Assembly: GCF_001482385.1 (NCBI RefSeq)
Contig: NZ_CP013611.1
Location: 248,001-312,000, forward strand
Direction of reading: 5' to 3'
Source: Pseudoalteromonas rubra
GTDB taxonomy: Bacteria > Pseudomonadota > Gammaproteobacteria > Enterobacterales > Alteromonadaceae
Length of the DNA: 64,000 nt
The position numbers and the translations under genes are program-made. The notes beneath the pieces were generated by a model. It did not search any database, was not told the DNA's origin, and saw only the letters and a list, made by a program, of their open reading frames with translations. Shown piece by piece: positions 1 to 64,000 of the stretch (position 1 is the first letter of the stretch; every line of letters begins with the position of its first letter).

Positions 1-904
1 GGTAAATCGGTGCAAAAGCCTCAGCTTTATCAATTTCGCTCAACAATACCCAGTTCAGATTTTCAAACTGAAAGGGCATATAGGCAGACAAGACCGGGTT
101 GCCGTTATAATCAATGATTAGTTTAGTTTCAGAGAACCCCTGCAAACCGCGTCTGACCGCGTAGGTATCGACTCCGTTATGGGCAACTGAACCTGCAAAG
201 CTTGCCGTCACACTGTGTGCAACGGGATCCAGGTAAGAGTCTGAACGCATTCTTAAATCTGAGCCGACCAGGTAAGACTCACCCGTTTTACCCATACCAT
301 CGCGTTGTTGCATGATGTCGTTGATGGTATCAATAGCGATTTGCAAAGCAATAACAGAGTGTGTTCGTCCGTTAATTTGGATTGGGACGCCTATAAAGGC
401 AGCTGGTTCATTGTTACTGGGGGCATACCGTTGGTAGTCAGTAATAGAAAACTGCATACGATTGAGTGCATTGCGAAACAACTGTGCCAGCCCGGAGTCG
501 CGATAGGGCCCGGTTCTTAGGTTGGTCTTATAATCGCTCTCCTGTGCGACGGTGTAACCAATAAAGCCGTCAGTGTCTATGATGAACAAGTCATAAAACC
601 CTTTCTGTTCAATAAAGTGTTTAAACAAAGCATGGTTTTTATGCGCTAATTGAGCTGTAGTTGCATGTACTTCAGTACTGGCGATTTGTTGCCATTGTGC
701 GGCAATCAGACTTAAATCTGCCTTGCGTGCCTGAAAGTAATCGTCAATTTGGCGATGTTTAATATGTTTGATTGAGGTCAGCTGATTATAAGCCTGACGT
801 TCCAACGCATCGGATGCGGTCATCAAGGATGTGATTGCCATAAATGCGGCGGGCAGTAAGCCAACCAGTAAGAATGAAATCAACAAACGTAGTTTGGTGG
901 ACAT
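1..904 (-). CDS. Methyl-accepting chemotaxis protein, N-terminal sensor part (3' end outside window)
   Basis: The reverse strand reads without a stop from an ATG at 904 to the window edge, giving about 301 residues. Residues 1-30 are one hydrophobic segment after a short basic start (MSTKLRLLISFLLVGLLPAA). A helical stretch and an extracytoplasmic sensor follow, with the look of a double Cache domain (FIIDTDGFIGYTV, then GKTGESYLVGSDLRMRSDS near residue 215). This N-terminal layout is typical of chemoreceptors, but the HAMP and signalling domains would lie beyond position 1, so a Cache-type histidine kinase or diguanylate cyclase cannot be excluded. An AGG sits about 9 bases upstream of the ATG. 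Confidence 0.75.
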   Translation of the reverse strand, partial: MSTKLRLLISFLLVGLLPAAFMAITSLMTASDALERQAYNQLTSIKHIKHRQIDDYFQARKADLSLIAAQWQQIASTEVHATTAQLAHKNHALFKHFIEQKGFYDLFIIDTDGFIGYTVAQESDYKTNLRTGPYRDSGLAQLFRNALNRMQFSITDYQRYAPSNNEPAAFIGVPIQINGRTHSVIALQIAIDTINDIMQQRDGMGKTGESYLVGSDLRMRSDSYLDPVAHSVTASFAGSVAHNGVDTYAVRRGLQGFSETKLIIDYNGNPVLSAYMPFQFENLNWVLLSEIDKAEAFAPIY

Positions 905-1103
905 GGAGTACCTGACTTTAGGTTATTTTGCTAATTGCAATTAAAAGTGATTATCTTCACACATTGTAAACAAAAATCCCTTTAGTGGGAACTCTTATGG
1001 GCAGAAAGTTAAAAAAAAGAAACTAAATTCTTATTTTTGTATCGGTATTTTGCTGTTTACATCGTTCTATGGAATTGTCTGGCAGGGATCTGCGTTGTCG
1101 GTA

Positions 1104-1123
1104 CCGGATGCCGGCGCATCCGG
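1104..1123. repeat. Perfect GC-rich stem-loop (8-bp arms)
   Basis: CCGGATGC and GCATCCGG flank a CGGC loop. No T-tract follows on either strand, so this is not a standard terminator. It resembles REP-type palindromes in composition. I see no second copy in this window. The remainder of 905-1131 holds nothing I can assign beyond the upstream region of the receptor gene. Confidence 0.5.
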
Positions 1124-1131
1124 AACACTTT

Positions 1132-1305
1132 ATACCAATTTCGCTTAATACCTGTTTAATTTTAAGGCGTAAATATAACGCTAATGGCGTAAAAAATTTC
1201 TCATTTAGAACCTTATACCTTAGACATAGGTTCACAAATTTTAGCCTTGTTATCGACCCTACTTTCTCGCCTTAAAATAGAACACTTAACTAAGCAAATT
1301 GGTAT
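1132..1305. mobile_element. Probable MITE-like non-coding element with terminal inverted repeats
   Basis: The left end reads ATACCAATTTCGCTTAATA and the right end, on the other strand, ATACCAATTTGCTTAGTTA, so the outer 10 bases are perfect inverted repeats and the next bases are partly conserved. The 174-base element is AT-rich and has no convincing reading frame, as expected for a non-autonomous element mobilised in trans. Its right end lies 3 bases from the ttcA stop codon. I see no clear target-site duplication. A similar end sequence recurs at 43990. Identity as a MITE is inferred from structure only. Confidence 0.5.
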
Positions 1306-1308
1306 GAT

Positions 1309-2226
1309 TTAGCTAAGCTCAATAGCCTGGATCTGAACGATTTGATCGTCCTCATCCTGTGCTGTGCTTTGTGGCGCGTCAGGGAATTGTGGTTTATCGA
1401 GTGCAATGTCCCCGCCATCAATGATGTCGTCTTTTTGTAAACCCTGAAAATCAAACAGAGCATGATCGGCAAGGTGGGAAGGAACAACATTTTGCATGGC
1501 AGTAAAAATACTTTCAACTCTGCCTGGGTGAGAGTTATTCCACTCGTTGAGCATCGCTTTGACATGCTTACGCTGCAGGTTTTCTTGTGAGCCACATAGA
1601 TTACAGGGGATGATGGGGAAAGCCTGGCTTTGCGCATACTGCGCGATATCAGCTTCTTTACAGTAGGCCAGAGGACGTATCACCATATGCTGACCATCAT
1701 CACTCATCAGCTTAGGAGGCATGCCTTTTAACTTGCCGCCGTAAAACATGTTGAGGAACATGGTTTCAATCATATCGTCTCTGTGATGACCCAGCGCTAT
1801 TTTAGTCGCACCCATTTCTTTTGCCGTGCGGTACAAGATACCACGGCGCAGGCGTGAACACAGCGAGCAGGTGGTTTTACCCTCTGGGATCTTATCCTTT
1901 ACGATTGAATAGGTGTCTTCCTCAACAATCTTATACTCAATGCCAAGGGTATCGAGATATTCGGGTAAGATATGTTCAGGGAACCCGGGTTGCTTCTGAT
2001 CCAGGTTAATGGCGAATACATCGAACTTGATAGGGGCAACACGCTGAAGGTGCTGTAGTACGTCCAGTAAGGTGTAGCTATCTTTACCGCCAGACAGACA
2101 AACCATGACGCGGTCACCCTCTTCGATCATATTAAAATCGCCAACAGCCTGACCGGCCAGCCTTCGTAAGCGTTTTTGCAACTTGTTAAGGCTATATGCT
2201 TGCTTTGCTTCTTGTGAGTGAGACAC
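1309..2226 (-). CDS. ttcA: tRNA 2-thiocytidine(32) synthetase TtcA
   Basis: This 305-residue protein matches TtcA, which thiolates cytidine 32 of certain tRNAs using ATP and a [4Fe-4S] cluster. The PP-loop ATP-binding motif SGGKDS is at about residues 45-50. Two CxxC motifs follow, CSLC near residue 121 and CNLC near residue 209, as expected for cluster ligands. Length is close to the roughly 310 residues usual for the family. The gene is last in the fnr-uspE-ttcA run, an order common in related marine genera. A MITE-like element lies just beyond its stop codon. Confidence 0.95.
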
Positions 2227-2338
2227 TCGCCCCCCTATGTAAAAATGACGGCAAAAATAAATAAGGGCGCATTATACCGCCAGACCAGTAAACTGCAATA
2301 TTAGCGGTGTGAATACATGCAGGCTCAGAGGGAGAGGG

Positions 2339-2364
2339 GATCGGCACTTGACTCTGTGCCGATC
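2339..2364 (-). terminator. Stem-loop just downstream of uspE, terminator uncertain
   Basis: GATCGGCAC and GTGCCGATC form a perfect 9-bp stem with an 8-base loop, starting 12 bases after the uspE stop. The 3' side on the minus strand is C-rich rather than T-rich, so intrinsic termination is doubtful. It could stabilise the uspE mRNA end instead. Confidence 0.35.
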
Positions 2365-2376
2365 TGAGCGCGTGGT

Positions 2377-3300
2377 TTATTGTGCGAGTGGGCTTGTGTA
2401 ACCATCCGGTTTCAGCGCCAGTACATCACAGTCCAGGCTGTCAATCACGTGTTCTGCGGTATTACCTACGAGTGCAGCGCTAAGACCCGTTCGTCCGACG
2501 GTACCGATCACAACCAGCTCTGTATTTTTCTCTTTCGCAATATGGGGGATTACATCTTCAGGAAGTCCTTCCTTTATCACACATTGTGAATCGCTCAACC
2601 CAAAGCGTTGTGCCAGAGCCCAGGTTTCCTCTTCGTGATGTTTCTTGACTGCCTCATTGTATTGAGATGGATTGAATTCAGGTATCTCTATGGCAATATT
2701 CACTGGTGTTGCCGGGTAGGTGTTGACCAGGCTTAAAGAGGCGTTGGCAAGTTGACACAGAAATTGTGCATCTTTAATTATACGATGGTTTAGCGCCTGG
2801 TGTTGCTCGTCATCACTCACCGCATTGACTGCTGCAAGTATCTCCCCTTTTTCTGGCCAGGCATGATCTTTGACTAACAATACCGGAGCCGGGCACTTTC
2901 TGATCAGGTGCCAGTCTGTCGGTGTAAAGATCACAGACTTAAGCGTGTCATGTTGATGGGTGGCTTTGATGACGAGGTCAAACTCGTGCTCGAGTACCGT
3001 TTTGATTATGGCTTCATAAGGTCGGTTATGCCACACGACTTTGGTCTCTATATCAATATTTTGATAGCCACTGGTGAGTTCTGAGAGCCAGGCCTCGCGG
3101 TCTTTAATTACAGCTTCTCTCATCGCCTCACGCTCTTCTCGTGATAACATCGTCGTCATCTCATAAGAGAAGTCATAAATTGATAAAAAAGCGGTGATTT
3201 TGGCACCTGTTTTTTGCGCCAGACTGATAGAACGATCCAGGCTGTTCTGTTGTTGTTTGGTCGGATCTATGACGGTGAGAATGCGTTTGATTTGTTCCAT
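2377..3300 (-). CDS. uspE: Universal stress protein UspE (tandem Usp domains)
   Basis: This 307-residue cytoplasmic protein has two Usp domains in tandem. The first starts with KRILTVIDPTKQQQNSL; the second ends with the signature ELVVIGTVGRTGLSAALVGN followed by AEHVIDSLDCDVLALKP. That is the UspE arrangement, with length close to the enterobacterial protein (about 316). A GGAG lies 9 bases before the ATG. It sits between fnr and ttcA on the same strand, and the conserved link to fnr suggests a role in low-oxygen or growth-arrest physiology. The exact biochemical role of UspE is not established. Confidence 0.92.
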   Translation of the reverse strand: MEQIKRILTVIDPTKQQQNSLDRSISLAQKTGAKITAFLSIYDFSYEMTTMLSREEREAMREAVIKDREAWLSELTSGYQNIDIETKVVWHNRPYEAIIKTVLEHEFDLVIKATHQHDTLKSVIFTPTDWHLIRKCPAPVLLVKDHAWPEKGEILAAVNAVSDDEQHQALNHRIIKDAQFLCQLANASLSLVNTYPATPVNIAIEIPEFNPSQYNEAVKKHHEEETWALAQRFGLSDSQCVIKEGLPEDVIPHIAKEKNTELVVIGTVGRTGLSAALVGNTAEHVIDSLDCDVLALKPDGYTSPLAQ

Positions 3301-3400
3301 AATGGGCTCCTTAATCTTGCAAGGACGATTTCATCTCTGTATATAGTGTAATCGAAATCGCCCTGGGATAAAGAAAAAGTGAGCCGTTAATTGCCTCAGA

Positions 3401-4129
3401 TCAAAGCGCAATTGCTGCGGCTTTAGCCAGTTCATCAATATCCAGAATCGTGATGAATTTACCTTCTACTTTAATGATCTCTGCCTTCTGGAAGCGACTT
3501 AACAGACGACTGATGGTCTCAACGGTCAATCCGAGATAATTGCCTATTTCTCCTCGCGTCATTGTGAAACGGAATTCTTTGCGAGAGAAGCCGCGCTCAC
3601 CAAAACGATTAGACAGGTTGTAGATGAAAGTTGCCAGACGCTCTTCAGCGGTCTTTTTGTTGAGCAACAACAGCATTTCCTGATCATAGTTGATCTCACT
3701 GCTCATCAGGCGCATGATCTGTTGTCTGAGTTTTGGCAGCTTGCCTGCCAGCTCATCTAAAGTGTCAAAGGGGATTTCACAAACCATGGAGGTTTCCAGA
3801 GCTTGTGCAAAGCTCTGATGCTGCATCTTATTGATGGCATCAAAACCCACTAAGTCACCAGCCAGGTGAAACCCTGTGATTTGCTCGTCACCTTGTTCTG
3901 AAATAGTGTAGGATTTAAACGATCCGGAACGTACAGCAAAAATTGAGTTGAGTTCGCTACCGGATTCGAACAAAAAGTCCCCTTTGTGAAGGGGTTTTTT
4001 ACGCTCGATGATTTCATCCAGCTTGTCCATTTCGCTACCATTTAGAGAAAAGGGCAGGCACAGTTGGCTGATACTGCAGTTATTGCAGCTGATAGTACAT
4101 TGACTTTTTGAACGATTACTTAAATCCAT
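3401..4129 (-). CDS. fnr: Fnr/EtrA oxygen-sensing transcription regulator
   Basis: An Fnr homologue with an intact [4Fe-4S] ligand set: an N-terminal cluster [14 protein letters not shown] and an internal Cys in SMVCEIPF. The cyclic-nucleotide-type fold ([20 protein letters not shown]) and the helix-turn-helix with [12 protein letters not shown], the DNA-reading helix, are both present. Loss of the cluster by oxygen should inactivate it. I chose the ATG at 4129 (242 residues) because ACGGA precedes it at a good distance; an upstream in-frame start at 4183 adds 18 residues not typical of Fnr and has no ribosome site. It is likely to control the adjacent cbb3 oxidase genes. Confidence 0.93.
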
Positions 4130-4166
4130 AACAAATCCGTTATCTATGACGCACGTTAATGATATT

Positions 4167-4340
4167 CTATTAGATGTGGTCATATTTTAATACTTGAACT
4201 TTGCGATATCTGGTACCCAGATATACCATCTATTAGTTGAGTTTTAGGCATTAAACATCAAAGAACCAAACCGCGTATTGATCATTTTTGGTCAAAAAAC
4301 TCCCATTTCTCGACCAAAATAAATGACTCTCATCTAATAG
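4167..4340. promoter_or_regulatory. Upstream region of fnr with repeated CTATTAG motifs
   Basis: The motif CTATTAGATG occurs at 4167-4176, CTATTAGTTGAG at 4230-4241, and the inverted copy CTCATCTAATAG at 4329-4340. The last two match at 11 of 12 positions when one is reversed. Between them is a palindrome, ATATCTGG-TAC-CCAGATAT, at 4206-4224. These may be operators for a dimeric regulator acting on fnr. No canonical FNR box is visible here. Function is inferred from symmetry and position only. Confidence 0.4.
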
Positions 4341-4356
4341 TATTACTGACTCTAGA

Positions 4357-5028
4357 TTAATGTACTAGTTTATCCGTTGCAATGATTAGTAGATAAAAGC
4401 CATACCAAATAAAAATATTGCCTAACGCAATCCGTGTTGCTTGGTGATTTAAAAACGTACTGAGCATTTGAGCGGATTGACCCACCGCCAGCATGGCTGG
4501 AAAAGTACCGAGTGCAAAGGCTGCCATTATGAGGGCGCCACTTAAGCTGCTGCTCGCTTGCAAACTCCAGGTTAGGGCGGAATAGACTAACCCACAGGGG
4601 AGCCAGCCCCATAGTGCACCATATGCCAATGCTTTGGATTTTCTGTCGATAGGGAGCAAATACTTGTTAAGCTGAACAAGACGTTGCCAAAGCAACCATT
4701 TGCCAGCTTTTTCTAGCCAGTTAAGCGTGGCTGCCAGGCGCATGACATATACACCAACCAGCAGCATAAAGACGCCGCTAAGCACATTCAGCGTATTTGC
4801 AAATAATGTGCTTTGTTTGGCAAATGCGGCGCCTAGCCCGGCTACCAGTGCACCGGCCACCATATAGCTGCCTAGCCTGCCCAGGTTGTATAAGAGTGTG
4901 GTCACAAAAGCGGACTGTTTGGTCTGGGCGAGTTGCAGGCTTGATGCAATACCACCACACATGACTAAACAGTGACCGCTACCGACCAAACCCATGACAA
5001 AGGCACTAAATAGACTTATCTCGGTCAT
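4357..5028 (-). CDS. TauE/SafE-family membrane protein linked to cbb3 oxidase biogenesis
   Basis: A 223-residue polytopic membrane protein with about six hydrophobic segments. It starts with GLVGSGHCLVMCGGIASSLQ, where the paired CxxxC/H residues in the first helix resemble a metal-binding site, and carries ALWGWLPCGLVYSAL in the middle. Proteins of this type (COG2836) commonly follow ccoS and are annotated as sulfite exporters or heavy-metal transporters; a role in copper handling for the oxidase is inferred from context. Its start overlaps the end of ccoS by 23 bases, so it belongs to the ccoHIS operon. Confidence 0.85.
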   Translation of the reverse strand: MTEISLFSAFVMGLVGSGHCLVMCGGIASSLQLAQTKQSAFVTTLLYNLGRLGSYMVAGALVAGLGAAFAKQSTLFANTLNVLSGVFMLLVGVYVMRLAATLNWLEKAGKWLLWQRLVQLNKYLLPIDRKSKALAYGALWGWLPCGLVYSALTWSLQASSSLSGALIMAAFALGTFPAMLAVGQSAQMLSTFLNHQATRIALGNIFIWYGFYLLIIATDKLVH

Positions 5029-5188
5029 TGCTTTTGTTGTGTTGCTCTTTGTCGTCTTCGAACAGGATGCTGTGTCCTTGCTTATTTAGATCAGAAAACT
5101 GTTCGCTTTTGACGGCCCAAAAAAATACCCCAATTGCGATGATGACAAATAAAATCGCGATGGGAATAAGGATGTAAATAATACTCAT
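5006..5188 (-). CDS. ccoS: Cytochrome cbb3 oxidase maturation protein CcoS
   Basis: A 60-residue protein with one N-terminal transmembrane helix (MSIIYILIPIAILFVIIAIG) followed by FFWAVKSEQFSDLNKQG, the usual CcoS pattern, and a charged tail. CcoS is needed for insertion of heme and copper into CcoN in species where it has been tested. Its ATG overlaps the ccoI stop codon (ATGA), so it is translationally coupled to the copper ATPase. Confidence 0.93.
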   Translation of the reverse strand: MSIIYILIPIAILFVIIAIGVFFWAVKSEQFSDLNKQGHSILFEDDKEQHNKSNDRDKSI

Positions 5189-7560
5189 AGCTTCAATAAC
5201 CTTAGGGAGTTAGTGATCACCAGAATTGAGCTCGCAGACATACCAATGACAGCCACCCAAGGAGGCACTAATCCCATCGCAGCGAGCGGTAAGATTGAAC
5301 CATTATAACAAAGTGACAAAGCGAGGTTCTGTTTTATCACTGTTTTGGTTTTTTTAGCAACCAGGTGTAGCGTTTGCAGTGACTTCAGGTCGCTGTTAAG
5401 CAGGACTACATCGGCGGTATTTTTTGAAATATCTGCACCTGTCTCCATTGCGATGGATAGGTGTGCGCTGTTAAAGACCGGGCTATCGTTTACACCATCG
5501 CCAACCATGCCAACGATATGTTGCTGTGCAGACCAGGATTCAACCTGTTGCTGCTTATCTTGCGGAGAGCAGGCATTTTTGTAGGTATCTAATCCCAGCT
5601 CCAAAGCCAGATCTTTGACCGCATTTGAGCTGTCGCCGCTCAGCAAATGGCAGCTCAGGCCCTGACCCTGGGCATAATGGATTATCTCGGGCGCGCTATG
5701 TCGAACTTTGTCTGCCAGATAGAAGTCAGCGACTGGTTGGTCATCGACAAACAGCGTTGCCTGAGCAAAAGAGCTGTGATTGCCAAACCAGGCTGATTTA
5801 CCGATAGCAACAGGTTGTTGATTAAATAGGGCTTTTACACCGCTCCCCGTGACGACTTCAACATCACTTAGCTGCCTTGGAGACACTAGCTGTTCGGTAA
5901 ATGCTTTCGCGATTGGATGCTCGGAATAACGCTCCAGAGCAACGGCCAGTTCCATTACATCGGACTCCTGCCAGCTTTTGTCAAGTATGCTGATGGATTC
6001 GATAGAGAAACGCCCTTCGGTGAGGGTACCTGTTTTGTCAAACGCCATTCTGGTCAGTTTAGGCACAGTTTCAAGTACATGGCTTTCTTTGATTAGGATC
6101 CCCTTACGGGTGAGCGTTGCGACGGAACATGTGAGTGCAGTCGGAATTGCCAAGCTGAGAGCACATGGGCAAGTTGCAACTAGCACGGAAATGGTAACCC
6201 AAAATGCATGGGGTGGGTCTATCTGGTACCAGGCAACCGCAGTGATAGAGGCGAAAATCAATAAACAGGCGACAAACCACTGCGCCACTTTATCTGTGAC
6301 TTCGACGATTTTGGGGCGCTTTGTCAGAGCATTATGCTGTAGCTTTATGATTTGATTGAGTAGTGTATTTTGACCTACTTTGTTGATTTCAATAGTGATC
6401 ACGCCATCATGGTTGATGGTGCCGGCATAGACCTGATGAGTTTGGTATTTTTTAACGGGTAAGTGTTCACCCGTCATCATAGATTCGTCTACGGTTGTAG
6501 AGCCTGAGATTAATACGCCATCGGCCGGGATGGTTTCACCGGGTTTGATCATAATCTGATCGCTCAGTTGCAAGCTTTTCGCAGCAACGATTTTTTGCTC
6601 GCCATCGGGCAATAATTTACGTGCGGTCAGTGGTAACAGTTTTTGCAAGTTAGCAGTAAATTCGCTGGCCTTCAGCCTGGCCCGAAATTCCAGGTATTTA
6701 CCGAGTAAAAGCAAAAAGGTAAACATACAAATGGATTCAAAATAGACTTCGCCCACAGACATTACCGTGGCATAGCAGCTCGCAGCGTATGCACCAAAGA
6801 TAGCCAGGGAGACGGGGAGATCCATATTGAGCTGTTTGGCTTTGAGCCCTTTAATGGCATTGGTCAGAAATGGCATGGCTGAGTAGAGGATCACCGGAGA
6901 GGCCAAAAATAAACTGATCCACCGGAAATACTGCTCGAAATTGTCTTCCATCCCGGAAAACATGCCAAAGTACATGGCAAACGCAAACATCATGACTTGC
7001 ATGGTCATGAGGCCCGCAACACCTAGTCGGCGTAAATAGGCTTTGGCGACAGTTTGCTTTTGTGCGGCTTCGTCGTCGGCCTGAAAAGGGTAGGCCTTAT
7101 AACCAATTTGATGTAGTGACTTAATAATATCACTCAATTTACACTGCTGCGGTTGCCACAAGATCATGGCTCTGTGTGTTGATGTGTTGACGTCAACCCG
7201 TGCAACGCCTTTCAGTCCAAGTAATTGTTTCTCAATGAGCCAAGCGCAGGCCGCGCAGCTAATACCTTCGACACTGAGTAATACTTCCTGCAGCTCGCCT
7301 TGCTGACTGACAAAGTCTTGCTGTATTTCGGCATTGTCATAACTCAATAGTTCTTTTAGCTGTTCCGGAACCAGTTCTTCGACTTTACCTGCACTGTCGG
7401 TTCGAAATTTATAATAGTCGCTCATGCCCTGAGCTAGAATGGTTTCGGCGACCGCCTGACAGCCAGTGCAGCAGACAGGCTGAGGCTGGCCTTCAAATTG
7501 TACGTGAGCAGAAAACCCCGGCGGTACGGGCTCCAGACAATGAAAACAACTGGTTGTCAT
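5185..7560 (-). CDS. ccoI: Copper-exporting P1B-type ATPase CcoI for cbb3 oxidase assembly
   Basis: A 791-residue P-type ATPase. It has a Cys-rich N terminus (CFHCLEP and CCTGC), a heavy-metal-associated domain with GISCAACAWLIE near residue 95, and eight predicted membrane helices. The ion-binding CPC motif occurs in VATCPCALSLA, the phosphorylation motif is DKTGT, and the hinge is GDGVNDSP. CcoI exports Cu from the cytoplasm so that the CuB centre of CcoN can be loaded. It lies between ccoH and ccoS, 5 bases after ccoH and overlapping ccoS by 4 bases. Confidence 0.95.
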   Translation of the reverse strand: MTTSCFHCLEPVPPGFSAHVQFEGQPQPVCCTGCQAVAETILAQGMSDYYKFRTDSAGKVEELVPEQLKELLSYDNAEIQQDFVSQQGELQEVLLSVEGISCAACAWLIEKQLLGLKGVARVDVNTSTHRAMILWQPQQCKLSDIIKSLHQIGYKAYPFQADDEAAQKQTVAKAYLRRLGVAGLMTMQVMMFAFAMYFGMFSGMEDNFEQYFRWISLFLASPVILYSAMPFLTNAIKGLKAKQLNMDLPVSLAIFGAYAASCYATVMSVGEVYFESICMFTFLLLLGKYLEFRARLKASEFTANLQKLLPLTARKLLPDGEQKIVAAKSLQLSDQIMIKPGETIPADGVLISGSTTVDESMMTGEHLPVKKYQTHQVYAGTINHDGVITIEINKVGQNTLLNQIIKLQHNALTKRPKIVEVTDKVAQWFVACLLIFASITAVAWYQIDPPHAFWVTISVLVATCPCALSLAIPTALTCSVATLTRKGILIKESHVLETVPKLTRMAFDKTGTLTEGRFSIESISILDKSWQESDVMELAVALERYSEHPIAKAFTEQLVSPRQLSDVEVVTGSGVKALFNQQPVAIGKSAWFGNHSSFAQATLFVDDQPVADFYLADKVRHSAPEIIHYAQGQGLSCHLLSGDSSNAVKDLALELGLDTYKNACSPQDKQQQVESWSAQQHIVGMVGDGVNDSPVFNSAHLSIAMETGADISKNTADVVLLNSDLKSLQTLHLVAKKTKTVIKQNLALSLCYNGSILPLAAMGLVPPWVAVIGMSASSILVITNSLRLLKL

Positions 7561-7565
7561 AGTGT

Positions 7566-8057
7566 CTACTTATATTCTGGAGAAATGGCAACTTTCTGTG
7601 CAGTGGGCAACTGAAGCTTTTCTTTTAGCTTCCAGCTTTGGTCCATGGGCTCTAGAAAAACAGTGAATGCGCCATAATGTGGCTCATCCAGAATGGCAGT
7701 GAATTCACCTGCGGCATTGGCCAGCAGGGTGACTTCAAAGTCGTATTTCTTAACAGTGCGGTGATAAAAAGATGCTTTCAGTGCATTGACTTTACTGTGG
7801 TCACCTTTGGTGAAAGTAAAGCTGATTCTGTCTTCAGTGACATCAAGATCACCATGTAAATACAAGGCTTTAGCTTTATCGAACTTGCTGAGTTCAAGGT
7901 TAATGGCTTTGCCTTTTTTGTAGTAGTCGTCGACCACCATGTCTGGGCCATTACCGACGGCAAAAATCACTAAGAAAACGCAGGCAATAATGGTAACCAG
8001 CGGAAAAAACATTAAAAACCAAGGCCAAAAATTCTTATACCAGGGAGTAGGGTTCAT
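7566..8057 (-). CDS. ccoH: FixH/CcoH family protein
   Basis: A 163-residue protein with a short cytoplasmic start (MNPTPWYKNFWPWFL), one membrane helix, then a conserved VVDDYYKKGKAIN segment and a beta-rich periplasmic domain. This is the FixH/CcoH pattern. CcoH associates with the cbb3 oxidase and aids its stable assembly. It is the first gene of the ccoH-ccoI-ccoS-TauE operon, separated from ccoP by a terminator, so it probably has its own promoter within 8058-8116. The usual partner gene ccoG is not in this window. Confidence 0.92.
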   Translation of the reverse strand: MNPTPWYKNFWPWFLMFFPLVTIIACVFLVIFAVGNGPDMVVDDYYKKGKAINLELSKFDKAKALYLHGDLDVTEDRISFTFTKGDHSKVNALKASFYHRTVKKYDFEVTLLANAAGEFTAILDEPHYGAFTVFLEPMDQSWKLKEKLQLPTAQKVAISPEYK

Positions 8058-8116
8058 AACGACTCAACAGCTTAATTTCAGTGGCAATATTCTATCTTAT
8101 TTGGGATTAAATACCT

Positions 8117-8146
8117 AAAAAAAAGCCTCCGATTGGAGGCTTTTTT
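8117..8146 (-). terminator. Rho-independent terminator after ccoNOQP
   Basis: GCCTCC-GATT-GGAGGC (8125-8140) is flanked by an A-run on the left and T6 on the right, so it can work in both directions. On the minus strand the stem is followed by a run of eight T. It separates the structural operon ccoNOQP from the assembly operon ccoHIS. Confidence 0.9.
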
Positions 8147-8175
8147 GATCTTAAATAAACTTATAATCTATTCGA

Positions 8176-9141
8176 TTATTTCTCCTGAGAGAGGCTGTAC
8201 ACGTAGGCTGTAAGCAGGTGTACTTTGTCTTCACCCAGAATGTCTTTCCAAGCTGGCATTACACCGGCACGACCATGACGTAGTGTTTCTTCAACAGCAC
8301 GTTGAGAACCACCGTACAACCAGATGTTGTCAGTCAGGTCAGGCGCACCAAATGGCAGATTGTGAGCAACTGAACCCTTACCGTCCATGCCGTGACAAGC
8401 TGCACACATTGCGAACTTCGCTTTACCAGCATCAGCATCTTTTTGGTTTACTTTACGGCCAGACAAGCCCAGTACGTATGCAGTCATTTCTTTAATGCCC
8501 TGGTCACCCAGTGCATCCTGCCAACCTGGCATCGCAGCAACACGACCTTGCAGTAGTGTTTCTTTGATCTTGTCAGGTGTACCGCCGTACAACCAGTCAT
8601 TGTCTGCCAAGTTAGGGAAGCCCATTGCACCACGTGCATCTGAGCCATGACATTGCGCACAGTTTTGTGCGAACAAACGCTGACCAATTTCAAGTGCTTT
8701 TTGATCTTTTGCCAGTGTTTCGATGTCTTGCTCAGCAAATGCCTTGAAGATAGGACCAAAACGCTCGTCAGCAGCTTCAAACTCTTTATCAAGTTGAACC
8801 CAGTGACCGTTTGCTTTGGCATCTTCAATTGCTTTTTTAGACTCCTCGAGAGACGTTACGCCCTGGTTAGAGCTTGTCCAGTTCAAAAAGCCTGCAAAGT
8901 TACCCAAACCAGGGTAAGCAGCAAGATAATAAACAGACCAGATAAATGTTGCGAAGAACATGTAAGTCCACCACTTTGGCAGTGGGTTGTTTAGTTCTTC
9001 GATTCCGTCAAACTCGTGACCACAGCTTTCGCCTTCTTCAACACCTGCATAGTTTTTCAGGTTCCAAAGTAGCAAGCCAAAGATCAGAGCCAGACACGCC
9101 AAGGTCAATACGATGACCCAAATACTCCAAAAGCTAGTCAT
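8176..9141 (-). CDS. ccoP: cbb3-type cytochrome c oxidase subunit III CcoP (diheme)
   Basis: A 321-residue membrane-anchored cytochrome with two c-type heme sites: CAQCH near residue 157 and CAACH near residue 246, each followed by a Met ligand region (AAMPGW and GVMPAW). The N terminus has two hydrophobic segments with the FixP_N signature NNPLPKWWTYMFF. CcoP passes electrons from soluble cytochromes to CcoO and CcoN. Its start codon overlaps the ccoQ stop (ATGA). A terminator follows its stop codon. Confidence 0.97.
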   Translation of the reverse strand: MTSFWSIWVIVLTLACLALIFGLLLWNLKNYAGVEEGESCGHEFDGIEELNNPLPKWWTYMFFATFIWSVYYLAAYPGLGNFAGFLNWTSSNQGVTSLEESKKAIEDAKANGHWVQLDKEFEAADERFGPIFKAFAEQDIETLAKDQKALEIGQRLFAQNCAQCHGSDARGAMGFPNLADNDWLYGGTPDKIKETLLQGRVAAMPGWQDALGDQGIKEMTAYVLGLSGRKVNQKDADAGKAKFAMCAACHGMDGKGSVAHNLPFGAPDLTDNIWLYGGSQRAVEETLRHGRAGVMPAWKDILGEDKVHLLTAYVYSLSQEK

Positions 9142-9323
9142 TTTTCAGACTCCTTTTCCTCGTTTGAGATTGTGCTGTTGTGCTTTTTTTCATCTTCAAA
9201 AATGGCATTGGCCGCGTCATCAAAACGACGTTTGCTACGCTTGCTGTATGCCCACACAACAATCACTATGAACAGTACTAAAATTATCAGAGTCAAAATG
9301 CCTCTGTATGTGCCGTAATCCAT
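9138..9323 (-). CDS. ccoQ: cbb3-type oxidase small subunit CcoQ
   Basis: A 61-residue protein with one transmembrane helix (ILTLIILVLFIVIVVWAYS) followed by a basic patch KRSKRRFDDAANAIFED and an acidic tail, as usual for CcoQ/FixQ. It stabilises the oxidase complex in other bacteria. It sits 6 bases after ccoO and overlaps ccoP by 4 bases. Confidence 0.92.
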   Translation of the reverse strand: MDYGTYRGILTLIILVLFIVIVVWAYSKRSKRRFDDAANAIFEDEKKHNSTISNEEKESEK

Positions 9324-9329
9324 AACAAA

Positions 9330-9950
9330 TTACTTCAAATGTGTGCCAAGTTGCTGAAGGTAAGCAATCAGGGCTTCCATTTCGGTTTTGCCCTTTACTG
9401 CGGCTTCAGCACCTTGAATGTCCTCGTCGGTGTATGGCACACCAAAGTTACGGAACACTTCAAGTTTCTTAGCGGTTAATTGACCGTCCAATACATTCTC
9501 ATTGAGCCAAGGGTAGCCAGGCATATTTGACTCAGGTACCACAGAGCGAGGATCCATCAGGTGTGCAAAGTGCCAGTCATCGGAGTAACGCTGACCTACA
9601 CGAGCCAGATCTGGACCTGTACGCTTAGAGCCCCACTGGAAAGGGTGATCCCAAACAGATTCACCAGCTACAGAATAGTGACCATAGCGCTCAACTTCGT
9701 CTCGGAAAGGACGGATCATCTGTGAGTGACAGTTGTAACAACCTTCACGTACATAGATATCACGACCTTCCATTTCCAGCGCTGTTAGAGGGCGCAGGCC
9801 ATCAACAGGCTGAGTGGTGTCTTTTTGGAACATCAGTGGAGTGATCTCAACGAGGGCACCAAAGCTGATGGCAAAAACCGTCAGGATAGCCATCAGACCA
9901 ACGTTCTTTTCGACGATTTCATGTTTGTTTGAAGAGTTATTATTGCTCAT
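9330..9950 (-). CDS. ccoO: cbb3-type cytochrome c oxidase subunit II CcoO (monoheme)
   Basis: A membrane-anchored monoheme cytochrome c. After an N-terminal helix ([20 protein letters not shown]) come the heme site CYNCH in [15 protein letters not shown] and the distal Met region [11 protein letters not shown] place the start at the ATG at 9950 (206 residues) because AAGGGG precedes it by 8 bases; the GTG at 9959 would overlap that site. CcoO relays electrons between CcoP and CcoN. It follows ccoN by 12 bases. Confidence 0.96.
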
Positions 9951-9962
9951 ACTCGACACCCC

Positions 9963-11396
9963 TTAAGCCATTTGCGTGTTAGCTTCGGTGGTCAAAGAGC
10001 CACTCTTAGCTGCTACAGTACGGTACACGTTGTAAGCCATTACCAGCATACCAATCACGATGAACACACCGCCCAGGAATCGCATAATGTAGAAAGGCTT
10101 AGACGCTTCAAGAGACTGTACGAAGCTGTACATCAAAGTACCGTCAGAGTTAACTGCACGCCACATCAGACCTTGCATAACACCAGAGATCCACATTGCT
10201 ACGATGTACAGAACAACACCAACTGTGTGTAGCCAGAAGTGGGTGTTAACCAGTTTAACGCTGTACATGTTAGCATGACCAAATAGTGCAGGGATCAGGT
10301 GGTAGATAGCACCAATAGAGATCATTGCAACCCAACCTAGTGCACCAGAGTGTACGTGGCCGACTGTCCAGTCAGTGTAGTGTGATAGAGCGTTTACTGA
10401 CTTGATTGCCATCATTGGACCTTCGAAGGTAGACATACCGTAGAAAGACAGAGAAACAACCAGGAAACGCAGTACAGGGTCGGTGCGCAGTTTATGCCAG
10501 GCACCAGACAGGGTCATGATACCGTTGATCATACCACCCCAAGAAGGAACAAATAGGATCACAGACATTACCATGCCCAGAGATTGAGTCCAGTCCGGTA
10601 GTGCAGTGTAGTGTAAGTGGTGAGGACCTGCCCAAATATACAGAGAAACCAGTGCCCAGAAGTGAACTACTGATAAACGATAAGAGTAAACAGGGCGACC
10701 AGCTTGTTTAGGCACGAAGTAATACATCATACCCAGGAAACCAGCAGTCAGAAGGAAACCTACCGCATTGTGACCGTACCACCACTGAACCATAGCATCT
10801 ACTGCACCCGCATAAATAGAATATGACTTGGTTAGAGACACTGGTACAGCCATGCTGTTTACGATGTGTAGTACTGCAACGGTAATAATGAAGCCCGCGT
10901 AGAACCAGTTCGCTACATAAATGTGTGACACTTTACGCTTGATCAGTGTGCCGAAGAAAACAACAGCATACGTAACCCAGACTACAGCGATTGCAATATC
11001 GATTGGCCACTCAAGTTCAGCATATTCTTTAGAAGATGTGATACCCAGTGGCAGCGTGATAGCTGCTGCAAGAATGATTGCTTGCCAGCCCCAGAAAGTG
11101 AAAGCGGCTAGCTTGTCGGAGAATAAGCGCGTCTGACACGTACGCTGTACAACATAGTAAGATGTTGCAAATAGTGCACTAGTACCAAATGCGAAGATTA
11201 CTGCGTTCGTGTGTAACGGACGAAGTCGAGAGTAAGTTAACCATGGAATGTCGAAGTTTAACGCAGGCCACGCAAGTTGCGCCGCGATAAAGACACCTAC
11301 ACCCATGCCAACGATGCCCCAAATCACTGTCATTATAGCGAATTGGCGTACAACCTTATAATTGTACTCAGTTTGTGATGCTACTGTTTGGCTCAT
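9963..11396 (-). CDS. ccoN: cbb3-type cytochrome c oxidase catalytic subunit I CcoN
   Basis: A 477-residue heme-copper oxidase subunit with about 12 membrane helices. Conserved His motifs for heme b, heme b3 and CuB are visible: [39 protein letters not shown] and [13 protein letters not shown]. The complex reduces O2 with high affinity and pumps protons at the inner membrane. It is the first gene of ccoNOQP. Regulation by Fnr is likely given the linked fnr gene and a candidate site upstream at 11590. Confidence 0.98.
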
Positions 11397-11745
11397 TTTC
11401 TGGATTCCGCTGCAATTAATGCGATTAGAAATGATTAACCTGTAATACAGGCCCTGTTTTTTTATTTCAACAAACCCGTTTGAGTTACATCCCGTGGAAC
11501 AAAACTCTCACCAGCTTGAGAAACCCTTATTTTTGCAAGGAAATAATAATTTTTTTGCAAACGAAAAGATACTACAAACACCTAAAATAATGACATCAAT
11601 CAAACTTTGTACGAGTCATTTGCTCAATGAGTACGCGAATTGCGCAATATCAAAACAAATTGCAAAACTTAACGCCAAAGGCTGGCCGAAAAGAGCAATT
11701 CCACATAAACTGAATGTCTTTTCAAGATGTCACACACTACGCATT
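11397..11745. other. Non-coding region upstream of ccoN and of the small lipoprotein gene
   Basis: This divergent 349-base region should hold the promoters of ccoN (leftward) and of the lipoprotein gene (rightward). It contains a palindrome CCTGTA-A-TACAGG at 11439-11451 near ccoN, an A/T-rich tract, and an FNR-like site at 11590-11603. An open frame to the right from 11494 crosses the region but lacks the composition of a leader peptide, and I regard it as non-coding. Confidence 0.5.
11590..11603. promoter_or_regulatory. Candidate FNR-binding site
   Basis: ATGAC-ATCA-ATCAA matches the FNR/Anr consensus TTGAT-NNNN-ATCAA at 8 of 10 defined positions, with the correct 4-base spacer. It lies 194-207 bases upstream of the ccoN start, which would need a long leader, so it may instead serve the rightward lipoprotein gene. 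The presence of fnr nearby supports it. Confidence 0.5.
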
Positions 11746-12204
11746 ATGCAGAAAATTTGCACACTACCTGGTGTTTTTTTAGTCACTTTCCTGACGGCCT
11801 GTTCAGACCCAAGTACCATTATACATGAAAGTTCAGAAAATAGTGAAAGTTCGCAAACTTCCTTGAATTGTATTGCCTCTTCTCCCTGTCAAAGCCACGA
11901 AATAACGCTCTGGAATTCAGCCGAAACACTTCGACCAGAAACCCCGTTTGGCTTGTTTCTGGACACACAAAACCCGGCACTTAAAGTTCGTGCTGCCTGG
12001 CTGGAGGGAAAGAGCATGTATATGGGAAAAATCCCCGTCTTTTTTACTTTAGAGCGAGACTCACACTGGTCTGCTGAGGTCATGGTCGGTGCATGTAGTG
12101 ACTCGGTCATGGAGTGGCAGCTGACGATAGAATTGATCGGGCAGAAGGCGGTGAAAGTAAGTGACAAAACTGTCACATTTAGCCTGTACACTACGCTAAA
12201 TTGA
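11746..12204 (+). CDS. Small periplasmic lipoprotein next to cbb3 operon (function unknown)
   Basis: I place the start at the ATG at 11746 (152 residues), where a lipoprotein signal begins (MQKICTLPGVFLVTFLTAC, lipobox LTAC). Translation from 11494 would bury this signal. The mature part is Ser/Cys-rich at first, then beta-rich, with KSMYMGKIPVFF and VGACSDSVMEW. The Met and Cys residues and the Ig-like pattern recall FixH/YtkA-like periplasmic proteins. Because it is divergent from ccoN, a role in copper delivery to or assembly of the oxidase is a reasonable guess, but I do not recognise the family. No strong ribosome site is visible. Confidence 0.65.
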   Translation: MQKICTLPGVFLVTFLTACSDPSTIIHESSENSESSQTSLNCIASSPCQSHEITLWNSAETLRPETPFGLFLDTQNPALKVRAAWLEGKSMYMGKIPVFFTLERDSHWSAEVMVGACSDSVMEWQLTIELIGQKAVKVSDKTVTFSLYTTLN

Positions 12205-12419
12205 TGTATCGCAGTTTAATACTCTTACTTAACGTTTTATGTTCGTTTACAAAACTTCTCGATTTTGCATGACTTTGTTAAGCGTTTTCACTATATTTAA
12301 CCAAACCGCACATGGCGATAACAGAATACCCATTTGGCCAGAGTCTCGTTTGACAGAACACTCACACAGGCAAATAACTATATTAAGAACAAAACGCAAG
12401 CTATTTAAGGAGACATCTA

Positions 12420-15400
12420 GTGGCAAAGCGCATAAGTAAATTCACTCCATTGGCATCCACCATTGCTTTAAGTTTGGGGCTATCCGGCTGCAGTCTTTTT
12501 GATGATGATGACAATAATGTCCCGGTGACGACCCCCCAGGAAGTTGAAAGCACGGTAACAGCAAACTTTTCGGTTGCTATATCAGGCAAGGCTGTAAAAG
12601 GTACGCTCAGTGGTGCCCAAGTGAGTGTTAAGGCACTTGATGCTCAGGGAAATATGGTTGACCTTGCATATCGTACTCAGGCGGGCGAAGAATCGGCAAC
12701 AGAGAAAGCGCTTAACACAGAAGATGCAAAGCAGAAAGCTGAAGCAAAGTTAGTTGCTTCTAACCCTGCCGACGTCAAAACAGACGCTCGTGGTTTCTTC
12801 CAATTGTTTGTTGATGAAAACTTCACTGGTCCGGTTTACATTACGGTTAAAACGACCAAAGATGGAGACGCGTTGGTAAAATGTGATGCGTTCGTTGGAT
12901 GTGGTGAAGGCGTTGCCATTGATAATGGTGATGGGATCGTAAAAGACAACGGCAAAATTGACTTTGGCGAGTGGTACAAAGATGACATTGAATTGTCGGT
13001 TGTGAAAATCATTGCTCCCAACACAGCTGCGCGATCTGCGTCGGCTAAAAATCAACCTAGCTTTGCCGATGGCGACAATAACCAGTACACAGCTAACGCG
13101 ACTATTTTTACTTCAACAGCGGTAAAGTTGCTGCTGGACGCAGCCGCAGAGCAGGGCATTGATGCAGCAAAAGTCGGTGAAGCCAGTACTCGAGTACTCA
13201 AAGCCTTGGTAGGTAACACTCAACTTGTTGCTTCTCTGACTGGAGACTTGTCTTTGGGCGGTGCAGTTGACTTCACCGATGTTGGTCAGGGCGAGTCTAT
13301 TGACGAGGGTGTACTTGCCCTTATCCAGGTTGCTTCTACTCTTCAAGCGATTGCCGGTAAAGAGGGTAAAAGTACTGATGAAGTGCTCGATACCCTCTCA
13401 GAGGATGTTGGAAGTGGAGACTTAACGCAAAGTGATACTTTCAGCAAGGTGAAAGATGAAACCTCGAAAGCTGCTAAGATTTTGGTTGCTATGGTGAGTA
13501 ATGATTTATCTGCGCTAGAACAAGCTTTGATTGATGCTGGGGTTCCTGCAGATGACGCAGCTTCAGTCGCTGAAAAAGTCAATGAAGCAAAGGACAAGGC
13601 TGTTGAAAATGGCGCAACCACAGATGATGACTTAACTAAAGATGTCGAGCAGGTTAAAGAACAGCTTGAGGATTTAGGTAACGAAGACGTTGTCATACCG
13701 GACGAAAATGACGAAAATGATGTTGCAAACGCAACGTTATTAACAGCCATCAATGCGAGCTCTTCACAGCTTGATTCAGCGGATACTGATCTGTCTCAGC
13801 TCAATACAACCTTAGCGGACGTTCAGGAACTGTCTGAAACGTTGGACACAAAAGAGCAAGCAACGGCTTACTTTGCAGCTGCCAGTCAGCTTAGCGCAAG
13901 CTTCGATGCTCAAAAAGACGTAATCGCTGCCATTTTTAGCGCTGAGTCCACAAATATCGACGCTCATATCGCAGCCGCTCAGGCACTTGTAGATATAGAC
14001 ACTAAATATCAAGCTACGCTGGATCTGGCGACAGAGTTGAAAGGTAAGTTAGAAAGTCTTGTTCAATTCAACGATAGTATTGCGACACAAGTGGCAGAGC
14101 AGATTAGTAATGCAACAAAGGCAGTGGAAGACTTTGACGTAAAACTTGAGGCTTCAGCACAAGCAGCAACGTCTGCACTTGAGTCTGCTACGACGGCAAA
14201 AGATGCGTTCACTGAGCTTGAGACAGCACTCAAAACGGAAATTTCAGCAGCGAATAATCTGGTTGAACAAATCGTTGATCTTGACTCTGCGATTGCGGCA
14301 CTTGATGCTGTGACGTCAGCCCAGGGTTCATTAAGTAACGTTGCCGGCCTATCACAAGACTTTACAACCAAGGCAACAGTGGCTGTTACGACTGCTACAG
14401 ACTATAAAGCGGAAGCAGACGCGCAGGGCGAACAGGTTGAACAGGCAACTGAAGCACTGCAAAACGCGCAACAAATTAAAGCAGAAGCTGACACCGCAGC
14501 ATCTAGTGTTACCGCTTATACCAGCGAATTAAGCACTGCTGAGGAAACGGCGCAGGAGCGCAAGCTTGCCTATGAGCAACAACTTGAAGACGATAGGGAG
14601 CTAAACGAGGCGCTTGTCGGCCAGATAAGTGAACAGCTGCAGCTCTTAAGCGTGCCTCAGGGCGAGATAACGGGTTTTGAGACTGAGTTGGTGCAGGTAA
14701 AAGAAAAAGGCACGAATACCAATACAGTAGACCTTGCGACAGAGTATTATCTGGCTGCCTTAAGCCTTCAGACGGCAGTGTCTGTTGATAAGCAAAATGG
14801 CTGGAACACGACCTTGTCAGGTGTTTCTGATAAAGCTCAGGAAATTGTCAGTTCAGCGACCGCGTTGGCGAACAGAAATAGTGAGTATACGTCTACGAAA
14901 GACAATGCAGATGCGTTGTTAGCATCAACTGAGCAAACACAAGCTAAAGTGTCTGCTTTGGTATCTGGCATTGATGCTGAAGTCAGCAATGCAGAAGCGA
15001 AACTAACCCTAGAGCAACAAATTGCAGCGGCATTGAAGCTCGCTCAGGATACAATCACTGAAACGCAAACTGCCGAGACTGAGGTTGCTACCAAGCAAGC
15101 CGAGTTCGAAGCCGCTTATAATGAGGCTCAGGCTGCGTTTAACAATATAGAAAACTTGGGGACAGCCCAACAGGCACTGGATGCAGCGGTCGCAGCGGTC
15201 GCTGCAGGCGACGCATACAAGCAAGCTGTTGCGAATTATGTTGAGCTATCCAATGCTGCTGTTATTGCAGCGCAGAACTATAAAAACTTAGTGGATAGTC
15301 GTGAAGCTGCATCATCAGTGACGATTCAGACAGATAGCGAGGATCCCACTGAGCTACTGACATTGGCCACTGAACTACAAGTGAAAGCGGTTGCTGCAAA

Positions 15401-16418
15401 TACTGAGTTTGAACAAGATTCACGTCCTGCGGAAGCTGCTGAACTACAGACGCTCTCTGAAGAAAAGAGAGATGGGTATGTCGCTGATAATGACAACACC
15501 GAAATTGGTAAGCAAGGCACAGACAAACTGGTAAACATCAGCTTTGTTACCAAAGAAGGGGCTGATGCGGTCTTTAATGCTGGCGAAATTATATACGATG
15601 TTGTGAAGGATGTCTGGGATTCAGGCTTAGATAGCGGCGTACACTCGGGTGTGGCGCCAAACTTCCCACAATGGAGCTACAGCTATGATACTGAGAGCTA
15701 TAAACTGAATTTGGAAAATACTCAGGGCGAAGAGCAGATCGATGCAACAGGGCAGGTAAACTCAGGTGCTCAGAGTAAGATCTTGTTTACTTGGTCAGGC
15801 TTGCTGAAAGCAGACTCTGGTCAGAAAATTGAGATTCAAAGTGCCGATTTGGCTGAGTGTGAACGTTGGGCGCTTGACGTTATTGCAATGCCAAATGCCT
15901 CTTGTACCATTCTTTACGTTGATGGCAGTATTCAGAAAGTTGAAGATGCGCGTGATTTTGATATTTCTCGTGGCAAGACCTTTAACGTTGTAGAGTTTGT
16001 TGATGGTCAATATGGCTTTAGTGGACACTTCTCATCCGAGGCGACGGCAGTCGATGCTCAGGGTAATCCTCTACCGCTGTTCACTGACGGTGCCATTGAA
16101 CTTGCAGACGTGACTTTGTCAGGTGATAGTGAAGGGACCGAGTTTACTGCGCATTTTGATCTGCGCAATGAAAGTGACAACAATGAACTAGGCTTGGCCA
16201 ATATTATATTGGACAACTTTAACGGATATGTATTTAAGGTCAGTTTGATCGATGAGGCTGGTCCGTTACTGGGAGATGTGTCAATCAACAATGATACGAC
16301 CCAACCAATCAAGGTTGGTGACGTAGAAGAGGTAACCAATGGCTTCCGCATCGACTATATCAACGGAGAGTCAATCGAATATACAGATATCGATTTTTTA
16401 GGCCAGTCAAATAATTAA
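12420..16418 (+). CDS. Very large lipoprotein (1332 aa) with calcium-loop module and long helical region; unknown function
   Basis: GTG start with AAGGAGAC seven bases upstream. The signal ends in lipobox LSGC (Cys24), followed by an Asp-rich linker. Residues 50-150 form a beta-domain resembling carboxypeptidase-regulatory folds (SGKAVKGTLSGAQVSV, then TDARGFFQLFV). Residues 155-184 contain Cys155, FVGCG and DNGDGIVKDNGKIDFGE, an EF-hand-like acidic loop. Residues about 437-1025 are Ala/Glu/Gln/Thr-rich and almost entirely helical, probably a long coiled coil. Residues about 1035-1332 are beta-rich. The Asp after position +1 of the lipobox is absent (CSLF), so outer-membrane sorting is expected. 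A terminator follows, then a beta-barrel gene and a second lipoprotein of similar layout. Confidence 0.85.
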   Translation: MAKRISKFTPLASTIALSLGLSGCSLFDDDDNNVPVTTPQEVESTVTANFSVAISGKAVKGTLSGAQVSVKALDAQGNMVDLAYRTQAGEESATEKALNTEDAKQKAEAKLVASNPADVKTDARGFFQLFVDENFTGPVYITVKTTKDGDALVKCDAFVGCGEGVAIDNGDGIVKDNGKIDFGEWYKDDIELSVVKIIAPNTAARSASAKNQPSFADGDNNQYTANATIFTSTAVKLLLDAAAEQGIDAAKVGEASTRVLKALVGNTQLVASLTGDLSLGGAVDFTDVGQGESIDEGVLALIQVASTLQAIAGKEGKSTDEVLDTLSEDVGSGDLTQSDTFSKVKDETSKAAKILVAMVSNDLSALEQALIDAGVPADDAASVAEKVNEAKDKAVENGATTDDDLTKDVEQVKEQLEDLGNEDVVIPDENDENDVANATLLTAINASSSQLDSADTDLSQLNTTLADVQELSETLDTKEQATAYFAAASQLSASFDAQKDVIAAIFSAESTNIDAHIAAAQALVDIDTKYQATLDLATELKGKLESLVQFNDSIATQVAEQISNATKAVEDFDVKLEASAQAATSALESATTAKDAFTELETALKTEISAANNLVEQIVDLDSAIAALDAVTSAQGSLSNVAGLSQDFTTKATVAVTTATDYKAEADAQGEQVEQATEALQNAQQIKAEADTAASSVTAYTSELSTAEETAQERKLAYEQQLEDDRELNEALVGQISEQLQLLSVPQGEITGFETELVQVKEKGTNTNTVDLATEYYLAALSLQTAVSVDKQNGWNTTLSGVSDKAQEIVSSATALANRNSEYTSTKDNADALLASTEQTQAKVSALVSGIDAEVSNAEAKLTLEQQIAAALKLAQDTITETQTAETEVATKQAEFEAAYNEAQAAFNNIENLGTAQQALDAAVAAVAAGDAYKQAVANYVELSNAAVIAAQNYKNLVDSREAASSVTIQTDSEDPTELLTLATELQVKAVAANTEFEQDSRPAEAAELQTLSEEKRDGYVADNDNTEIGKQGTDKLVNISFVTKEGADAVFNAGEIIYDVVKDVWDSGLDSGVHSGVAPNFPQWSYSYDTESYKLNLENTQGEEQIDATGQVNSGAQSKILFTWSGLLKADSGQKIEIQSADLAECERWALDVIAMPNASCTILYVDGSIQKVEDARDFDISRGKTFNVVEFVDGQYGFSGHFSSEATAVDAQGNPLPLFTDGAIELADVTLSGDSEGTEFTAHFDLRNESDNNELGLANIILDNFNGYVFKVSLIDEAGPLLGDVSINNDTTQPIKVGDVEEVTNGFRIDYINGESIEYTDIDFLGQSNN

Positions 16419-16436
16419 AACAGGCCTGGATTAAGG

Positions 16437-16464
16437 GGGAAAGGTAAACCTTTCCCTTTTTTTT
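16437..16464 (+). terminator. Strong rho-independent terminator inside the three-gene envelope cluster
   Basis: GGGAAAGG-TAAA-CCTTTCCC is followed directly by T8. It lies 18 bases past the stop of the large lipoprotein gene and 17 bases before the barrel gene start. It should cut most read-through, so the first gene may be expressed in excess over the next two. Confidence 0.93.
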
Positions 16465-16480
16465 GTTAAAAGTGAAGTTT

Positions 16481-17575
16481 ATGAAATTAAAAAAAACCTC
16501 TCCATTGCTTATTTTTCTTGGTGTTTCCTCAGTTAATCAGGCTTATGCAAGTTCCAGTGACATTGAGCTCATTCACCAGTTTCACAGCGAAATTTATACT
16601 GAGGCCCAGCCCGTTAAAGCATTTGTCGAAGATTTTGATAAACCTTTGACCCATGGCGACAGTGCTTTTACCTATAATGTGTTTGAACTGGGTATGAAAT
16701 ACAAAGGCATTGGGTTTGGCGCTCAGAGCCGATTCGATTATTTACTTGCTTTTGATCCCGATACGGCACGTTATACACACACAGAAAAAAATGATCTACC
16801 ATTTGAACGTCGTAATTATCGCTATTATCTGAGAGGTAAGCAGGCGACAACCAACGGGGTTTTTCTAAGTTACGATTTTACGTTGCTGGATGAGCGCTTA
16901 GTCATTACACCAAAGTTTACGTATTTTCAAAGTACGCACTTTCAGGATGCGGTAGTCGACGGCACCATTTTTGCGGATGAAATTGAAGGGAAATTACAGA
17001 CTGAGTACTACTTTTCCAAAGATATCCTATTTAAGTCATTTACACCGACAGAAAATCCGGAAGGGGAAGGCTATAGTTTTGATCTTGCGCTTAGCTGGCA
17101 GATCACACCTGATTTAGATATTTGGGCCGCAGCCAAAGACCTGATGTATGAGACTAAGTATGAGGGAGTTGGGTTTGTCAATGGATTTACTACCGATATT
17201 CCTTTTACAGAGAGAGAAGATGGGATAGATACAACACCGTCTGTCAGATTGCGTACCTCCGCCTATGACCAAGAAATCGAATACACCTTTGAGCAGAATG
17301 CCAGATACTATCTGGGCGTGAACTACCGTATTAACAATCAGTTTTCTACCACACTAAAAGCACGCAAGTTTATTGATGATACCTTCGTTCAGGCAACCGT
17401 ATCCTATCATTTTGGAGAAAGCTGGGAGCTATTTGGTGGGTATGAAACACATAGCGAGGCTTTTGAGTTGGGAATTAAAACTCGCCATGCAGGCATATCG
17501 GTGAAAATGGACAACCCTGATATTGAAGATGCGCATTATGTAAATTTGAACTGGTTTCTTAACTTGGCATTTTAG
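16481..17575 (+). CDS. Outer-membrane beta-barrel protein of unknown function
   Basis: A 364-residue protein with a cleavable signal (KKTSPLLIFLGVSSVNQAYA, cut after AYA). The mature chain alternates hydrophobic and polar residues with many aromatic residues (RRNYRYYLRG, RYYLGVNYRI, ATVSYHFGESWELFGGY) and ends in a terminal Phe (NWFLNLAF), the usual C-terminal signal for barrel insertion. I chose the ATG at 16481; the TTG at 16463 lies in the T-tract of a terminator. It is flanked by two related lipoproteins and is followed 10 bases later by the second, so the two are probably co-transcribed. The substrate is unknown. Confidence 0.8.
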   Translation: MKLKKTSPLLIFLGVSSVNQAYASSSDIELIHQFHSEIYTEAQPVKAFVEDFDKPLTHGDSAFTYNVFELGMKYKGIGFGAQSRFDYLLAFDPDTARYTHTEKNDLPFERRNYRYYLRGKQATTNGVFLSYDFTLLDERLVITPKFTYFQSTHFQDAVVDGTIFADEIEGKLQTEYYFSKDILFKSFTPTENPEGEGYSFDLALSWQITPDLDIWAAAKDLMYETKYEGVGFVNGFTTDIPFTEREDGIDTTPSVRLRTSAYDQEIEYTFEQNARYYLGVNYRINNQFSTTLKARKFIDDTFVQATVSYHFGESWELFGGYETHSEAFELGIKTRHAGISVKMDNPDIEDAHYVNLNWFLNLAF

Positions 17576-17585
17576 GGGGTAAAAG

Positions 17586-19499
17586 GTGCAAAAAATCAAT
17601 AAAATCTTACCTTTGTTGTTGGCTGGTACTTTAACCGCATGTGGTGGAAGTAGTGACCCGGCCCCGACTGTGAACGATGCTGAGCCTGGGCTTGGCCATG
17701 ATGTTACTCAAGTTCCTTCAGCGTCTGCGGCTTTTTATGTGCCCAAATTTGCTGATACCTCAGGGACATTGACAGTCACTCAGGTCAGTTCAAGGGAAAC
17801 ACAGCAGTTTACCGTTAACGATCTAAATCAAATGACCATCGCCCTGGACGCAGGCAGGGTGTATCAATTTGAGTTTAGCCCAAGCTCCGAACAAGTATTC
17901 TGTCCCAGAAAGCTGGGATGTGGCCGAGCTCTGCGTGACGATCCAAATGACCTTAATGGCAACGATGAAATTGATTTCGGCGAACCTGTCTCTGCGAATG
18001 TGTCATATTCTCTGGCAGCGAAACTCATTGCCGGCCAAAATCAGCTGTATTTCTCTTCTTACGCAACATTGCTGAGCGAATCGCAGTCAGACAGTACAGT
18101 ATTGTCTTTGACGAATACACCGGTTTATCACCTGAGTCACAGTCGTATCAATCAGTCATTGCAAGCAGAGTATGCTGCCAGAGCATTTACATATGCGGAT
18201 ATCATGAGGCAGCTAAATATAGAGGTGCGTCAGGATGACCAGATATCCCCCCTGGCTGATGCCTTTGAGCTCGCTTATAAGCACAGCGACAATACGCTTT
18301 GGCAAAGCTATATTGACGAAGTCAATCAGTACTTCATAGAAACACTGTTGGACGAGAAGGACAGCATACTGTTTGCCAATGTTGTCGAACAGGTGCTACT
18401 GAATGCCAATGAAGCATTGCAATTGCAAGATATGGTAACGCTGGCAGACTCTGAGACAGTGTTTAACAATGACTTGCTTGATCACTTCAGGGATTCTCTG
18501 GGCGTAGTCCGCCTTCAGGAGGAAAAATACAGTGATGAACTGGATATCAAACTGCGCGAGATAGAGAATCTTGCTACTGATGAAGCTGTACAAGAGTCGT
18601 TTTTGGCTCTTTCAGAGGCGATCTACAATGTTGTTGATGCTGTGTCTCCAGCCCGCAACTCTGAACCTGGTAATTATCAGGTTAATGATCTCGATATAGT
18701 ATATACAATAGATCCGTCGTTCAACTGGCGAGTAACTGGGTTCAATAGAGGGTTTGAAGTCAGTATTGACGTCACTATGCCCGAGTGGCGTAAAAGCCCA
18801 ACTTTGGGCGACCGCATCGCTGGGAGTGGTGTTGCATCTGTGCGTAAAGGTGACGTGTCTTTAGAAGCTGACTTGGACGATATCTTTTTATTGTTCGATG
18901 GCTCTATTGATGATGAAAACCTGAAAACGGCCACAGGCACTTCGCGTTTTGCAGGGAAGATCACCTTACAAACATCAGCCTCGACTACTAAAGCGGATAT
19001 GAGATTACGTTTAAATCGGGTAATGTCTCCTCGCAATTCGGTTGAAAGTATCCTTGCCAATCTGCGTGTACGTGGTGACTTTGAAACTGCCAATCAGATA
19101 ACACCTGTGACTTTGTATGCTGCTGAACGATCTCCCTTTGAGTTCGATACCAGCCTGGATTTAGCATTCGGGTTACATGTCGACTTTGATCTCAAAGGCG
19201 GTCCTGATTTTCAATTACAGCTGGCTGTTGATGATCCCAGCAATGTCACAAATTTGAACTCTGCTGAGATCAGCTACCTTCTCGGTGGCAGGGTTATGCA
19301 ACTTGATGTGCGCCGCTCTGGAGACAACAATAACATTGTTGCGCAAGGAAAAGATGGATACTGGCTGGATATAAAACAAAAGGGTCGTAATTTCACAGGG
19401 GGTTATTATTACGGTGACCAGCAAATCGGTGACGTGAAAACGGTACGAGGGATCCCTGGTGTTTTATTCCCGGATGGGAGTTTTGAATCCCTGTTCTGA
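17586..19499 (+). CDS. Lipoprotein (637 aa) sharing a Cys/GCG/calcium-loop module with the upstream large lipoprotein
   Basis: GTG start with AGGGGG about 7 bases upstream. The signal ends in lipobox LTAC (Cys19), followed by a Gly/Ser/Asp linker. Residues 50-100 are beta-rich. At residues 106-133 are Cys106, KLGCG and DLNGNDEIDFGE, a near-perfect 12-residue EF-hand loop (D122 to E133). Residues about 160-350 are helical, and residues about 362-637 form a beta-rich C-terminal domain. The order of parts matches the 1332-residue lipoprotein at 12420, with a much shorter helical middle. I do not recognise the family. A terminator with a TTCG tetraloop follows. Confidence 0.82.
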   Translation: MQKINKILPLLLAGTLTACGGSSDPAPTVNDAEPGLGHDVTQVPSASAAFYVPKFADTSGTLTVTQVSSRETQQFTVNDLNQMTIALDAGRVYQFEFSPSSEQVFCPRKLGCGRALRDDPNDLNGNDEIDFGEPVSANVSYSLAAKLIAGQNQLYFSSYATLLSESQSDSTVLSLTNTPVYHLSHSRINQSLQAEYAARAFTYADIMRQLNIEVRQDDQISPLADAFELAYKHSDNTLWQSYIDEVNQYFIETLLDEKDSILFANVVEQVLLNANEALQLQDMVTLADSETVFNNDLLDHFRDSLGVVRLQEEKYSDELDIKLREIENLATDEAVQESFLALSEAIYNVVDAVSPARNSEPGNYQVNDLDIVYTIDPSFNWRVTGFNRGFEVSIDVTMPEWRKSPTLGDRIAGSGVASVRKGDVSLEADLDDIFLLFDGSIDDENLKTATGTSRFAGKITLQTSASTTKADMRLRLNRVMSPRNSVESILANLRVRGDFETANQITPVTLYAAERSPFEFDTSLDLAFGLHVDFDLKGGPDFQLQLAVDDPSNVTNLNSAEISYLLGGRVMQLDVRRSGDNNNIVAQGKDGYWLDIKQKGRNFTGGYYYGDQQIGDVKTVRGIPGVLFPDGSFESLF

Positions 19500-19535
19500 T
19501 GGTGCCTGTTACTGTTAGAATAATGCTTTTATTTG

Positions 19536-19557
19536 AAAGGGCCTTCGGGCCCTTTTT
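19536..19557 (+). terminator. Rho-independent terminator with TTCG tetraloop
   Basis: AAAGGGCC-TTCG-GGCCCTTT continues into T5. It closes the envelope cluster 36 bases after the second lipoprotein gene and separates it from the GreA/GreB-like gene. Confidence 0.93.
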
Positions 19558-19577
19558 GAGGTTTTAAGAGGGTAAGT

Positions 19578-20054
19578 TTGAATAAAAGCCATGTTATTGA
19601 ACATTTAAGGTTTGCGTTGGAATGCAAGCTGCAGGAGGCACAAGAGGCCGCGGATAGTGCCCGTGCCGATGCTATCCATGAACAAAGCGCTGCGGAAACT
19701 CAGTATGATTCATTAAGTATTGAGTCTGGCTACCTTGCCGAAGGACAGAGCGAGCGGGTCGATCAGGCGCATAAAGCCATTCAGGCATTTGAGCAGACGT
19801 ATACCTTAAGTCGTCCCGATGTTGTTCAGGTGGGGGCACTGGTTGAGTTGGTTGACGAGCAGGGTCAGCATCATTGGTTTTATGTCGGCCCCTGCGAAGG
19901 CGGATTAAAAGTGATTTTGGGCACCACAGAGGTGAGAGTGATCACGCTTGCGTCTCCTATCGGCCTGGCCCTCCGGGGGCGTGACCTGGGTGAAGAGATT
20001 GAATTTAATTTCAATGGCACAACGCAATGGCTGGAGCTACTTGAGTTACAGTGA
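19578..20054 (+). CDS. GreA/GreB-like C-terminal domain protein
   Basis: A 158-residue cytoplasmic protein from a TTG start with GAGGG about 8 bases upstream. Residues 1-75 form an antiparallel helical hairpin (ALECKLQEAQEAADSARADA, then SIESGYLAEGQSERVDQAHK). Residues 85-158 resemble the FKBP-like domain of GreA/GreB (VGALVELVDEQGQHHWFYVG, then ASPIGLALRGRDLGEEIEF). GreA and GreB rescue backtracked RNA polymerase through acidic residues at the hairpin tip; those are not clearly conserved here (HEQSAAE), so cleavage activity is uncertain. It converges tail-to-tail with the GlxA-type regulator, whose stop codon abuts its own. Confidence 0.78.
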   Translation: MNKSHVIEHLRFALECKLQEAQEAADSARADAIHEQSAAETQYDSLSIESGYLAEGQSERVDQAHKAIQAFEQTYTLSRPDVVQVGALVELVDEQGQHHWFYVGPCEGGLKVILGTTEVRVITLASPIGLALRGRDLGEEIEFNFNGTTQWLELLELQ

Positions 20055-21050
20055 TTATGAAAAGAGCTTTTTTCTGACCACTTGCCGATACTGGCTGGGG
20101 GTCTGATTCATCGTACTTTTGAAGACCCTGGTAAGTTGCCCTTGAGAGCTAAACCCACAAGCCATTGCCATTTCCTGAATGCTCAGGTTAGTGGAGGCCA
20201 ATAGCTCAGTAACCTGACGTACCCGAGCCGTTTGCAAATAATTCGCGGCAGTTTGTCCGGTTGCAGCTTTGAAACGGCGGTTGAACGTTCGGTAACTCAT
20301 ACCAAATTGCGCGGCAACGTCGGGGAATGTTATTTCATTCGCGCTGTTGTTGCGTAACCAAAATTGGATTGAGGCTATTTGCTCATCGCTATGTCGGTCC
20401 ACTGCACCTTCAAGGTATCTTTGTTCTTCATAGGGTTTTCGCACTTCATGAGAAAAGTTTTGTTGCACATGATTAGCTGCTTCCTGACCATAAAACTGGC
20501 CTATAAAGTGGACAATTACATCTGCCAGCGCGTTTAAGCTTGCGACGGTATATAGTCGCTCTGATTGGGTGATGAAGTAATCCGGACGCAGGGCAACTAA
20601 GGGGTAATTACGCTTAAACTGTTCAGCATAATGCCAGTGAGTTGTTGCTGAATGTCCGTCAAGGATCCCTGACTCAGCCAAAAAGCAAACGCCAGTTCCA
20701 ACGCCAATCAGTGTGGCTCCTGAGCGCCGTGCCTGGGCTAAGTTCGAAACCAAAGAGGTATTTTTTCTCAGCACCGGGCGAGGGTTGCGCCAGATACTGG
20801 GAATAATAATGTAGTCGAAATCACTCAATGCACTGAAGCTGGTGTGTGCTGAAAAGGGCACGCCCATTGATGAGTGAACAGCTTCTCCTGTCTCACTTAG
20901 CCAGGCAATTTCCAGCGGTACAAACTCATTGCCCAGATGGCGCCTTGCAAACGCTTCACCGGCGCGCAGCATTTCTATGGGTAATGTTATGCTGGTTATG
21001 AGCATTTGCTCATAAAGTGTGAAGGCAATACGGTGATTGTAAGTATCCAT
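20055..21050 (-). CDS. GlxA-family transcription regulator (DJ-1/PfpI-like domain plus AraC HTH)
   Basis: A 331-residue regulator. Residues 1-190 resemble a class I glutamine amidotransferase/DJ-1 fold (FDYIIIPSIWRNPRP, GATLIGVGTGVCFLAESGIL) with a Cys in the elbow position. Residues 225-325 carry two AraC-type helix-turn-helix motifs (VAAQFGMSYRTFNRRFKAAT and IQEMAMACGFSSQGQLTRVF). Members of this group control amine or amino-acid catabolism in several bacteria; the ligand here is unknown. It is divergent from fabY with 117 bases between starts, so it may regulate fabY or only itself. Confidence 0.9.
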   Translation of the reverse strand: MDTYNHRIAFTLYEQMLITSITLPIEMLRAGEAFARRHLGNEFVPLEIAWLSETGEAVHSSMGVPFSAHTSFSALSDFDYIIIPSIWRNPRPVLRKNTSLVSNLAQARRSGATLIGVGTGVCFLAESGILDGHSATTHWHYAEQFKRNYPLVALRPDYFITQSERLYTVASLNALADVIVHFIGQFYGQEAANHVQQNFSHEVRKPYEEQRYLEGAVDRHSDEQIASIQFWLRNNSANEITFPDVAAQFGMSYRTFNRRFKAATGQTAANYLQTARVRQVTELLASTNLSIQEMAMACGFSSQGQLTRVFKSTMNQTPSQYRQVVRKKLFS

Positions 21051-21167
21051 CTCATCCGACCTCTTTGTGGTGGCGTAATTTGCATGTTATATGGCGAAAA
21101 AAGTAAAGTATCATATTTTCCTTCGTTCTAAAATCGGTTCATTAGTTTTATTTGATAAGAGTTTGAT

Positions 21168-23069
21168 ATGACAGCATTACCAATTATCGTAGGTATGGGC
21201 GGTGTAAATGCCGCTGGCAGAACCTCGTTCCATCAGGGCTTTCGTCGCATTGTATTAGACAGCCTGGATGATGCTGCAAGGCAGGAAACTTTCCTGGGTT
21301 TAGCGACTTTGATGAACCTGGTGTCTTTACAGGGATCGGAGTTGGTAACAGCTGAAGGCGACATCGTTCAGCGTGACGAAATTGAAGCACGCTTTGGTCA
21401 GCAGATTGTTGATGGCACATTAATCCGCAAAATCGAAAAAAACCACTTTGATGTAGATGCAACGCATTGGCAGCAAAAGCTGACAATGCAGGCCAGCGAT
21501 AGCCATGGTTTAACCTTTACGTGCCGCAAACGTGATTTACCAACGCCTGTACCGTCTAGCTGGCAGATTGAAATGCTGGATGAAAAAACGGCTCAGGTAC
21601 TTATTCCAGAGCAACTAGCTGTAAAAGTGGATAGTTACAGAGACAATCCGATTAAAGCGGCTGGGCAACTGCCAACCGGATTTGACCCCTCGGCCATGTA
21701 TAACAGCCGTTATCAACCACGAGGTTTGCAAGCCACCATTTTTGCCGCGACCGATGCTATCCGTTCCACTGGCCTGGACTGGCAGAAAGTGATGAACAGT
21801 GTTGAGCCGGATCAGATTGGCACTTATTCGGCTTCGATAGCAGGTCAGGTAAATGATGAAGGACTTGGTGGGCTTATTCGGAGTCGCATGAAAGGGGAGC
21901 GGGTGAGCACCAAGCAGCTGGCATTGGGTCTGAACTCTATGTCAACTGACTTCATTAATGCTTATGTGACGGGCAGTGTGGGTACTACATTCTCGACGAC
22001 AGGTGCTTGTGCGACGTTTTTGTATAATCTTCGTGCAGCAGTTAATGACATTCAGGCAGGCAGAACCCGTATTGCCGTGGTTGCCAGTGTTGAGTGTGCG
22101 TTAACCCCGGAGATCATAGAAGGCTTTGGCAATATGGGCGCGCTGGCTAACGAAGAAGGCCTGCGTAAGCTTGATAACACCGACCAGGTCGATTACCGCC
22201 GTACCAGCCGCCCATTTGGAGAAAACTGTGGCTTTACTATTGGAGAAGGCGCACAGGTAACTATCCTGATGGATGATAAGTTAGCGCTTGAGCTAGGCGC
22301 CGATATCATGGGGTCCGTTGCAGATGTTTATGTTAATGCTGATGGGGTGAAGAAATCGATTACAGCGCCTGGTCCGGGTAACTATATTACTATGGCAAAG
22401 TCAGTGGCATTGGCTGAGCAGATCGCGGGTACTGAAGCGCTTCAACAGCGTAGTTTTATTCTGGCACATGGTTCCAGCACACCGCAAAACCGCGTGACTG
22501 AATCTTTGATTTACCATCGCATTGCAGAGACATTTGCTATCGAAGGCTGGAAAGTCACTGCGCCTAAAGCATTTGTCGGCCATACCATTGGCCCGGCATC
22601 TGGTGACCAGCTAGCAATGGCACTGGGTGTCTTCAGTCATCAAATCATGCCAGGTGTGACGACCATCGATGCGGTGGCAGAAGACGTTCATGATCAGCAT
22701 CTGGATATCCGTACCCACCATTATAACTGTGGAGAAATGGATATTGCTTTTATTAACTCCAAAGGGTTTGGTGGTAATAATGCAACTGCAACGGTACTGT
22801 CGCCAGCCATCACTCTGAAAATGTTATCAAAGCGCTACAGTGATGCCGCGCTTTCAGAGCATGGCGCCAAACTCGCAGAGACGAAGCAGCAGCAAGTGAG
22901 TTACCAGAAGGCTGCTGATCTGGGTCAGTATGAGCTTATCTACCGATTTGGTGATGGTATGATTGATGAATCCGAATTGCAGCTGAGTAAAGAAGCCCTG
23001 GAGATCCCTGGCTTTGATAAAGCAGTCAAGCTGAACGTCAATAACCAGTATGGTGATTTGACGGATTAA
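21168..23069 (+). CDS. fabY: Beta-ketoacyl-ACP synthase FabY
   Basis: This 633-residue protein closely resembles, from memory, the FabY beta-ketoacyl synthase of Pseudomonas aeruginosa (about 634 residues), which condenses acetyl-CoA with malonyl-ACP to start fatty acid synthesis. It has the thiolase-fold catalytic set: Cys281 in TTGACATFLYN, His434 in AHGSSTPQNRVTE and His472 in FVGHTIGPASGDQ. The N-terminal IVGMGGVNAAGRTSFHQGFR is also characteristic. AAGAG precedes the ATG. It is monocistronic, with a terminator 20 bases after its stop, and lies divergent from a GlxA-type regulator. Confidence 0.9.
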   Translation: MTALPIIVGMGGVNAAGRTSFHQGFRRIVLDSLDDAARQETFLGLATLMNLVSLQGSELVTAEGDIVQRDEIEARFGQQIVDGTLIRKIEKNHFDVDATHWQQKLTMQASDSHGLTFTCRKRDLPTPVPSSWQIEMLDEKTAQVLIPEQLAVKVDSYRDNPIKAAGQLPTGFDPSAMYNSRYQPRGLQATIFAATDAIRSTGLDWQKVMNSVEPDQIGTYSASIAGQVNDEGLGGLIRSRMKGERVSTKQLALGLNSMSTDFINAYVTGSVGTTFSTTGACATFLYNLRAAVNDIQAGRTRIAVVASVECALTPEIIEGFGNMGALANEEGLRKLDNTDQVDYRRTSRPFGENCGFTIGEGAQVTILMDDKLALELGADIMGSVADVYVNADGVKKSITAPGPGNYITMAKSVALAEQIAGTEALQQRSFILAHGSSTPQNRVTESLIYHRIAETFAIEGWKVTAPKAFVGHTIGPASGDQLAMALGVFSHQIMPGVTTIDAVAEDVHDQHLDIRTHHYNCGEMDIAFINSKGFGGNNATATVLSPAITLKMLSKRYSDAALSEHGAKLAETKQQQVSYQKAADLGQYELIYRFGDGMIDESELQLSKEALEIPGFDKAVKLNVNNQYGDLTD

Positions 23070-23088
23070 AATACTATGTTAAGCAAAC

Positions 23089-23113
23089 AAAAGGCGCGTT
23101 AGCGCCTTTTTTT
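23089..23113. terminator. Bidirectional terminator between fabY and fghA
   Basis: AAGGCGC-GTTA-GCGCCTT is flanked by A-rich sequence on the left and T7 on the right. It lies between the convergent ends of fabY and fghA, so it can serve both. Confidence 0.92.
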
Positions 23114-23120
23114 GTGCTGG

Positions 23121-23963
23121 TTACTTCAGATATTGCGCATGGAAGTCGAGGTGCGAATCGATGAAGGTCGAAATAAAGAAGTAACTGTGGTCATATCCCG
23201 GTTGCATGGTTAGTGTAAACGGGTGATCTGCTGCCAGAGCCGCTTGCTCCAGAGCTTCTGGCTTCAGTTGCTCTGCGAGGAACTGATCGGCATCGCCCTG
23301 ATCAACCAGGATAGGTGCTTTCTTATCCCCCTTATTTTGCCTGAGCAGGTGACAGGCGTCGTAAGCTTGCCATGCTGTGCTGTCTGCGCCCAGGTAGCCT
23401 GTGAATGCTTTTTTGCCCCAAGGACAATCCACTGGATTAGAGATTGGACTAAATGCCGAGATACTCTGATAGCGGGTTGGGTTTTTCAGTCCGATGATCA
23501 GTGCGCCGTGGCCACCCATGGAGTGTCCCGCTATGGCACGCTTATCAGAAACCGGAAGGTGCGCTTCGATAAGCGTTGGCAGCTCGTCACTGACATAGCT
23601 ATACATCTGGTAGTACTTATCATAGGGGGCTTGTGTCGCATTGACGTAAAAGCCTGCGCCCAATCCAAAATCATAGCTATTTTCCGGATCATCCGGGATC
23701 TCTTCACCACGCGGTGATGTATCCGGTGCAACGATTGCTATCCCCAGTTCGCCGGCACGTTTAAACGCGCCAGCTTTTTGCATAAAATTCTCGTCGTTAC
23801 AGGTCAGCCCTGACAGCCAGTAAAGCACAGGTACAGATTGGCCTTTAAGTGCTTGCTCAGGTAAAAAAGCGGCAAAGGTCATTTTACATTGAGTATGCTG
23901 GCTATCGTGCTGATAACGTCGGTGCCAGCCTCCGGCGACTTTGTTTTCGCTCAATAATTCCAT
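23121..23963 (-). CDS. fghA: S-formylglutathione hydrolase
   Basis: A 280-residue alpha/beta hydrolase that splits S-formylglutathione into formate and glutathione, the second step of glutathione-dependent formaldehyde detoxification. The nucleophile is Ser148 in AGHSMGGHGA. Asp in ILVDQGDADQFL and His in GYDHSYFFI complete the triad. LSGLTCNDENFMQKAG is typical of the esterase D/FghA family. It follows frmA by 11 bases on the same strand, so the two form an operon. Confidence 0.96.
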   Translation of the reverse strand: MELLSENKVAGGWHRRYQHDSQHTQCKMTFAAFLPEQALKGQSVPVLYWLSGLTCNDENFMQKAGAFKRAGELGIAIVAPDTSPRGEEIPDDPENSYDFGLGAGFYVNATQAPYDKYYQMYSYVSDELPTLIEAHLPVSDKRAIAGHSMGGHGALIIGLKNPTRYQSISAFSPISNPVDCPWGKKAFTGYLGADSTAWQAYDACHLLRQNKGDKKAPILVDQGDADQFLAEQLKPEALEQAALAADHPFTLTMQPGYDHSYFFISTFIDSHLDFHAQYLK

Positions 23964-23974
23964 AATGTGCTCTT

Positions 23975-25177
<1,203 letters not shown>

Positions 25178-25193
25178 TTACGTATTTGTAATA

Positions 25194-26060
25194 ATGGATA
25201 GATGGTCAGGTTTAGATGAATTTGTCGCGGTTGCGACCAGTGGGTCCTTCACAGCGGCAGCACAGCAGTTAGACACCTCAGTAGCACAGGTCAGCCGTCG
25301 GGTTAAAACCCTGGAATCTGAACTCGGCTATCAGTTACTGACTCGAACAACCCGAAACTTGTCACTGACACCCGAAGGTCAGGTGTTTCTCGGTCATGCC
25401 AGGTTGCTCCAGCATGCCTATGATGACGCAACGACGGCACTGAGACAAAGAGACAGTGAGCCCACGGGTAAGATCAGGCTGACAGCTCCTGTGATGTACG
25501 GCGAGCAATACATTATGCCGTTGGTACATCAGTTTATGTGTCATTTTCCTTCGGTCACGGTCGATATGGAGCTCACCAATGCACAGTTAGATCTGGTGGA
25601 GCAGGGCGTCGACCTTGCAATTCGGATCGGTCAACTCAAAGACTCCTCACTACATGCAAAGCGCCTGTCGCAAAGGCGCACTTTGGTGTGTGTTTCACCA
25701 CAATACTTAAGTCAGCAGGGCCCTATTACAGCAATCAGAGATCTGGAGAAACAGAACTGTCTGTTGGGTAACGCACATTACTGGCGCTTTATGGATCACG
25801 GCGTGGAGCGACACGTTAAGGTAACAGGTACATTGAGATGTAACAGTGGTTGGGCGTTACTGGATGCGGCGAAGCAGGGATTAGGCGTTGTTCAGCTACC
25901 ACACTATTATGTGCAAGATGCCATTGAACGTGGTGAACTAGTAACAGTGCTGGATGCATTTGCACCAATGGAGGAGGGGATCTGGGCGGTGTATCCGCCC
26001 AGAAAGTATTTGTCTACGGCTATCCGTGCACTAATAGACTTTTTGGCCGACGCGCTCTAA
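25194..26060 (+). CDS. LysR-family transcription regulator divergent from frmA
   Basis: A 288-residue regulator. The N-terminal winged helix is clear (FVAVATSGSFTAAAQQLDTS then VSRRVKTLESELGYQLLTRT). The rest is a periplasmic-binding-like effector domain (LDLVEQGVDLAIRIGQLKDS). I chose the ATG at 25194 (MDRWSGLDEF), the standard LysR start; the TTG at 25149 would add a non-family extension. By position it probably controls frmA-fghA in response to formaldehyde or a related compound. Its last 4 bases overlap the end of the convergent SulP gene. Confidence 0.9.
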   Translation: MDRWSGLDEFVAVATSGSFTAAAQQLDTSVAQVSRRVKTLESELGYQLLTRTTRNLSLTPEGQVFLGHARLLQHAYDDATTALRQRDSEPTGKIRLTAPVMYGEQYIMPLVHQFMCHFPSVTVDMELTNAQLDLVEQGVDLAIRIGQLKDSSLHAKRLSQRRTLVCVSPQYLSQQGPITAIRDLEKQNCLLGNAHYWRFMDHGVERHVKVTGTLRCNSGWALLDAAKQGLGVVQLPHYYVQDAIERGELVTVLDAFAPMEEGIWAVYPPRKYLSTAIRALIDFLADAL

Positions 26061-27724
26061 GCATCGATAGTATCGCTCTGCATCGCTTCCAGCGCTCTGG
26101 TCAATGCCTGCTCGCGACTCTTGCAGAAGGCATGATCACCCAGTTTGCTACGAATATCGAACTTCTGAAGTTGCTCACTCGTGTCTTTATTTGGTGAGTA
26201 AATAAAGACCTGACAATTAGCATCCAGTGCATCACTAATGGCGTTTTCAATTGCGAGGCTGACGGTCACGTCCAGCATGGCCACATCACTTAAATCAAGT
26301 ACCATGGTTTTATACTCACCGATATGGCGATGCTGGCGGGTGATTGCTTTAGATACACTAAAGATCATTGGGCCTGACAGATAAAAGAACAAGAGCTTGC
26401 CTTTGGCCTGCTCTAATAACGCACGCTCGTGTGTAGAAAGTGGTACGTCTTCATCAGCATCGCCGTCACTGATGGCTTTTACATGTTGTTCCTGAACCCG
26501 GCTGAGGCGTTCAATCACCATAATATTGGAGATAAAGACGCCAAGGCCAACTGCAACCATCAAATCGACGAACACTGTCAGCAACATAACACCATACATG
26601 ATGGCCATCTGACTAATGCTGAGCTTATGTGCACGCTGAATGAAGCTCCAGTCCAGAATGTTAATCCCGACATATACTGCGATGCCGGCGAGCACAGCCA
26701 TCGGGATCGGTTCAGTCAGACTGCCAGCCACAAATACAACGGCCATTAGGATCAGGGCGCGGAAAATCCCTGCTAACGGGGAGCGTGCACCTACCTGTAT
26801 GTTGACAACTGTGCCCATGGTGGCACCGGCACCCGGTAGTGCGCCGAAGAAGCCTGCAATCATGTTTGCAATACCCTGACCACGTAGTTCTTTATCAGAA
26901 TCGTGCTCTGTACGCGTCAGACTGTCACCGATAACGGCTGTCAGCAAGGTATCAATGCACCCTAAGGTACCCAGCACCAGGGCATCGATAACCATTTCGG
27001 TAAAGAGTTCCGGGGTAAAAGTTGGCCAGACAATTTCAGGCAAGCCACTGGGGATCTCACCAATTCGGCGAATGCTGTCAGTATCAAACAGCAAGATTGA
27101 AATTAAGGTAACAATGACTAGTGCAACCAGTTGAGCAGGCACATACTGGCGATACTTCTTAGGCATGTAAAACAGCACACCTAAGGTGAGGATCCCTAAA
27201 AAGAGCTCAGAGAAATGTAAATTGAGAAATAGCTCAGGAAAAGCGGATAACGTACCTGGCACACCGCCTGGGGGGGCTTGATGCCCGAGCAAGGGAGCCA
27301 GTTGCAGTATGATTAATATGACACCAATTCCGGACATAAACCCGGAGACCACGCTGTATGGCATCAGGGTTACATATTTACCAAGCTTGAGCGTGCCCAG
27401 TAATATCTGGAATGCACCCGCCATCATCACCACTGTGAAGGCCATTGCTGGCCCCGCTTCGGGGTATTTTGATATCATGGTGGTCAGAACTGCTGTCATA
27501 ATGACCGTCATCGGGCCAGTTGGTTCTGAGATCAGAGAAGTAGAACCGCCAAATAAGGCAGCGAAGAGGCCAACGAGAATTGCGCCCCACATACCGGCTT
27601 CAGCTCCGGCTCCGGATGCCACGCCAAAGGCGAGGGCGAGTGGTAGGGAAATGATCGCAGTGGTCACACCACCGAACAAATCTCCCTTGAAATTCATATG
27701 TTTAAATCTTGATAACGAAAACAT
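26057..27724 (-). CDS. SulP-family anion transporter with STAS domain
   Basis: A membrane transporter of about 555 residues with 10-12 hydrophobic segments, beginning FKGDLFGGVTTAIISLPLAL, the SulP N-terminal signature. A C-terminal STAS domain follows (MVLDLSDVAMLDVTVSLAIE). SulP proteins carry sulfate, bicarbonate or other anions, often with sodium or protons; the substrate cannot be read from sequence. I chose the ATG at 27724; an ATG at 27754 adds 10 residues. No clear ribosome site is visible at either. It appears monocistronic. Confidence 0.9.
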   Translation of the reverse strand: MFSLSRFKHMNFKGDLFGGVTTAIISLPLALAFGVASGAGAEAGMWGAILVGLFAALFGGSTSLISEPTGPMTVIMTAVLTTMISKYPEAGPAMAFTVVMMAGAFQILLGTLKLGKYVTLMPYSVVSGFMSGIGVILIILQLAPLLGHQAPPGGVPGTLSAFPELFLNLHFSELFLGILTLGVLFYMPKKYRQYVPAQLVALVIVTLISILLFDTDSIRRIGEIPSGLPEIVWPTFTPELFTEMVIDALVLGTLGCIDTLLTAVIGDSLTRTEHDSDKELRGQGIANMIAGFFGALPGAGATMGTVVNIQVGARSPLAGIFRALILMAVVFVAGSLTEPIPMAVLAGIAVYVGINILDWSFIQRAHKLSISQMAIMYGVMLLTVFVDLMVAVGLGVFISNIMVIERLSRVQEQHVKAISDGDADEDVPLSTHERALLEQAKGKLLFFYLSGPMIFSVSKAITRQHRHIGEYKTMVLDLSDVAMLDVTVSLAIENAISDALDANCQVFIYSPNKDTSEQLQKFDIRSKLGDHAFCKSREQALTRALEAMQSDTIDA

Positions 27725-27892
27725 TGAAGGTCCATACCGCGAGATTTGCCGCATTCTACACTAAAACCCGGTGTAATTTAGAGCCGCTATTAAAAAAATT
27801 TTACACTTTTTTTTGGGGTCAAGGGTATGACCCGGCTTTCTTGATTGTGCTAGTATCGTGCACTGAACTTATACGCAGAAAAATAAACTATT

Positions 27893-29104
27893 ATGTTTCA
27901 GCCTGTTAGCCTTTATATAGGGCTCAGATACAGCCGTGCCACCAAGGGCAATGGGTTTGTATCTTTTATTTCGTTTTTTTCCATTGCCGGGATAGCGCTT
28001 GGGTTAATGGCGCTCATTACAGTCAGCTCTGTGATGAATGGGTTTGAGCAGAGTCTGAAAAATGCCATGCTCGATTTAATTCCTCATGTGCAGCTACATA
28101 AATCATCAGATGAACAATCGCACGACGCCGGGGCGCTGTTGATTAAACTGAGTGCACTGCCAGGCGTTAAGCGGGTAACCCCTTATGTAACCAGCGATGT
28201 GATCCTGCAAACAAATAAAGATTTGGTTGGTGTGCGTCTACAGGGCGCCTTTTCTGGTTACCCATCAGCACTTGAGCCCCATATTGAAGCCGGTAGCCTG
28301 GCGCAGTTTCGTGAGCAGAAATATCAGCTGGCGCTGAGTCGTTATCTGGCCAATCAGCTGGATGTACGATTAGGACAAAAAGTTCGGGTTATCATGCCCG
28401 ATATTAGCAGTTACACGCCCATGGGTCGGGTCCCTAAACAGCGTTTATTTACCGTTGCCCTGATTTACAACACCCATAGTGAGGCCGATGTGAATCTGGC
28501 GTTCGCCGATGGTAAAAGCTTGCAACGTTTACTTCAGCGCAAACCGACGGACTTTGATGTAAGCATTACGTTGAAAGATGCCTTTGCCGTGAACGAGTTC
28601 AAAACAGTTCATGCGCCGCTATTGTCGGGGCTGGAGTACTCAGACTGGCATGTCCAGCAAGGGGCATTATTTGCTGCTGTAGCCATGGAAAAACGCATTA
28701 TGTCCTTATTGCTGGGACTGATTGTGATTGTGGCTGTATTCAATATCGTGTCGGCCCTGTCGATGATGGTCAGTGAAAAGCAAGGTGAAGTCGCTATTTT
28801 GCAAACTTTGGGACTGGCACCTGATGCCATAGCGCGGGTGTTTATGGTGCAGGGGTTGTACAACGGTGTTGTGGGTACGCTGATCGGCATTGTGTTTGGT
28901 TATCTGCTGGCTAGTCATATTAACGAAGTGCTGGCAGTCAGTGGGCTGTCTTTGCTGGGTGGTGCAGAGTTACCGGTTAGATTCGACTGGTTGAGTTTGA
29001 GTTTGATTGTTGCGACCAGTCTGGTTTTGAGTTTTCTTGCAACATTGTATCCGGCGTTTAAAGCCGCAAAAGTGCTTCCTGCTGAGGTGTTAAGGTATGA
29101 GTGA
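27893..29104 (+). CDS. lolC: Lipoprotein-releasing ABC transporter membrane subunit LolC
   Basis: A 403-residue FtsX-type permease with four membrane helices: one near the N terminus ([20 protein letters not shown]), then a large periplasmic domain and three C-terminal helices. [20 protein letters not shown] after the first helix is the LolC/LolE signature. With LolD and LolE it extracts outer-membrane lipoproteins from the inner membrane. It is first in lolCDE and overlaps lolD by 8 bases. Confidence 0.94.
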
Positions 29105-29795
29105 TTTAGTAATTAAATGTCAGGGTCTGAGTAAGACGTATGATGAAGCGGGCCAGCAGGTTGAAGTGTTAAAAGGGGTTGATCTGGCGCTTGAACAGGG
29201 CGACATGTTAGCCATCGTCGGCAGCTCCGGCTCAGGAAAGAGTACCTTATTGCACATATTGGGTACTTTGGATACTGCCAGCAGTGGCTCAGTTAAAATT
29301 AAAGGTACTGATGTCGCTGAATTATCGCGCCGAAAACAAGCGGATTTTCGCAACCAAAACCTGGGATTTATATATCAGTTTCATCACCTGCTGATGGATT
29401 TTACCGCGTTGGAGAATGTGGCTATGCCTTTGCTGATTGCAGGTCAATCGCCTAAAGCTGCGCAGGCGCAGGCGCAGGAGATGTTGGGCAAAGTCGGCCT
29501 GGCCCATCGCGGTGGCCATCGACCGTCGGAGCTATCCGGCGGGGAGCGCCAACGGGTAGCCATTGCCAGAGCGCTGGTCACGCGCCCTGCATTGGTATTG
29601 GCAGATGAACCCACCGGTAATCTGGATAAGCAAAATGCTTTGAAAATTTATGCCTTGCTAAAAGAGTTAAACCGGGATTTAAAAACCAGCTTTGTGGTGG
29701 TAACACATGACCTCGAACTGGCGGCAAAGCTGGGCCGTGCCGTTGCTCTGGACGACGGTGTGCTGATTGAGCATGCCTTACATAGTGAAGCCTAA
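29097..29795 (+). CDS. lolD: Lipoprotein-releasing ABC transporter ATPase LolD
   Basis: A 232-residue ABC ATPase with Walker A (GSSGSGKST), signature ([15 protein letters not shown]), Walker B ([12 protein letters not shown]) and H-loop (VVVTHD). [18 protein letters not shown] is typical of LolD. It energises lipoprotein release by LolC/LolE. It overlaps lolC by 8 bases and ends 4 bases before the lolE start. Confidence 0.96.
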
Positions 29796-29799
29796 GCCA

Positions 29800-31026
29800 A
29801 TGTTGAGTGTGTTTATCAGTAACCGATTACGCGCTTCCAAGCATCAGGCTGGTATGATCGGGTTTTTGAGTAAATCGTCAACGCTCGGTGTCATGCTGGG
29901 GGTGGCGGTACTTATTGTCGCACTTTCAGTGATCAATGGGTTTGAACAGCAGCTGAAAACCCGATTGCTGTCTGTGGTGCCTCATGTCGCTTACCAGGCG
30001 CCGTACGACCCAATTTCGAATTGGCCTGATAAAGTACGATTGCTGGAAGCTCAGCAAGGTATCGTGGCTGCAGCCCCTGAGATATCTGTCACTGCCATGG
30101 TACAGTTTCGTGGTGAGCTAAAAGCTGCGGAAGTGAAGGGGATAGATTTTCTCTCTCATCATAAAGTGTCAGATGTGGGTCAGTTTATTACTGACATTTT
30201 ACTGAGCGAAATGACCGACAATGACATCATCTTAGGTCGACATATTGCAACAGAGTTGGGCTTAAAGCGCGGGGATAAAGTCACGCTGTTAGTGGCAAAT
30301 TCACAAGCCGCCTCTCCTTTGGCTGCTCCAAAGCGACTTAACTTTGTGTTAGCCGATGTGATCAATATGGGAGGACCCATTGATCGGTCGCTAGCTTTGG
30401 TCTCTGTGAAGAGGTTGCAGCAGGCAATGGGGCTTTCGGATGATGAAGTGACGGGGCTTCGCGCAAAAGTTGAAGATGTATTCTCCGCTCATCAGGTCGC
30501 AATGGCTGCAGGCCGGGCCTTACCTGATCTGGTTTACGTTAACAGCTGGTTTCGCACCCAAGGGAGTCTCTATCAGGATATTCAGATGGTCAGGACCATA
30601 GTGTACCTGGTGGTGTTTTTGATCATCGCTGTTGCCAGTTTTAATATTGTGTCGTCTATGGTGATGGAAGTGAAAGAAAAGCAAGCGGATATTGCGATTT
30701 TAAAAACCATGGGTACCAGAGATAGCACTATCTTCGCGACTTTTGCTATCCAGGGTGTCAGCTATGCACTAATAGGGGCCCTGGTTGGTCTGTTTGTGGG
30801 CATTCTGCTGGCGCTGAATATCTCAGACCTATTCCGTGCCTGGATTGAGCTTGATGGGGATAACCCGTTGCAGGGCGTTTATTTTATTGAGTTTTTGCCC
30901 AGTCAGTTAGATTGGATAGACGTGGTTTCTGTGTTGTCTATTACGCTTATTATTTCGGTATTATCTTGCCTTTACCCGGCCTGGCAGGCTGTAAAAATAG
31001 ACCCAGCTAGAGTCCTGGGAGGCTAG
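29800..31026 (+). CDS. lolE: Lipoprotein-releasing ABC transporter membrane subunit LolE
   Basis: A 408-residue FtsX-type permease paralogous to LolC, with GVMLGVAVLIVALSVINGFE near the N terminus and three C-terminal membrane helices. I chose the ATG at 29800 (MLSVFISNRLRA), four bases after the lolD stop; the frame is open back to a TTG at 29767 but that adds a non-family extension. LolE recognises the lipoprotein before LolA accepts it. It is the last gene of lolCDE. Confidence 0.94.
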   Translation: MLSVFISNRLRASKHQAGMIGFLSKSSTLGVMLGVAVLIVALSVINGFEQQLKTRLLSVVPHVAYQAPYDPISNWPDKVRLLEAQQGIVAAAPEISVTAMVQFRGELKAAEVKGIDFLSHHKVSDVGQFITDILLSEMTDNDIILGRHIATELGLKRGDKVTLLVANSQAASPLAAPKRLNFVLADVINMGGPIDRSLALVSVKRLQQAMGLSDDEVTGLRAKVEDVFSAHQVAMAAGRALPDLVYVNSWFRTQGSLYQDIQMVRTIVYLVVFLIIAVASFNIVSSMVMEVKEKQADIAILKTMGTRDSTIFATFAIQGVSYALIGALVGLFVGILLALNISDLFRAWIELDGDNPLQGVYFIEFLPSQLDWIDVVSVLSITLIISVLSCLYPAWQAVKIDPARVLGG

Positions 31027-31031
31027 TGCAG

Positions 31032-31058
31032 GTAACGCATATCGAGTGTATGCGTTAC
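31032..31058. terminator. Stem-loop at the convergent ends of lolE and the EAL gene
   Basis: GTAACGCATA and TATGCGTTAC form a perfect 10-bp stem with a 7-base loop, just after the lolE stop and covering the stop of the EAL gene. Neither strand has a T-tract, so intrinsic termination is uncertain. Confidence 0.4.
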
Positions 31059-32674
31059 TCTTCAAAGTGCAGGTAGCTGGATTTATCGGCTACAACATAT
31101 TCGACGAAGTCAGCGATATTCAGCGGCTTGCTATAATAATATCCCTGTATATATTCAACCCCTTTGGCTTTGGCATAGATCATCTGGTCTAATTGTTCTA
31201 TACCTTCTGCGACCAGTGGTTTATCGAGATTTTTTGCCAGCGATACAATGGAATTGAAAAGCGATTGCATTTTTCCGTCACTGACGACATTGGTGACAAA
31301 GGCACGATCAATTTTAATTTCATCGAAATGCAGTTTACACAAATAGCTCAGGCTGGAGTAGCCGGTTCCAAAATCATCAATTGATATCATCAGCCCTTCG
31401 CTTTGTAGTTTTTGCAGTATCTCATTAATATAATTAAAGTTATCAATCAGTGCTGATTCAGTGAGTTCCAGCTTAATTTTGACGGGGTTCAGCGACAGCC
31501 TCTCCAGCGCTTGCAGTAAACGGGTAGTAAAGTTAACGTCGAGAATTTCAACAACGCTGATGTTAATGGCAAAACGAAACTGGCGGGCCTCAATATGCTC
31601 CTGCGCGAGTAAACTTTTTAACTTATTAATCTGGCTCAGCGTAAACAATGTTAGCTTGTTGATCTCGCCCGTACTTTCAATGATTGGAATAAATTCGGTA
31701 GGCGGTATAGGCTGTCCATCAAGCTCCCAGCGCATAAGGCACTCAGCCCCAATCAGGCGTTCGGTTTTGGTGTCATGAATTGGCTGGAATACCACTTCAA
31801 AGCTGTCTGCGAGGTTATCCTGATAAAGGGCGCTGCGCAGGCCGGTTTCAATTTTGTTTTGTCGTTCAATTTGCCGGGCCAGCGTTTCTTTGAATTCGAC
31901 CAGACGGTTGTGGTCTGATAGCGCATCAAAGGTTGCCATTTCGGCTTTGTTCAGACTTAACTCATGGTCGTCACTGGGTTGCTCTTTATAGTAGCCCAAT
32001 GATACATTGCTGTAGAAACTGTTGCCGTTAAAATTAAAGGGTTCGTTCAGTTGCCTGTATAAGCTTTCGATATTCAGTGGAACCGTATTCGGAATGAACA
32101 CGCAGTAACAGTCGGAAGAGTGTTTAGAGAAGATACCTTTGTCAAATTCCCCTTGAAACCGTGCTAGTATCTCCATAAACACCAGGTTGGCAACACCAAT
32201 ATTCCAGACTTCGGAAATACGTTGAAAATTGCAGATCCGGACACAGCAAATGGTACCCTGATGTGGTTGCTCTTTAATTTTGTTAATGAAGGCATCCCGA
32301 TACAACAGCCCTGTGTGGGGATCACGGATTGCGAGCTGTTTATTCAGGCGTCTGACGGAGATAAGCTCTTCAATGGGTTCGAGCCTGAGGTAATACTGGT
32401 CATCCTGCCTGAAGTTGTAGAGCCTGACCCAGGTAACGCTACTGTTATCTATACTGACGCCCAGTTCAATTTGGTCAAAGATAGGATCGAACAAGATTTC
32501 ACTGAGATTGAGTTCTATAAAGACTTCATCAATAAAAACCAGTTTTTGCGATAGTATGTCTCCGGGCTTCAGGCCTAGCATGCGCTCGGCAGCATCAGAG
32601 ATGGAGATGATCTGCCCTTGCCTGTCATAGCTAAGATAAGCAATGTGCAGTAGTTGACTTAGTTGGTTTTTCAT
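31055..32674 (-). CDS. EAL-domain c-di-GMP phosphodiesterase with PAS and degenerate GGDEF
   Basis: About 539 residues: a PAS domain (residues about 10-110), a GGDEF-like domain with the motif decayed to SSDCY, and a C-terminal EAL domain. The EAL residues for metal and catalysis are all present: AECLMRW, FAINIS, KLELTES, IDDFGTGYSSLSYL, IKIDRAF, AEGIEQ and IQGYYYSKPL. It should hydrolyse c-di-GMP in the cytoplasm. There is no membrane helix. The in-frame GTG at 32683 overlaps the cheB stop (GTGA); I use the ATG at 32674. As the last gene of the chemosensory operon it may couple that pathway to c-di-GMP. Confidence 0.92.
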   Translation of the reverse strand: MKNQLSQLLHIAYLSYDRQGQIISISDAAERMLGLKPGDILSQKLVFIDEVFIELNLSEILFDPIFDQIELGVSIDNSSVTWVRLYNFRQDDQYYLRLEPIEELISVRRLNKQLAIRDPHTGLLYRDAFINKIKEQPHQGTICCVRICNFQRISEVWNIGVANLVFMEILARFQGEFDKGIFSKHSSDCYCVFIPNTVPLNIESLYRQLNEPFNFNGNSFYSNVSLGYYKEQPSDDHELSLNKAEMATFDALSDHNRLVEFKETLARQIERQNKIETGLRSALYQDNLADSFEVVFQPIHDTKTERLIGAECLMRWELDGQPIPPTEFIPIIESTGEINKLTLFTLSQINKLKSLLAQEHIEARQFRFAINISVVEILDVNFTTRLLQALERLSLNPVKIKLELTESALIDNFNYINEILQKLQSEGLMISIDDFGTGYSSLSYLCKLHFDEIKIDRAFVTNVVSDGKMQSLFNSIVSLAKNLDKPLVAEGIEQLDQMIYAKAKGVEYIQGYYYSKPLNIADFVEYVVADKSSYLHFEE

Positions 32675-32679
32675 ACAGA

Positions 32680-33744
32680 TCACTCAAGCGCTTTTTGGAT
32701 CTGGTAAGGGAGGTTGCTCAGCGCATAGATTTTATCGACGGCCCCCCTCGCGATGGCTTCTTTTGGCATACCAAATACCACACAACTGGACTCACTTTCT
32801 GCAAAAGTCATAGCTCCTTTTTGCTTCATCTCCAGTAAACCACTTGCGCCGTCATTGCCCATGCCGGTGAGAATAATACCAAGGGCATGATTGCCTACCG
32901 ACTGGGCTACGGAGCGAAACAACACATCTACCGAAGGTTTGTGGCGACTGACAAGTGGTCCATCACGTATCTCTAAATAGTAGTCCGTGCCTTGACGTTT
33001 TACCAACATATGCTGACCACCTGGTGCGACATAAACATGGCCGCGGCGGATGCGGGTGGCCGTTTGTCCTTCTTCTACGCTATGACCTGTGATGTCATTG
33101 AGGCGTTGGGCAAACGCAGCCGTAAATTTACTTGGCATATGCTGTACGATGACAATCGGCGGTGAATGGGCTGGGAGCTGTTGTAAAAGTCGGGCGATTG
33201 CCTCTGTACCGCCTGTCGAAGCGCCAATGGCAATCACTTTTCCGGCACTGTCAGGTGGCTGTGTTGTTTTGTGGGCAGGTAGCACTTCTTCTGTCGTATG
33301 TAGCTCACGAAAGGTGTCTTCTTCCAGGTATTTGAGTTGACGGACTTTGGCCTTATTAGCGCCTTTGATAGCGTCAATGATTTGCGACACCGAGTCACTG
33401 TGTAGAAAGTCTCCCAGCCCATGAGTGGGTTTGGCAATCACATCCACAGCACCACAAGCAAGCGCCTCCATGGCTGTGGTGGTTTTTTCCTGCGCAAGTG
33501 CCGAACAGATGATCACCGGTGTAGGGCGTTCTTGCATAATCTTCTTCAGGAAGGTGATGCCATTCATTTTTGGCATTTCCACGTCCAACAAAATGACATC
33601 CGGCCAATTCAAGTTCATTTTTCGCTCGGCGATGATGGGGTCGGGGGCGGTGCCACTGACCATTAAGGTACGTTCATGGGCTATGATCTCACTCATGACT
33701 TGGCGCATCAGGGCGGAATCATCGATGATGAAGACGCTGGTCAT
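32680..33744 (-). CDS. cheB: Chemotaxis protein-glutamate methylesterase CheB
   Basis: A 354-residue response regulator and methylesterase. The receiver domain has DDSALMRQVM and the phospho-acceptor in ILLDVEMPKMNG. The esterase domain has Ser in GASTGGTEAIARLL, His in VQHMPSKFTAAF and Asp in TGMGNDGASGL. It demethylates receptors during adaptation. I chose the ATG at 33744, which overlaps the cheR stop (ATGA) and is preceded by AAGGTG. Confidence 0.95.
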   Translation of the reverse strand: MTSVFIIDDSALMRQVMSEIIAHERTLMVSGTAPDPIIAERKMNLNWPDVILLDVEMPKMNGITFLKKIMQERPTPVIICSALAQEKTTTAMEALACGAVDVIAKPTHGLGDFLHSDSVSQIIDAIKGANKAKVRQLKYLEEDTFRELHTTEEVLPAHKTTQPPDSAGKVIAIGASTGGTEAIARLLQQLPAHSPPIVIVQHMPSKFTAAFAQRLNDITGHSVEEGQTATRIRRGHVYVAPGGQHMLVKRQGTDYYLEIRDGPLVSRHKPSVDVLFRSVAQSVGNHALGIILTGMGNDGASGLLEMKQKGAMTFAESESSCVVFGMPKEAIARGAVDKIYALSNLPYQIQKALE

Positions 33745-34544
33745 AAGGTCACCTTCTTGTATATGCAGGGACTCAGGGTTTGCAGACAAGCAGGTTTGTC
33801 TCGCATGGCTTCCGAATGTCCCAAAAAGAGTAAACCGCCATGGTTTAAACGTTTGATGATGTTATTCAGGATGGCTTGTTGTTTGGATTTGTCAAAGTAG
33901 ATAAGTACATTACGCAGAAAAATCACATCAAACGAAAAATCAACCGTGGTCAGGTGTAACAGGTTGTCTTCCTGAAAGCTGCATTGTTTTTTAAGCGTGG
34001 AGATCAGCGTGAAGTTGTCAGCGTTTTTGCCCGTTCCCTTCATCCAATAACGGATCCGGTAGCGTTTGGGAATTTTGCCTACAGTTGAAATGGCATAACG
34101 TGCATCTCTGGCCATAAGCACCGACATTTCAGAAATATCTGTGCCGATAACATGCCATGGTCGGTTATAGAATAAGTCGTCCAGTATCATGGCCTGTGAG
34201 TACGCATCTTCTCCGCTTGAGCAAGCGGCACTCCAGGCCCGAATGGGAGCGTGTCGAGGGCGGTTGTGCTGATAATAGTGATAAAGAAACTCAAACTGGG
34301 CTTGCTCCCTGAAAAAATAGGTTTCATGCGTGGTGAGTTTATCAATAAAAACTTGCAGCTCATCATGTCCCTCGGGTGTCATCAACAAGCGATAATACTT
34401 GCTAAAAGAGGGACAGCGCTTAGCACGCAGGCGACTGGCAAGGCGGCTTGCCACAATATCAGCTTTGTTTTTGCCCAGGCTGATCCCGGTATGCTGCTCA
34501 AACAGGCGGTTGAGTTGCTGAAACTCCAGAGTTGAAATTGCCAT
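33741..34544 (-). CDS. cheR: Chemotaxis receptor methyltransferase CheR
   Basis: A 267-residue S-adenosylmethionine-dependent methyltransferase. The N-terminal helical domain (TGISLGKNKADIVASRLASR) is followed by the catalytic fold with FFREQAQFEFL, WSAACSSGEDAYSQAM, GTDISEMSVLMARDARY and FDVIFLRNVLIYF. It methylates receptor glutamates. It lies between cheW and cheB, 6 bases after cheW and overlapping cheB by 4 bases. No TPR extension is present. Confidence 0.96.
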   Translation of the reverse strand: MAISTLEFQQLNRLFEQHTGISLGKNKADIVASRLASRLRAKRCPSFSKYYRLLMTPEGHDELQVFIDKLTTHETYFFREQAQFEFLYHYYQHNRPRHAPIRAWSAACSSGEDAYSQAMILDDLFYNRPWHVIGTDISEMSVLMARDARYAISTVGKIPKRYRIRYWMKGTGKNADNFTLISTLKKQCSFQEDNLLHLTTVDFSFDVIFLRNVLIYFDKSKQQAILNNIIKRLNHGGLLFLGHSEAMRDKPACLQTLSPCIYKKVTL

Positions 34545-34550
34545 TACTGC

Positions 34551-35096
34551 CTATCGCTGACAAAACCGGGTGAAAAATTCAGCCTGAGAGGATTTCAGTT
34601 GTGCATTTATCTCACTGATATTGAGCACACTGTTCATGTCTAGCAAAATGGTGAGCTGGTTATTAATTTTCGCCATTTTCCAGACAAAGTGACGGGGGAT
34701 ATTGGCACCGAAAGAGGGGGAGTCCTCCAGCTGAGTGCAATTGATATACTGAATAGACATCACGCTACTGACCAGCATACCGAGGCTCATGACTTCGTCC
34801 AGACTGGGATCATAAAAGTCATATAGCACGATACAACTGTATTTGTTGTAAGGCTGAGGATTTTTCAGCATCAGGCGGTGTTGCATATCCAGAACCGGGA
34901 TAACACTACCTCGGACGTTGATAACCCCCCGGATCACCTGATCACACATAGGGACCATCGTCGTGTCGGTCAGCTCAATGACTTCTTTCACCGATTCTAT
35001 TGGAATGCCAAAGGTATCATATCCGATGGACACGAGCAGTGAATGGAGCTCTCCGTTGGTTTTATTGCTATCTGTCAGAGTGGACGCTGAATACAT
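34551..35096 (-). CDS. cheW: CheW-like coupling protein (second copy)
   Basis: A 181-residue CheW-domain protein: SIGYDTFGIPIESVKEVIEL, then IRGVINVRGSVIPVLDMQHR, then LTILLDMNSVLNISEI. CheW links receptors to CheA. AGGAAAGG lies within the end of the preceding cheW gene, about 7 bases from this ATG. It is the second of two adjacent cheW genes, which is common in non-enteric chemosensory operons. Confidence 0.92.
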   Translation of the reverse strand: MYSASTLTDSNKTNGELHSLLVSIGYDTFGIPIESVKEVIELTDTTMVPMCDQVIRGVINVRGSVIPVLDMQHRLMLKNPQPYNKYSCIVLYDFYDPSLDEVMSLGMLVSSVMSIQYINCTQLEDSPSFGANIPRHFVWKMAKINNQLTILLDMNSVLNISEINAQLKSSQAEFFTRFCQR

Positions 35097-35097
35097 A

Positions 35098-35667
35098 TCA
35101 CCTTTCCTCGTATGATTGCGCGGGGTCGGAGTCGAGTGTCAGTTCTAGTGCCAGTTGCTTATTGTGTTGCTGTATGTCGTCAAACAACTGCACATCATCC
35201 AGCGTCAGTATTTTGGTAATGTCCAGTATGGTCATCAGACTGTCTGTTAATTTAGCCAGACCATAAACAAAGCGGCTATGAAACTGACCGGCGATACTGG
35301 GCACCTGGTCAATCTCATTCGCTGGTATATCCAGTACTTTAGTTACCATATCGACTTTCAGGCCGACAGTAATATTTTGTGCTTTATAGTTGCACTCAGC
35401 GACAATAATGCAGGTACGATTGGTGTTTGGCTGTGCGGGTTTGTTCAGTCGAACGGATAAGTCAAAAACAGGAATGACCAGGCCCCTGAGGTTGATAGCA
35501 CCGATAATGAAATCAGGAGCCATAGGGATCTTATCCACTTCGACATATTCCATGATCTCTCTGACGATGGAAATACTGATTGAGTAAGATGCGCCATTGA
35601 GCTCAAAAGCCAGATACTTGTCAAGATCGTAGGCCGTTGTGGCTGGGTTATGGACTAGTTCACTTAT
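35098..35667 (-). CDS. cheW: CheW-like coupling protein (first copy) with no standard start codon
   Basis: The clear CheW frame runs back from 35098 to the receptor stop codon at 35674-35676. It includes KYLAFELNGASYSISISIVR, an essential CheW N-terminal strand pair, upstream of the first in-frame ATG at 35553. No ATG, GTG or TTG occurs in that 41-codon stretch. Options are an ATA start at 35667 (reading ISELVHNPATT), a one-base insertion after the ATG at 35674 (TAATG overlap with the receptor stop; deleting one A of GATAAGTG restores the frame), or stop read-through. Starting at 35553 would leave a truncated domain. The rest of the protein looks intact. Confidence 0.75.
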   Translation of the reverse strand: MSELVHNPATTAYDLDKYLAFELNGASYSISISIVREIMEYVEVDKIPMAPDFIIGAINLRGLVIPVFDLSVRLNKPAQPNTNRTCIIVAECNYKAQNITVGLKVDMVTKVLDIPANEIDQVPSIAGQFHSRFVYGLAKLTDSLMTILDITKILTLDDVQLFDDIQQHNKQLALELTLDSDPAQSYEER

Positions 35668-35673
35668 CGCACA

Positions 35674-37652
35674 TTACTCATCAAACGGGGCGTAACCATC
35701 TTCGCGGCTATGGCTACTGTCGTGAATGACATGAGACTGACGTCCTTTGTTGCCGCGACCATTGTTGCTTAATTTAAAGTATCCTACGGTCGAGCGAATG
35801 TCTCCGGTTTGATCCTGAACCATTTTGGCCGTTGATGCGAGTTCCTCAGAGGCGGACGCATTTTGTTGGGCAATTTCATCAAGCTGAGCAACGGTACGAT
35901 TAATCTCAGCCACACTGGTACTTTGCTCTGTCGATGCCGCGGTGATCTCCTGCACTAAATCAGCGGTTTTGCCAATGTTGGGCACCATTCTGTCGAGCAT
36001 GGCTCCAGCATGTTGCGCGATCTTAACGCTGTTGTCGGCAAGTGTACTGATGTCTTGTGCGGCAACCTGAGACCGTTCTGCGAGTTTACGCACTTCATCC
36101 GCCACCACAGCAAAGCCTTTACCATGTTCACCGGCTCTGGCCGCTTCAATGGCGGCATTCAAAGCCAGGAGATTGGTTTTATATGCGATGTCTTCGATGA
36201 TGCCGATTTTTTCCGCTATCTGAGTCATGGCCTGAACGGTGTCTTTTACAGCCTGGCCACCATCGTTTGCCTCACTGCTGGATTGCTTGGCAATGTCATT
36301 GGTCATTTTGGAGTTTTCGGTATTCATTGAAATGGACGAACTCATTTGTTCCAGCGACGCGGAAGTTTCTTCCACACTGGCTGCCAGTTGATTGGAGGTT
36401 GAGCTGAGCATGCGGGAAGTGGTGCTCACTTCATTGGTACTGTGGGCAATGGACTCAACAGATTCCTGAATATCCAGCAAAATATTTTGCAGCCGCTCGA
36501 TAAATCCGTTGAAGCTCTGTGCGGTTTTACCGATTTCATCATTACCAAAATCTGGTATACGTCGGGTCAGGTCGCCTTCCCCCGAACGCAAATCTTCAGC
36601 TGCTTCTGCCAGCGCATTGATAGGCAGCACTATGCCCCGGATCAAGAAAGCGGCGGTGGCGATAGCGAGGACAATCGCGACGATAAGTAAGCCCCAGACA
36701 AGCTTAATACTGTCTCGAGCGGCAGACATAAGATCGTTGAGCGAAGTGGTGCTCTCAGCTATCGCTTCATTGGAGATTTTTTCCAGTATTTCTTCTATTT
36801 TGCTGAAAATATCGTGCTCCAGTCGGTCAACATCTTTGGAGGCCTGAATTTTTTGTTTGGGGTCATACATGGCGAAAATTTCTTTACCCCCGTTGTAGAG
36901 ACCTAGGTACATGCGCTCAATGTCACCAATGGCTTTAATTTCCAGAGGTTTTCTTTCCAGAGGCTTGAACTCCGAAAGAAAATTGGAAAAGGTACGGGCG
37001 TCTTTTTCAAAGGCAGCGGTTGCACCGACTCGACCACGCATATATGCGTTAAGTGACCCCATCATGTCGCCTTGTTCGTCAATCAGCTCTAGATAGTAGC
37101 GTACGCCGGGTAAATCATCGTTGACCACTTCGGCGAAGTCGCCACTGCTGCCGGCATCAGCCACTTCGGCCTCTTTTTGCGAGTCGAGTAAACTTTCGAG
37201 CGGTTCCGCGAACTCTCGATTGATGTACTCATATTTTTCGACCGCTTTTTCCTCCTGAAGGGGGTCAAATCGGTCAAAAATAAGCTCTTGATTCTCGCTG
37301 GCATAACGACGCACTAAATCTTCCAGCTGCCGTATGTAGCTGGTGTCAACAGAATTGAGCCGCTTAAGATCTTCGAGGTAGTTAGTGAACTCACTGTAGT
37401 TTGACAAAAAGTCCGCTTTTTCGTCCGCCTCGCCGGCAATGTATTCCAGCACGTTGCTGTTCATGTCACCCAGTTCGTCGAGCATATTCAGCGCATAAAT
37501 GGCCTCAGGTATGTCGTACTGTCCGACATTGGTGGCAAATCCTTCAATCCGGCCGTTTTTCATTTGTACTGACACGGCAATCACCAGCAACAGCAGCCCC
37601 AGGTAAACATGGCCAGAATGATCTTGTTTTTAATGGTCAGATTCTTAAACAT
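35674..37652 (-). CDS. Methyl-accepting chemotaxis protein with duplicated helical sensor; apparent one-base frameshift in first membrane helix
   Basis: The ATG at 37652, with CGGAG about 9 bases upstream, starts [17 protein letters not shown], then the frame breaks near 37597-37604 (ACCTGGGG); one missing base would join it to [14 protein letters not shown] and the remaining 630 residues. The sensor has two repeated helical bundles ([20 protein letters not shown] and [20 protein letters not shown]), as in HBM-type receptors. A membrane helix ([20 protein letters not shown]), HAMP and the signalling tip [20 protein letters not shown] follow. As written the gene would not be translated normally from its own start. 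Confidence 0.85.
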
Positions 37653-37674
37653 CTCTACGCTCCGTTTTATCTAA

Positions 37675-39765
37675 CTAATGTTTGAGCTCTAATTGCTCGT
37701 ACATCGTAATTGCGGTGCGGATCAGGGCAGATACATCTAGAATAATGGCTACTTTGCCACTGCCGAGTATGGTTGCTCCGCTGATACATTTGAGGCCTTC
37801 GAACAGCCTCCCCAGGGGTTTTACAACGGTCTGAAACTCTCCTTGCAATGAGTCGACGACCAGACCGGCTCTGAGCGTGCCAAACTGGACGATAACCAGT
37901 GATTCCTTCGTATGTTCAATTTGCTGCTCTATCCCAAACAGGGCGCGCAGGCGAATAAAAGGCAGGACCTCAGTTCTGAGGTTAATGTAGTTCTTATCCT
38001 GAATGTCGGACTCAGAGACGACCTCATGCAATTCCAGGCATTCAACCACCGTGTCGAGGGGGATCACATAATCCTCGTCACCAACGGTAAACATAAACCC
38101 GTCAATAATGGATAGAGTCAGTGGCAGGCGAATAATAATTTTGGAGCCCAGCCCTTTTCTGCTGTCGACTTCCACGCTGCCCCGCAAGCTTTCAACATTG
38201 CGTTTGACCACGTCCATGCCCACGCCACGGCCCGAGATACTGGTTACGGCGGCGGCCGTGGAAAAGCCAGGTTCAAAGATGAGCAGATTGATTTCTTTGT
38301 CCTGCAAAGAGTGTTCTGCGCTTATCAGGCCATTTTCGATAGCGCGAGCCAGGATCTTACTCTGATCTAACCCCTTACCATCATCCTGGATCTCTATCAC
38401 AATTGAGCCAGAGTCATGATAGGCCTTGAGCGTGAGTTGACCACAGGCAGGCTTGCCTGCGGCGACACGTTCATCAGGTATTTCAATACCATGGTCTATG
38501 GCGTTGCGGATGATATGCATAAGCGGATCGCTGACTTTCTCAACAAAAGTTTTGTCCAGCTCAGTATCCGCGCCAATAATATTGAGCTCCACCTCTTTAC
38601 CCAGTTCGTCAGCCACATCCCGGACAACGCGTTTGAATTTATTAAAGGTTTCGCCAATTTGCACCATTCTGAGTTTAAGTGAGCTGTCACGAATGTTTTC
38701 GACTAATCGCTCTAGTAGTGCCATGGCTTCTATCAGGGTTTCGTTGCCGGTTTCGTGGGCCAGCAGATTCGTTCTGGCTCCGGTAATGACCATTTCTCCG
38801 ACTTGATCGATCAACCTGTCGAGCTTCATTGCCTCGACCCGCAAGGTTTTGCCGCTGTGCAGTTTGTTTTTCTTCTTATCTTTAATGGGGGCTGTTATCG
38901 GGCCATCATCTGGCGCTGGTACGGATGGCTCATTCGGTAAAAGTGACTGAGTGAGCTGTGACAGGGTTGACTGGAACTGAGATGGTTCCGGAAAGTACCG
39001 TGCGCATGCCTGGATTGCATCGTAACTGCACTGTTCTGGCGGCAAAATCTCTATAACCGCATCGTTTTTAATAAACTCGAAGACCTCTTCTATCGCCTCT
39101 TTGTTTTGACTTGTACGGAACAGCATCAGAAACGCCAGGTAGCTGGACTCAGGGTCATAGGGGGTTTGGGCATTCAGAGGAACAACATTCGTGGCTACTT
39201 CAAGCTCGGTCACTTCATTATTAAGAAAATGAATAAAAGGGAAGGGATCCAGGCCATTACGTAATACATTTTCGTTAGGAACAAAGCAGACAAACCAGAA
39301 ACCATTTTGCGGTAGTTTAGGGCTTTCAGAGGTGACAATGTTATCCTGTGGTGAAGCGGCATCGTCGATAAACTCACTGAATTGACCGCTCAGAGCTGCA
39401 AGTTGGGTCAGTTGCTGTGCACGGGGTTCACTGTCAGACGCGGCGAGCAGGATAAGTTCTTCGCACAGGTCTCCCGTCTCTAGGTAAAGAGAGAGCAGGG
39501 CTTTACTCATTTCCCGGTTTCCGTTTCGAACATCGTCAAGCACGGTTTCTGCAATGTGAGTCAGGCTCACGACGTAGTCAAAACCAAATAGGCCTGCACT
39601 GCCTTTAATGGTGTGGATGGCGCGGAAGATGGCGTTGATGGTTTCTTCCTGATCGGCGCCAGCGTCACTGGCTTCCATATCCAGCAAACAGTTTTCCATG
39701 TCGGCCAGCAACTCTTTGGACTCACTGACAAAAGTGGTAATGGCCGCGCTTAAATCAACAGACAT
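37675..39765 (-). CDS. cheA: Chemotaxis histidine kinase CheA
   Basis: A 696-residue CheA. The HPt domain has the phospho-acceptor His51 in IHTIKGSAGLFGFD. A variable region of about 200 residues follows where CheY usually docks. The dimerisation helices start near KTLRVEAMKLDRLIDQVGEM. The ATPase domain shows HIIRNAIDHGIEIPD, DDGKGLDQSKI and GRGVGMDVVKRNV. A C-terminal CheW-like domain begins with IIDGFMFTVGDEDYVIPLDT. It should autophosphorylate and pass phosphate to CheY and CheB. It lies between the STAS gene and the receptor gene. Confidence 0.96.
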   Translation of the reverse strand: MSVDLSAAITTFVSESKELLADMENCLLDMEASDAGADQEETINAIFRAIHTIKGSAGLFGFDYVVSLTHIAETVLDDVRNGNREMSKALLSLYLETGDLCEELILLAASDSEPRAQQLTQLAALSGQFSEFIDDAASPQDNIVTSESPKLPQNGFWFVCFVPNENVLRNGLDPFPFIHFLNNEVTELEVATNVVPLNAQTPYDPESSYLAFLMLFRTSQNKEAIEEVFEFIKNDAVIEILPPEQCSYDAIQACARYFPEPSQFQSTLSQLTQSLLPNEPSVPAPDDGPITAPIKDKKKNKLHSGKTLRVEAMKLDRLIDQVGEMVITGARTNLLAHETGNETLIEAMALLERLVENIRDSSLKLRMVQIGETFNKFKRVVRDVADELGKEVELNIIGADTELDKTFVEKVSDPLMHIIRNAIDHGIEIPDERVAAGKPACGQLTLKAYHDSGSIVIEIQDDGKGLDQSKILARAIENGLISAEHSLQDKEINLLIFEPGFSTAAAVTSISGRGVGMDVVKRNVESLRGSVEVDSRKGLGSKIIIRLPLTLSIIDGFMFTVGDEDYVIPLDTVVECLELHEVVSESDIQDKNYINLRTEVLPFIRLRALFGIEQQIEHTKESLVIVQFGTLRAGLVVDSLQGEFQTVVKPLGRLFEGLKCISGATILGSGKVAIILDVSALIRTAITMYEQLELKH

Positions 39766-39767
39766 AG

Positions 39768-40058
39768 CTAAGGTTCGCTTTCATTTGGAACGTCCAGGGA
39801 CACATTCAACAGGGTTAGCCTGGCTGTTAGCAGATCTGACAGGGTGAGGGCTTTAATCTGTACCCCAGTCGTCCGACAGTGATTCACCAGCCATACAGTC
39901 AACTGGATCCCTGCGCTATCGAGCTCTTCGACCTGACTTAAGTCGAGCTCTACTGACTGTTTGCTCTCTAAAAAAGCATTGAGCTCAGTGTGCACGTCTT
40001 GTACTTCGTAGATGGTCAATTCTGCCGGGAATTTAAAGCACTCTGACATCACGGTCAC
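39768..40058 (-). CDS. STAS-domain protein of chemosensory operon
   Basis: A 96-residue single STAS domain: FPAELTIYEVQDVHTELNAF, ELDLSQVEELDSAGIQLTVW, ending near LLNVSLDVP. The Ser in ELDSAGIQL corresponds to the serine phosphorylated in anti-sigma-factor antagonists, although no kinase partner is nearby. STAS genes between cheY and cheA occur in several gammaproteobacterial chemosensory operons; the role is poorly known. It overlaps cheY by 4 bases (ATGA) and lies 2 bases from cheA. Confidence 0.9.
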   Translation of the reverse strand: MTVMSECFKFPAELTIYEVQDVHTELNAFLESKQSVELDLSQVEELDSAGIQLTVWLVNHCRTTGVQIKALTLSDLLTARLTLLNVSLDVPNESEP

Positions 40059-40423
40059 ATCATCAATAATTTGGATACGGCTTGAAGCATTTGTGCTGGC
40101 TTAAATGGCTTTACCATCCAGGCCTTTGCGCCTGCTTTTTTGCCTTCTTCCATCATGCTCTGTTGATTTTCAGTAGTCAGCATAATGACGGGTGTAAACT
40201 TGTATTGTGGCAGCTGTTTGACATTTTTAACGAACTCAATGCCATTCATATTGGGCATATTGACGTCACTGATGATTAGGTGAACTTTGCTACCGGTGAG
40301 TTTACTGAGTGCATCTTTGCCATCGCAGGCTTCAATAACCTGATAGCCAGCCCCTGTTAGCGCAATATTTACGACCTGTCTTAAAGAATCAGAATCATCT
40401 ACAACTAAAATGGTTTTACTCAT
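40055..40423 (-). CDS. cheY: Chemotaxis response regulator CheY
   Basis: A 122-residue stand-alone receiver domain. Acidic pocket VVDDSDSLRQVV, phospho-acceptor Asp in IISDVNMPNMNG, Thr in VIMLTTENQ and Lys in WMVKPFKPAQM are all present. It should accept phosphate from the linked CheA; whether it acts on the flagellar motor or only as a phosphate sink cannot be told. It sits between the first receptor gene and the STAS gene. Confidence 0.94.
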   Translation of the reverse strand: MSKTILVVDDSDSLRQVVNIALTGAGYQVIEACDGKDALSKLTGSKVHLIISDVNMPNMNGIEFVKNVKQLPQYKFTPVIMLTTENQQSMMEEGKKAGAKAWMVKPFKPAQMLQAVSKLLMM

Positions 40424-40444
40424 AATGTACCCTCAGGCTGCATG

Positions 40445-41581
40445 TCAGAAAAAAGTAAGGTCGTCCACAGTGTCATCGTCCTTACTATTGTTGCCGCTAT
40501 GATTGGATGACAGAATATGTCGTTGCTCCCGGGTCGCAGCAGTACGAGAGAGCGTGTCACTGATCCGTTGATGATTAAATCGGGCGGTCTTGCTTTGGCG
40601 GCGCTCTTCAATGAATTTATCCAACTCTTGTGTCATGATCTCCAGCGCAATCGTTACGCTGTCTTGGATCTGATCGACCCGGTCCTGAAACTGCAGGTCA
40701 ACCAAAATCTCTGAGATTTTTTGTCGATTGTCTTCGTTAGAGGTCTGAAGTATGTGTGCCTGTTGCTCGACGTTTTGAGATAATGTGAGCCAGGTATCAA
40801 TTACTTCGTTGATTTGGAGTTGATACTTTTCCGTCAATGCCTGGCGTTCGGTTAATTCACTTTCCATCATCGTCATAGAGCTTTGCATTGCTTGTGCAAT
40901 AGACTCGACCATTTTGTTGATTTTGACCCCTGTCTCTCCACTTGAATTAGCCAGTGCACGCACTTCATCCGCAACAACAGCAAAGCCGCGGCCATTGTCA
41001 CCGGCACGCGCGGCTTCAATTGATGCATTCAGAGCCAGTAAATTGGTTTGCTCTGCAATTTTCGCGACATCGATGGACATTGCCTGCAATTCTTTGCTTT
41101 GTTCGACCATGGTTTTAAACGTCTCGGTACGTTGCTGTTGGCTGGTATTGGATTGTTCAAGATAAGCCAGGATCTGATTTAGCTGATCACGACTGTGTTG
41201 AGAAGTTTGTTGTAAGGTATTGGCACTGCTGTTATCCAGGCTACCTAAGGTTGCAGTGATATTGTTCACTAACTGGGAAAACTCACCAGACATATTGTCA
41301 ACCGCCTGCTTGGTCTGTTGTCGGGCACTGTTTATTTGTTCCCGCAACTGCGGGGTGATGGTGTGGCCCAATTGCTGCAGACAGGTGAGATCAGATTGCT
41401 GTCCGAGTGCTTGTTCTGGTTGAGGGTCCGTTGCCTCTGGTACGTCTGCCCTGGCAGCGCGAATGCTAACATACAGAGCGAGTCCAGACAGAGTGGTGAT
41501 AATCAGCGCAAAGGCCAGGTTTGATCCATACCAGGCGATCACAAATATGATTGACTGAATAGCAATGGAAAGTGGGATCAT
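40445..41581 (-). CDS. Methyl-accepting chemotaxis-type protein without periplasmic sensor
   Basis: About 378 residues. Two adjacent hydrophobic segments ([20 protein letters not shown] then [13 protein letters not shown]) leave almost no periplasmic loop. The cytoplasmic part is a methyl-accepting coiled coil with the tip [20 protein letters not shown] and [20 protein letters not shown]. There is no HAMP domain. It may sense an internal or membrane signal, or scaffold the complex. I chose the ATG at 41581; a GTG at 41593 is an alternative. It is the first gene of the operon. Confidence 0.88.
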
Positions 41582-41763
41582 AGTTACGACCACTTTGACC
41601 TGTTAGAAGATCCTTTAATCCTAGTCGAGACTATTTATTGTGCAAATCCAAATAATCACCTTGAATACTCTTGCGCTTAATACACCCGCTTGTGTAGTGT
41701 GATGCTTGCATCCGGTCGATTTAATTCATACAGTAGAGGAAATTTCCTCAAGCAGTAACAAGA

Positions 41764-42198
41764 ATGACGAAAGACAACACACAAATGAGTAAAGAAGAAC
41801 AACAAAAAATGCTTGCCCAGTGGCAACACACTTCCCTTCAGACTGCGCAGAAGTATCTTGCAGAAAAAGGCATAGTCGGTATCAATATTCAAACCGGTGA
41901 GTCCCGTATTTTGCCTCCTATCTGTGGTGTTTGGAAAATTAAAGACAATAAAGGCAAAGGGTACTGGGTTGTCTCTGGTAAAGTCCCAACAGATGCGATG
42001 CCTGTGAGCGGGGCAGCGGATGCTCGCGCCGCACTCAAACACTTTTCTTATCAATGGCAAATCAAAGCCGATAAAATCCTCGGCGCAGAGCACCCTGATC
42101 CGACACAGGCCGAATATGCTAATTTCCTTATTCACCATGCTCATGGCGTCTATGATTTGGCTAACAGAGAGCAGTTATGGGCTAATGCAGCATCGTAA
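41764..42198 (+). CDS. DUF4826 family protein
   Basis: A 144-residue cytoplasmic protein without signal or membrane helix: LQTAQKYLAEKGIVGINIQT, then LPPICGVWKIKDNKGKGYWV, then AALKHFSYQWQIKADKI. The pattern matches DUF4826 proteins of marine gammaproteobacteria as I recall them; the function is unknown. Its last 17 bases overlap the end of the convergent GNAT gene. Confidence 0.75.
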   Translation: MTKDNTQMSKEEQQKMLAQWQHTSLQTAQKYLAEKGIVGINIQTGESRILPPICGVWKIKDNKGKGYWVVSGKVPTDAMPVSGAADARAALKHFSYQWQIKADKILGAEHPDPTQAEYANFLIHHAHGVYDLANREQLWANAAS

Positions 42199-42640
42199 AC
42201 GGCTCTGAGTTCATTTCTTTTACCGGGCATTTCATTCGCTGTCTTGGAATGCCTGCTTCCATAAATACACCGCCTTGTTTGGAAAAGCCGGATTTCAAAA
42301 AGGTGGGCACCTCGTCCAAAATGCACTGTACGAAGACGTTCTCATAGCCTTTTTGTTCTGCCAGTATACTAAGAAAGCTGATCAAAGACTGATAGGCTTC
42401 ACGGTTTCTGTGTGCCCGAATGATTGCAATTCGACTGATCAGACCATCACAACATAACCTGCCGGTTCCAATTGGGCACTGATTTTCGTCCCGCACGAGA
42501 ACATGTTCCGCAGTTTTATCGTGTTGATCAAATTCTACTTCCCTTGGCAGGTGAAGCTCGCAAACGAAGACTCGCTCGCGGATTTGGCGCAGTTGTCCCT
42601 GAGTTTTTTGCCAACTCACTCTATCGACGTGGTAATTCAT
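42182..42640 (-). CDS. GNAT-family N-acetyltransferase
   Basis: A 152-residue protein with a GNAT-like fold: LRQIRERVFVCELHLPREVE near the start, GTGRLCCDGLISRIAIIRAH, and the acetyl-CoA loop region HRNREAYQSLISFLSILAEQ. Such small acetyltransferases usually act on a small molecule or a protein N terminus; the substrate is unknown. It converges with the DUF4826 gene and overlaps it by 17 bases. Confidence 0.82.
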   Translation of the reverse strand: MNYHVDRVSWQKTQGQLRQIRERVFVCELHLPREVEFDQHDKTAEHVLVRDENQCPIGTGRLCCDGLISRIAIIRAHRNREAYQSLISFLSILAEQKGYENVFVQCILDEVPTFLKSGFSKQGGVFMEAGIPRQRMKCPVKEMNSEPFTMLH

Positions 42641-42760
42641 GATTGCCTCGCATCAAACATCATAATCACGCCTGATTAGGGGATCAGCCTGTGCTATTTA
42701 TTATTGTGGCACCGACTTGGTCGATGCCTTATTGTGTGACTAACCCTCAGATTCAGGTAA

Positions 42761-43915
42761 TTACACCCAGTCCTCAATGTAAAAGGACCCATCGTTAATA
42801 AGCGTAGTTAATGTTTGTTTAAATTCCAAACATGCAAACTCACTTAATAATGAAGATACGGGCGTACAACTCTGATCTGTCAGCTTTTTAACGGCTGGTA
42901 AGACCTCAAGTGGAAGGGTGAAATTTTGCCCATTCACGCTCATTATCACCGTGTGTGTCGTTAACTGATACAGTGCTCTGACGCCTCCTGACCGTACTAG
43001 GGTGTCTTGGGGCGAAATATCATCTTGTAAGGTGTCAGCAGTCAGTGGCGGATCGAGTGGTGCCAGATCCATTTCATGCTTAGGCTCACTGAGTGTCTGT
43101 CCCAGCCATTGGTCGAAGATGTCGCTGTCATGCAGTATCGATTCCAGCATGGTGCGGATCTTCCCTTTGTCCTGACGACTGACCTCGCCCAGAGAGTCAC
43201 GCAGCGAGAGATCAGGGTCGCTGTAACGAGTTGTGCCTAACTCTGCATCTATCAGGTGATCAGCCAGGCTTGAGAGTAGATCTTTTTGATCTGGAGCCCT
43301 GAAACCAACAGAATAGTTCATTGCATTTTCAACAGCATAGCCTTCATGAGGGCAGCCGGGTGGAATGTACAAGATATCACCCGGTTCCAGTTCTGCATCA
43401 ATGCAGGCTGCAAATTGCTCTACCTGTAAGAGGCTTTTGTTCTGCGCAAATTGTTTCAGGCTGGCGTCAGGCATACCGACGCGCCAACGTCTTTTCCCCT
43501 GGCCCTGAATGATAAACACGTCGTATTGGTCAAGGTGTGGACCAACACCACCCCCCGGCGTAGAAAAACTGATCATCAGATCGTCAATACGCCAGTTTGG
43601 AATAAAGCGAAAGGGTTCCAGTAAGCTGGCAGCCTGAGGGTGCCAGTGATCAACGGCCTGTACCAGCAAAGTACTGTGCTGCTCTGTCAGCAACGAAAAG
43701 TCTTCAAACGGACCATGGTGTGCATCCCAGTGATTGTCGTGGTTGGTGACGATCCGAGACTCAATATTGTCTTCCATTGCCAGGCCTGCCAGTTCTTCTG
43801 GTGACAGTGGATCGATGAAATTCTGAAAGCCTTGTTTGATAAGTAGAGGTTTTTTTTGCCAGTACTGGGCGAGAAACGCGGCCTCAGTCAGGGCATTGAT
43901 AGATAGCTGATACAT
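42761..43915 (-). CDS. roxA: Ribosomal protein uL16 3-hydroxylase (JmjC family, RoxA/YcfD)
   Basis: A 384-residue Fe(II)/2-oxoglutarate oxygenase. The JmjC iron motif is HLD in GPHLDQYDVFIIQGQGKRRW, with the distal His in GCPHEGYAVENAMNYSVGFR. In E. coli the homologue hydroxylates an Arg of uL16. It starts WQKKPLLIKQGFQNFIDPLS. I chose the ATG at 43915, 9 bases after GGAG; the upstream frame to 43996 runs through the purB terminator and is not coding. Confidence 0.92.
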   Translation of the reverse strand: MYQLSINALTEAAFLAQYWQKKPLLIKQGFQNFIDPLSPEELAGLAMEDNIESRIVTNHDNHWDAHHGPFEDFSLLTEQHSTLLVQAVDHWHPQAASLLEPFRFIPNWRIDDLMISFSTPGGGVGPHLDQYDVFIIQGQGKRRWRVGMPDASLKQFAQNKSLLQVEQFAACIDAELEPGDILYIPPGCPHEGYAVENAMNYSVGFRAPDQKDLLSSLADHLIDAELGTTRYSDPDLSLRDSLGEVSRQDKGKIRTMLESILHDSDIFDQWLGQTLSEPKHEMDLAPLDPPLTADTLQDDISPQDTLVRSGGVRALYQLTTHTVIMSVNGQNFTLPLEVLPAVKKLTDQSCTPVSSLLSEFACLEFKQTLTTLINDGSFYIEDWV

Positions 43916-43927
43916 AAAGTGACTCCA

Positions 43928-43969
43928 ATAAAAAAGCGAAAGTCCGGCACTATGCCACGACTTTCGCTT
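43928..43969 (-). terminator. Rho-independent terminator downstream of purB
   Basis: On the minus strand AAGCGAAAGTC pairs with GACTTTCGCTT, with an inner GGCA/TGCC pair, and T6 follows. It lies about 185 bases after the purB stop and just before the roxA ribosome site, so roxA needs its own promoter in 43970-44153 or depends on read-through. Confidence 0.85.
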
Positions 43970-43989
43970 CTCAGGCTTATTTCTGAGTG

Positions 43990-44010
43990 ATACCAATTTG
44001 CATAATTAAG
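43990..44010. repeat. Copy of the ATACCAATTTGC end motif
   Basis: ATACCAATTTGCATAATTAAG matches the right end of the MITE-like element at 1132-1305 over its first 12 bases. No matching opposite end is clear before purB at 44154, so this may be a truncated element or a common intergenic repeat. The rest of 43970-44153 holds no gene. Confidence 0.4.
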
Positions 44011-44153
44011 CCGCCCATGCTGAGGCAAGAAGACCTCGCTTGTCACCGGTCAAAAGTGTCCGAATCTATCTCTGAAGTATAGGTTCTTAACGAACATTTT
44101 TAACACTGTGAGCGGCAGATTATATCTTTCAAACTGGTTATTAATGCTTAGTA

Positions 44154-45536
<1,383 letters not shown>

Positions 45537-45557
45537 CTAATTGGTTTTGAACGATAT

Positions 45558-46160
45558 TTAAATATAACTTTGTGCAGCAGTAATGATTTTTTTCTTCGCA
45601 AAGAAAAATTGACGACGCTTACCACCAAGCTGACGCCATAACACTGCGCTGCGGATCCCGGCCAGTAACAGGGCCCGGATCTGATGTTGTACATGAGATT
45701 GTTTGAGCAACTCGGGTTTACCAAAAATTTGGATTTTTGGGCCCACCGGACTTACAACCTGGCTATAGATATCAGCCAAAGCGGCAACGATTTGCTCGTC
45801 ACCGATATCGAAGTGCTGAAGTTGCCTGTCGAGTTGTTCAATACGCTTGCCCAGTTCAGCTAGAGCTTTGCTATTGGCTGACAGCGCGCGTTCTAATTGC
45901 ATCAGACTACCGACGTATTTGACCATTTCCACGTCCTTCTCACCTTGCGCACTCAGCTGATCTGCGAGTGCACGACAGCCTTGCTTGACGGCACCGGGGT
46001 CTTCGTAGACATCCTGAGGGTTTTGCGGCGAAGTAATAGTGATACTTTTTAATATACTGTCTGTTTCGTGGCTATTAAAGGTGCCATATCGGGCGCATTT
46101 CTGGACAAGCTTGGCAATTTGACACATAGCTGCCAGTGGGATCACGACTTCACGCTGCAT
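45558..46160 (-). CDS. hflD: High frequency lysogenization protein HflD homologue
   Basis: A 200-residue mostly helical protein that matches HflD by position and pattern (AAMCQIAKLVQKCARYGTF, YVGSLMQLERALSANSKALA, QHQIRALLLAGIRSAVLWRQ). In E. coli it is a peripheral membrane protein that affects lambda CII; its cell role is unclear. It overlaps mnmA by one base (TAATG). Confidence 0.92.
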   Translation of the reverse strand: MQREVVIPLAAMCQIAKLVQKCARYGTFNSHETDSILKSITITSPQNPQDVYEDPGAVKQGCRALADQLSAQGEKDVEMVKYVGSLMQLERALSANSKALAELGKRIEQLDRQLQHFDIGDEQIVAALADIYSQVVSPVGPKIQIFGKPELLKQSHVQHQIRALLLAGIRSAVLWRQLGGKRRQFFFAKKKIITAAQSYI

Positions 46161-47260
46161 TATTTGATCACCGACTCAATGATACCACCACCCAGACACA
46201 CATCATCGAGGTAAAAGACTGCAGATTGACCAGGTGTCACTGCTTTTTGTGGTTCATCAAACAACACGCGTGCCATGCCATCCTGACCGACCAGTAATGT
46301 ACATGGAATGTCTTCCTGGCGATAACGGGTCTTAACTGTACAACGTGTTGTGCCCTGTGGACCCACGCGATCAACCCAATGTAGCTGGTTGGCGTTGAGG
46401 CCATTACTGAACAGGCGAGGGTGGTTTTTGCCTTGCCCGACGATCAATACATTGCGTTCAACGTCTTTATCGACCACATACCAGGGTTCGCCGGAGCCTT
46501 CTTTCATTCCGCCGATCAATAACCCTTTGCGCTGACCCAAAGTGTGATACATCAGGCCTTCATGTTCACCAACATGGTTGCCTTCGCTGTCTTCAATATT
46601 GCCAGGCTGAGCTGGCAAAAACTTTTGCAGGAAGTCTTTAAACTTGCGCTCACCAATAAAGCAAATACCGGTGCTGTCTTTCTTATTGTGAGTAATTAAA
46701 TCCTGCTCTTCCGCGATGCGGCGTACTTCGGGTTTCTCGATATTGCCGACCGGGAAAAGTGTTTGTGCCACGTGCTCATGGCTGAGTGTGTAAAGGAAGT
46801 AGCTTTGATCTTTATTGTTATCAAGCCCACGCAGCATGGCAAACTTGCCATCTCGTTCCTCACGACGTACGTAGTGACCTGTCGCGATATAGTCAGCACC
46901 CAGTGCTTCGGCGGCAAATTCTAAGAAAGCCTTAAATTTGATTTCTTTGTTGCACATGATATCCGGGTTTGGTGTGCGACCGGCTTTGTATTCGGCAAGG
47001 AAATACTCGAATACATTGTCCCAGTATTCTGCAGCAAAGTTAACGGTATGCAACTCAATGCCTAATTTATCGCATACTGCCTGAGCGTCTTTTAAATCTT
47101 CAGCGGCGGCACAGTATTCGTCATTGTCGTCTTCTTCCCAGTTCTTCATGAACAGGCCTTCAACCTGATAGCCTTGCTGTTTAAGCAGGTAGGCCGAAAC
47201 GGAGGAATCTACGCCGCCGGACATGCCGACGATGACTTTAATTTGACTGTTATCGCTCAT
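46160..47260 (-). CDS. mnmA: tRNA-specific 2-thiouridylase MnmA
   Basis: A 366-residue enzyme that places sulfur on U34 of tRNA Lys, Glu and Gln. PP-loop motif [12 protein letters not shown] is at the N terminus. The two catalytic Cys lie in [13 protein letters not shown] and [13 protein letters not shown]. The C-terminal beta-barrel domain is complete. It heads the mnmA-hflD-purB group. Confidence 0.97.
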
Positions 47261-47367
47261 AAACTCGCTGTGTATTTTGATTACAAAAAAGTGAGCTGCA
47301 TTATAGCATGTAAATCAAGGTGCCCGGAAGTCGCGGGCCGATTAATCCCAAGTTTTTCATCGTCGGG

Positions 47368-48012
47368 CTAAGTGGTTTTCATCACGCGATACTGGCCGTT
47401 TTCAATCCCATCAAGCGTGTAGGGGCCGATCCGGTAGCGGATCAGTCGCAGGGTCGGGTAGCCAACATGTGCTGTCATGCGTCTCACCTGACGGTTACGA
47501 CCTTCTGATATGGTGATTTCCAGCCAGCTGGTGGGAATGTTCTTACGTTCGCGGATAGGGGGAGTGCGTGGCCATACATCGGGAGCTTTGATCACGCGCA
47601 CTTTGGCTGGTCGTGTCGGCCCGTCTTTGAGCATGACCCCCTCGCGCAGTGCATGCAGCGCGGTGTCATCGGGTTCACCTTCTACCTGAACCCAATAGGT
47701 TTTGTCGGTTTTTTTGCCCGGCTCGGTCAGCTTATGTTGTAAGCGGCCGCAATTGGTGAGTAACAGCAGGCCTTCGCTGTCTCGGTCGAGTCGTCCTGCG
47801 GCATAAACATCTTTTATATCAACAAAGCTGGCGAGTGTTTGGCGATTTTGATCGTCGGTAAACTGGCACAGGACATCAAAGGGTTTATTAAACAGAATGA
47901 TTTTAACCTGATCTGGCGAGAGCTTAGGTTTATTCGTTCGTTTTGTGCCGGGACGTTTATGAGTAGGGCGCTTGGCAGTGTGTGTTCGGTTTTTTGTGCG
48001 CTGTGCAGGCAT
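47368..48012 (-). CDS. rluE: 23S rRNA pseudouridine(2457) synthase RluE
   Basis: About 214 residues. A basic N-terminal tail ([16 protein letters not shown]) precedes the RsuA/RluB-type catalytic domain: [20 protein letters not shown], catalytic Asp in [17 protein letters not shown], then [20 protein letters not shown]. There is no S4 domain, as in RluE. I chose the ATG at 48012; the frame runs back to 48054 without a good start. Confidence 0.9.
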
Positions 48013-48070
48013 AGTCACTAGTATAGCTGAGTTGCGATGGCGCGAGTGTAGCAAAGAATGGCGGCAAAGA

Positions 48071-48098
48071 AAAAAGGTGGCTGTCAGGCCACCTTTTT
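48071..48098. terminator. Bidirectional terminator after idh
   Basis: GGTGGC-TGTCAG-GCCACC is flanked by A-rich sequence and T5. It lies 16 bases past the idh stop on the minus strand. Confidence 0.9.
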
Positions 48099-48113
48099 AC
48101 AGCAATGAATGTA

Positions 48114-50744
<2,631 letters not shown>

Positions 50745-50963
50745 CTAAACAACTTCCTCCGCTATCGGCGCGATGTTGGTAGCGTGCAGCCCTTTGGGAC
50801 CTTCTTGCAGATCGAATGTTACATCCTGACCGGCTTTAAGCGTTTTGTATCCATCCATTACAATCGTGGAGTAATGGGCAAAGATATCTTCTTCGCTGCC
50901 GTCTTCTACGATGAAACCAAACCCTTTGGCATTATTGAACCATTTGACTTTTCCGCAAGCCAT
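50745..50963 (-). CDS. cspD: Cold-shock-domain protein CspD
   Basis: A 72-residue cold-shock domain with RNP motifs KGFGFIVED and DIFAHYSTI. It resembles CspD, which in E. coli is induced at stationary phase and inhibits replication. It is divergent from clpS, as in many gammaproteobacteria, with 206 bases between starts. Confidence 0.92.
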   Translation of the reverse strand: MACGKVKWFNNAKGFGFIVEDGSEEDIFAHYSTIVMDGYKTLKAGQDVTFDLQEGPKGLHATNIAPIAEEVV

Positions 50964-51134
50964 ACTTCTACATCCTTCTATAAGTTGACTAAATTAAGTT
51001 AATCTAACCTTTGAAATTTGCTAAGCTGCCCATATGATTATTATGTCCAGCTAGGTAAAGACTGTAGTTTATTTGGCCAGACAGTCAAGTTTTTAAAGCG
51101 ATTTTTTAACAATTTATTTATTTTTCAATTCAAG

Positions 51135-51164
51135 TTGCTTGAGTTGATAAGACAAGACTATATT
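51135..51164 (+). promoter_or_regulatory. Candidate clpS promoter, possibly giving a leaderless mRNA
   Basis: A -35-like TTGCTT (51135-51140) and a -10-like TATATT (51159-51164) are separated by 18 bases. The expected start of transcription is at or within one base of the clpS ATG at 51170. No ribosome site precedes that ATG. Confidence 0.45.
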
Positions 51165-51169
51165 TTATT

Positions 51170-51487
51170 ATGAGTGGGACAAACGAATCTGGTGTGGTTG
51201 ACGCGGTCCGCGAGGAACAGAAACAAAAGTTGCAACCGCCGCGCAAGTACAAAGTGATTTTAAACAATGACGATTACACACCAATGGATTTTGTCATTGA
51301 AGTTTTAATGACATTTTTCCGTATGGATAGCGAAAGAGCAACTGAAGTGATGTTGAAAGTACATCACGAGGGAAAAGCGGTATGTGGACTGTATCCTGCC
51401 GACATTGCCCATACAAAGGCTGAGCAGGTAAATCGATATGCTCGGGATCACGAGCACCCGCTGCTCTGTAGTTGTGAGCAGGAATGA
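51170..51487 (+). CDS. clpS: ATP-dependent Clp protease adaptor ClpS
   Basis: A 105-residue N-degron adaptor. The core [20 protein letters not shown] binds destabilising N-terminal residues, and [18 protein letters not shown] forms the ClpA-facing side. ClpS hands substrates to ClpAP. The start must be the ATG at 51170 since the next Met is in the core. There is no ribosome site in the 14 bases upstream. clpA follows 28 bases after its stop. Confidence 0.96.
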
Positions 51488-51515
51488 CCTTATATATTCT
51501 CGTTGGGGGTTGCCA

Positions 51516-53783
51516 ATGCTAAATAAAGACTTAGAAATTACTCTGAATACCGCGTTTCGTGAGGCAAGAAATCGCCGTCACGAATTTATGACGGTAGAAC
51601 ATTTACTGCTCGCATTGATTGATAACCCGTCTGCCAGTGAAGCACTGAATGCTTGTGGCGTTGATACAGAGGGGCTAAAAAAGGAGTTATCTGAATTTAT
51701 TGATGAGACTACGCCGGTCATTCCAGATTTGGAAGAAGACCGTGAGACACAGCCGACACTTGGCTTTCAGCGCGTATTACAGCGCGCCGTTTTTCATGTT
51801 CAGTCTTCTGGTCGTAATGAAGTGACGGGTGTCAATGTGTTAGTGGCGATTTTCTCTGAGCAGGAAAGTCAGGCTGTGTATTTGCTGAAAAAAGCAGATG
51901 TCAGTCGTTTGGATATTGTTAATTATATCAGCCATGGTATTTCAAAATCGGACGATGAAGTTGAGCCGGAAGATAATGAAGAAATCCATGAAGAGAGCCA
52001 CGAAGCAGCATCTGAAGAAAAAACCAAATTGGAGAACTTCACAGCCAATTTGAATGTGCTGGCCAAAGCGGGTCAAATTGATCCTCTGGTTGGGCGCGAT
52101 CAGGAAGTAGAAAGAACCATTCAGGTCCTGTGCCGCAGAAAGAAAAACAATCCGTTGTTGGTTGGTGAGGCTGGTGTAGGTAAAACGGCTATCGCTGAGG
52201 GCTTGGCGTATCGGATTGTTAATGAGCTGGTACCAGAAGTGATTGCCGATGCAGTGGTGTATTCACTGGATATGGGCGCGTTACTTGCCGGAACTAAATA
52301 TCGGGGTGACTTTGAAAAACGCTTCAAAGCACTGCTGAAGGAGTTACAGGCAAAACCCAATGCCATTTTATTTATCGATGAAATTCACACTATTATTGGT
52401 GCCGGAGCGGCGTCAGGTGGCGTGATGGACGCGTCAAACTTGATTAAGCCTCTGCTATCAAGCGGCCAGCTGCGTTGCCTTGGGTCAACCACGTATTCCG
52501 AATTTAAGAATATTTTCGAAAAAGACCGTGCGCTGGTTCGGCGTTTCCAGAAAATCGATGTGGTGGAGCCGAGCGTAGCGGATACCGCCAAAATTCTGAG
52601 CGGTCTGAAAGAGCGTTATGAAGAACACCATGGTATCAGGTATACCCAAAAAGCGTTGAAGGCAGCTGCGGAGCTGAGCGCAAAATACATTAATGAGCGT
52701 CACTTGCCAGATAAAGCCATTGACGTAATTGATGAAGCGGGTGCAAACCAGCGCCTGTTGCCTGCCTCTCGACGTAAAAAAACCATTGGTGTCGCTGATA
52801 TTGAGCAAATAGTCTCTAAGATTGCGCGCATTCCTCAGCAAAATGTGTCATCAAGCGACAAAGAAGTGCTTAAAAACTTGGATCGTAACCTGAAGATGCT
52901 TGTCTTTGGTCAGGACGAATCCATTGATGCTCTGACGTCTGCTATTCGTTTATCACGCTCAGGGTTGGGCAGTGAGGATAAGCCGATTGGTTCATTCTTA
53001 TTTGCAGGCCCAACTGGGGTTGGTAAAACGGAAGTGACTAAGCAACTGGCGAAGTGTATGGGCATTGAGTTTGTACGCTTTGATATGTCTGAGTACTCTG
53101 AGCGTCATGCAGTAAGCAGATTGATTGGTGCGCCTCCTGGATATGTTGGCTTCGAACAGGGCGGCTTGCTGACCGATTCGGTGATTAAGCATCCGCACTC
53201 TGTGGTGTTACTGGATGAAATTGAAAAAGCGCATCCGGATATCTATAACATCTTATTGCAGGTCATGGACCACGGTACACTGACCGATAATAATGGTCGT
53301 AAAGCCGATTTCCGCAACGTGATTGTGGTGATGACAACCAATGCAGGTGTGCAGGAAACCGTGCGCCAGTCTATTGGTTTCCAGCAACAGGATCATTCAC
53401 ACGATGCGATGGTTGAGATTAATAAGGTGTTTACACCTGAGTTCAGAAACCGTCTGGATAATATTATTTGGTTTAATCACCTTGAAAAAGACGTCATCTT
53501 GCAGGTTGTCGATAAGTTCATTGTTGAACTACAGGCGCAGCTTGATAAGAAATCTGTCTGTCTTGACCTGACAAATGAGGCGAGAGATTGGCTGTCAGAC
53601 ATTGGTTATGACAAGTCGATGGGCGCGCGTCCAATGGCCAGGGTGATACAGGACAACCTTAAGAAGCCACTTGCCAATGAGATTCTGTTTGGTGAGCTGG
53701 TTGATGGTGGAACTGTCACTATATCCGTTAAAGATAAGAAGCTGTCGTTTAAGTTTGAGTCTAATGTGGTTGAACCCGCTTGA
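51516..53783 (+). CDS. clpA: ATP-dependent Clp protease ATP-binding subunit ClpA
   Basis: A 755-residue Hsp100 unfoldase. The Clp N-domain starts MLNKDLEITLNTAFREARN. Two AAA+ modules follow, Walker A GEAGVGKTA with Walker B ILFIDEIHTI, and GPTGVGKTE with VVLLDEIEKAH. The ClpP-binding loop lies in the second module. With ClpP it degrades N-degron and other substrates. I chose the ATG at 51516, 8 bases after GGGGG, which gives the standard N terminus. Confidence 0.96.
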   Translation: MLNKDLEITLNTAFREARNRRHEFMTVEHLLLALIDNPSASEALNACGVDTEGLKKELSEFIDETTPVIPDLEEDRETQPTLGFQRVLQRAVFHVQSSGRNEVTGVNVLVAIFSEQESQAVYLLKKADVSRLDIVNYISHGISKSDDEVEPEDNEEIHEESHEAASEEKTKLENFTANLNVLAKAGQIDPLVGRDQEVERTIQVLCRRKKNNPLLVGEAGVGKTAIAEGLAYRIVNELVPEVIADAVVYSLDMGALLAGTKYRGDFEKRFKALLKELQAKPNAILFIDEIHTIIGAGAASGGVMDASNLIKPLLSSGQLRCLGSTTYSEFKNIFEKDRALVRRFQKIDVVEPSVADTAKILSGLKERYEEHHGIRYTQKALKAAAELSAKYINERHLPDKAIDVIDEAGANQRLLPASRRKKTIGVADIEQIVSKIARIPQQNVSSSDKEVLKNLDRNLKMLVFGQDESIDALTSAIRLSRSGLGSEDKPIGSFLFAGPTGVGKTEVTKQLAKCMGIEFVRFDMSEYSERHAVSRLIGAPPGYVGFEQGGLLTDSVIKHPHSVVLLDEIEKAHPDIYNILLQVMDHGTLTDNNGRKADFRNVIVVMTTNAGVQETVRQSIGFQQQDHSHDAMVEINKVFTPEFRNRLDNIIWFNHLEKDVILQVVDKFIVELQAQLDKKSVCLDLTNEARDWLSDIGYDKSMGARPMARVIQDNLKKPLANEILFGELVDGGTVTISVKDKKLSFKFESNVVEPA

Positions 53784-53800
53784 CCTTGACTTAAGACGAC

Positions 53801-53828
53801 AAAAAGCCCGGCAATTGCCGGGTTTTTT
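53801..53828. terminator. Bidirectional terminator between clpA and infA
   Basis: CCCGGC-AATT-GCCGGG (53807-53822) has A5 before and T6 after. It serves the convergent clpA and infA genes. Confidence 0.93.
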
Positions 53829-53885
53829 GTTTTAATCGTCTCTTTGTATCCGCTTAGTGTGGTAAGCGTTACTGAGCTGGGCGAA

Positions 53886-54131
<246 letters not shown>

Positions 54132-54196
54132 TTAACGGTGCAGATTTTGCCGAAAAGCGCGCGATAAGTAAAGGCAGGAGCGCTTATTTTTGTAAT

Positions 54197-54901
54197 CTAA
54201 ATGTTGACCCAGACATCGCTTTTGAACTGTTGCGCAGGTAAATATTGTTGCTTATAGCGCATTTTGGGACAGGCATCTATCTGGTATCCAAGATAGAGGT
54301 AGGTTTTATCATGCTGTCGGGCAAAGTCTAATTGGGCCATGATCATGATAGTCCCCAGGCTTAATTGGGCATAATCGGGGTCAAAAAAAGTATAGATAGC
54401 TGATAAAGCGGTGGGCATTGTATCCGTGACTGCAACGGCTATGAGCTTGTCTTTGTGCCATAGTTCGATGAAAGTGATGGGCAACCAGCGACAAAACAGA
54501 AAGCTTTCGTATTGAAGTCGGTTGGGCGGATACATAGAGCCATCGCTGTGACGCATTGTGATGTACTTTTCGTATAACTGATAATAGTCAGCTTGTTCCT
54601 GAGTACTATATTCAAAGCGAAACTCTGAGTTTATTTTATTCCATTTGCGTTTTTGTGAGCGTGAGGGAACATACGCATCAGCCAGTACACGCACTGACTG
54701 GCAGGCGTGGCAGGCTGGGCAGTGTGGACGGTATATATGATCGCCACTGCGACGAAAGCCAAATGAGAGCAAGGCCTCAAAGCGAGCAGGTGTATAGCAG
54801 TTGCTATCCAGGATAACCAACAACTGCTCTTTTCTGTCTGCGAGGTAACTGCAATCAAACTGTTGACTCAGTCCAATTTTTGAAGGGAAATGTTCAGTCA
54901 T
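54197..54901 (-). CDS. bpt: Aspartate/glutamate leucyltransferase Bpt (arginyltransferase family)
   Basis: A 234-residue aminoacyl-tRNA-protein transferase of the ATE family. CYTPARFEALLSFGFRRSGD and the Cys pair in RPHCPACHACQSVRV match the bacterial Bpt type, which adds Leu from Leu-tRNA to N-terminal Asp or Glu. The product is then recognised by ClpS. Its start overlaps the aat end by 8 bases. Confidence 0.94.
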   Translation of the reverse strand: MTEHFPSKIGLSQQFDCSYLADRKEQLLVILDSNCYTPARFEALLSFGFRRSGDHIYRPHCPACHACQSVRVLADAYVPSRSQKRKWNKINSEFRFEYSTQEQADYYQLYEKYITMRHSDGSMYPPNRLQYESFLFCRWLPITFIELWHKDKLIAVAVTDTMPTALSAIYTFFDPDYAQLSLGTIMIMAQLDFARQHDKTYLYLGYQIDACPKMRYKQQYLPAQQFKSDVWVNI

Positions 54902-55610
54902 ATATCGCCCTCAATGGTTGCGGATGCCACATCGAATCAGGCACTTGATAATGGCTTGCTGCTTTAAGTTTAGCTAAAAATTCTCTTCGTGAGATGACTT
55001 TTGCACCTAAAGACACCAAATAAGGGTTCTCTAGTTGGCAGTCTATGAAGTGGGCGCCATGACGCTTGAGCCAGTTTACTAATGCCCACATAGCCAGTTT
55101 GGAGGCATCTGGTACGTGGTAAAACATTGACTCTCCGCAAAAAACACCATTTAACATCACACCGTATAAACCGCCAATCAGGGTGTTCTCGTGCCACACT
55201 TCAACGCTGTGTACGAACCCTTCATCATGGGCTTTCAGATAAGCATTGAGCATGGCACTGTTGATCCAGGTGCCTTCTTTGTCCAGCCGCTGCTCCCTGC
55301 ATGCCTTAATAACTTGCTCAAATGCTGTGTTCACCGTTACCTGTGGCGCTAGTTTTCGCATAGATTTTTTGAGGGAGCGACTGACGTGAAATTCATCTAG
55401 GTCGAGGATACCCCGTTCACTGGGCGTCCACCACATAATCGGCTCTCGTTCATTGAACCAGGGGAAAATACCTTGTTGATAGGCGCGGCGCAGCCTTGTG
55501 GTACTCAGACATCCACCTACGGCCAGCAGCCCATCTGGATCTTTGAGTGCAAAATGGCAGGGGGGAAAAATAAAATCGGTGGCAGACAGATGAAACAATT
55601 GCTGAGTCAT
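54894..55610 (-). CDS. aat: Leucyl/phenylalanyl-tRNA-protein transferase Aat
   Basis: A 238-residue enzyme that adds Leu or Phe to N-terminal Lys or Arg. FPPCHFALKDPDGLLAVGGC, the QGIFPWFNEREPIMWWTPSE segment and NGVFCGESMFYHVPDASKLA are family signatures. With Bpt, ClpS and ClpA it makes the full N-degron route in 4.4 kb. Confidence 0.96.
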   Translation of the reverse strand: MTQQLFHLSATDFIFPPCHFALKDPDGLLAVGGCLSTTRLRRAYQQGIFPWFNEREPIMWWTPSERGILDLDEFHVSRSLKKSMRKLAPQVTVNTAFEQVIKACREQRLDKEGTWINSAMLNAYLKAHDEGFVHSVEVWHENTLIGGLYGVMLNGVFCGESMFYHVPDASKLAMWALVNWLKRHGAHFIDCQLENPYLVSLGAKVISRREFLAKLKAASHYQVPDSMWHPQPLRAIYD

Positions 55611-55695
55611 ATTCGGGGATCTGAATTACAAACTAAAAACTTCAGGGATGAAGTCAGTCTAACCTATTTTTGCTCAGGCGTGGGGATTTTATATT

Positions 55696-55725
55696 GGAAG
55701 ACGTGTGTTAAGTCACACGTCTTCC
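55696..55725 (-). terminator. Stem-loop just downstream of trxB
   Basis: GGAAGACGTGTG and CACACGTCTTCC form a perfect 12-bp stem with a 6-base loop, 8 bases after the trxB stop. The following minus-strand bases are A/T-rich (AATATAAAA) rather than a T-run, so termination is likely but not certain. Confidence 0.6.
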
Positions 55726-55733
55726 AGCAGGCG

Positions 55734-56711
<978 letters not shown>

Positions 56712-56944
56712 TTATCTTCTCTAGTTAGTGCTGCCGATTCTATGAATTTCAAGCCAGAAGTAAAATAAATTGCAAAAATCGATTTTTTATAAAATGACAA
56801 GCTGTCAAATATACTGTACTTGCTGAGAATTTGCGCCACAAGCGTGTAAATGAACGGTATTTCATGACCTGAGTGTTTTTTTTTGCTATGTTCTAGGGAA
56901 TTTTTCTCTGTCTATTTGACGTTAGTCTGTTTTTAAAGGTAGTT

Positions 56945-58270
56945 ATGGCATTTTGGCAGGATAAACCTGGGTTTTCACTGGAAGCGGAAAGTTGCACAAT
57001 ACTCACTGACGCAAAACAGTATCATACACAGCTTTTGTCACTCATTCGCGGCGCACAGCAACGCATTTACTTAACCGCATTGTATTTGCAAGACGATGAG
57101 GCGGGGCGTGAAATACTGTCTGCCTTACATGAGGTGGCAACAGCGCGGCCAAACCTAGAGATCCACGTGCTGGTCGATTTTCATCGTGCTCAGCGTGGTC
57201 TGATAGGTGAAGTAAAATCAGAAGGCAATGCGAAGCTGTATTGTGATATGCAAGCACAGTTTGGCTCACAGGTTAAAGTTTACGGTGTGCCGGTCAAGGC
57301 AAAAGAGCTATTTGGGGTACTTCACCTTAAAGGGTTCGTGATCGATGACACTGTGCTCTACAGTGGCGCCAGCATAAACAACGTGTACTTGCAGCATGGT
57401 GATAAATACCGTCTTGATCGCTACTTTGTGATTGAGAACCCTGCACTGGCGGCAAGTTTTTGTCACTTTCTGGATACTTATTTGTTGTCCAGTGAAGCGG
57501 TTCCGAGATTGGATTTACGCCCACTTAAACCTTTCTCCGAGCTAAAGGTGGCGCAAAAGCAGCTGATGAAGCAGCTTAAAAAAGCACAGTATGATATGAG
57601 CACGGCAACGGCGGAAAATGGCTTAAATGTGCGCGCTTTTTTGGGGTTTGGCCGCCGCACAAACAAGTTAAATCGCCTTATCAAAGCTTTGTTCGACACC
57701 ACCGAGCGTGAGCTGTTGCTATACACGCCTTATTTCAATTTTCCGGCTCCATTGCTGCGCTCATTGCGAAGATTGCTTAAAGAAGGCAAAACAGTCACCA
57801 TAGTGATTGGTGACAAAACCGCAAACGACTTTTATATCTCGCCTGATCAGCCGTTTAGCCGTATTGGTGCCTTGCCTTATTTGTATGAAACCATTTTGTA
57901 CAAGTTCCTTAAATCGCAAAGGCGCTATCTCAATGCCGGCCAGTTGAATGTTTATTTGTGGCGTGATGGCAATAATTCATTTCATCTGAAGGGAATTAAT
58001 CGGGATAATCAGGTTCATCTGATGACCGGGCATAACCTTAACCCGCGTGCCTGGGGCCTAGATATCGAAAATGGTATTCTGATAGAAGATCCCGAGCAGC
58101 AACTTGAGCAGGCCATTAATCAGGAGCGAGATGCAATTCTTGCTAACTGCACCAAACTGACTGGTCCGCAGGATCTTGAAACAGTGGATGATTATCCATT
58201 ACCGGTTAAGAAGATACTTGGCCAGGCGAAGCGTGTCAAAGTTGACTTTATTATCAAAAAGTTCATTTAG
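56945..58270 (+). CDS. pssA: CDP-diacylglycerol-serine O-phosphatidyltransferase PssA
   Basis: A 441-residue phospholipase-D-type enzyme with two HKD motifs, HLKGFVIDDTVLYSGASINN near residue 128 and HLKGINRDNQVHLMTGHNLN near residue 348. It makes phosphatidylserine from CDP-diacylglycerol and serine, the route to phosphatidylethanolamine. The E. coli enzyme is of similar length (451). AAGG lies 8 bases before the ATG. Confidence 0.95.
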   Translation: MAFWQDKPGFSLEAESCTILTDAKQYHTQLLSLIRGAQQRIYLTALYLQDDEAGREILSALHEVATARPNLEIHVLVDFHRAQRGLIGEVKSEGNAKLYCDMQAQFGSQVKVYGVPVKAKELFGVLHLKGFVIDDTVLYSGASINNVYLQHGDKYRLDRYFVIENPALAASFCHFLDTYLLSSEAVPRLDLRPLKPFSELKVAQKQLMKQLKKAQYDMSTATAENGLNVRAFLGFGRRTNKLNRLIKALFDTTERELLLYTPYFNFPAPLLRSLRRLLKEGKTVTIVIGDKTANDFYISPDQPFSRIGALPYLYETILYKFLKSQRRYLNAGQLNVYLWRDGNNSFHLKGINRDNQVHLMTGHNLNPRAWGLDIENGILIEDPEQQLEQAINQERDAILANCTKLTGPQDLETVDDYPLPVKKILGQAKRVKVDFIIKKFI

Positions 58271-58272
58271 AT

Positions 58273-58298
58273 TAAAAAGGGCCATCAGGCCCTTTTTT
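58273..58298. terminator. Bidirectional terminator between pssA and asnB
   Basis: AAAAAGGGCC-ATCA-GGCCCTTTTTT lies 2 bases after the pssA stop and 11 bases past the end of the convergent asnB. Confidence 0.93.
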
Positions 58299-58309
58299 GT
58301 ACGCCATCA

Positions 58310-59986
58310 TTACGAGCTAGTATTTTCATAAGCATGGCTATGAACATTGGCGGCCCGGCCTGAAGGATCCGCATTTTGCTCAAATGATGCATCCCAGGCG
58401 AGCGCTTCAGGCGTGGAGCAAGCGACTGATTTGCCGTGAGGCACACATTTGGCTGCCGCATCTCCAGGGAAGTGTGATTCAAAAATACAACGGTAGTAGT
58501 AGGCCTCTTTGCTATCTGGTGTATTGATAGGGAAGCGGTACTGGGCGCTGGCCAGCTCCTGATCACTGACCTTCTCGTCAACATACTCTTTTAGCGAGTC
58601 AATCCAGGAATAGCCAACACCATCGGAGAACTGCTCCTTTTGACGCCAAAGCACATCGTCTGGCAGATAGCCATCGAATGCTTCACGAATAATGTGCTTT
58701 TCGATGCGTCCATCTTTGCACATTTTGTAATCCGGGTTAGTGCGCATGGCAATATCGACAAACTCTTTGTCGAGGAATGGTACCCTGGCTTCTACGCCCC
58801 AGGCAGCCATTGACTTGTTTGCTCGCAGGCAGTCAAACATATGCAGCTTAGAGACTTTACGGTTGAGCTCTTCATGAAACTCCTGACTGTTGGGAGCCTT
58901 ATGGAAATACAAATATCCCCCAAACAACTCATCGGCTCCTTCTCCTGAAAGCACCATTTTTATCCCCATGGCTTTGATGTAACGCGCCATCAGATACATC
59001 GGGGTCGACGCCCGAATTGTCGTAACATCGTAGGTTTCAAGGTGATAAACCACCTCTTTCAGTGCATCGATACCTTGCTGCACAGTAAAGTGAATTGGGT
59101 GGTGAACTGTGCCTATCTGGTCGGCGACCTTCTGAGCAGCTGCGAGGTCGGGTGATCCTTCTAGGCCGATGGAAAAGGAGTGCAGTTTGGGCCACCAGGC
59201 TTCAGTCGCATCATCGTCTTCAATGCGCCGCGCCGCAAATTTTTGTGTGATTGCTGAAATAACCGACGAATCCAGACCACCCGAAAGTAACACGCCATAA
59301 GGTACATCACACATGAGCTGGCGTTTTACGGCAGCTTCCAGCGCGTCTTTAACGGTAACTGGATCTGCGCCATTGTCTTTAACCGCATCAAATTGCTGCC
59401 AGTCTCGCTGATAATAGGGTCTCAGTGTGCCTTCTTTGGAGTACAGGTAATGCCCCGGCGGAAATTCTTCAATCTGGTTGCAGATTGGGGTGAGTGCTTT
59501 CATTTCACTGGCGACATAAAAATTACCATGCTGATCACGGCCTGTGTATAGAGGAATAATACCAATGTGATCGCGACCAATCAGATAGGCATTCTCTTGT
59601 TCATCATACAGGCAAAAGGCAAAAATCCCGTTCAGATCATCCAGAAATTCAGGTCCTTTTTGTTTGTATAGCGCCAGCAATATTTCACAGTCTGATTGGG
59701 TTTGAAAGGTGAAAGGGACACTTAGCTGCTGCGCCAGCTCTTTGTGGTTATATATTTCCCCATTTACGGCAAGAATATGCGTCCGTTCCGGGTTATACAA
59801 AGGTTGTGCGCCACTGGATACGCCAACGATAGCGAGTCGCTCGTGCACCAGGATTGCTTTCTCACTGGCATAGACACCGGACCAGTCAGGCCCGCGGTGG
59901 CGTAAACGCTTAGACATTTCTATTGCCTGCTCACGCAGAACTGTTGGGTCGGACTTAATTTCCAACACACCAAAAATTGAACACAT
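58310..59986 (-). CDS. asnB: Asparagine synthetase B (glutamine-hydrolysing)
   Basis: A 558-residue enzyme. The start at 59986 puts the glutaminase nucleophile at Cys2 (MCSIFGVLEIK), which is required; an ATG at 59998 would hide it. GAGG lies 9 bases upstream. The synthetase PP-loop is LLSGGLDSSVISA, and GEGADELFGGYLYFHKAPNS is typical of AsnB. It converts aspartate and glutamine to asparagine and glutamate. Confidence 0.96.
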   Translation of the reverse strand: MCSIFGVLEIKSDPTVLREQAIEMSKRLRHRGPDWSGVYASEKAILVHERLAIVGVSSGAQPLYNPERTHILAVNGEIYNHKELAQQLSVPFTFQTQSDCEILLALYKQKGPEFLDDLNGIFAFCLYDEQENAYLIGRDHIGIIPLYTGRDQHGNFYVASEMKALTPICNQIEEFPPGHYLYSKEGTLRPYYQRDWQQFDAVKDNGADPVTVKDALEAAVKRQLMCDVPYGVLLSGGLDSSVISAITQKFAARRIEDDDATEAWWPKLHSFSIGLEGSPDLAAAQKVADQIGTVHHPIHFTVQQGIDALKEVVYHLETYDVTTIRASTPMYLMARYIKAMGIKMVLSGEGADELFGGYLYFHKAPNSQEFHEELNRKVSKLHMFDCLRANKSMAAWGVEARVPFLDKEFVDIAMRTNPDYKMCKDGRIEKHIIREAFDGYLPDDVLWRQKEQFSDGVGYSWIDSLKEYVDEKVSDQELASAQYRFPINTPDSKEAYYYRCIFESHFPGDAAAKCVPHGKSVACSTPEALAWDASFEQNADPSGRAANVHSHAYENTSS

Positions 59987-60112
59987 AATGGACCTCATTC
60001 CTGTTAACTATTATTGTCGAGCACCTGTATTTTCGGCGTCTCGTGCCCATAGTACTATCAGAAATGGGATATCAAGTCACATAAAAAACTGTGATTTTGT
60101 CGAGTAAATATT

Positions 60113-60148
60113 GCCCTACCTTGGTGCGCAAATGAACCAAGATAGGGC
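60113..60148 (-). terminator. Stem-loop downstream of pcp
   Basis: GCCCTACCTTGGT and ACCAAGATAGGGC form a 13-bp stem with one G-T pair and a 10-base loop, 7 bases after the pcp stop. On the minus strand it is followed by AATATTT, so termination of the 5-oxoproline operon here is plausible. Confidence 0.55.
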
Positions 60149-60155
60149 GGTGTGA

Positions 60156-60818
60156 CTAGTGTGTGGTGCCTGCAGCAATCTGCAGATCCGTATCATGGGT
60201 CAAAGCAGAGGAAATCATCACTTTGAGTGCATCGACAACCTGAGGAGCACTCATACTGGGTGCACCGATTTGGTGCGTGGCTTGTTCGGGTAAGTAAGGA
60301 ATATGAATGAAGCCGCCACGGCAATTGAGCTGATGCTCATTGATATAGTGAAGCAATCCGTACATAACATGGTTACACACATAAGTGCCGGCGGTATTTG
60401 AAATACTGGCCGGGATCTGTGCCTGTCTGAGATCATTGAGCATGTGTTTAACCGGGAGTGCAGCAAAGTAAGCCGCGGGGCCTCCTGCTAATACCGGCGT
60501 ATCTATCGGCTGAGCACCGGCATTGTCTGGAATACGTGCGTCGTTAATATTGATGGCCACACGTTCAATGGAAATGTCCGCACGGCCACCTGCCTGACCC
60601 ACGCAAAGAACCAGCGCAGGGGCATATTTGTCTATGGCTCTGTTCAGTTGTGTTAAGGCATGGTCAAACTCGCAAGGGAGCTCTTTGGTACGAATTGTAT
60701 GCCCTGCAATATGACAGCCGTCGAGCTGATGTACAGCTTGCCAGGAGGGGTTAATCGATTCTCCGCCGAAGGGTTCGAAGCCCGTCAATAATACGGTTTT
60801 ATGCGTGCCTTTAGTCAT
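60156..60818 (-). CDS. pcp: Pyroglutamyl-peptidase I
   Basis: A 220-residue cysteine peptidase that removes N-terminal 5-oxoproline from peptides. The triad residues fit Glu in [14 protein letters not shown], Cys in [16 protein letters not shown] and His in [12 protein letters not shown]. The ATG at 60818 overlaps the end of the DUF979 gene by 8 bases; an ATG at 60833 is an alternative. It ends the operon, where it supplies 5-oxoproline to PxpBC. Confidence 0.93.
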
Positions 60819-61830
60819 TGAAGATGACTCCATACATGAGCAAGATGTTAATGATTAACAGCGACAAAGCTGTCGGAATTTGAACTTTGATAACCTGATA
60901 TTTGTCTTTCAGATCTAATAGCGCTGCCGGAACTATATTAAAATTGGCGGCCATAGGCGTCATCAGAGTTCCGCAATAACCTGAATACATACCGATGGCA
61001 ACTAACGGGGCCGGACTTGCGCCATGACCCTGAATTAGAAATGGCACGGCAATGCCGGCTGTCATAACAGGGAAAGCAGCAAATGCATTACCCATGACCA
61101 TAGTAAACAGGGCCATACCAACACAATAAATAACCACCAGCATGAAGCGGTTGTCGGGAGAAACAAATAATGTGACCAGATCCTGAATGGCAGTGCCGGT
61201 ATTGGCGACGATGAACACCCCTCCCAGCATCGCGAGCATTTGCGGCAGAATTGCGGCCCAGCCTATGGAGTCGACCAGGCGTCGTGATTCCCCCAGAGCC
61301 TGAAACGGGCTGCCACCGGTAAACTTCCAGCTGACTAACAGTGCGACTGTACAGGCCAGCGTCAGTGCTGCAAGGGTCACATGACTCTGGTCGAATACAA
61401 ATAACCCTGCTACCTGAATATCTTTGAGCAGGATAGTACACACCACAGTTACTATGGGGATAAGCACTGCGGGAATAAACAGCTTATTACCGATCCGTCG
61501 GGCACTGGCAGTTTGCACTTCGTCACTGGGTACATCGTAGCTGCCCATGGAGACCTTGCCCATTCCGGCCAGTATTGCGATGGCGATGACAAAGCTTCCT
61601 ACCCAGCGATGGGTCAGGTTTTCTCCCAAATAGGCGGCAGATAAATCACCAAACAGAAACACACTACCAAATAATCCCCAGAACAAGGCGGTAGTTAGTC
61701 GTTTTGGGTGGTGTTTATCTTGCAGTGTTTTGACCACCAAAAATAACACCACGAAGCCGATTAGCAGATATATATTATCAATCGACAGGATAGCAGGCTG
61801 CGCACTGGCAGAGGAGGCTATTGTGCTCAT
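60811..61830 (-). CDS. DUF979 family membrane protein, probable 5-oxoproline permease subunit
   Basis: A 339-residue polytopic membrane protein of about nine helices ([20 protein letters not shown] near the start; [20 protein letters not shown] later). DUF979 and DUF969 genes almost always occur together and next to 5-oxoproline genes, so they are thought to form one transporter. I chose the ATG at 61830, which overlaps the DUF969 stop (ATGA); the frame open to 61977 is an artefact. Confidence 0.88.
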
Positions 61831-62570
61831 GCCAATTCCTCCCGGGCAACTGAATTGCTTGTATTGGAGCCGTTTTGCTCGGCATGCAGGGCTATTTGCG
61901 TTCGTATCTTGGCTTCTAGTCTGGCCAGTCGAAACAGGTGGACAATCAATGCCGCAATGGCTGTCGGAATAGCCCATAAACCAATATGAAGAGGTTCAAT
62001 TCCCGTAATGCCATTTTCTCTTAAAAAGGCATCCATCAGTAATACGGCACCAAAGGCGATGAAAATATCTTCACCAAAGAAGACGGCAATATTATCACAC
62101 GCTGCGGCATGCGCACTGATCATATCCCGGACAGGTTTTGGCAAATCGCCATGCATGTTACTTGCTGCACCAAGCGCCATAGGCGCTAATAAAGGACGCA
62201 CTGTTTGAGGCTGACCTGCAAGGTTGATGAGCCCAAGTGCGGCACTACATTCACGCACAACAAAATAGACGCTGAGGATCCGCGCTGTGGTGGCACCTTT
62301 GATACTGGCTATCCAACTTTTGGCATGCTGCTGTAAGCCATAGCGTTCTAAGATAGCAATCACAGGCAAGAGTAATAAAAAGCTTGCTAACTGGCGGGAG
62401 TTAAGAAATTTTTCTCCAAAGGTTTCCAGCAAAGTCAGGTAATCTAAATCGACTGCCCAGCCGGTGACGAGCCCGGCACAGGTCACGACCAGCAGGGGGT
62501 TAAAACGAAAGGCAAATCCGAGGATCACCACCAGTATCCCTGTAAGGGGCAAAAAATTAAGTTCGCTCAC
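61827..62570 (-). CDS. DUF969 family membrane protein, probable 5-oxoproline permease subunit
   Basis: A 247-residue membrane protein with about six helices: LPLTGILVVILGFAFRFNPL, SRQLASFLLLLPVIAILERY and GLWAIPTAIAALIVHLFRLA. The conserved KSWIASIKGATTARILSVYF fits DUF969. GTG start overlapping the pxpC stop (GTGA), with AGGAG 6 bases upstream. The transport role is inferred from the operon. Confidence 0.88.
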   Translation of the reverse strand: MSELNFLPLTGILVVILGFAFRFNPLLVVTCAGLVTGWAVDLDYLTLLETFGEKFLNSRQLASFLLLLPVIAILERYGLQQHAKSWIASIKGATTARILSVYFVVRECSAALGLINLAGQPQTVRPLLAPMALGAASNMHGDLPKPVRDMISAHAAACDNIAVFFGEDIFIAFGAVLLMDAFLRENGITGIEPLHIGLWAIPTAIAALIVHLFRLARLEAKIRTQIALHAEQNGSNTSNSVAREELA

Positions 62571-63502
62571 GAAATACTCCTGTCGCGATGTGTCAGCGCA
62601 AAGCGCAGTTGGTTGAGATGATATTGTTGTTGTTGTGTCTCTTGGTATGCCCGAGCCGGGGTGACCAGCGTGAAATTAATCATATCTCCGGCACTGAGTT
62701 GAGCAAAGTGTCTCAGATCCGCCGCAATCACTTGGGCTACCATTGGGTAACCGCCCGTGGTTTGACAATCATTCAGCAGCACAATAGGGGCGCCGTTTGG
62801 TGGCAGCTGAACGGTGCCAGGTAAAACCGCCTGACTATTGATAGAAACTTGATGAGTGACTGGCTCAGAGGCCGAAAGTCGCATACCCATTCTATTGCTA
62901 TCTGGCGATACCTGCCATTGCTGAGTGCACAATAGCTGCTGTGTTGTGAGGGATAACCGTTCGCAGTGTGGGCCTGGCAATATGCGTATTTGTTTATGGT
63001 AGGGAGGCTGAAGCGCGCCAGCACTACTTTTTGCTACACAGCTTTCATAGTGTAGCTGATCGCCGGCGGCCAATGCTGAACCATCAAAGCCTCCAAATCC
63101 CGCCTGGACATCGGTCGAGTGCGAGCCCAACACGGTATTCAGGGTGAACCCTCCTTCAACACTCAGATAGGCACGCAGTGCATCTGAGCTCGAGGCGAAG
63201 CTCAGGATCTGACCTGGCTTGCTAAAATAGCGCCAGCCGGGCGTCAGTGGTGTATCGTCAAGACGCGCATTCAGGTCACCCCCAGTCAGCGCAAAATTGG
63301 TAGCTGTCGTAAATTTTAGCTGGGCGAGTCCGACTGTGATCTCAAGTACCGCAGTATTTGGCGCATTATCCAGTAACAGGTTGGCAATGTGCAGTGCCAT
63401 GGGATCCATCACACCACTTTGAGAGACCCCAAGATGACGATGCCCATGTCGTCCGAGATCCTGGATACACATTTGCACGCCGGGCTTAATGACTTCTAGC
63501 AT
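62567..63502 (-). CDS. pxpC: 5-oxoprolinase subunit PxpC
   Basis: A 311-residue protein of the biotin-dependent carboxyltransferase-like family (allophanate hydrolase subunit 2 type). MLEVIKPGVQMCIQDLGRHG, GVSQSGVMDPMALHIANLLL and VLLNDCQTTGGYPMVAQVIA are signatures. With PxpA and PxpB it uses ATP to open 5-oxoproline to glutamate. Its start overlaps the pxpB stop by 7 bases. pxpA is not in the window. Confidence 0.95.
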   Translation of the reverse strand: MLEVIKPGVQMCIQDLGRHGHRHLGVSQSGVMDPMALHIANLLLDNAPNTAVLEITVGLAQLKFTTATNFALTGGDLNARLDDTPLTPGWRYFSKPGQILSFASSSDALRAYLSVEGGFTLNTVLGSHSTDVQAGFGGFDGSALAAGDQLHYESCVAKSSAGALQPPYHKQIRILPGPHCERLSLTTQQLLCTQQWQVSPDSNRMGMRLSASEPVTHQVSINSQAVLPGTVQLPPNGAPIVLLNDCQTTGGYPMVAQVIAADLRHFAQLSAGDMINFTLVTPARAYQETQQQQYHLNQLRFALTHRDRSIS

Positions 63503-64000
63503 AGGCCCTCCTTCTGTGGCACAAATTTGACGTTATCACCTGGCTGAAACAAGCTGGGGGACTGCACATTGGCATCGAATAAGCGGGTCGTGCTGTGACC
63601 CAGAAGCCGCCAGCCGCCTGGAGAGGCGCTGGGGTAAATCGCACTTAAATCTTCAGCGATGGCAACAGAGCCGGCTGGCACATGTGTTCTGGGTGAGTTG
63701 AGACGGGCAACCTGCAGTTGCTCAGGTACACTACCCAGATAGGCAAAACCAGGTAAAAAACCCAGAAATTTGACCTGATAAGTTGGTGAACTATGCAGCT
63801 CAACGATGTCTTTTGGTGATAAGTTCAGCTGTTCAGCCAGCGGTGCCAGATCTGGGCCAGCTTCCCCTCCATATATAACCGGGATTGTGTGTGTAGTGGG
63901 TTGAAAGTCTTCTGCACTGAGTGATTGCCACAGAGTGAGTAATGCTTCTTGCCACTTGGCGCACTGTGTGTGGTCTTGCAAAACCAGGGTAAGAGAAGTC
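63496..64000 (-). CDS. pxpB: 5-oxoprolinase subunit PxpB (5' end outside window)
   Basis: The last 168 or so codons of a PxpB/KipI-type protein; the frame stays open to the window edge. IPVIYGGEAGPDLAPLAEQL, VKFLGFLPGFAYLGSVPEQL and the C-terminal AIYPSASPGGWRLLGHSTTR are family signatures. A TTG at 63981 is internal, not the start, since family members have about 50-70 more residues. It forms a complex with PxpC. Confidence 0.93.
   Translation of the reverse strand, partial: TSLTLVLQDHTQCAKWQEALLTLWQSLSAEDFQPTTHTIPVIYGGEAGPDLAPLAEQLNLSPKDIVELHSSPTYQVKFLGFLPGFAYLGSVPEQLQVARLNSPRTHVPAGSVAIAEDLSAIYPSASPGGWRLLGHSTTRLFDANVQSPSLFQPGDNVKFVPQKEGLC

Follow-up and report, generated by a model that had tools for sequence, protein, structure and literature searches.

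The three-gene locus described here is one branch, in a version with two putative clients, of a lipoprotein–barrel gene pair that is scattered through Gammaproteobacteria. It lies in a stretch of 64 kb from Pseudoalteromonas rubra (hereafter the window) and encodes a giant lipoprotein (A), an outer-membrane barrel (B) and a second lipoprotein (C).

Organization and distribution of the locus

ORF calling in the window gave three real ORFs, all on the forward strand and in the order A–B–C. Gene A (12420..16418) starts with GTG and encodes 1332 residues; many A relatives begin with MAKR. Gene B (16481..17575) encodes 364 residues; its ORF in full is 16463–17575 (370 residues), but translation more probably begins with the ATG at 16481. 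Gene C (17586..19499), also with a GTG start, encodes 637 residues. The lipoboxes LSGC and LTAC in the two flanking products confirm the arrangement described in an earlier note on this DNA, namely two lipoproteins of 1332 and 637 residues on either side of a barrel. Membership of known, separate families, which that note had named as counter-evidence, was not found: Pfam and NCBIfam gave no usable curated-family match for A, B or C. A search of a plasmid collection with B returned no match.

In the A–B gap a strong hairpin followed by a run of T is predicted by folding (16433..16460, forward strand). Each of the 21 distinct A–B gaps examined (from 21 of the 29 trio genomes described below) has such a predicted hairpin, with z-scores from −2.4 to −8.0 and with stem sequences that differ among the gaps; a terminator scan overall found six sites against 6.4 in shuffles, showing no excess.

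The three genes occur together, always in the order A–B–C, in the same 29 of 119 related genomes, which belong to one genus, and no subset of the trio was seen among the 119 at close similarity. The co-occurrence check that the earlier note proposed thus came out strongly in its favour. Two relatives devoid of the trio still match both flanking genes, with 19 and 53 nt between the matches; the trio was thus gained or lost as a unit. It should be noted that the protein searches with A and C scored only the candidates sharing the most words, giving at least 94 and at least 14 matches, respectively.

The lipoproteins A and C

The two lipoproteins are related through an N-terminal module, at residues about 50–200 in A (12567..13019, forward strand; profile match to distant N-modules) and residues 44–155 in C (17715..18050, forward strand), where it is modelled as a beta domain with the motif CPRKLGCG and also found by profile match. 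In BLASTP of A against C, run with the filter and composition adjustment off, the best match spans the GCG–IDFGE stretch (26% over 109 residues, E = 8e-4); the second best (E = 0.021) is out of register. With signal peptides removed, profile comparison gave probabilities of 99.0% for A against the distant N-modules, 89.7% for C against the same and 86.5% for A against C. Sixty column-shuffled controls, 30 with A and 30 with C, were run against the distant profile for the first two of these comparisons and reached 0.43% at most. The cysteine motif is found at residues 155–162 of A (CDAFVGCG) and at residue 106 of C, with the spacing Cys-x2-[FK][VL]-GCG at both places instead of the Cys-x5/6 given earlier, and IDFGE follows at residues 180–187 of A (IDFGEWYK) and at residue 129 of C.

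An EF-hand-like loop with IDFGE had been proposed for both lipoproteins, together with calcium binding. In C it stands: the 12-residue loop (residues 122–133, DLNGNDEIDFGE; 17949..17984, forward strand) has invariant columns, and the canonical form D-x-N-x-N-x-x-I-D-x-x-E, with D also allowed at position 3 and L at position 8, is present in 32 of 32 distinct C-type proteins. The canonical spacing is absent from window A, and even a loose form occurs in only 16 of the 94 A-type proteins listed, although all 94 keep [IV][DE]F[GDN]EWY. Calcium binding is plausible for C only.

The middle of A (residues about 431–1020; 13710..15479, forward strand), helical judging by its composition, contains 19% Ala and 0.5% Pro and has a net charge of −66. 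A-type proteins range from 987 to 1797 residues, and in five genomes the relative has no match to window A between residues about 705 and 1020, matching it only on either side. The composition makes the proposed rod or spacer plausible, and the variable length of the middle in the family agrees with it. In C, the model gives a helical middle at residues 158–352 (18057..18641, forward strand), followed by a beta-rich part at residues 362–635 (18669..19490, forward strand; mean pLDDT 74), modelled as long antiparallel strands for which fold matches are weak. Weak matches of A to SMC and TPR_MLP1_2 were taken to reflect helical composition, and nine apoA-I rows obtained for C among solved structures (best E = 0.0053) to reflect amphipathic-helix composition.

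The C-terminal domain with an IY-[DN]-VV segment that A and C had been said to share survives only in part. The motifs are present (IYDVV at A1058 and IYNVV at C346), but the whole domains of about 300 residues do not align (hhalign 0.85%), and we dropped homology over their entire length. The likeness is confined to the last 100 residues or so and is visible only through distant relatives. For C (19197..19496, forward strand, ending in FPDGSFESLF) the sequence evidence for this common tail is clear. A tail model built from 21 distant lipoproteins only matches C with 28.6 bits (full-sequence E = 1.5e-8), and hhalign to the distant tails gives 97.2%. All 41 C-type rows match the model (18.3–33.8 bits), each match ending at the last residue, while the best reversed sequence (n = 541) scores 4.3 bits and the best unrelated ORF 4.5 bits. 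This model supersedes an earlier one from seven lipoproteins, which gave weak C matches (window C best domain 4.6 bits).

The indications that A also bears the tail (its last 100 residues; 16116..16415, forward strand) are weak. By hhalign, they align at 82% with the distant tails and at 88.8% with C and distant tails combined, compared with at most 3.2% for other 100-residue windows of the A C-terminus; directly compared, the A and C tails give 0.34%. The match stops about 15 residues short of the stop. A C-terminal fragment of window A scores 10.4 bits against the tail model, full-length window A has no match reported at E = 10 and a tail profile search of the window genome missed A at E = 1. 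Of 95 full-length A-type rows, only 31 are reported at E = 10, in 30 cases within the last 120 residues; among 26 A sequences taken from the loci, as ORFs or C-terminal fragments, 22 match. The best A score is 13.3 bits. Searching Pfam with the tails at E = 0.1 brought up 17 families, each with a single member, which were taken to be chance matches, and a sequence search of solved structures with the tail gave three weak rows (best E = 0.098).

The barrel B

B is modelled with 14 strands, a count made by hand from the strand list of the model with some short pieces merged or omitted. The first strand begins at residue 28 and is preceded only by a signal-peptide-like stretch. The model depicts a FadL-like 14-strand barrel in which neither a hatch nor a TPR domain would fit. 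Taking the side that we infer to face out, mean conservation is 0.448 in the outer inter-strand stretches, 0.413 in the strands and 0.292 in the inner turns. These outer stretches (112 of 364 residues) hold 22 of the 40 most conserved positions (p = 6e-4, or 1.4e-3 without the N-terminus). A sequence search of solved structures with the barrel profile found none.

A wider family of barrel–lipoprotein pairs

Beyond the trio, 33 barrel loci were examined. At 30 of them the next gene upstream, in the same orientation, encodes a lipoprotein with the tail, in most cases a large one (7/7, 12/14, 4/4 and 7/8 by batch) and in one case split into two frames (L088). The last 12 of the 33 loci are absent from every tail alignment. 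The four loci located via the tail all have the barrel, and seven of the eight located via the barrel have the tail. The loci without a tail lipoprotein are two with an intact barrel from one genus (L065 and L066) and one with a broken barrel (L095). A rule-based search recognized a lipobox in 32 of the 37 lipoproteins; among the remaining five are one whose gene is truncated at the end of a contig and some with uncertain starts.

In a sample of 197 genomes from the order, separate searches with the tail and barrel profiles chose the same eight, and neither element was found in the other 189; the eight represent three genera, and the sampled genomes cluster by phylogeny. Among 274 genomes sampled from the class, the barrel was found in 15, the tail in 13 and both in 12. 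The class tail profile contained the tails of those same genomes, so that independent evidence comes there only from how rarely a tail was found elsewhere. The barrel is present in 14 genera of this sample, with members down to about 20% identity with B, mostly beside a tail lipoprotein. One class genome (G170) has only a weak 70-residue barrel match (E = 3.8e-6), with neither a tail nor, in the stretch read, an ORF for a barrel; in another, a weak match to the tail (E = 2.3e-6) is unaccompanied by a barrel. In a third (G315), three lipoproteins with the tail stand against a single detected barrel; of the two extra ones, one lies at a contig edge and the other lacks an adjacent barrel. A phylum-wide sample of 299 genomes, whose spread over classes is not given, yielded a single match, in the genome to which the window belongs, which only suggests that the barrel is absent outside Gammaproteobacteria.

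The distances among barrels correlate with those among tails (Mantel r = 0.79, 0 of 5000 permutations). For distant pairs, however, r drops to 0.39, and barrel and tail have the same nearest neighbour in only eight of 28 cases, so that the correlation falls short of showing specific co-evolution. A literature search, covering titles and abstract openings with most subscription journals outside its scope, returned no description of the barrel–tail lipoprotein pair.

Proposed function and alternatives

We tentatively favour, at somewhat less than an even chance, a dedicated lipoprotein–barrel complex in which the tail binds the barrel, probably for surface display, with A and C as the clients of B. 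Both lipoproteins would be exported to the outer membrane through the usual lipoprotein pathway. Their C-terminal tail would then bind B, most likely on its conserved long loops, and this binding would either put the rest of the lipoprotein outside the cell or hold it across the membrane. A would be the long client of variable length and C the shorter, calcium-loop client, and A may be made in excess of B and C. The earlier idea that A and C are paralogues assembling with the barrel is supported as to kinship by the N-module and less surely by the tail; assembly has genetic support and is otherwise a prediction.

The same adjacency of lipoprotein and barrel genes at 30 of 33 loci would be expected if the lipoprotein were wholly periplasmic and its tail entered B from that side, plugging or gating it, much as LptE plugs the LptD barrel from the periplasm. 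The inner leaflet is also the default anchor of outer-membrane lipoproteins. The conserved positions of B, however, are found in the long loops taken to face outward, and conservation is least in the short turns taken to face the periplasm, on the sidedness adopted above, and we regard the periplasmic plug as improbable. Nor do we think it likely that B serves, in the manner of FadL, as a channel through which a hydrophobic compound or lipid is taken up or exported, with the lipoproteins as accessory or shuttle proteins of lipid-binding beta fold. Finally, the three genes lie on one strand with short gaps and are limited as a trio to a clade of 29 genomes in one genus, as might be expected of envelope genes that share transcription and move as a group yet have separate roles. 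Yet barrels only about 20% identical to B, in 14 genera, mostly still sit beside a tail lipoprotein, and the tail is nearly confined to barrel genomes (12 of 13 in the class sample and eight of eight in the order sample), which makes mere co-transcription very improbable.

The recurrence of such lipoprotein–barrel pairs in scattered gammaproteobacteria suggests that large proteins are mounted on the outer membrane, or through it, in a way not yet described. To our knowledge, few systems that deliver lipoproteins to the surface of Gammaproteobacteria are understood. A bolder proposal, which we consider doubtful, is that B is a new lipoprotein exporter or display platform of Gammaproteobacteria, on the FadL/PorV side and not the Slam side, and that the tail of about 100 residues is a sorting handle taking varied N-terminal cargo to the surface. 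The cargo range would comprise calcium-loop domains, long helical rods and large beta domains. A compact pair of this kind in scattered genera, its tail recognizable by sequence, would allow candidate surface proteins to be listed and would provide a simple system of two genes for tests. The pair also ties unexplained large lipoproteins of marine bacteria, mostly annotated as hypothetical, to a membrane partner.

Comparison with known systems

The loop of C, D-L-N-G-N-D-E-I-D-F-G-E, has the 12-residue spacing of EF-hand and dockerin loops, but in the model it is flanked by short strands and not set in a helix–loop–helix. On the side of the barrel, the 14 strands of the B model resemble FadL; FadL carries an N-terminal hatch inside its barrel, for which the model of B leaves no space, and no FadL/Toluene_X match was found in Pfam for B or among the barrels examined. 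NCBIfam gave no PorV-type or C-terminal sorting-domain match for A, B, C or nine distant proteins. B scores up to 13.6 and 13.7 against OmpG and autotransporter barrels, nearly as much as against type IX chains, and its PorV likeness is therefore not specific. The Pfam family DUF5723 (PF18990) matches seven of 27 barrels at E = 0.01 or better, one of them (L054) above the curated cut-off (36.6 versus 26.8 bits), but not window B. It is probably a distant superfamily link; our literature search, with most subscription journals outside its scope, found no mention of DUF5723, so that no function can be transferred from it. In BamG of the Bacteroidota BAM complex, the loops touching BamH are not conserved, according to a published account (PMC12578637), whereas the long loops of B are.

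A parallel in gene logic is the Slam/DUF560/TXISS group. The DUF560 network study describes a 14-stranded outer-membrane barrel, client lipoproteins with a common C-terminal targeting domain and variable N-terminal parts, and, in the DUF560 protein NilB, a periplasmic TPR domain (PMC8406197). Pfam showed no DUF560 match for B (E up to 1) or among the families listed for 27 barrels (E = 0.01), and Slam is absent among the B matches listed. With 364 residues and strand 1 at residue 28, the model of B would leave no room for an N-terminal TPR domain, and an eight-strand barrel fold would be conjectural for the tail. What the two systems share is their arrangement: a barrel and an adjacent lipoprotein with a common C-terminal domain.

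The trio and its neighbourhood

The three-gene cluster proposed in the earlier note is real, and it is more than a local oddity: it is part of a wider family of lipoprotein–barrel pairs. On the + strand of the window, the ORF of the 1332-residue lipoprotein A (12420–16418) is followed by that of the outer-membrane barrel B, with two possible starts (16463 or 16481, ending at 17575), and by that of the 637-residue lipoprotein C (17586–19499). The genome comprises 5.9 Mb in three contigs. The trio is flanked on one side by a small putative lipoprotein gene without a family match (11494–12204), adjoining ccoN, and on the other by a GreA/GreB-like gene (19578–20054), whose 158-residue product has a GreA/GreB C-terminal domain (27.2 bits for a cut-off of 26.9).

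We searched the same 119 related genomes with each protein and obtained matches in 29 (A), 33 (B) and 29 (C). The co-occurrence check suggested in the earlier note was borne out: A, C and close B mark an identical set of 29 genomes, and the listed coordinates give the order A–B–C on one strand in all of them. The four remaining B matches (22–28% identity) are members of the wider barrel family, and a distant second copy of B is additionally present in six of the 29 trio genomes. Among the matches listed, proteins of P. rubra are closest to C, in keeping with a P. rubra-like genome. All ten trio-less relatives examined have a match to the small lipoprotein next to ccoN. Two of them also have the GreA/GreB-domain gene at the corresponding position, the two flanking matches being separated by 53 and 19 nt where the window has the trio; within the stretches fetched from the remaining eight, only the flanking gene on the ccoN side was matched.

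A hairpin is predicted in all 21 distinct A–B gaps examined, which represent 21 of the 29 genomes with the trio, with z-scores of −2.4 to −8.0 against 200 base shuffles per gap. The stem, of 12 pairs in the window, differs in sequence between genomes, and a T run follows often, not always. A terminator scan overall was not above chance. The natural reading of these sequences is a partial terminator or 3′ stabiliser, which would give more A than B and C.

A wider family of lipoprotein–barrel pairs

At the distant-B loci fetched first, a lipoprotein of 644–1215 residues directly adjoins the barrel (7/7, including the second locus of the window's genome and leaving out the second copies of G033, G059 and G061). 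This second pair (contig 2, about 775618–780313; 7619–12314 of the stretch L023) is of the distant type, with 1173 and 360 residues and CDAPAGCG in its lipoprotein. Of 274 genomes sampled from the class, a barrel profile (from alignment A1) matched 15, which belong to 14 genera. Fifteen stretches were read, one of which (L067) held no barrel ORF; 12 of the other 14 have one or two lipoproteins (487–1067 residues) directly upstream on the same strand. Two loci, L056 and L064, hold two lipoproteins and one barrel, as in the window. The two exceptions, L065 and L066, come from one genus. Their barrels are intact, without a lipoprotein neighbour, and adjoin a gene starting MHIHILGICGTFMGG, presumably Mpl-like; a gene of this kind is also found near a lipoprotein–barrel pair in L029.

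Within the order to which G315 belongs, 10 of 24 genomes carry the barrel. Eight of these had not been used before: seven encode a tail lipoprotein immediately upstream (in two frames in L088), and in the eighth (L095) the barrel is broken. Over all the barrel loci read apart from the trio, 30 of 33 have a tail lipoprotein gene directly upstream. The pair is scattered through the class and apparently undescribed, the papers searched listing no description of it.

Several loci show individual peculiarities. A single in-frame TGA interrupts the barrel frame of the pair in G752 (L074, 5974–8724), and in L088 (1609–3804) the tail lipoprotein is in two frames beside an intact barrel. L095 (3877–4779) holds a broken barrel, and the start of its open frame resembles, by eye, the helical part of the lipoproteins; the locus is apparently a deletion remnant. 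The tailed lipoprotein of L064 (6579–8873) has, in its N-terminal part, two DxNRNGxLDxxE-type calcium loops flanking a collagen-like Gly-x-x stretch.

Common N-terminal module and C-terminal tail

Of the motifs said to be shared by A and C, the lipobox and IDFGE hold, whereas the cysteine stands four residues before GCG (Cys-x4-GCG), not at the spacing Cys-x5/6-[FK][VL]GCG. With signal peptides removed, the N-modules of A and C match that of 17 distant lipoproteins with profile-match probabilities of 99.0% and 89.7%, respectively (four of the 21, cut short or without the module, being left out), and each other with 86.5%. The common part runs from GxAxKGxLxxAxV (in A and the distant members only) to Cys-x4-GCG…FGE. 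The calcium-type loop sits between GCG and FGE, a segment that is shorter in many of the distant lipoproteins. This loop had been proposed for both lipoproteins and is canonical in C (32/32 C-type proteins), but not in the window's A.

The tail model was built solely from the C-terminal 100 residues of the 21 distant lipoproteins and contains no window-type sequence. All 41 C-type rows match it at 18.3–33.8 bits (28.6 for the window's C), always up to the final residue; overlapping loci mean that some rows repeat a protein. At E 10, the model reports 31 of 95 full-length A-type rows (30 within the last 120 residues), the window's full-length A not being among them, and 22 of 26 A sequences taken from the loci (ORFs or C-terminal fragments), all in the last 120 residues (best 13.3 bits, window's own fragment 10.4 bits). 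For comparison, 541 reversed sequences scored at most 4.3 bits, and unrelated ORFs at most 4.5 bits. When 100-residue windows were slid along the C-termini, the last one gave 97.2% for the C family (others at most 16.1%) and 82.1% for the A family (others at most 3.2%); 30 column shuffles of each tail gave at most 4.34% and 1.06%, respectively. The usual ending (alignment A4) is I-x-[YF]-x-D-G-[ST]-x-E-[ST]-L. Compared directly, the A and C tails give 0.34%, and their kinship therefore depends on intermediates. By these profiles, the tail is common to C and the distant lipoproteins (487 to over 1200 residues) and, weakly, to A.

Barrel and tail in the same genomes

In the 274 class genomes the tail profile picked 13, of which 12 have the barrel; as it contains tails from those very genomes, the near-absence elsewhere is the sole new information. 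The thirteenth, G224, in which the barrel profile found no barrel, has a weak match within an 18106-codon open frame (L077, G224:C1:264893–265102, E 2.3e-6). The tail was not found in three barrel genomes of the class: G322 and G195 (those of L065 and L066) and G170, which matched the barrel only weakly and in part. Among 197 genomes of the order, the two profiles pick an identical eight, in three genera, with neither tail nor barrel found in the other 189. Four of the eight are absent from all alignments, and in each of these four a gene with the tail immediately precedes that of the barrel. G315 encodes two additional tail lipoproteins: the first is at a contig edge, and the second lacks an adjacent barrel. 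It is thus conceivable that barrels also serve clients whose genes lie elsewhere. Phylum-wide, the window's own genome was the sole match among the 299 sampled.

Proposed working and comparison with known systems

A lipobox is found by rule in 32 of 37 lipoproteins, which suggests that they would be delivered to the outer membrane by the usual lipoprotein pathway. The tail is the best candidate for the part meeting B, since it is the common C-terminal part and, in the genomes searched, is found almost only where the barrel is. The long loops of B are conserved, which points to contact on the outside, and hence to a predicted surface display of the lipoproteins. By analogy, the pair probably works like known lipoprotein–barrel systems, but defining features of each of Slam, FadL and PorV were looked for in it and not found. 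Surface display is likewise a feature of Slam systems (PMC8406197). A comparable contact on barrel loops is described for BamG–BamH, although the BamG loops at the BamH contact are not conserved, unlike the long loops of B (PMC12578637).
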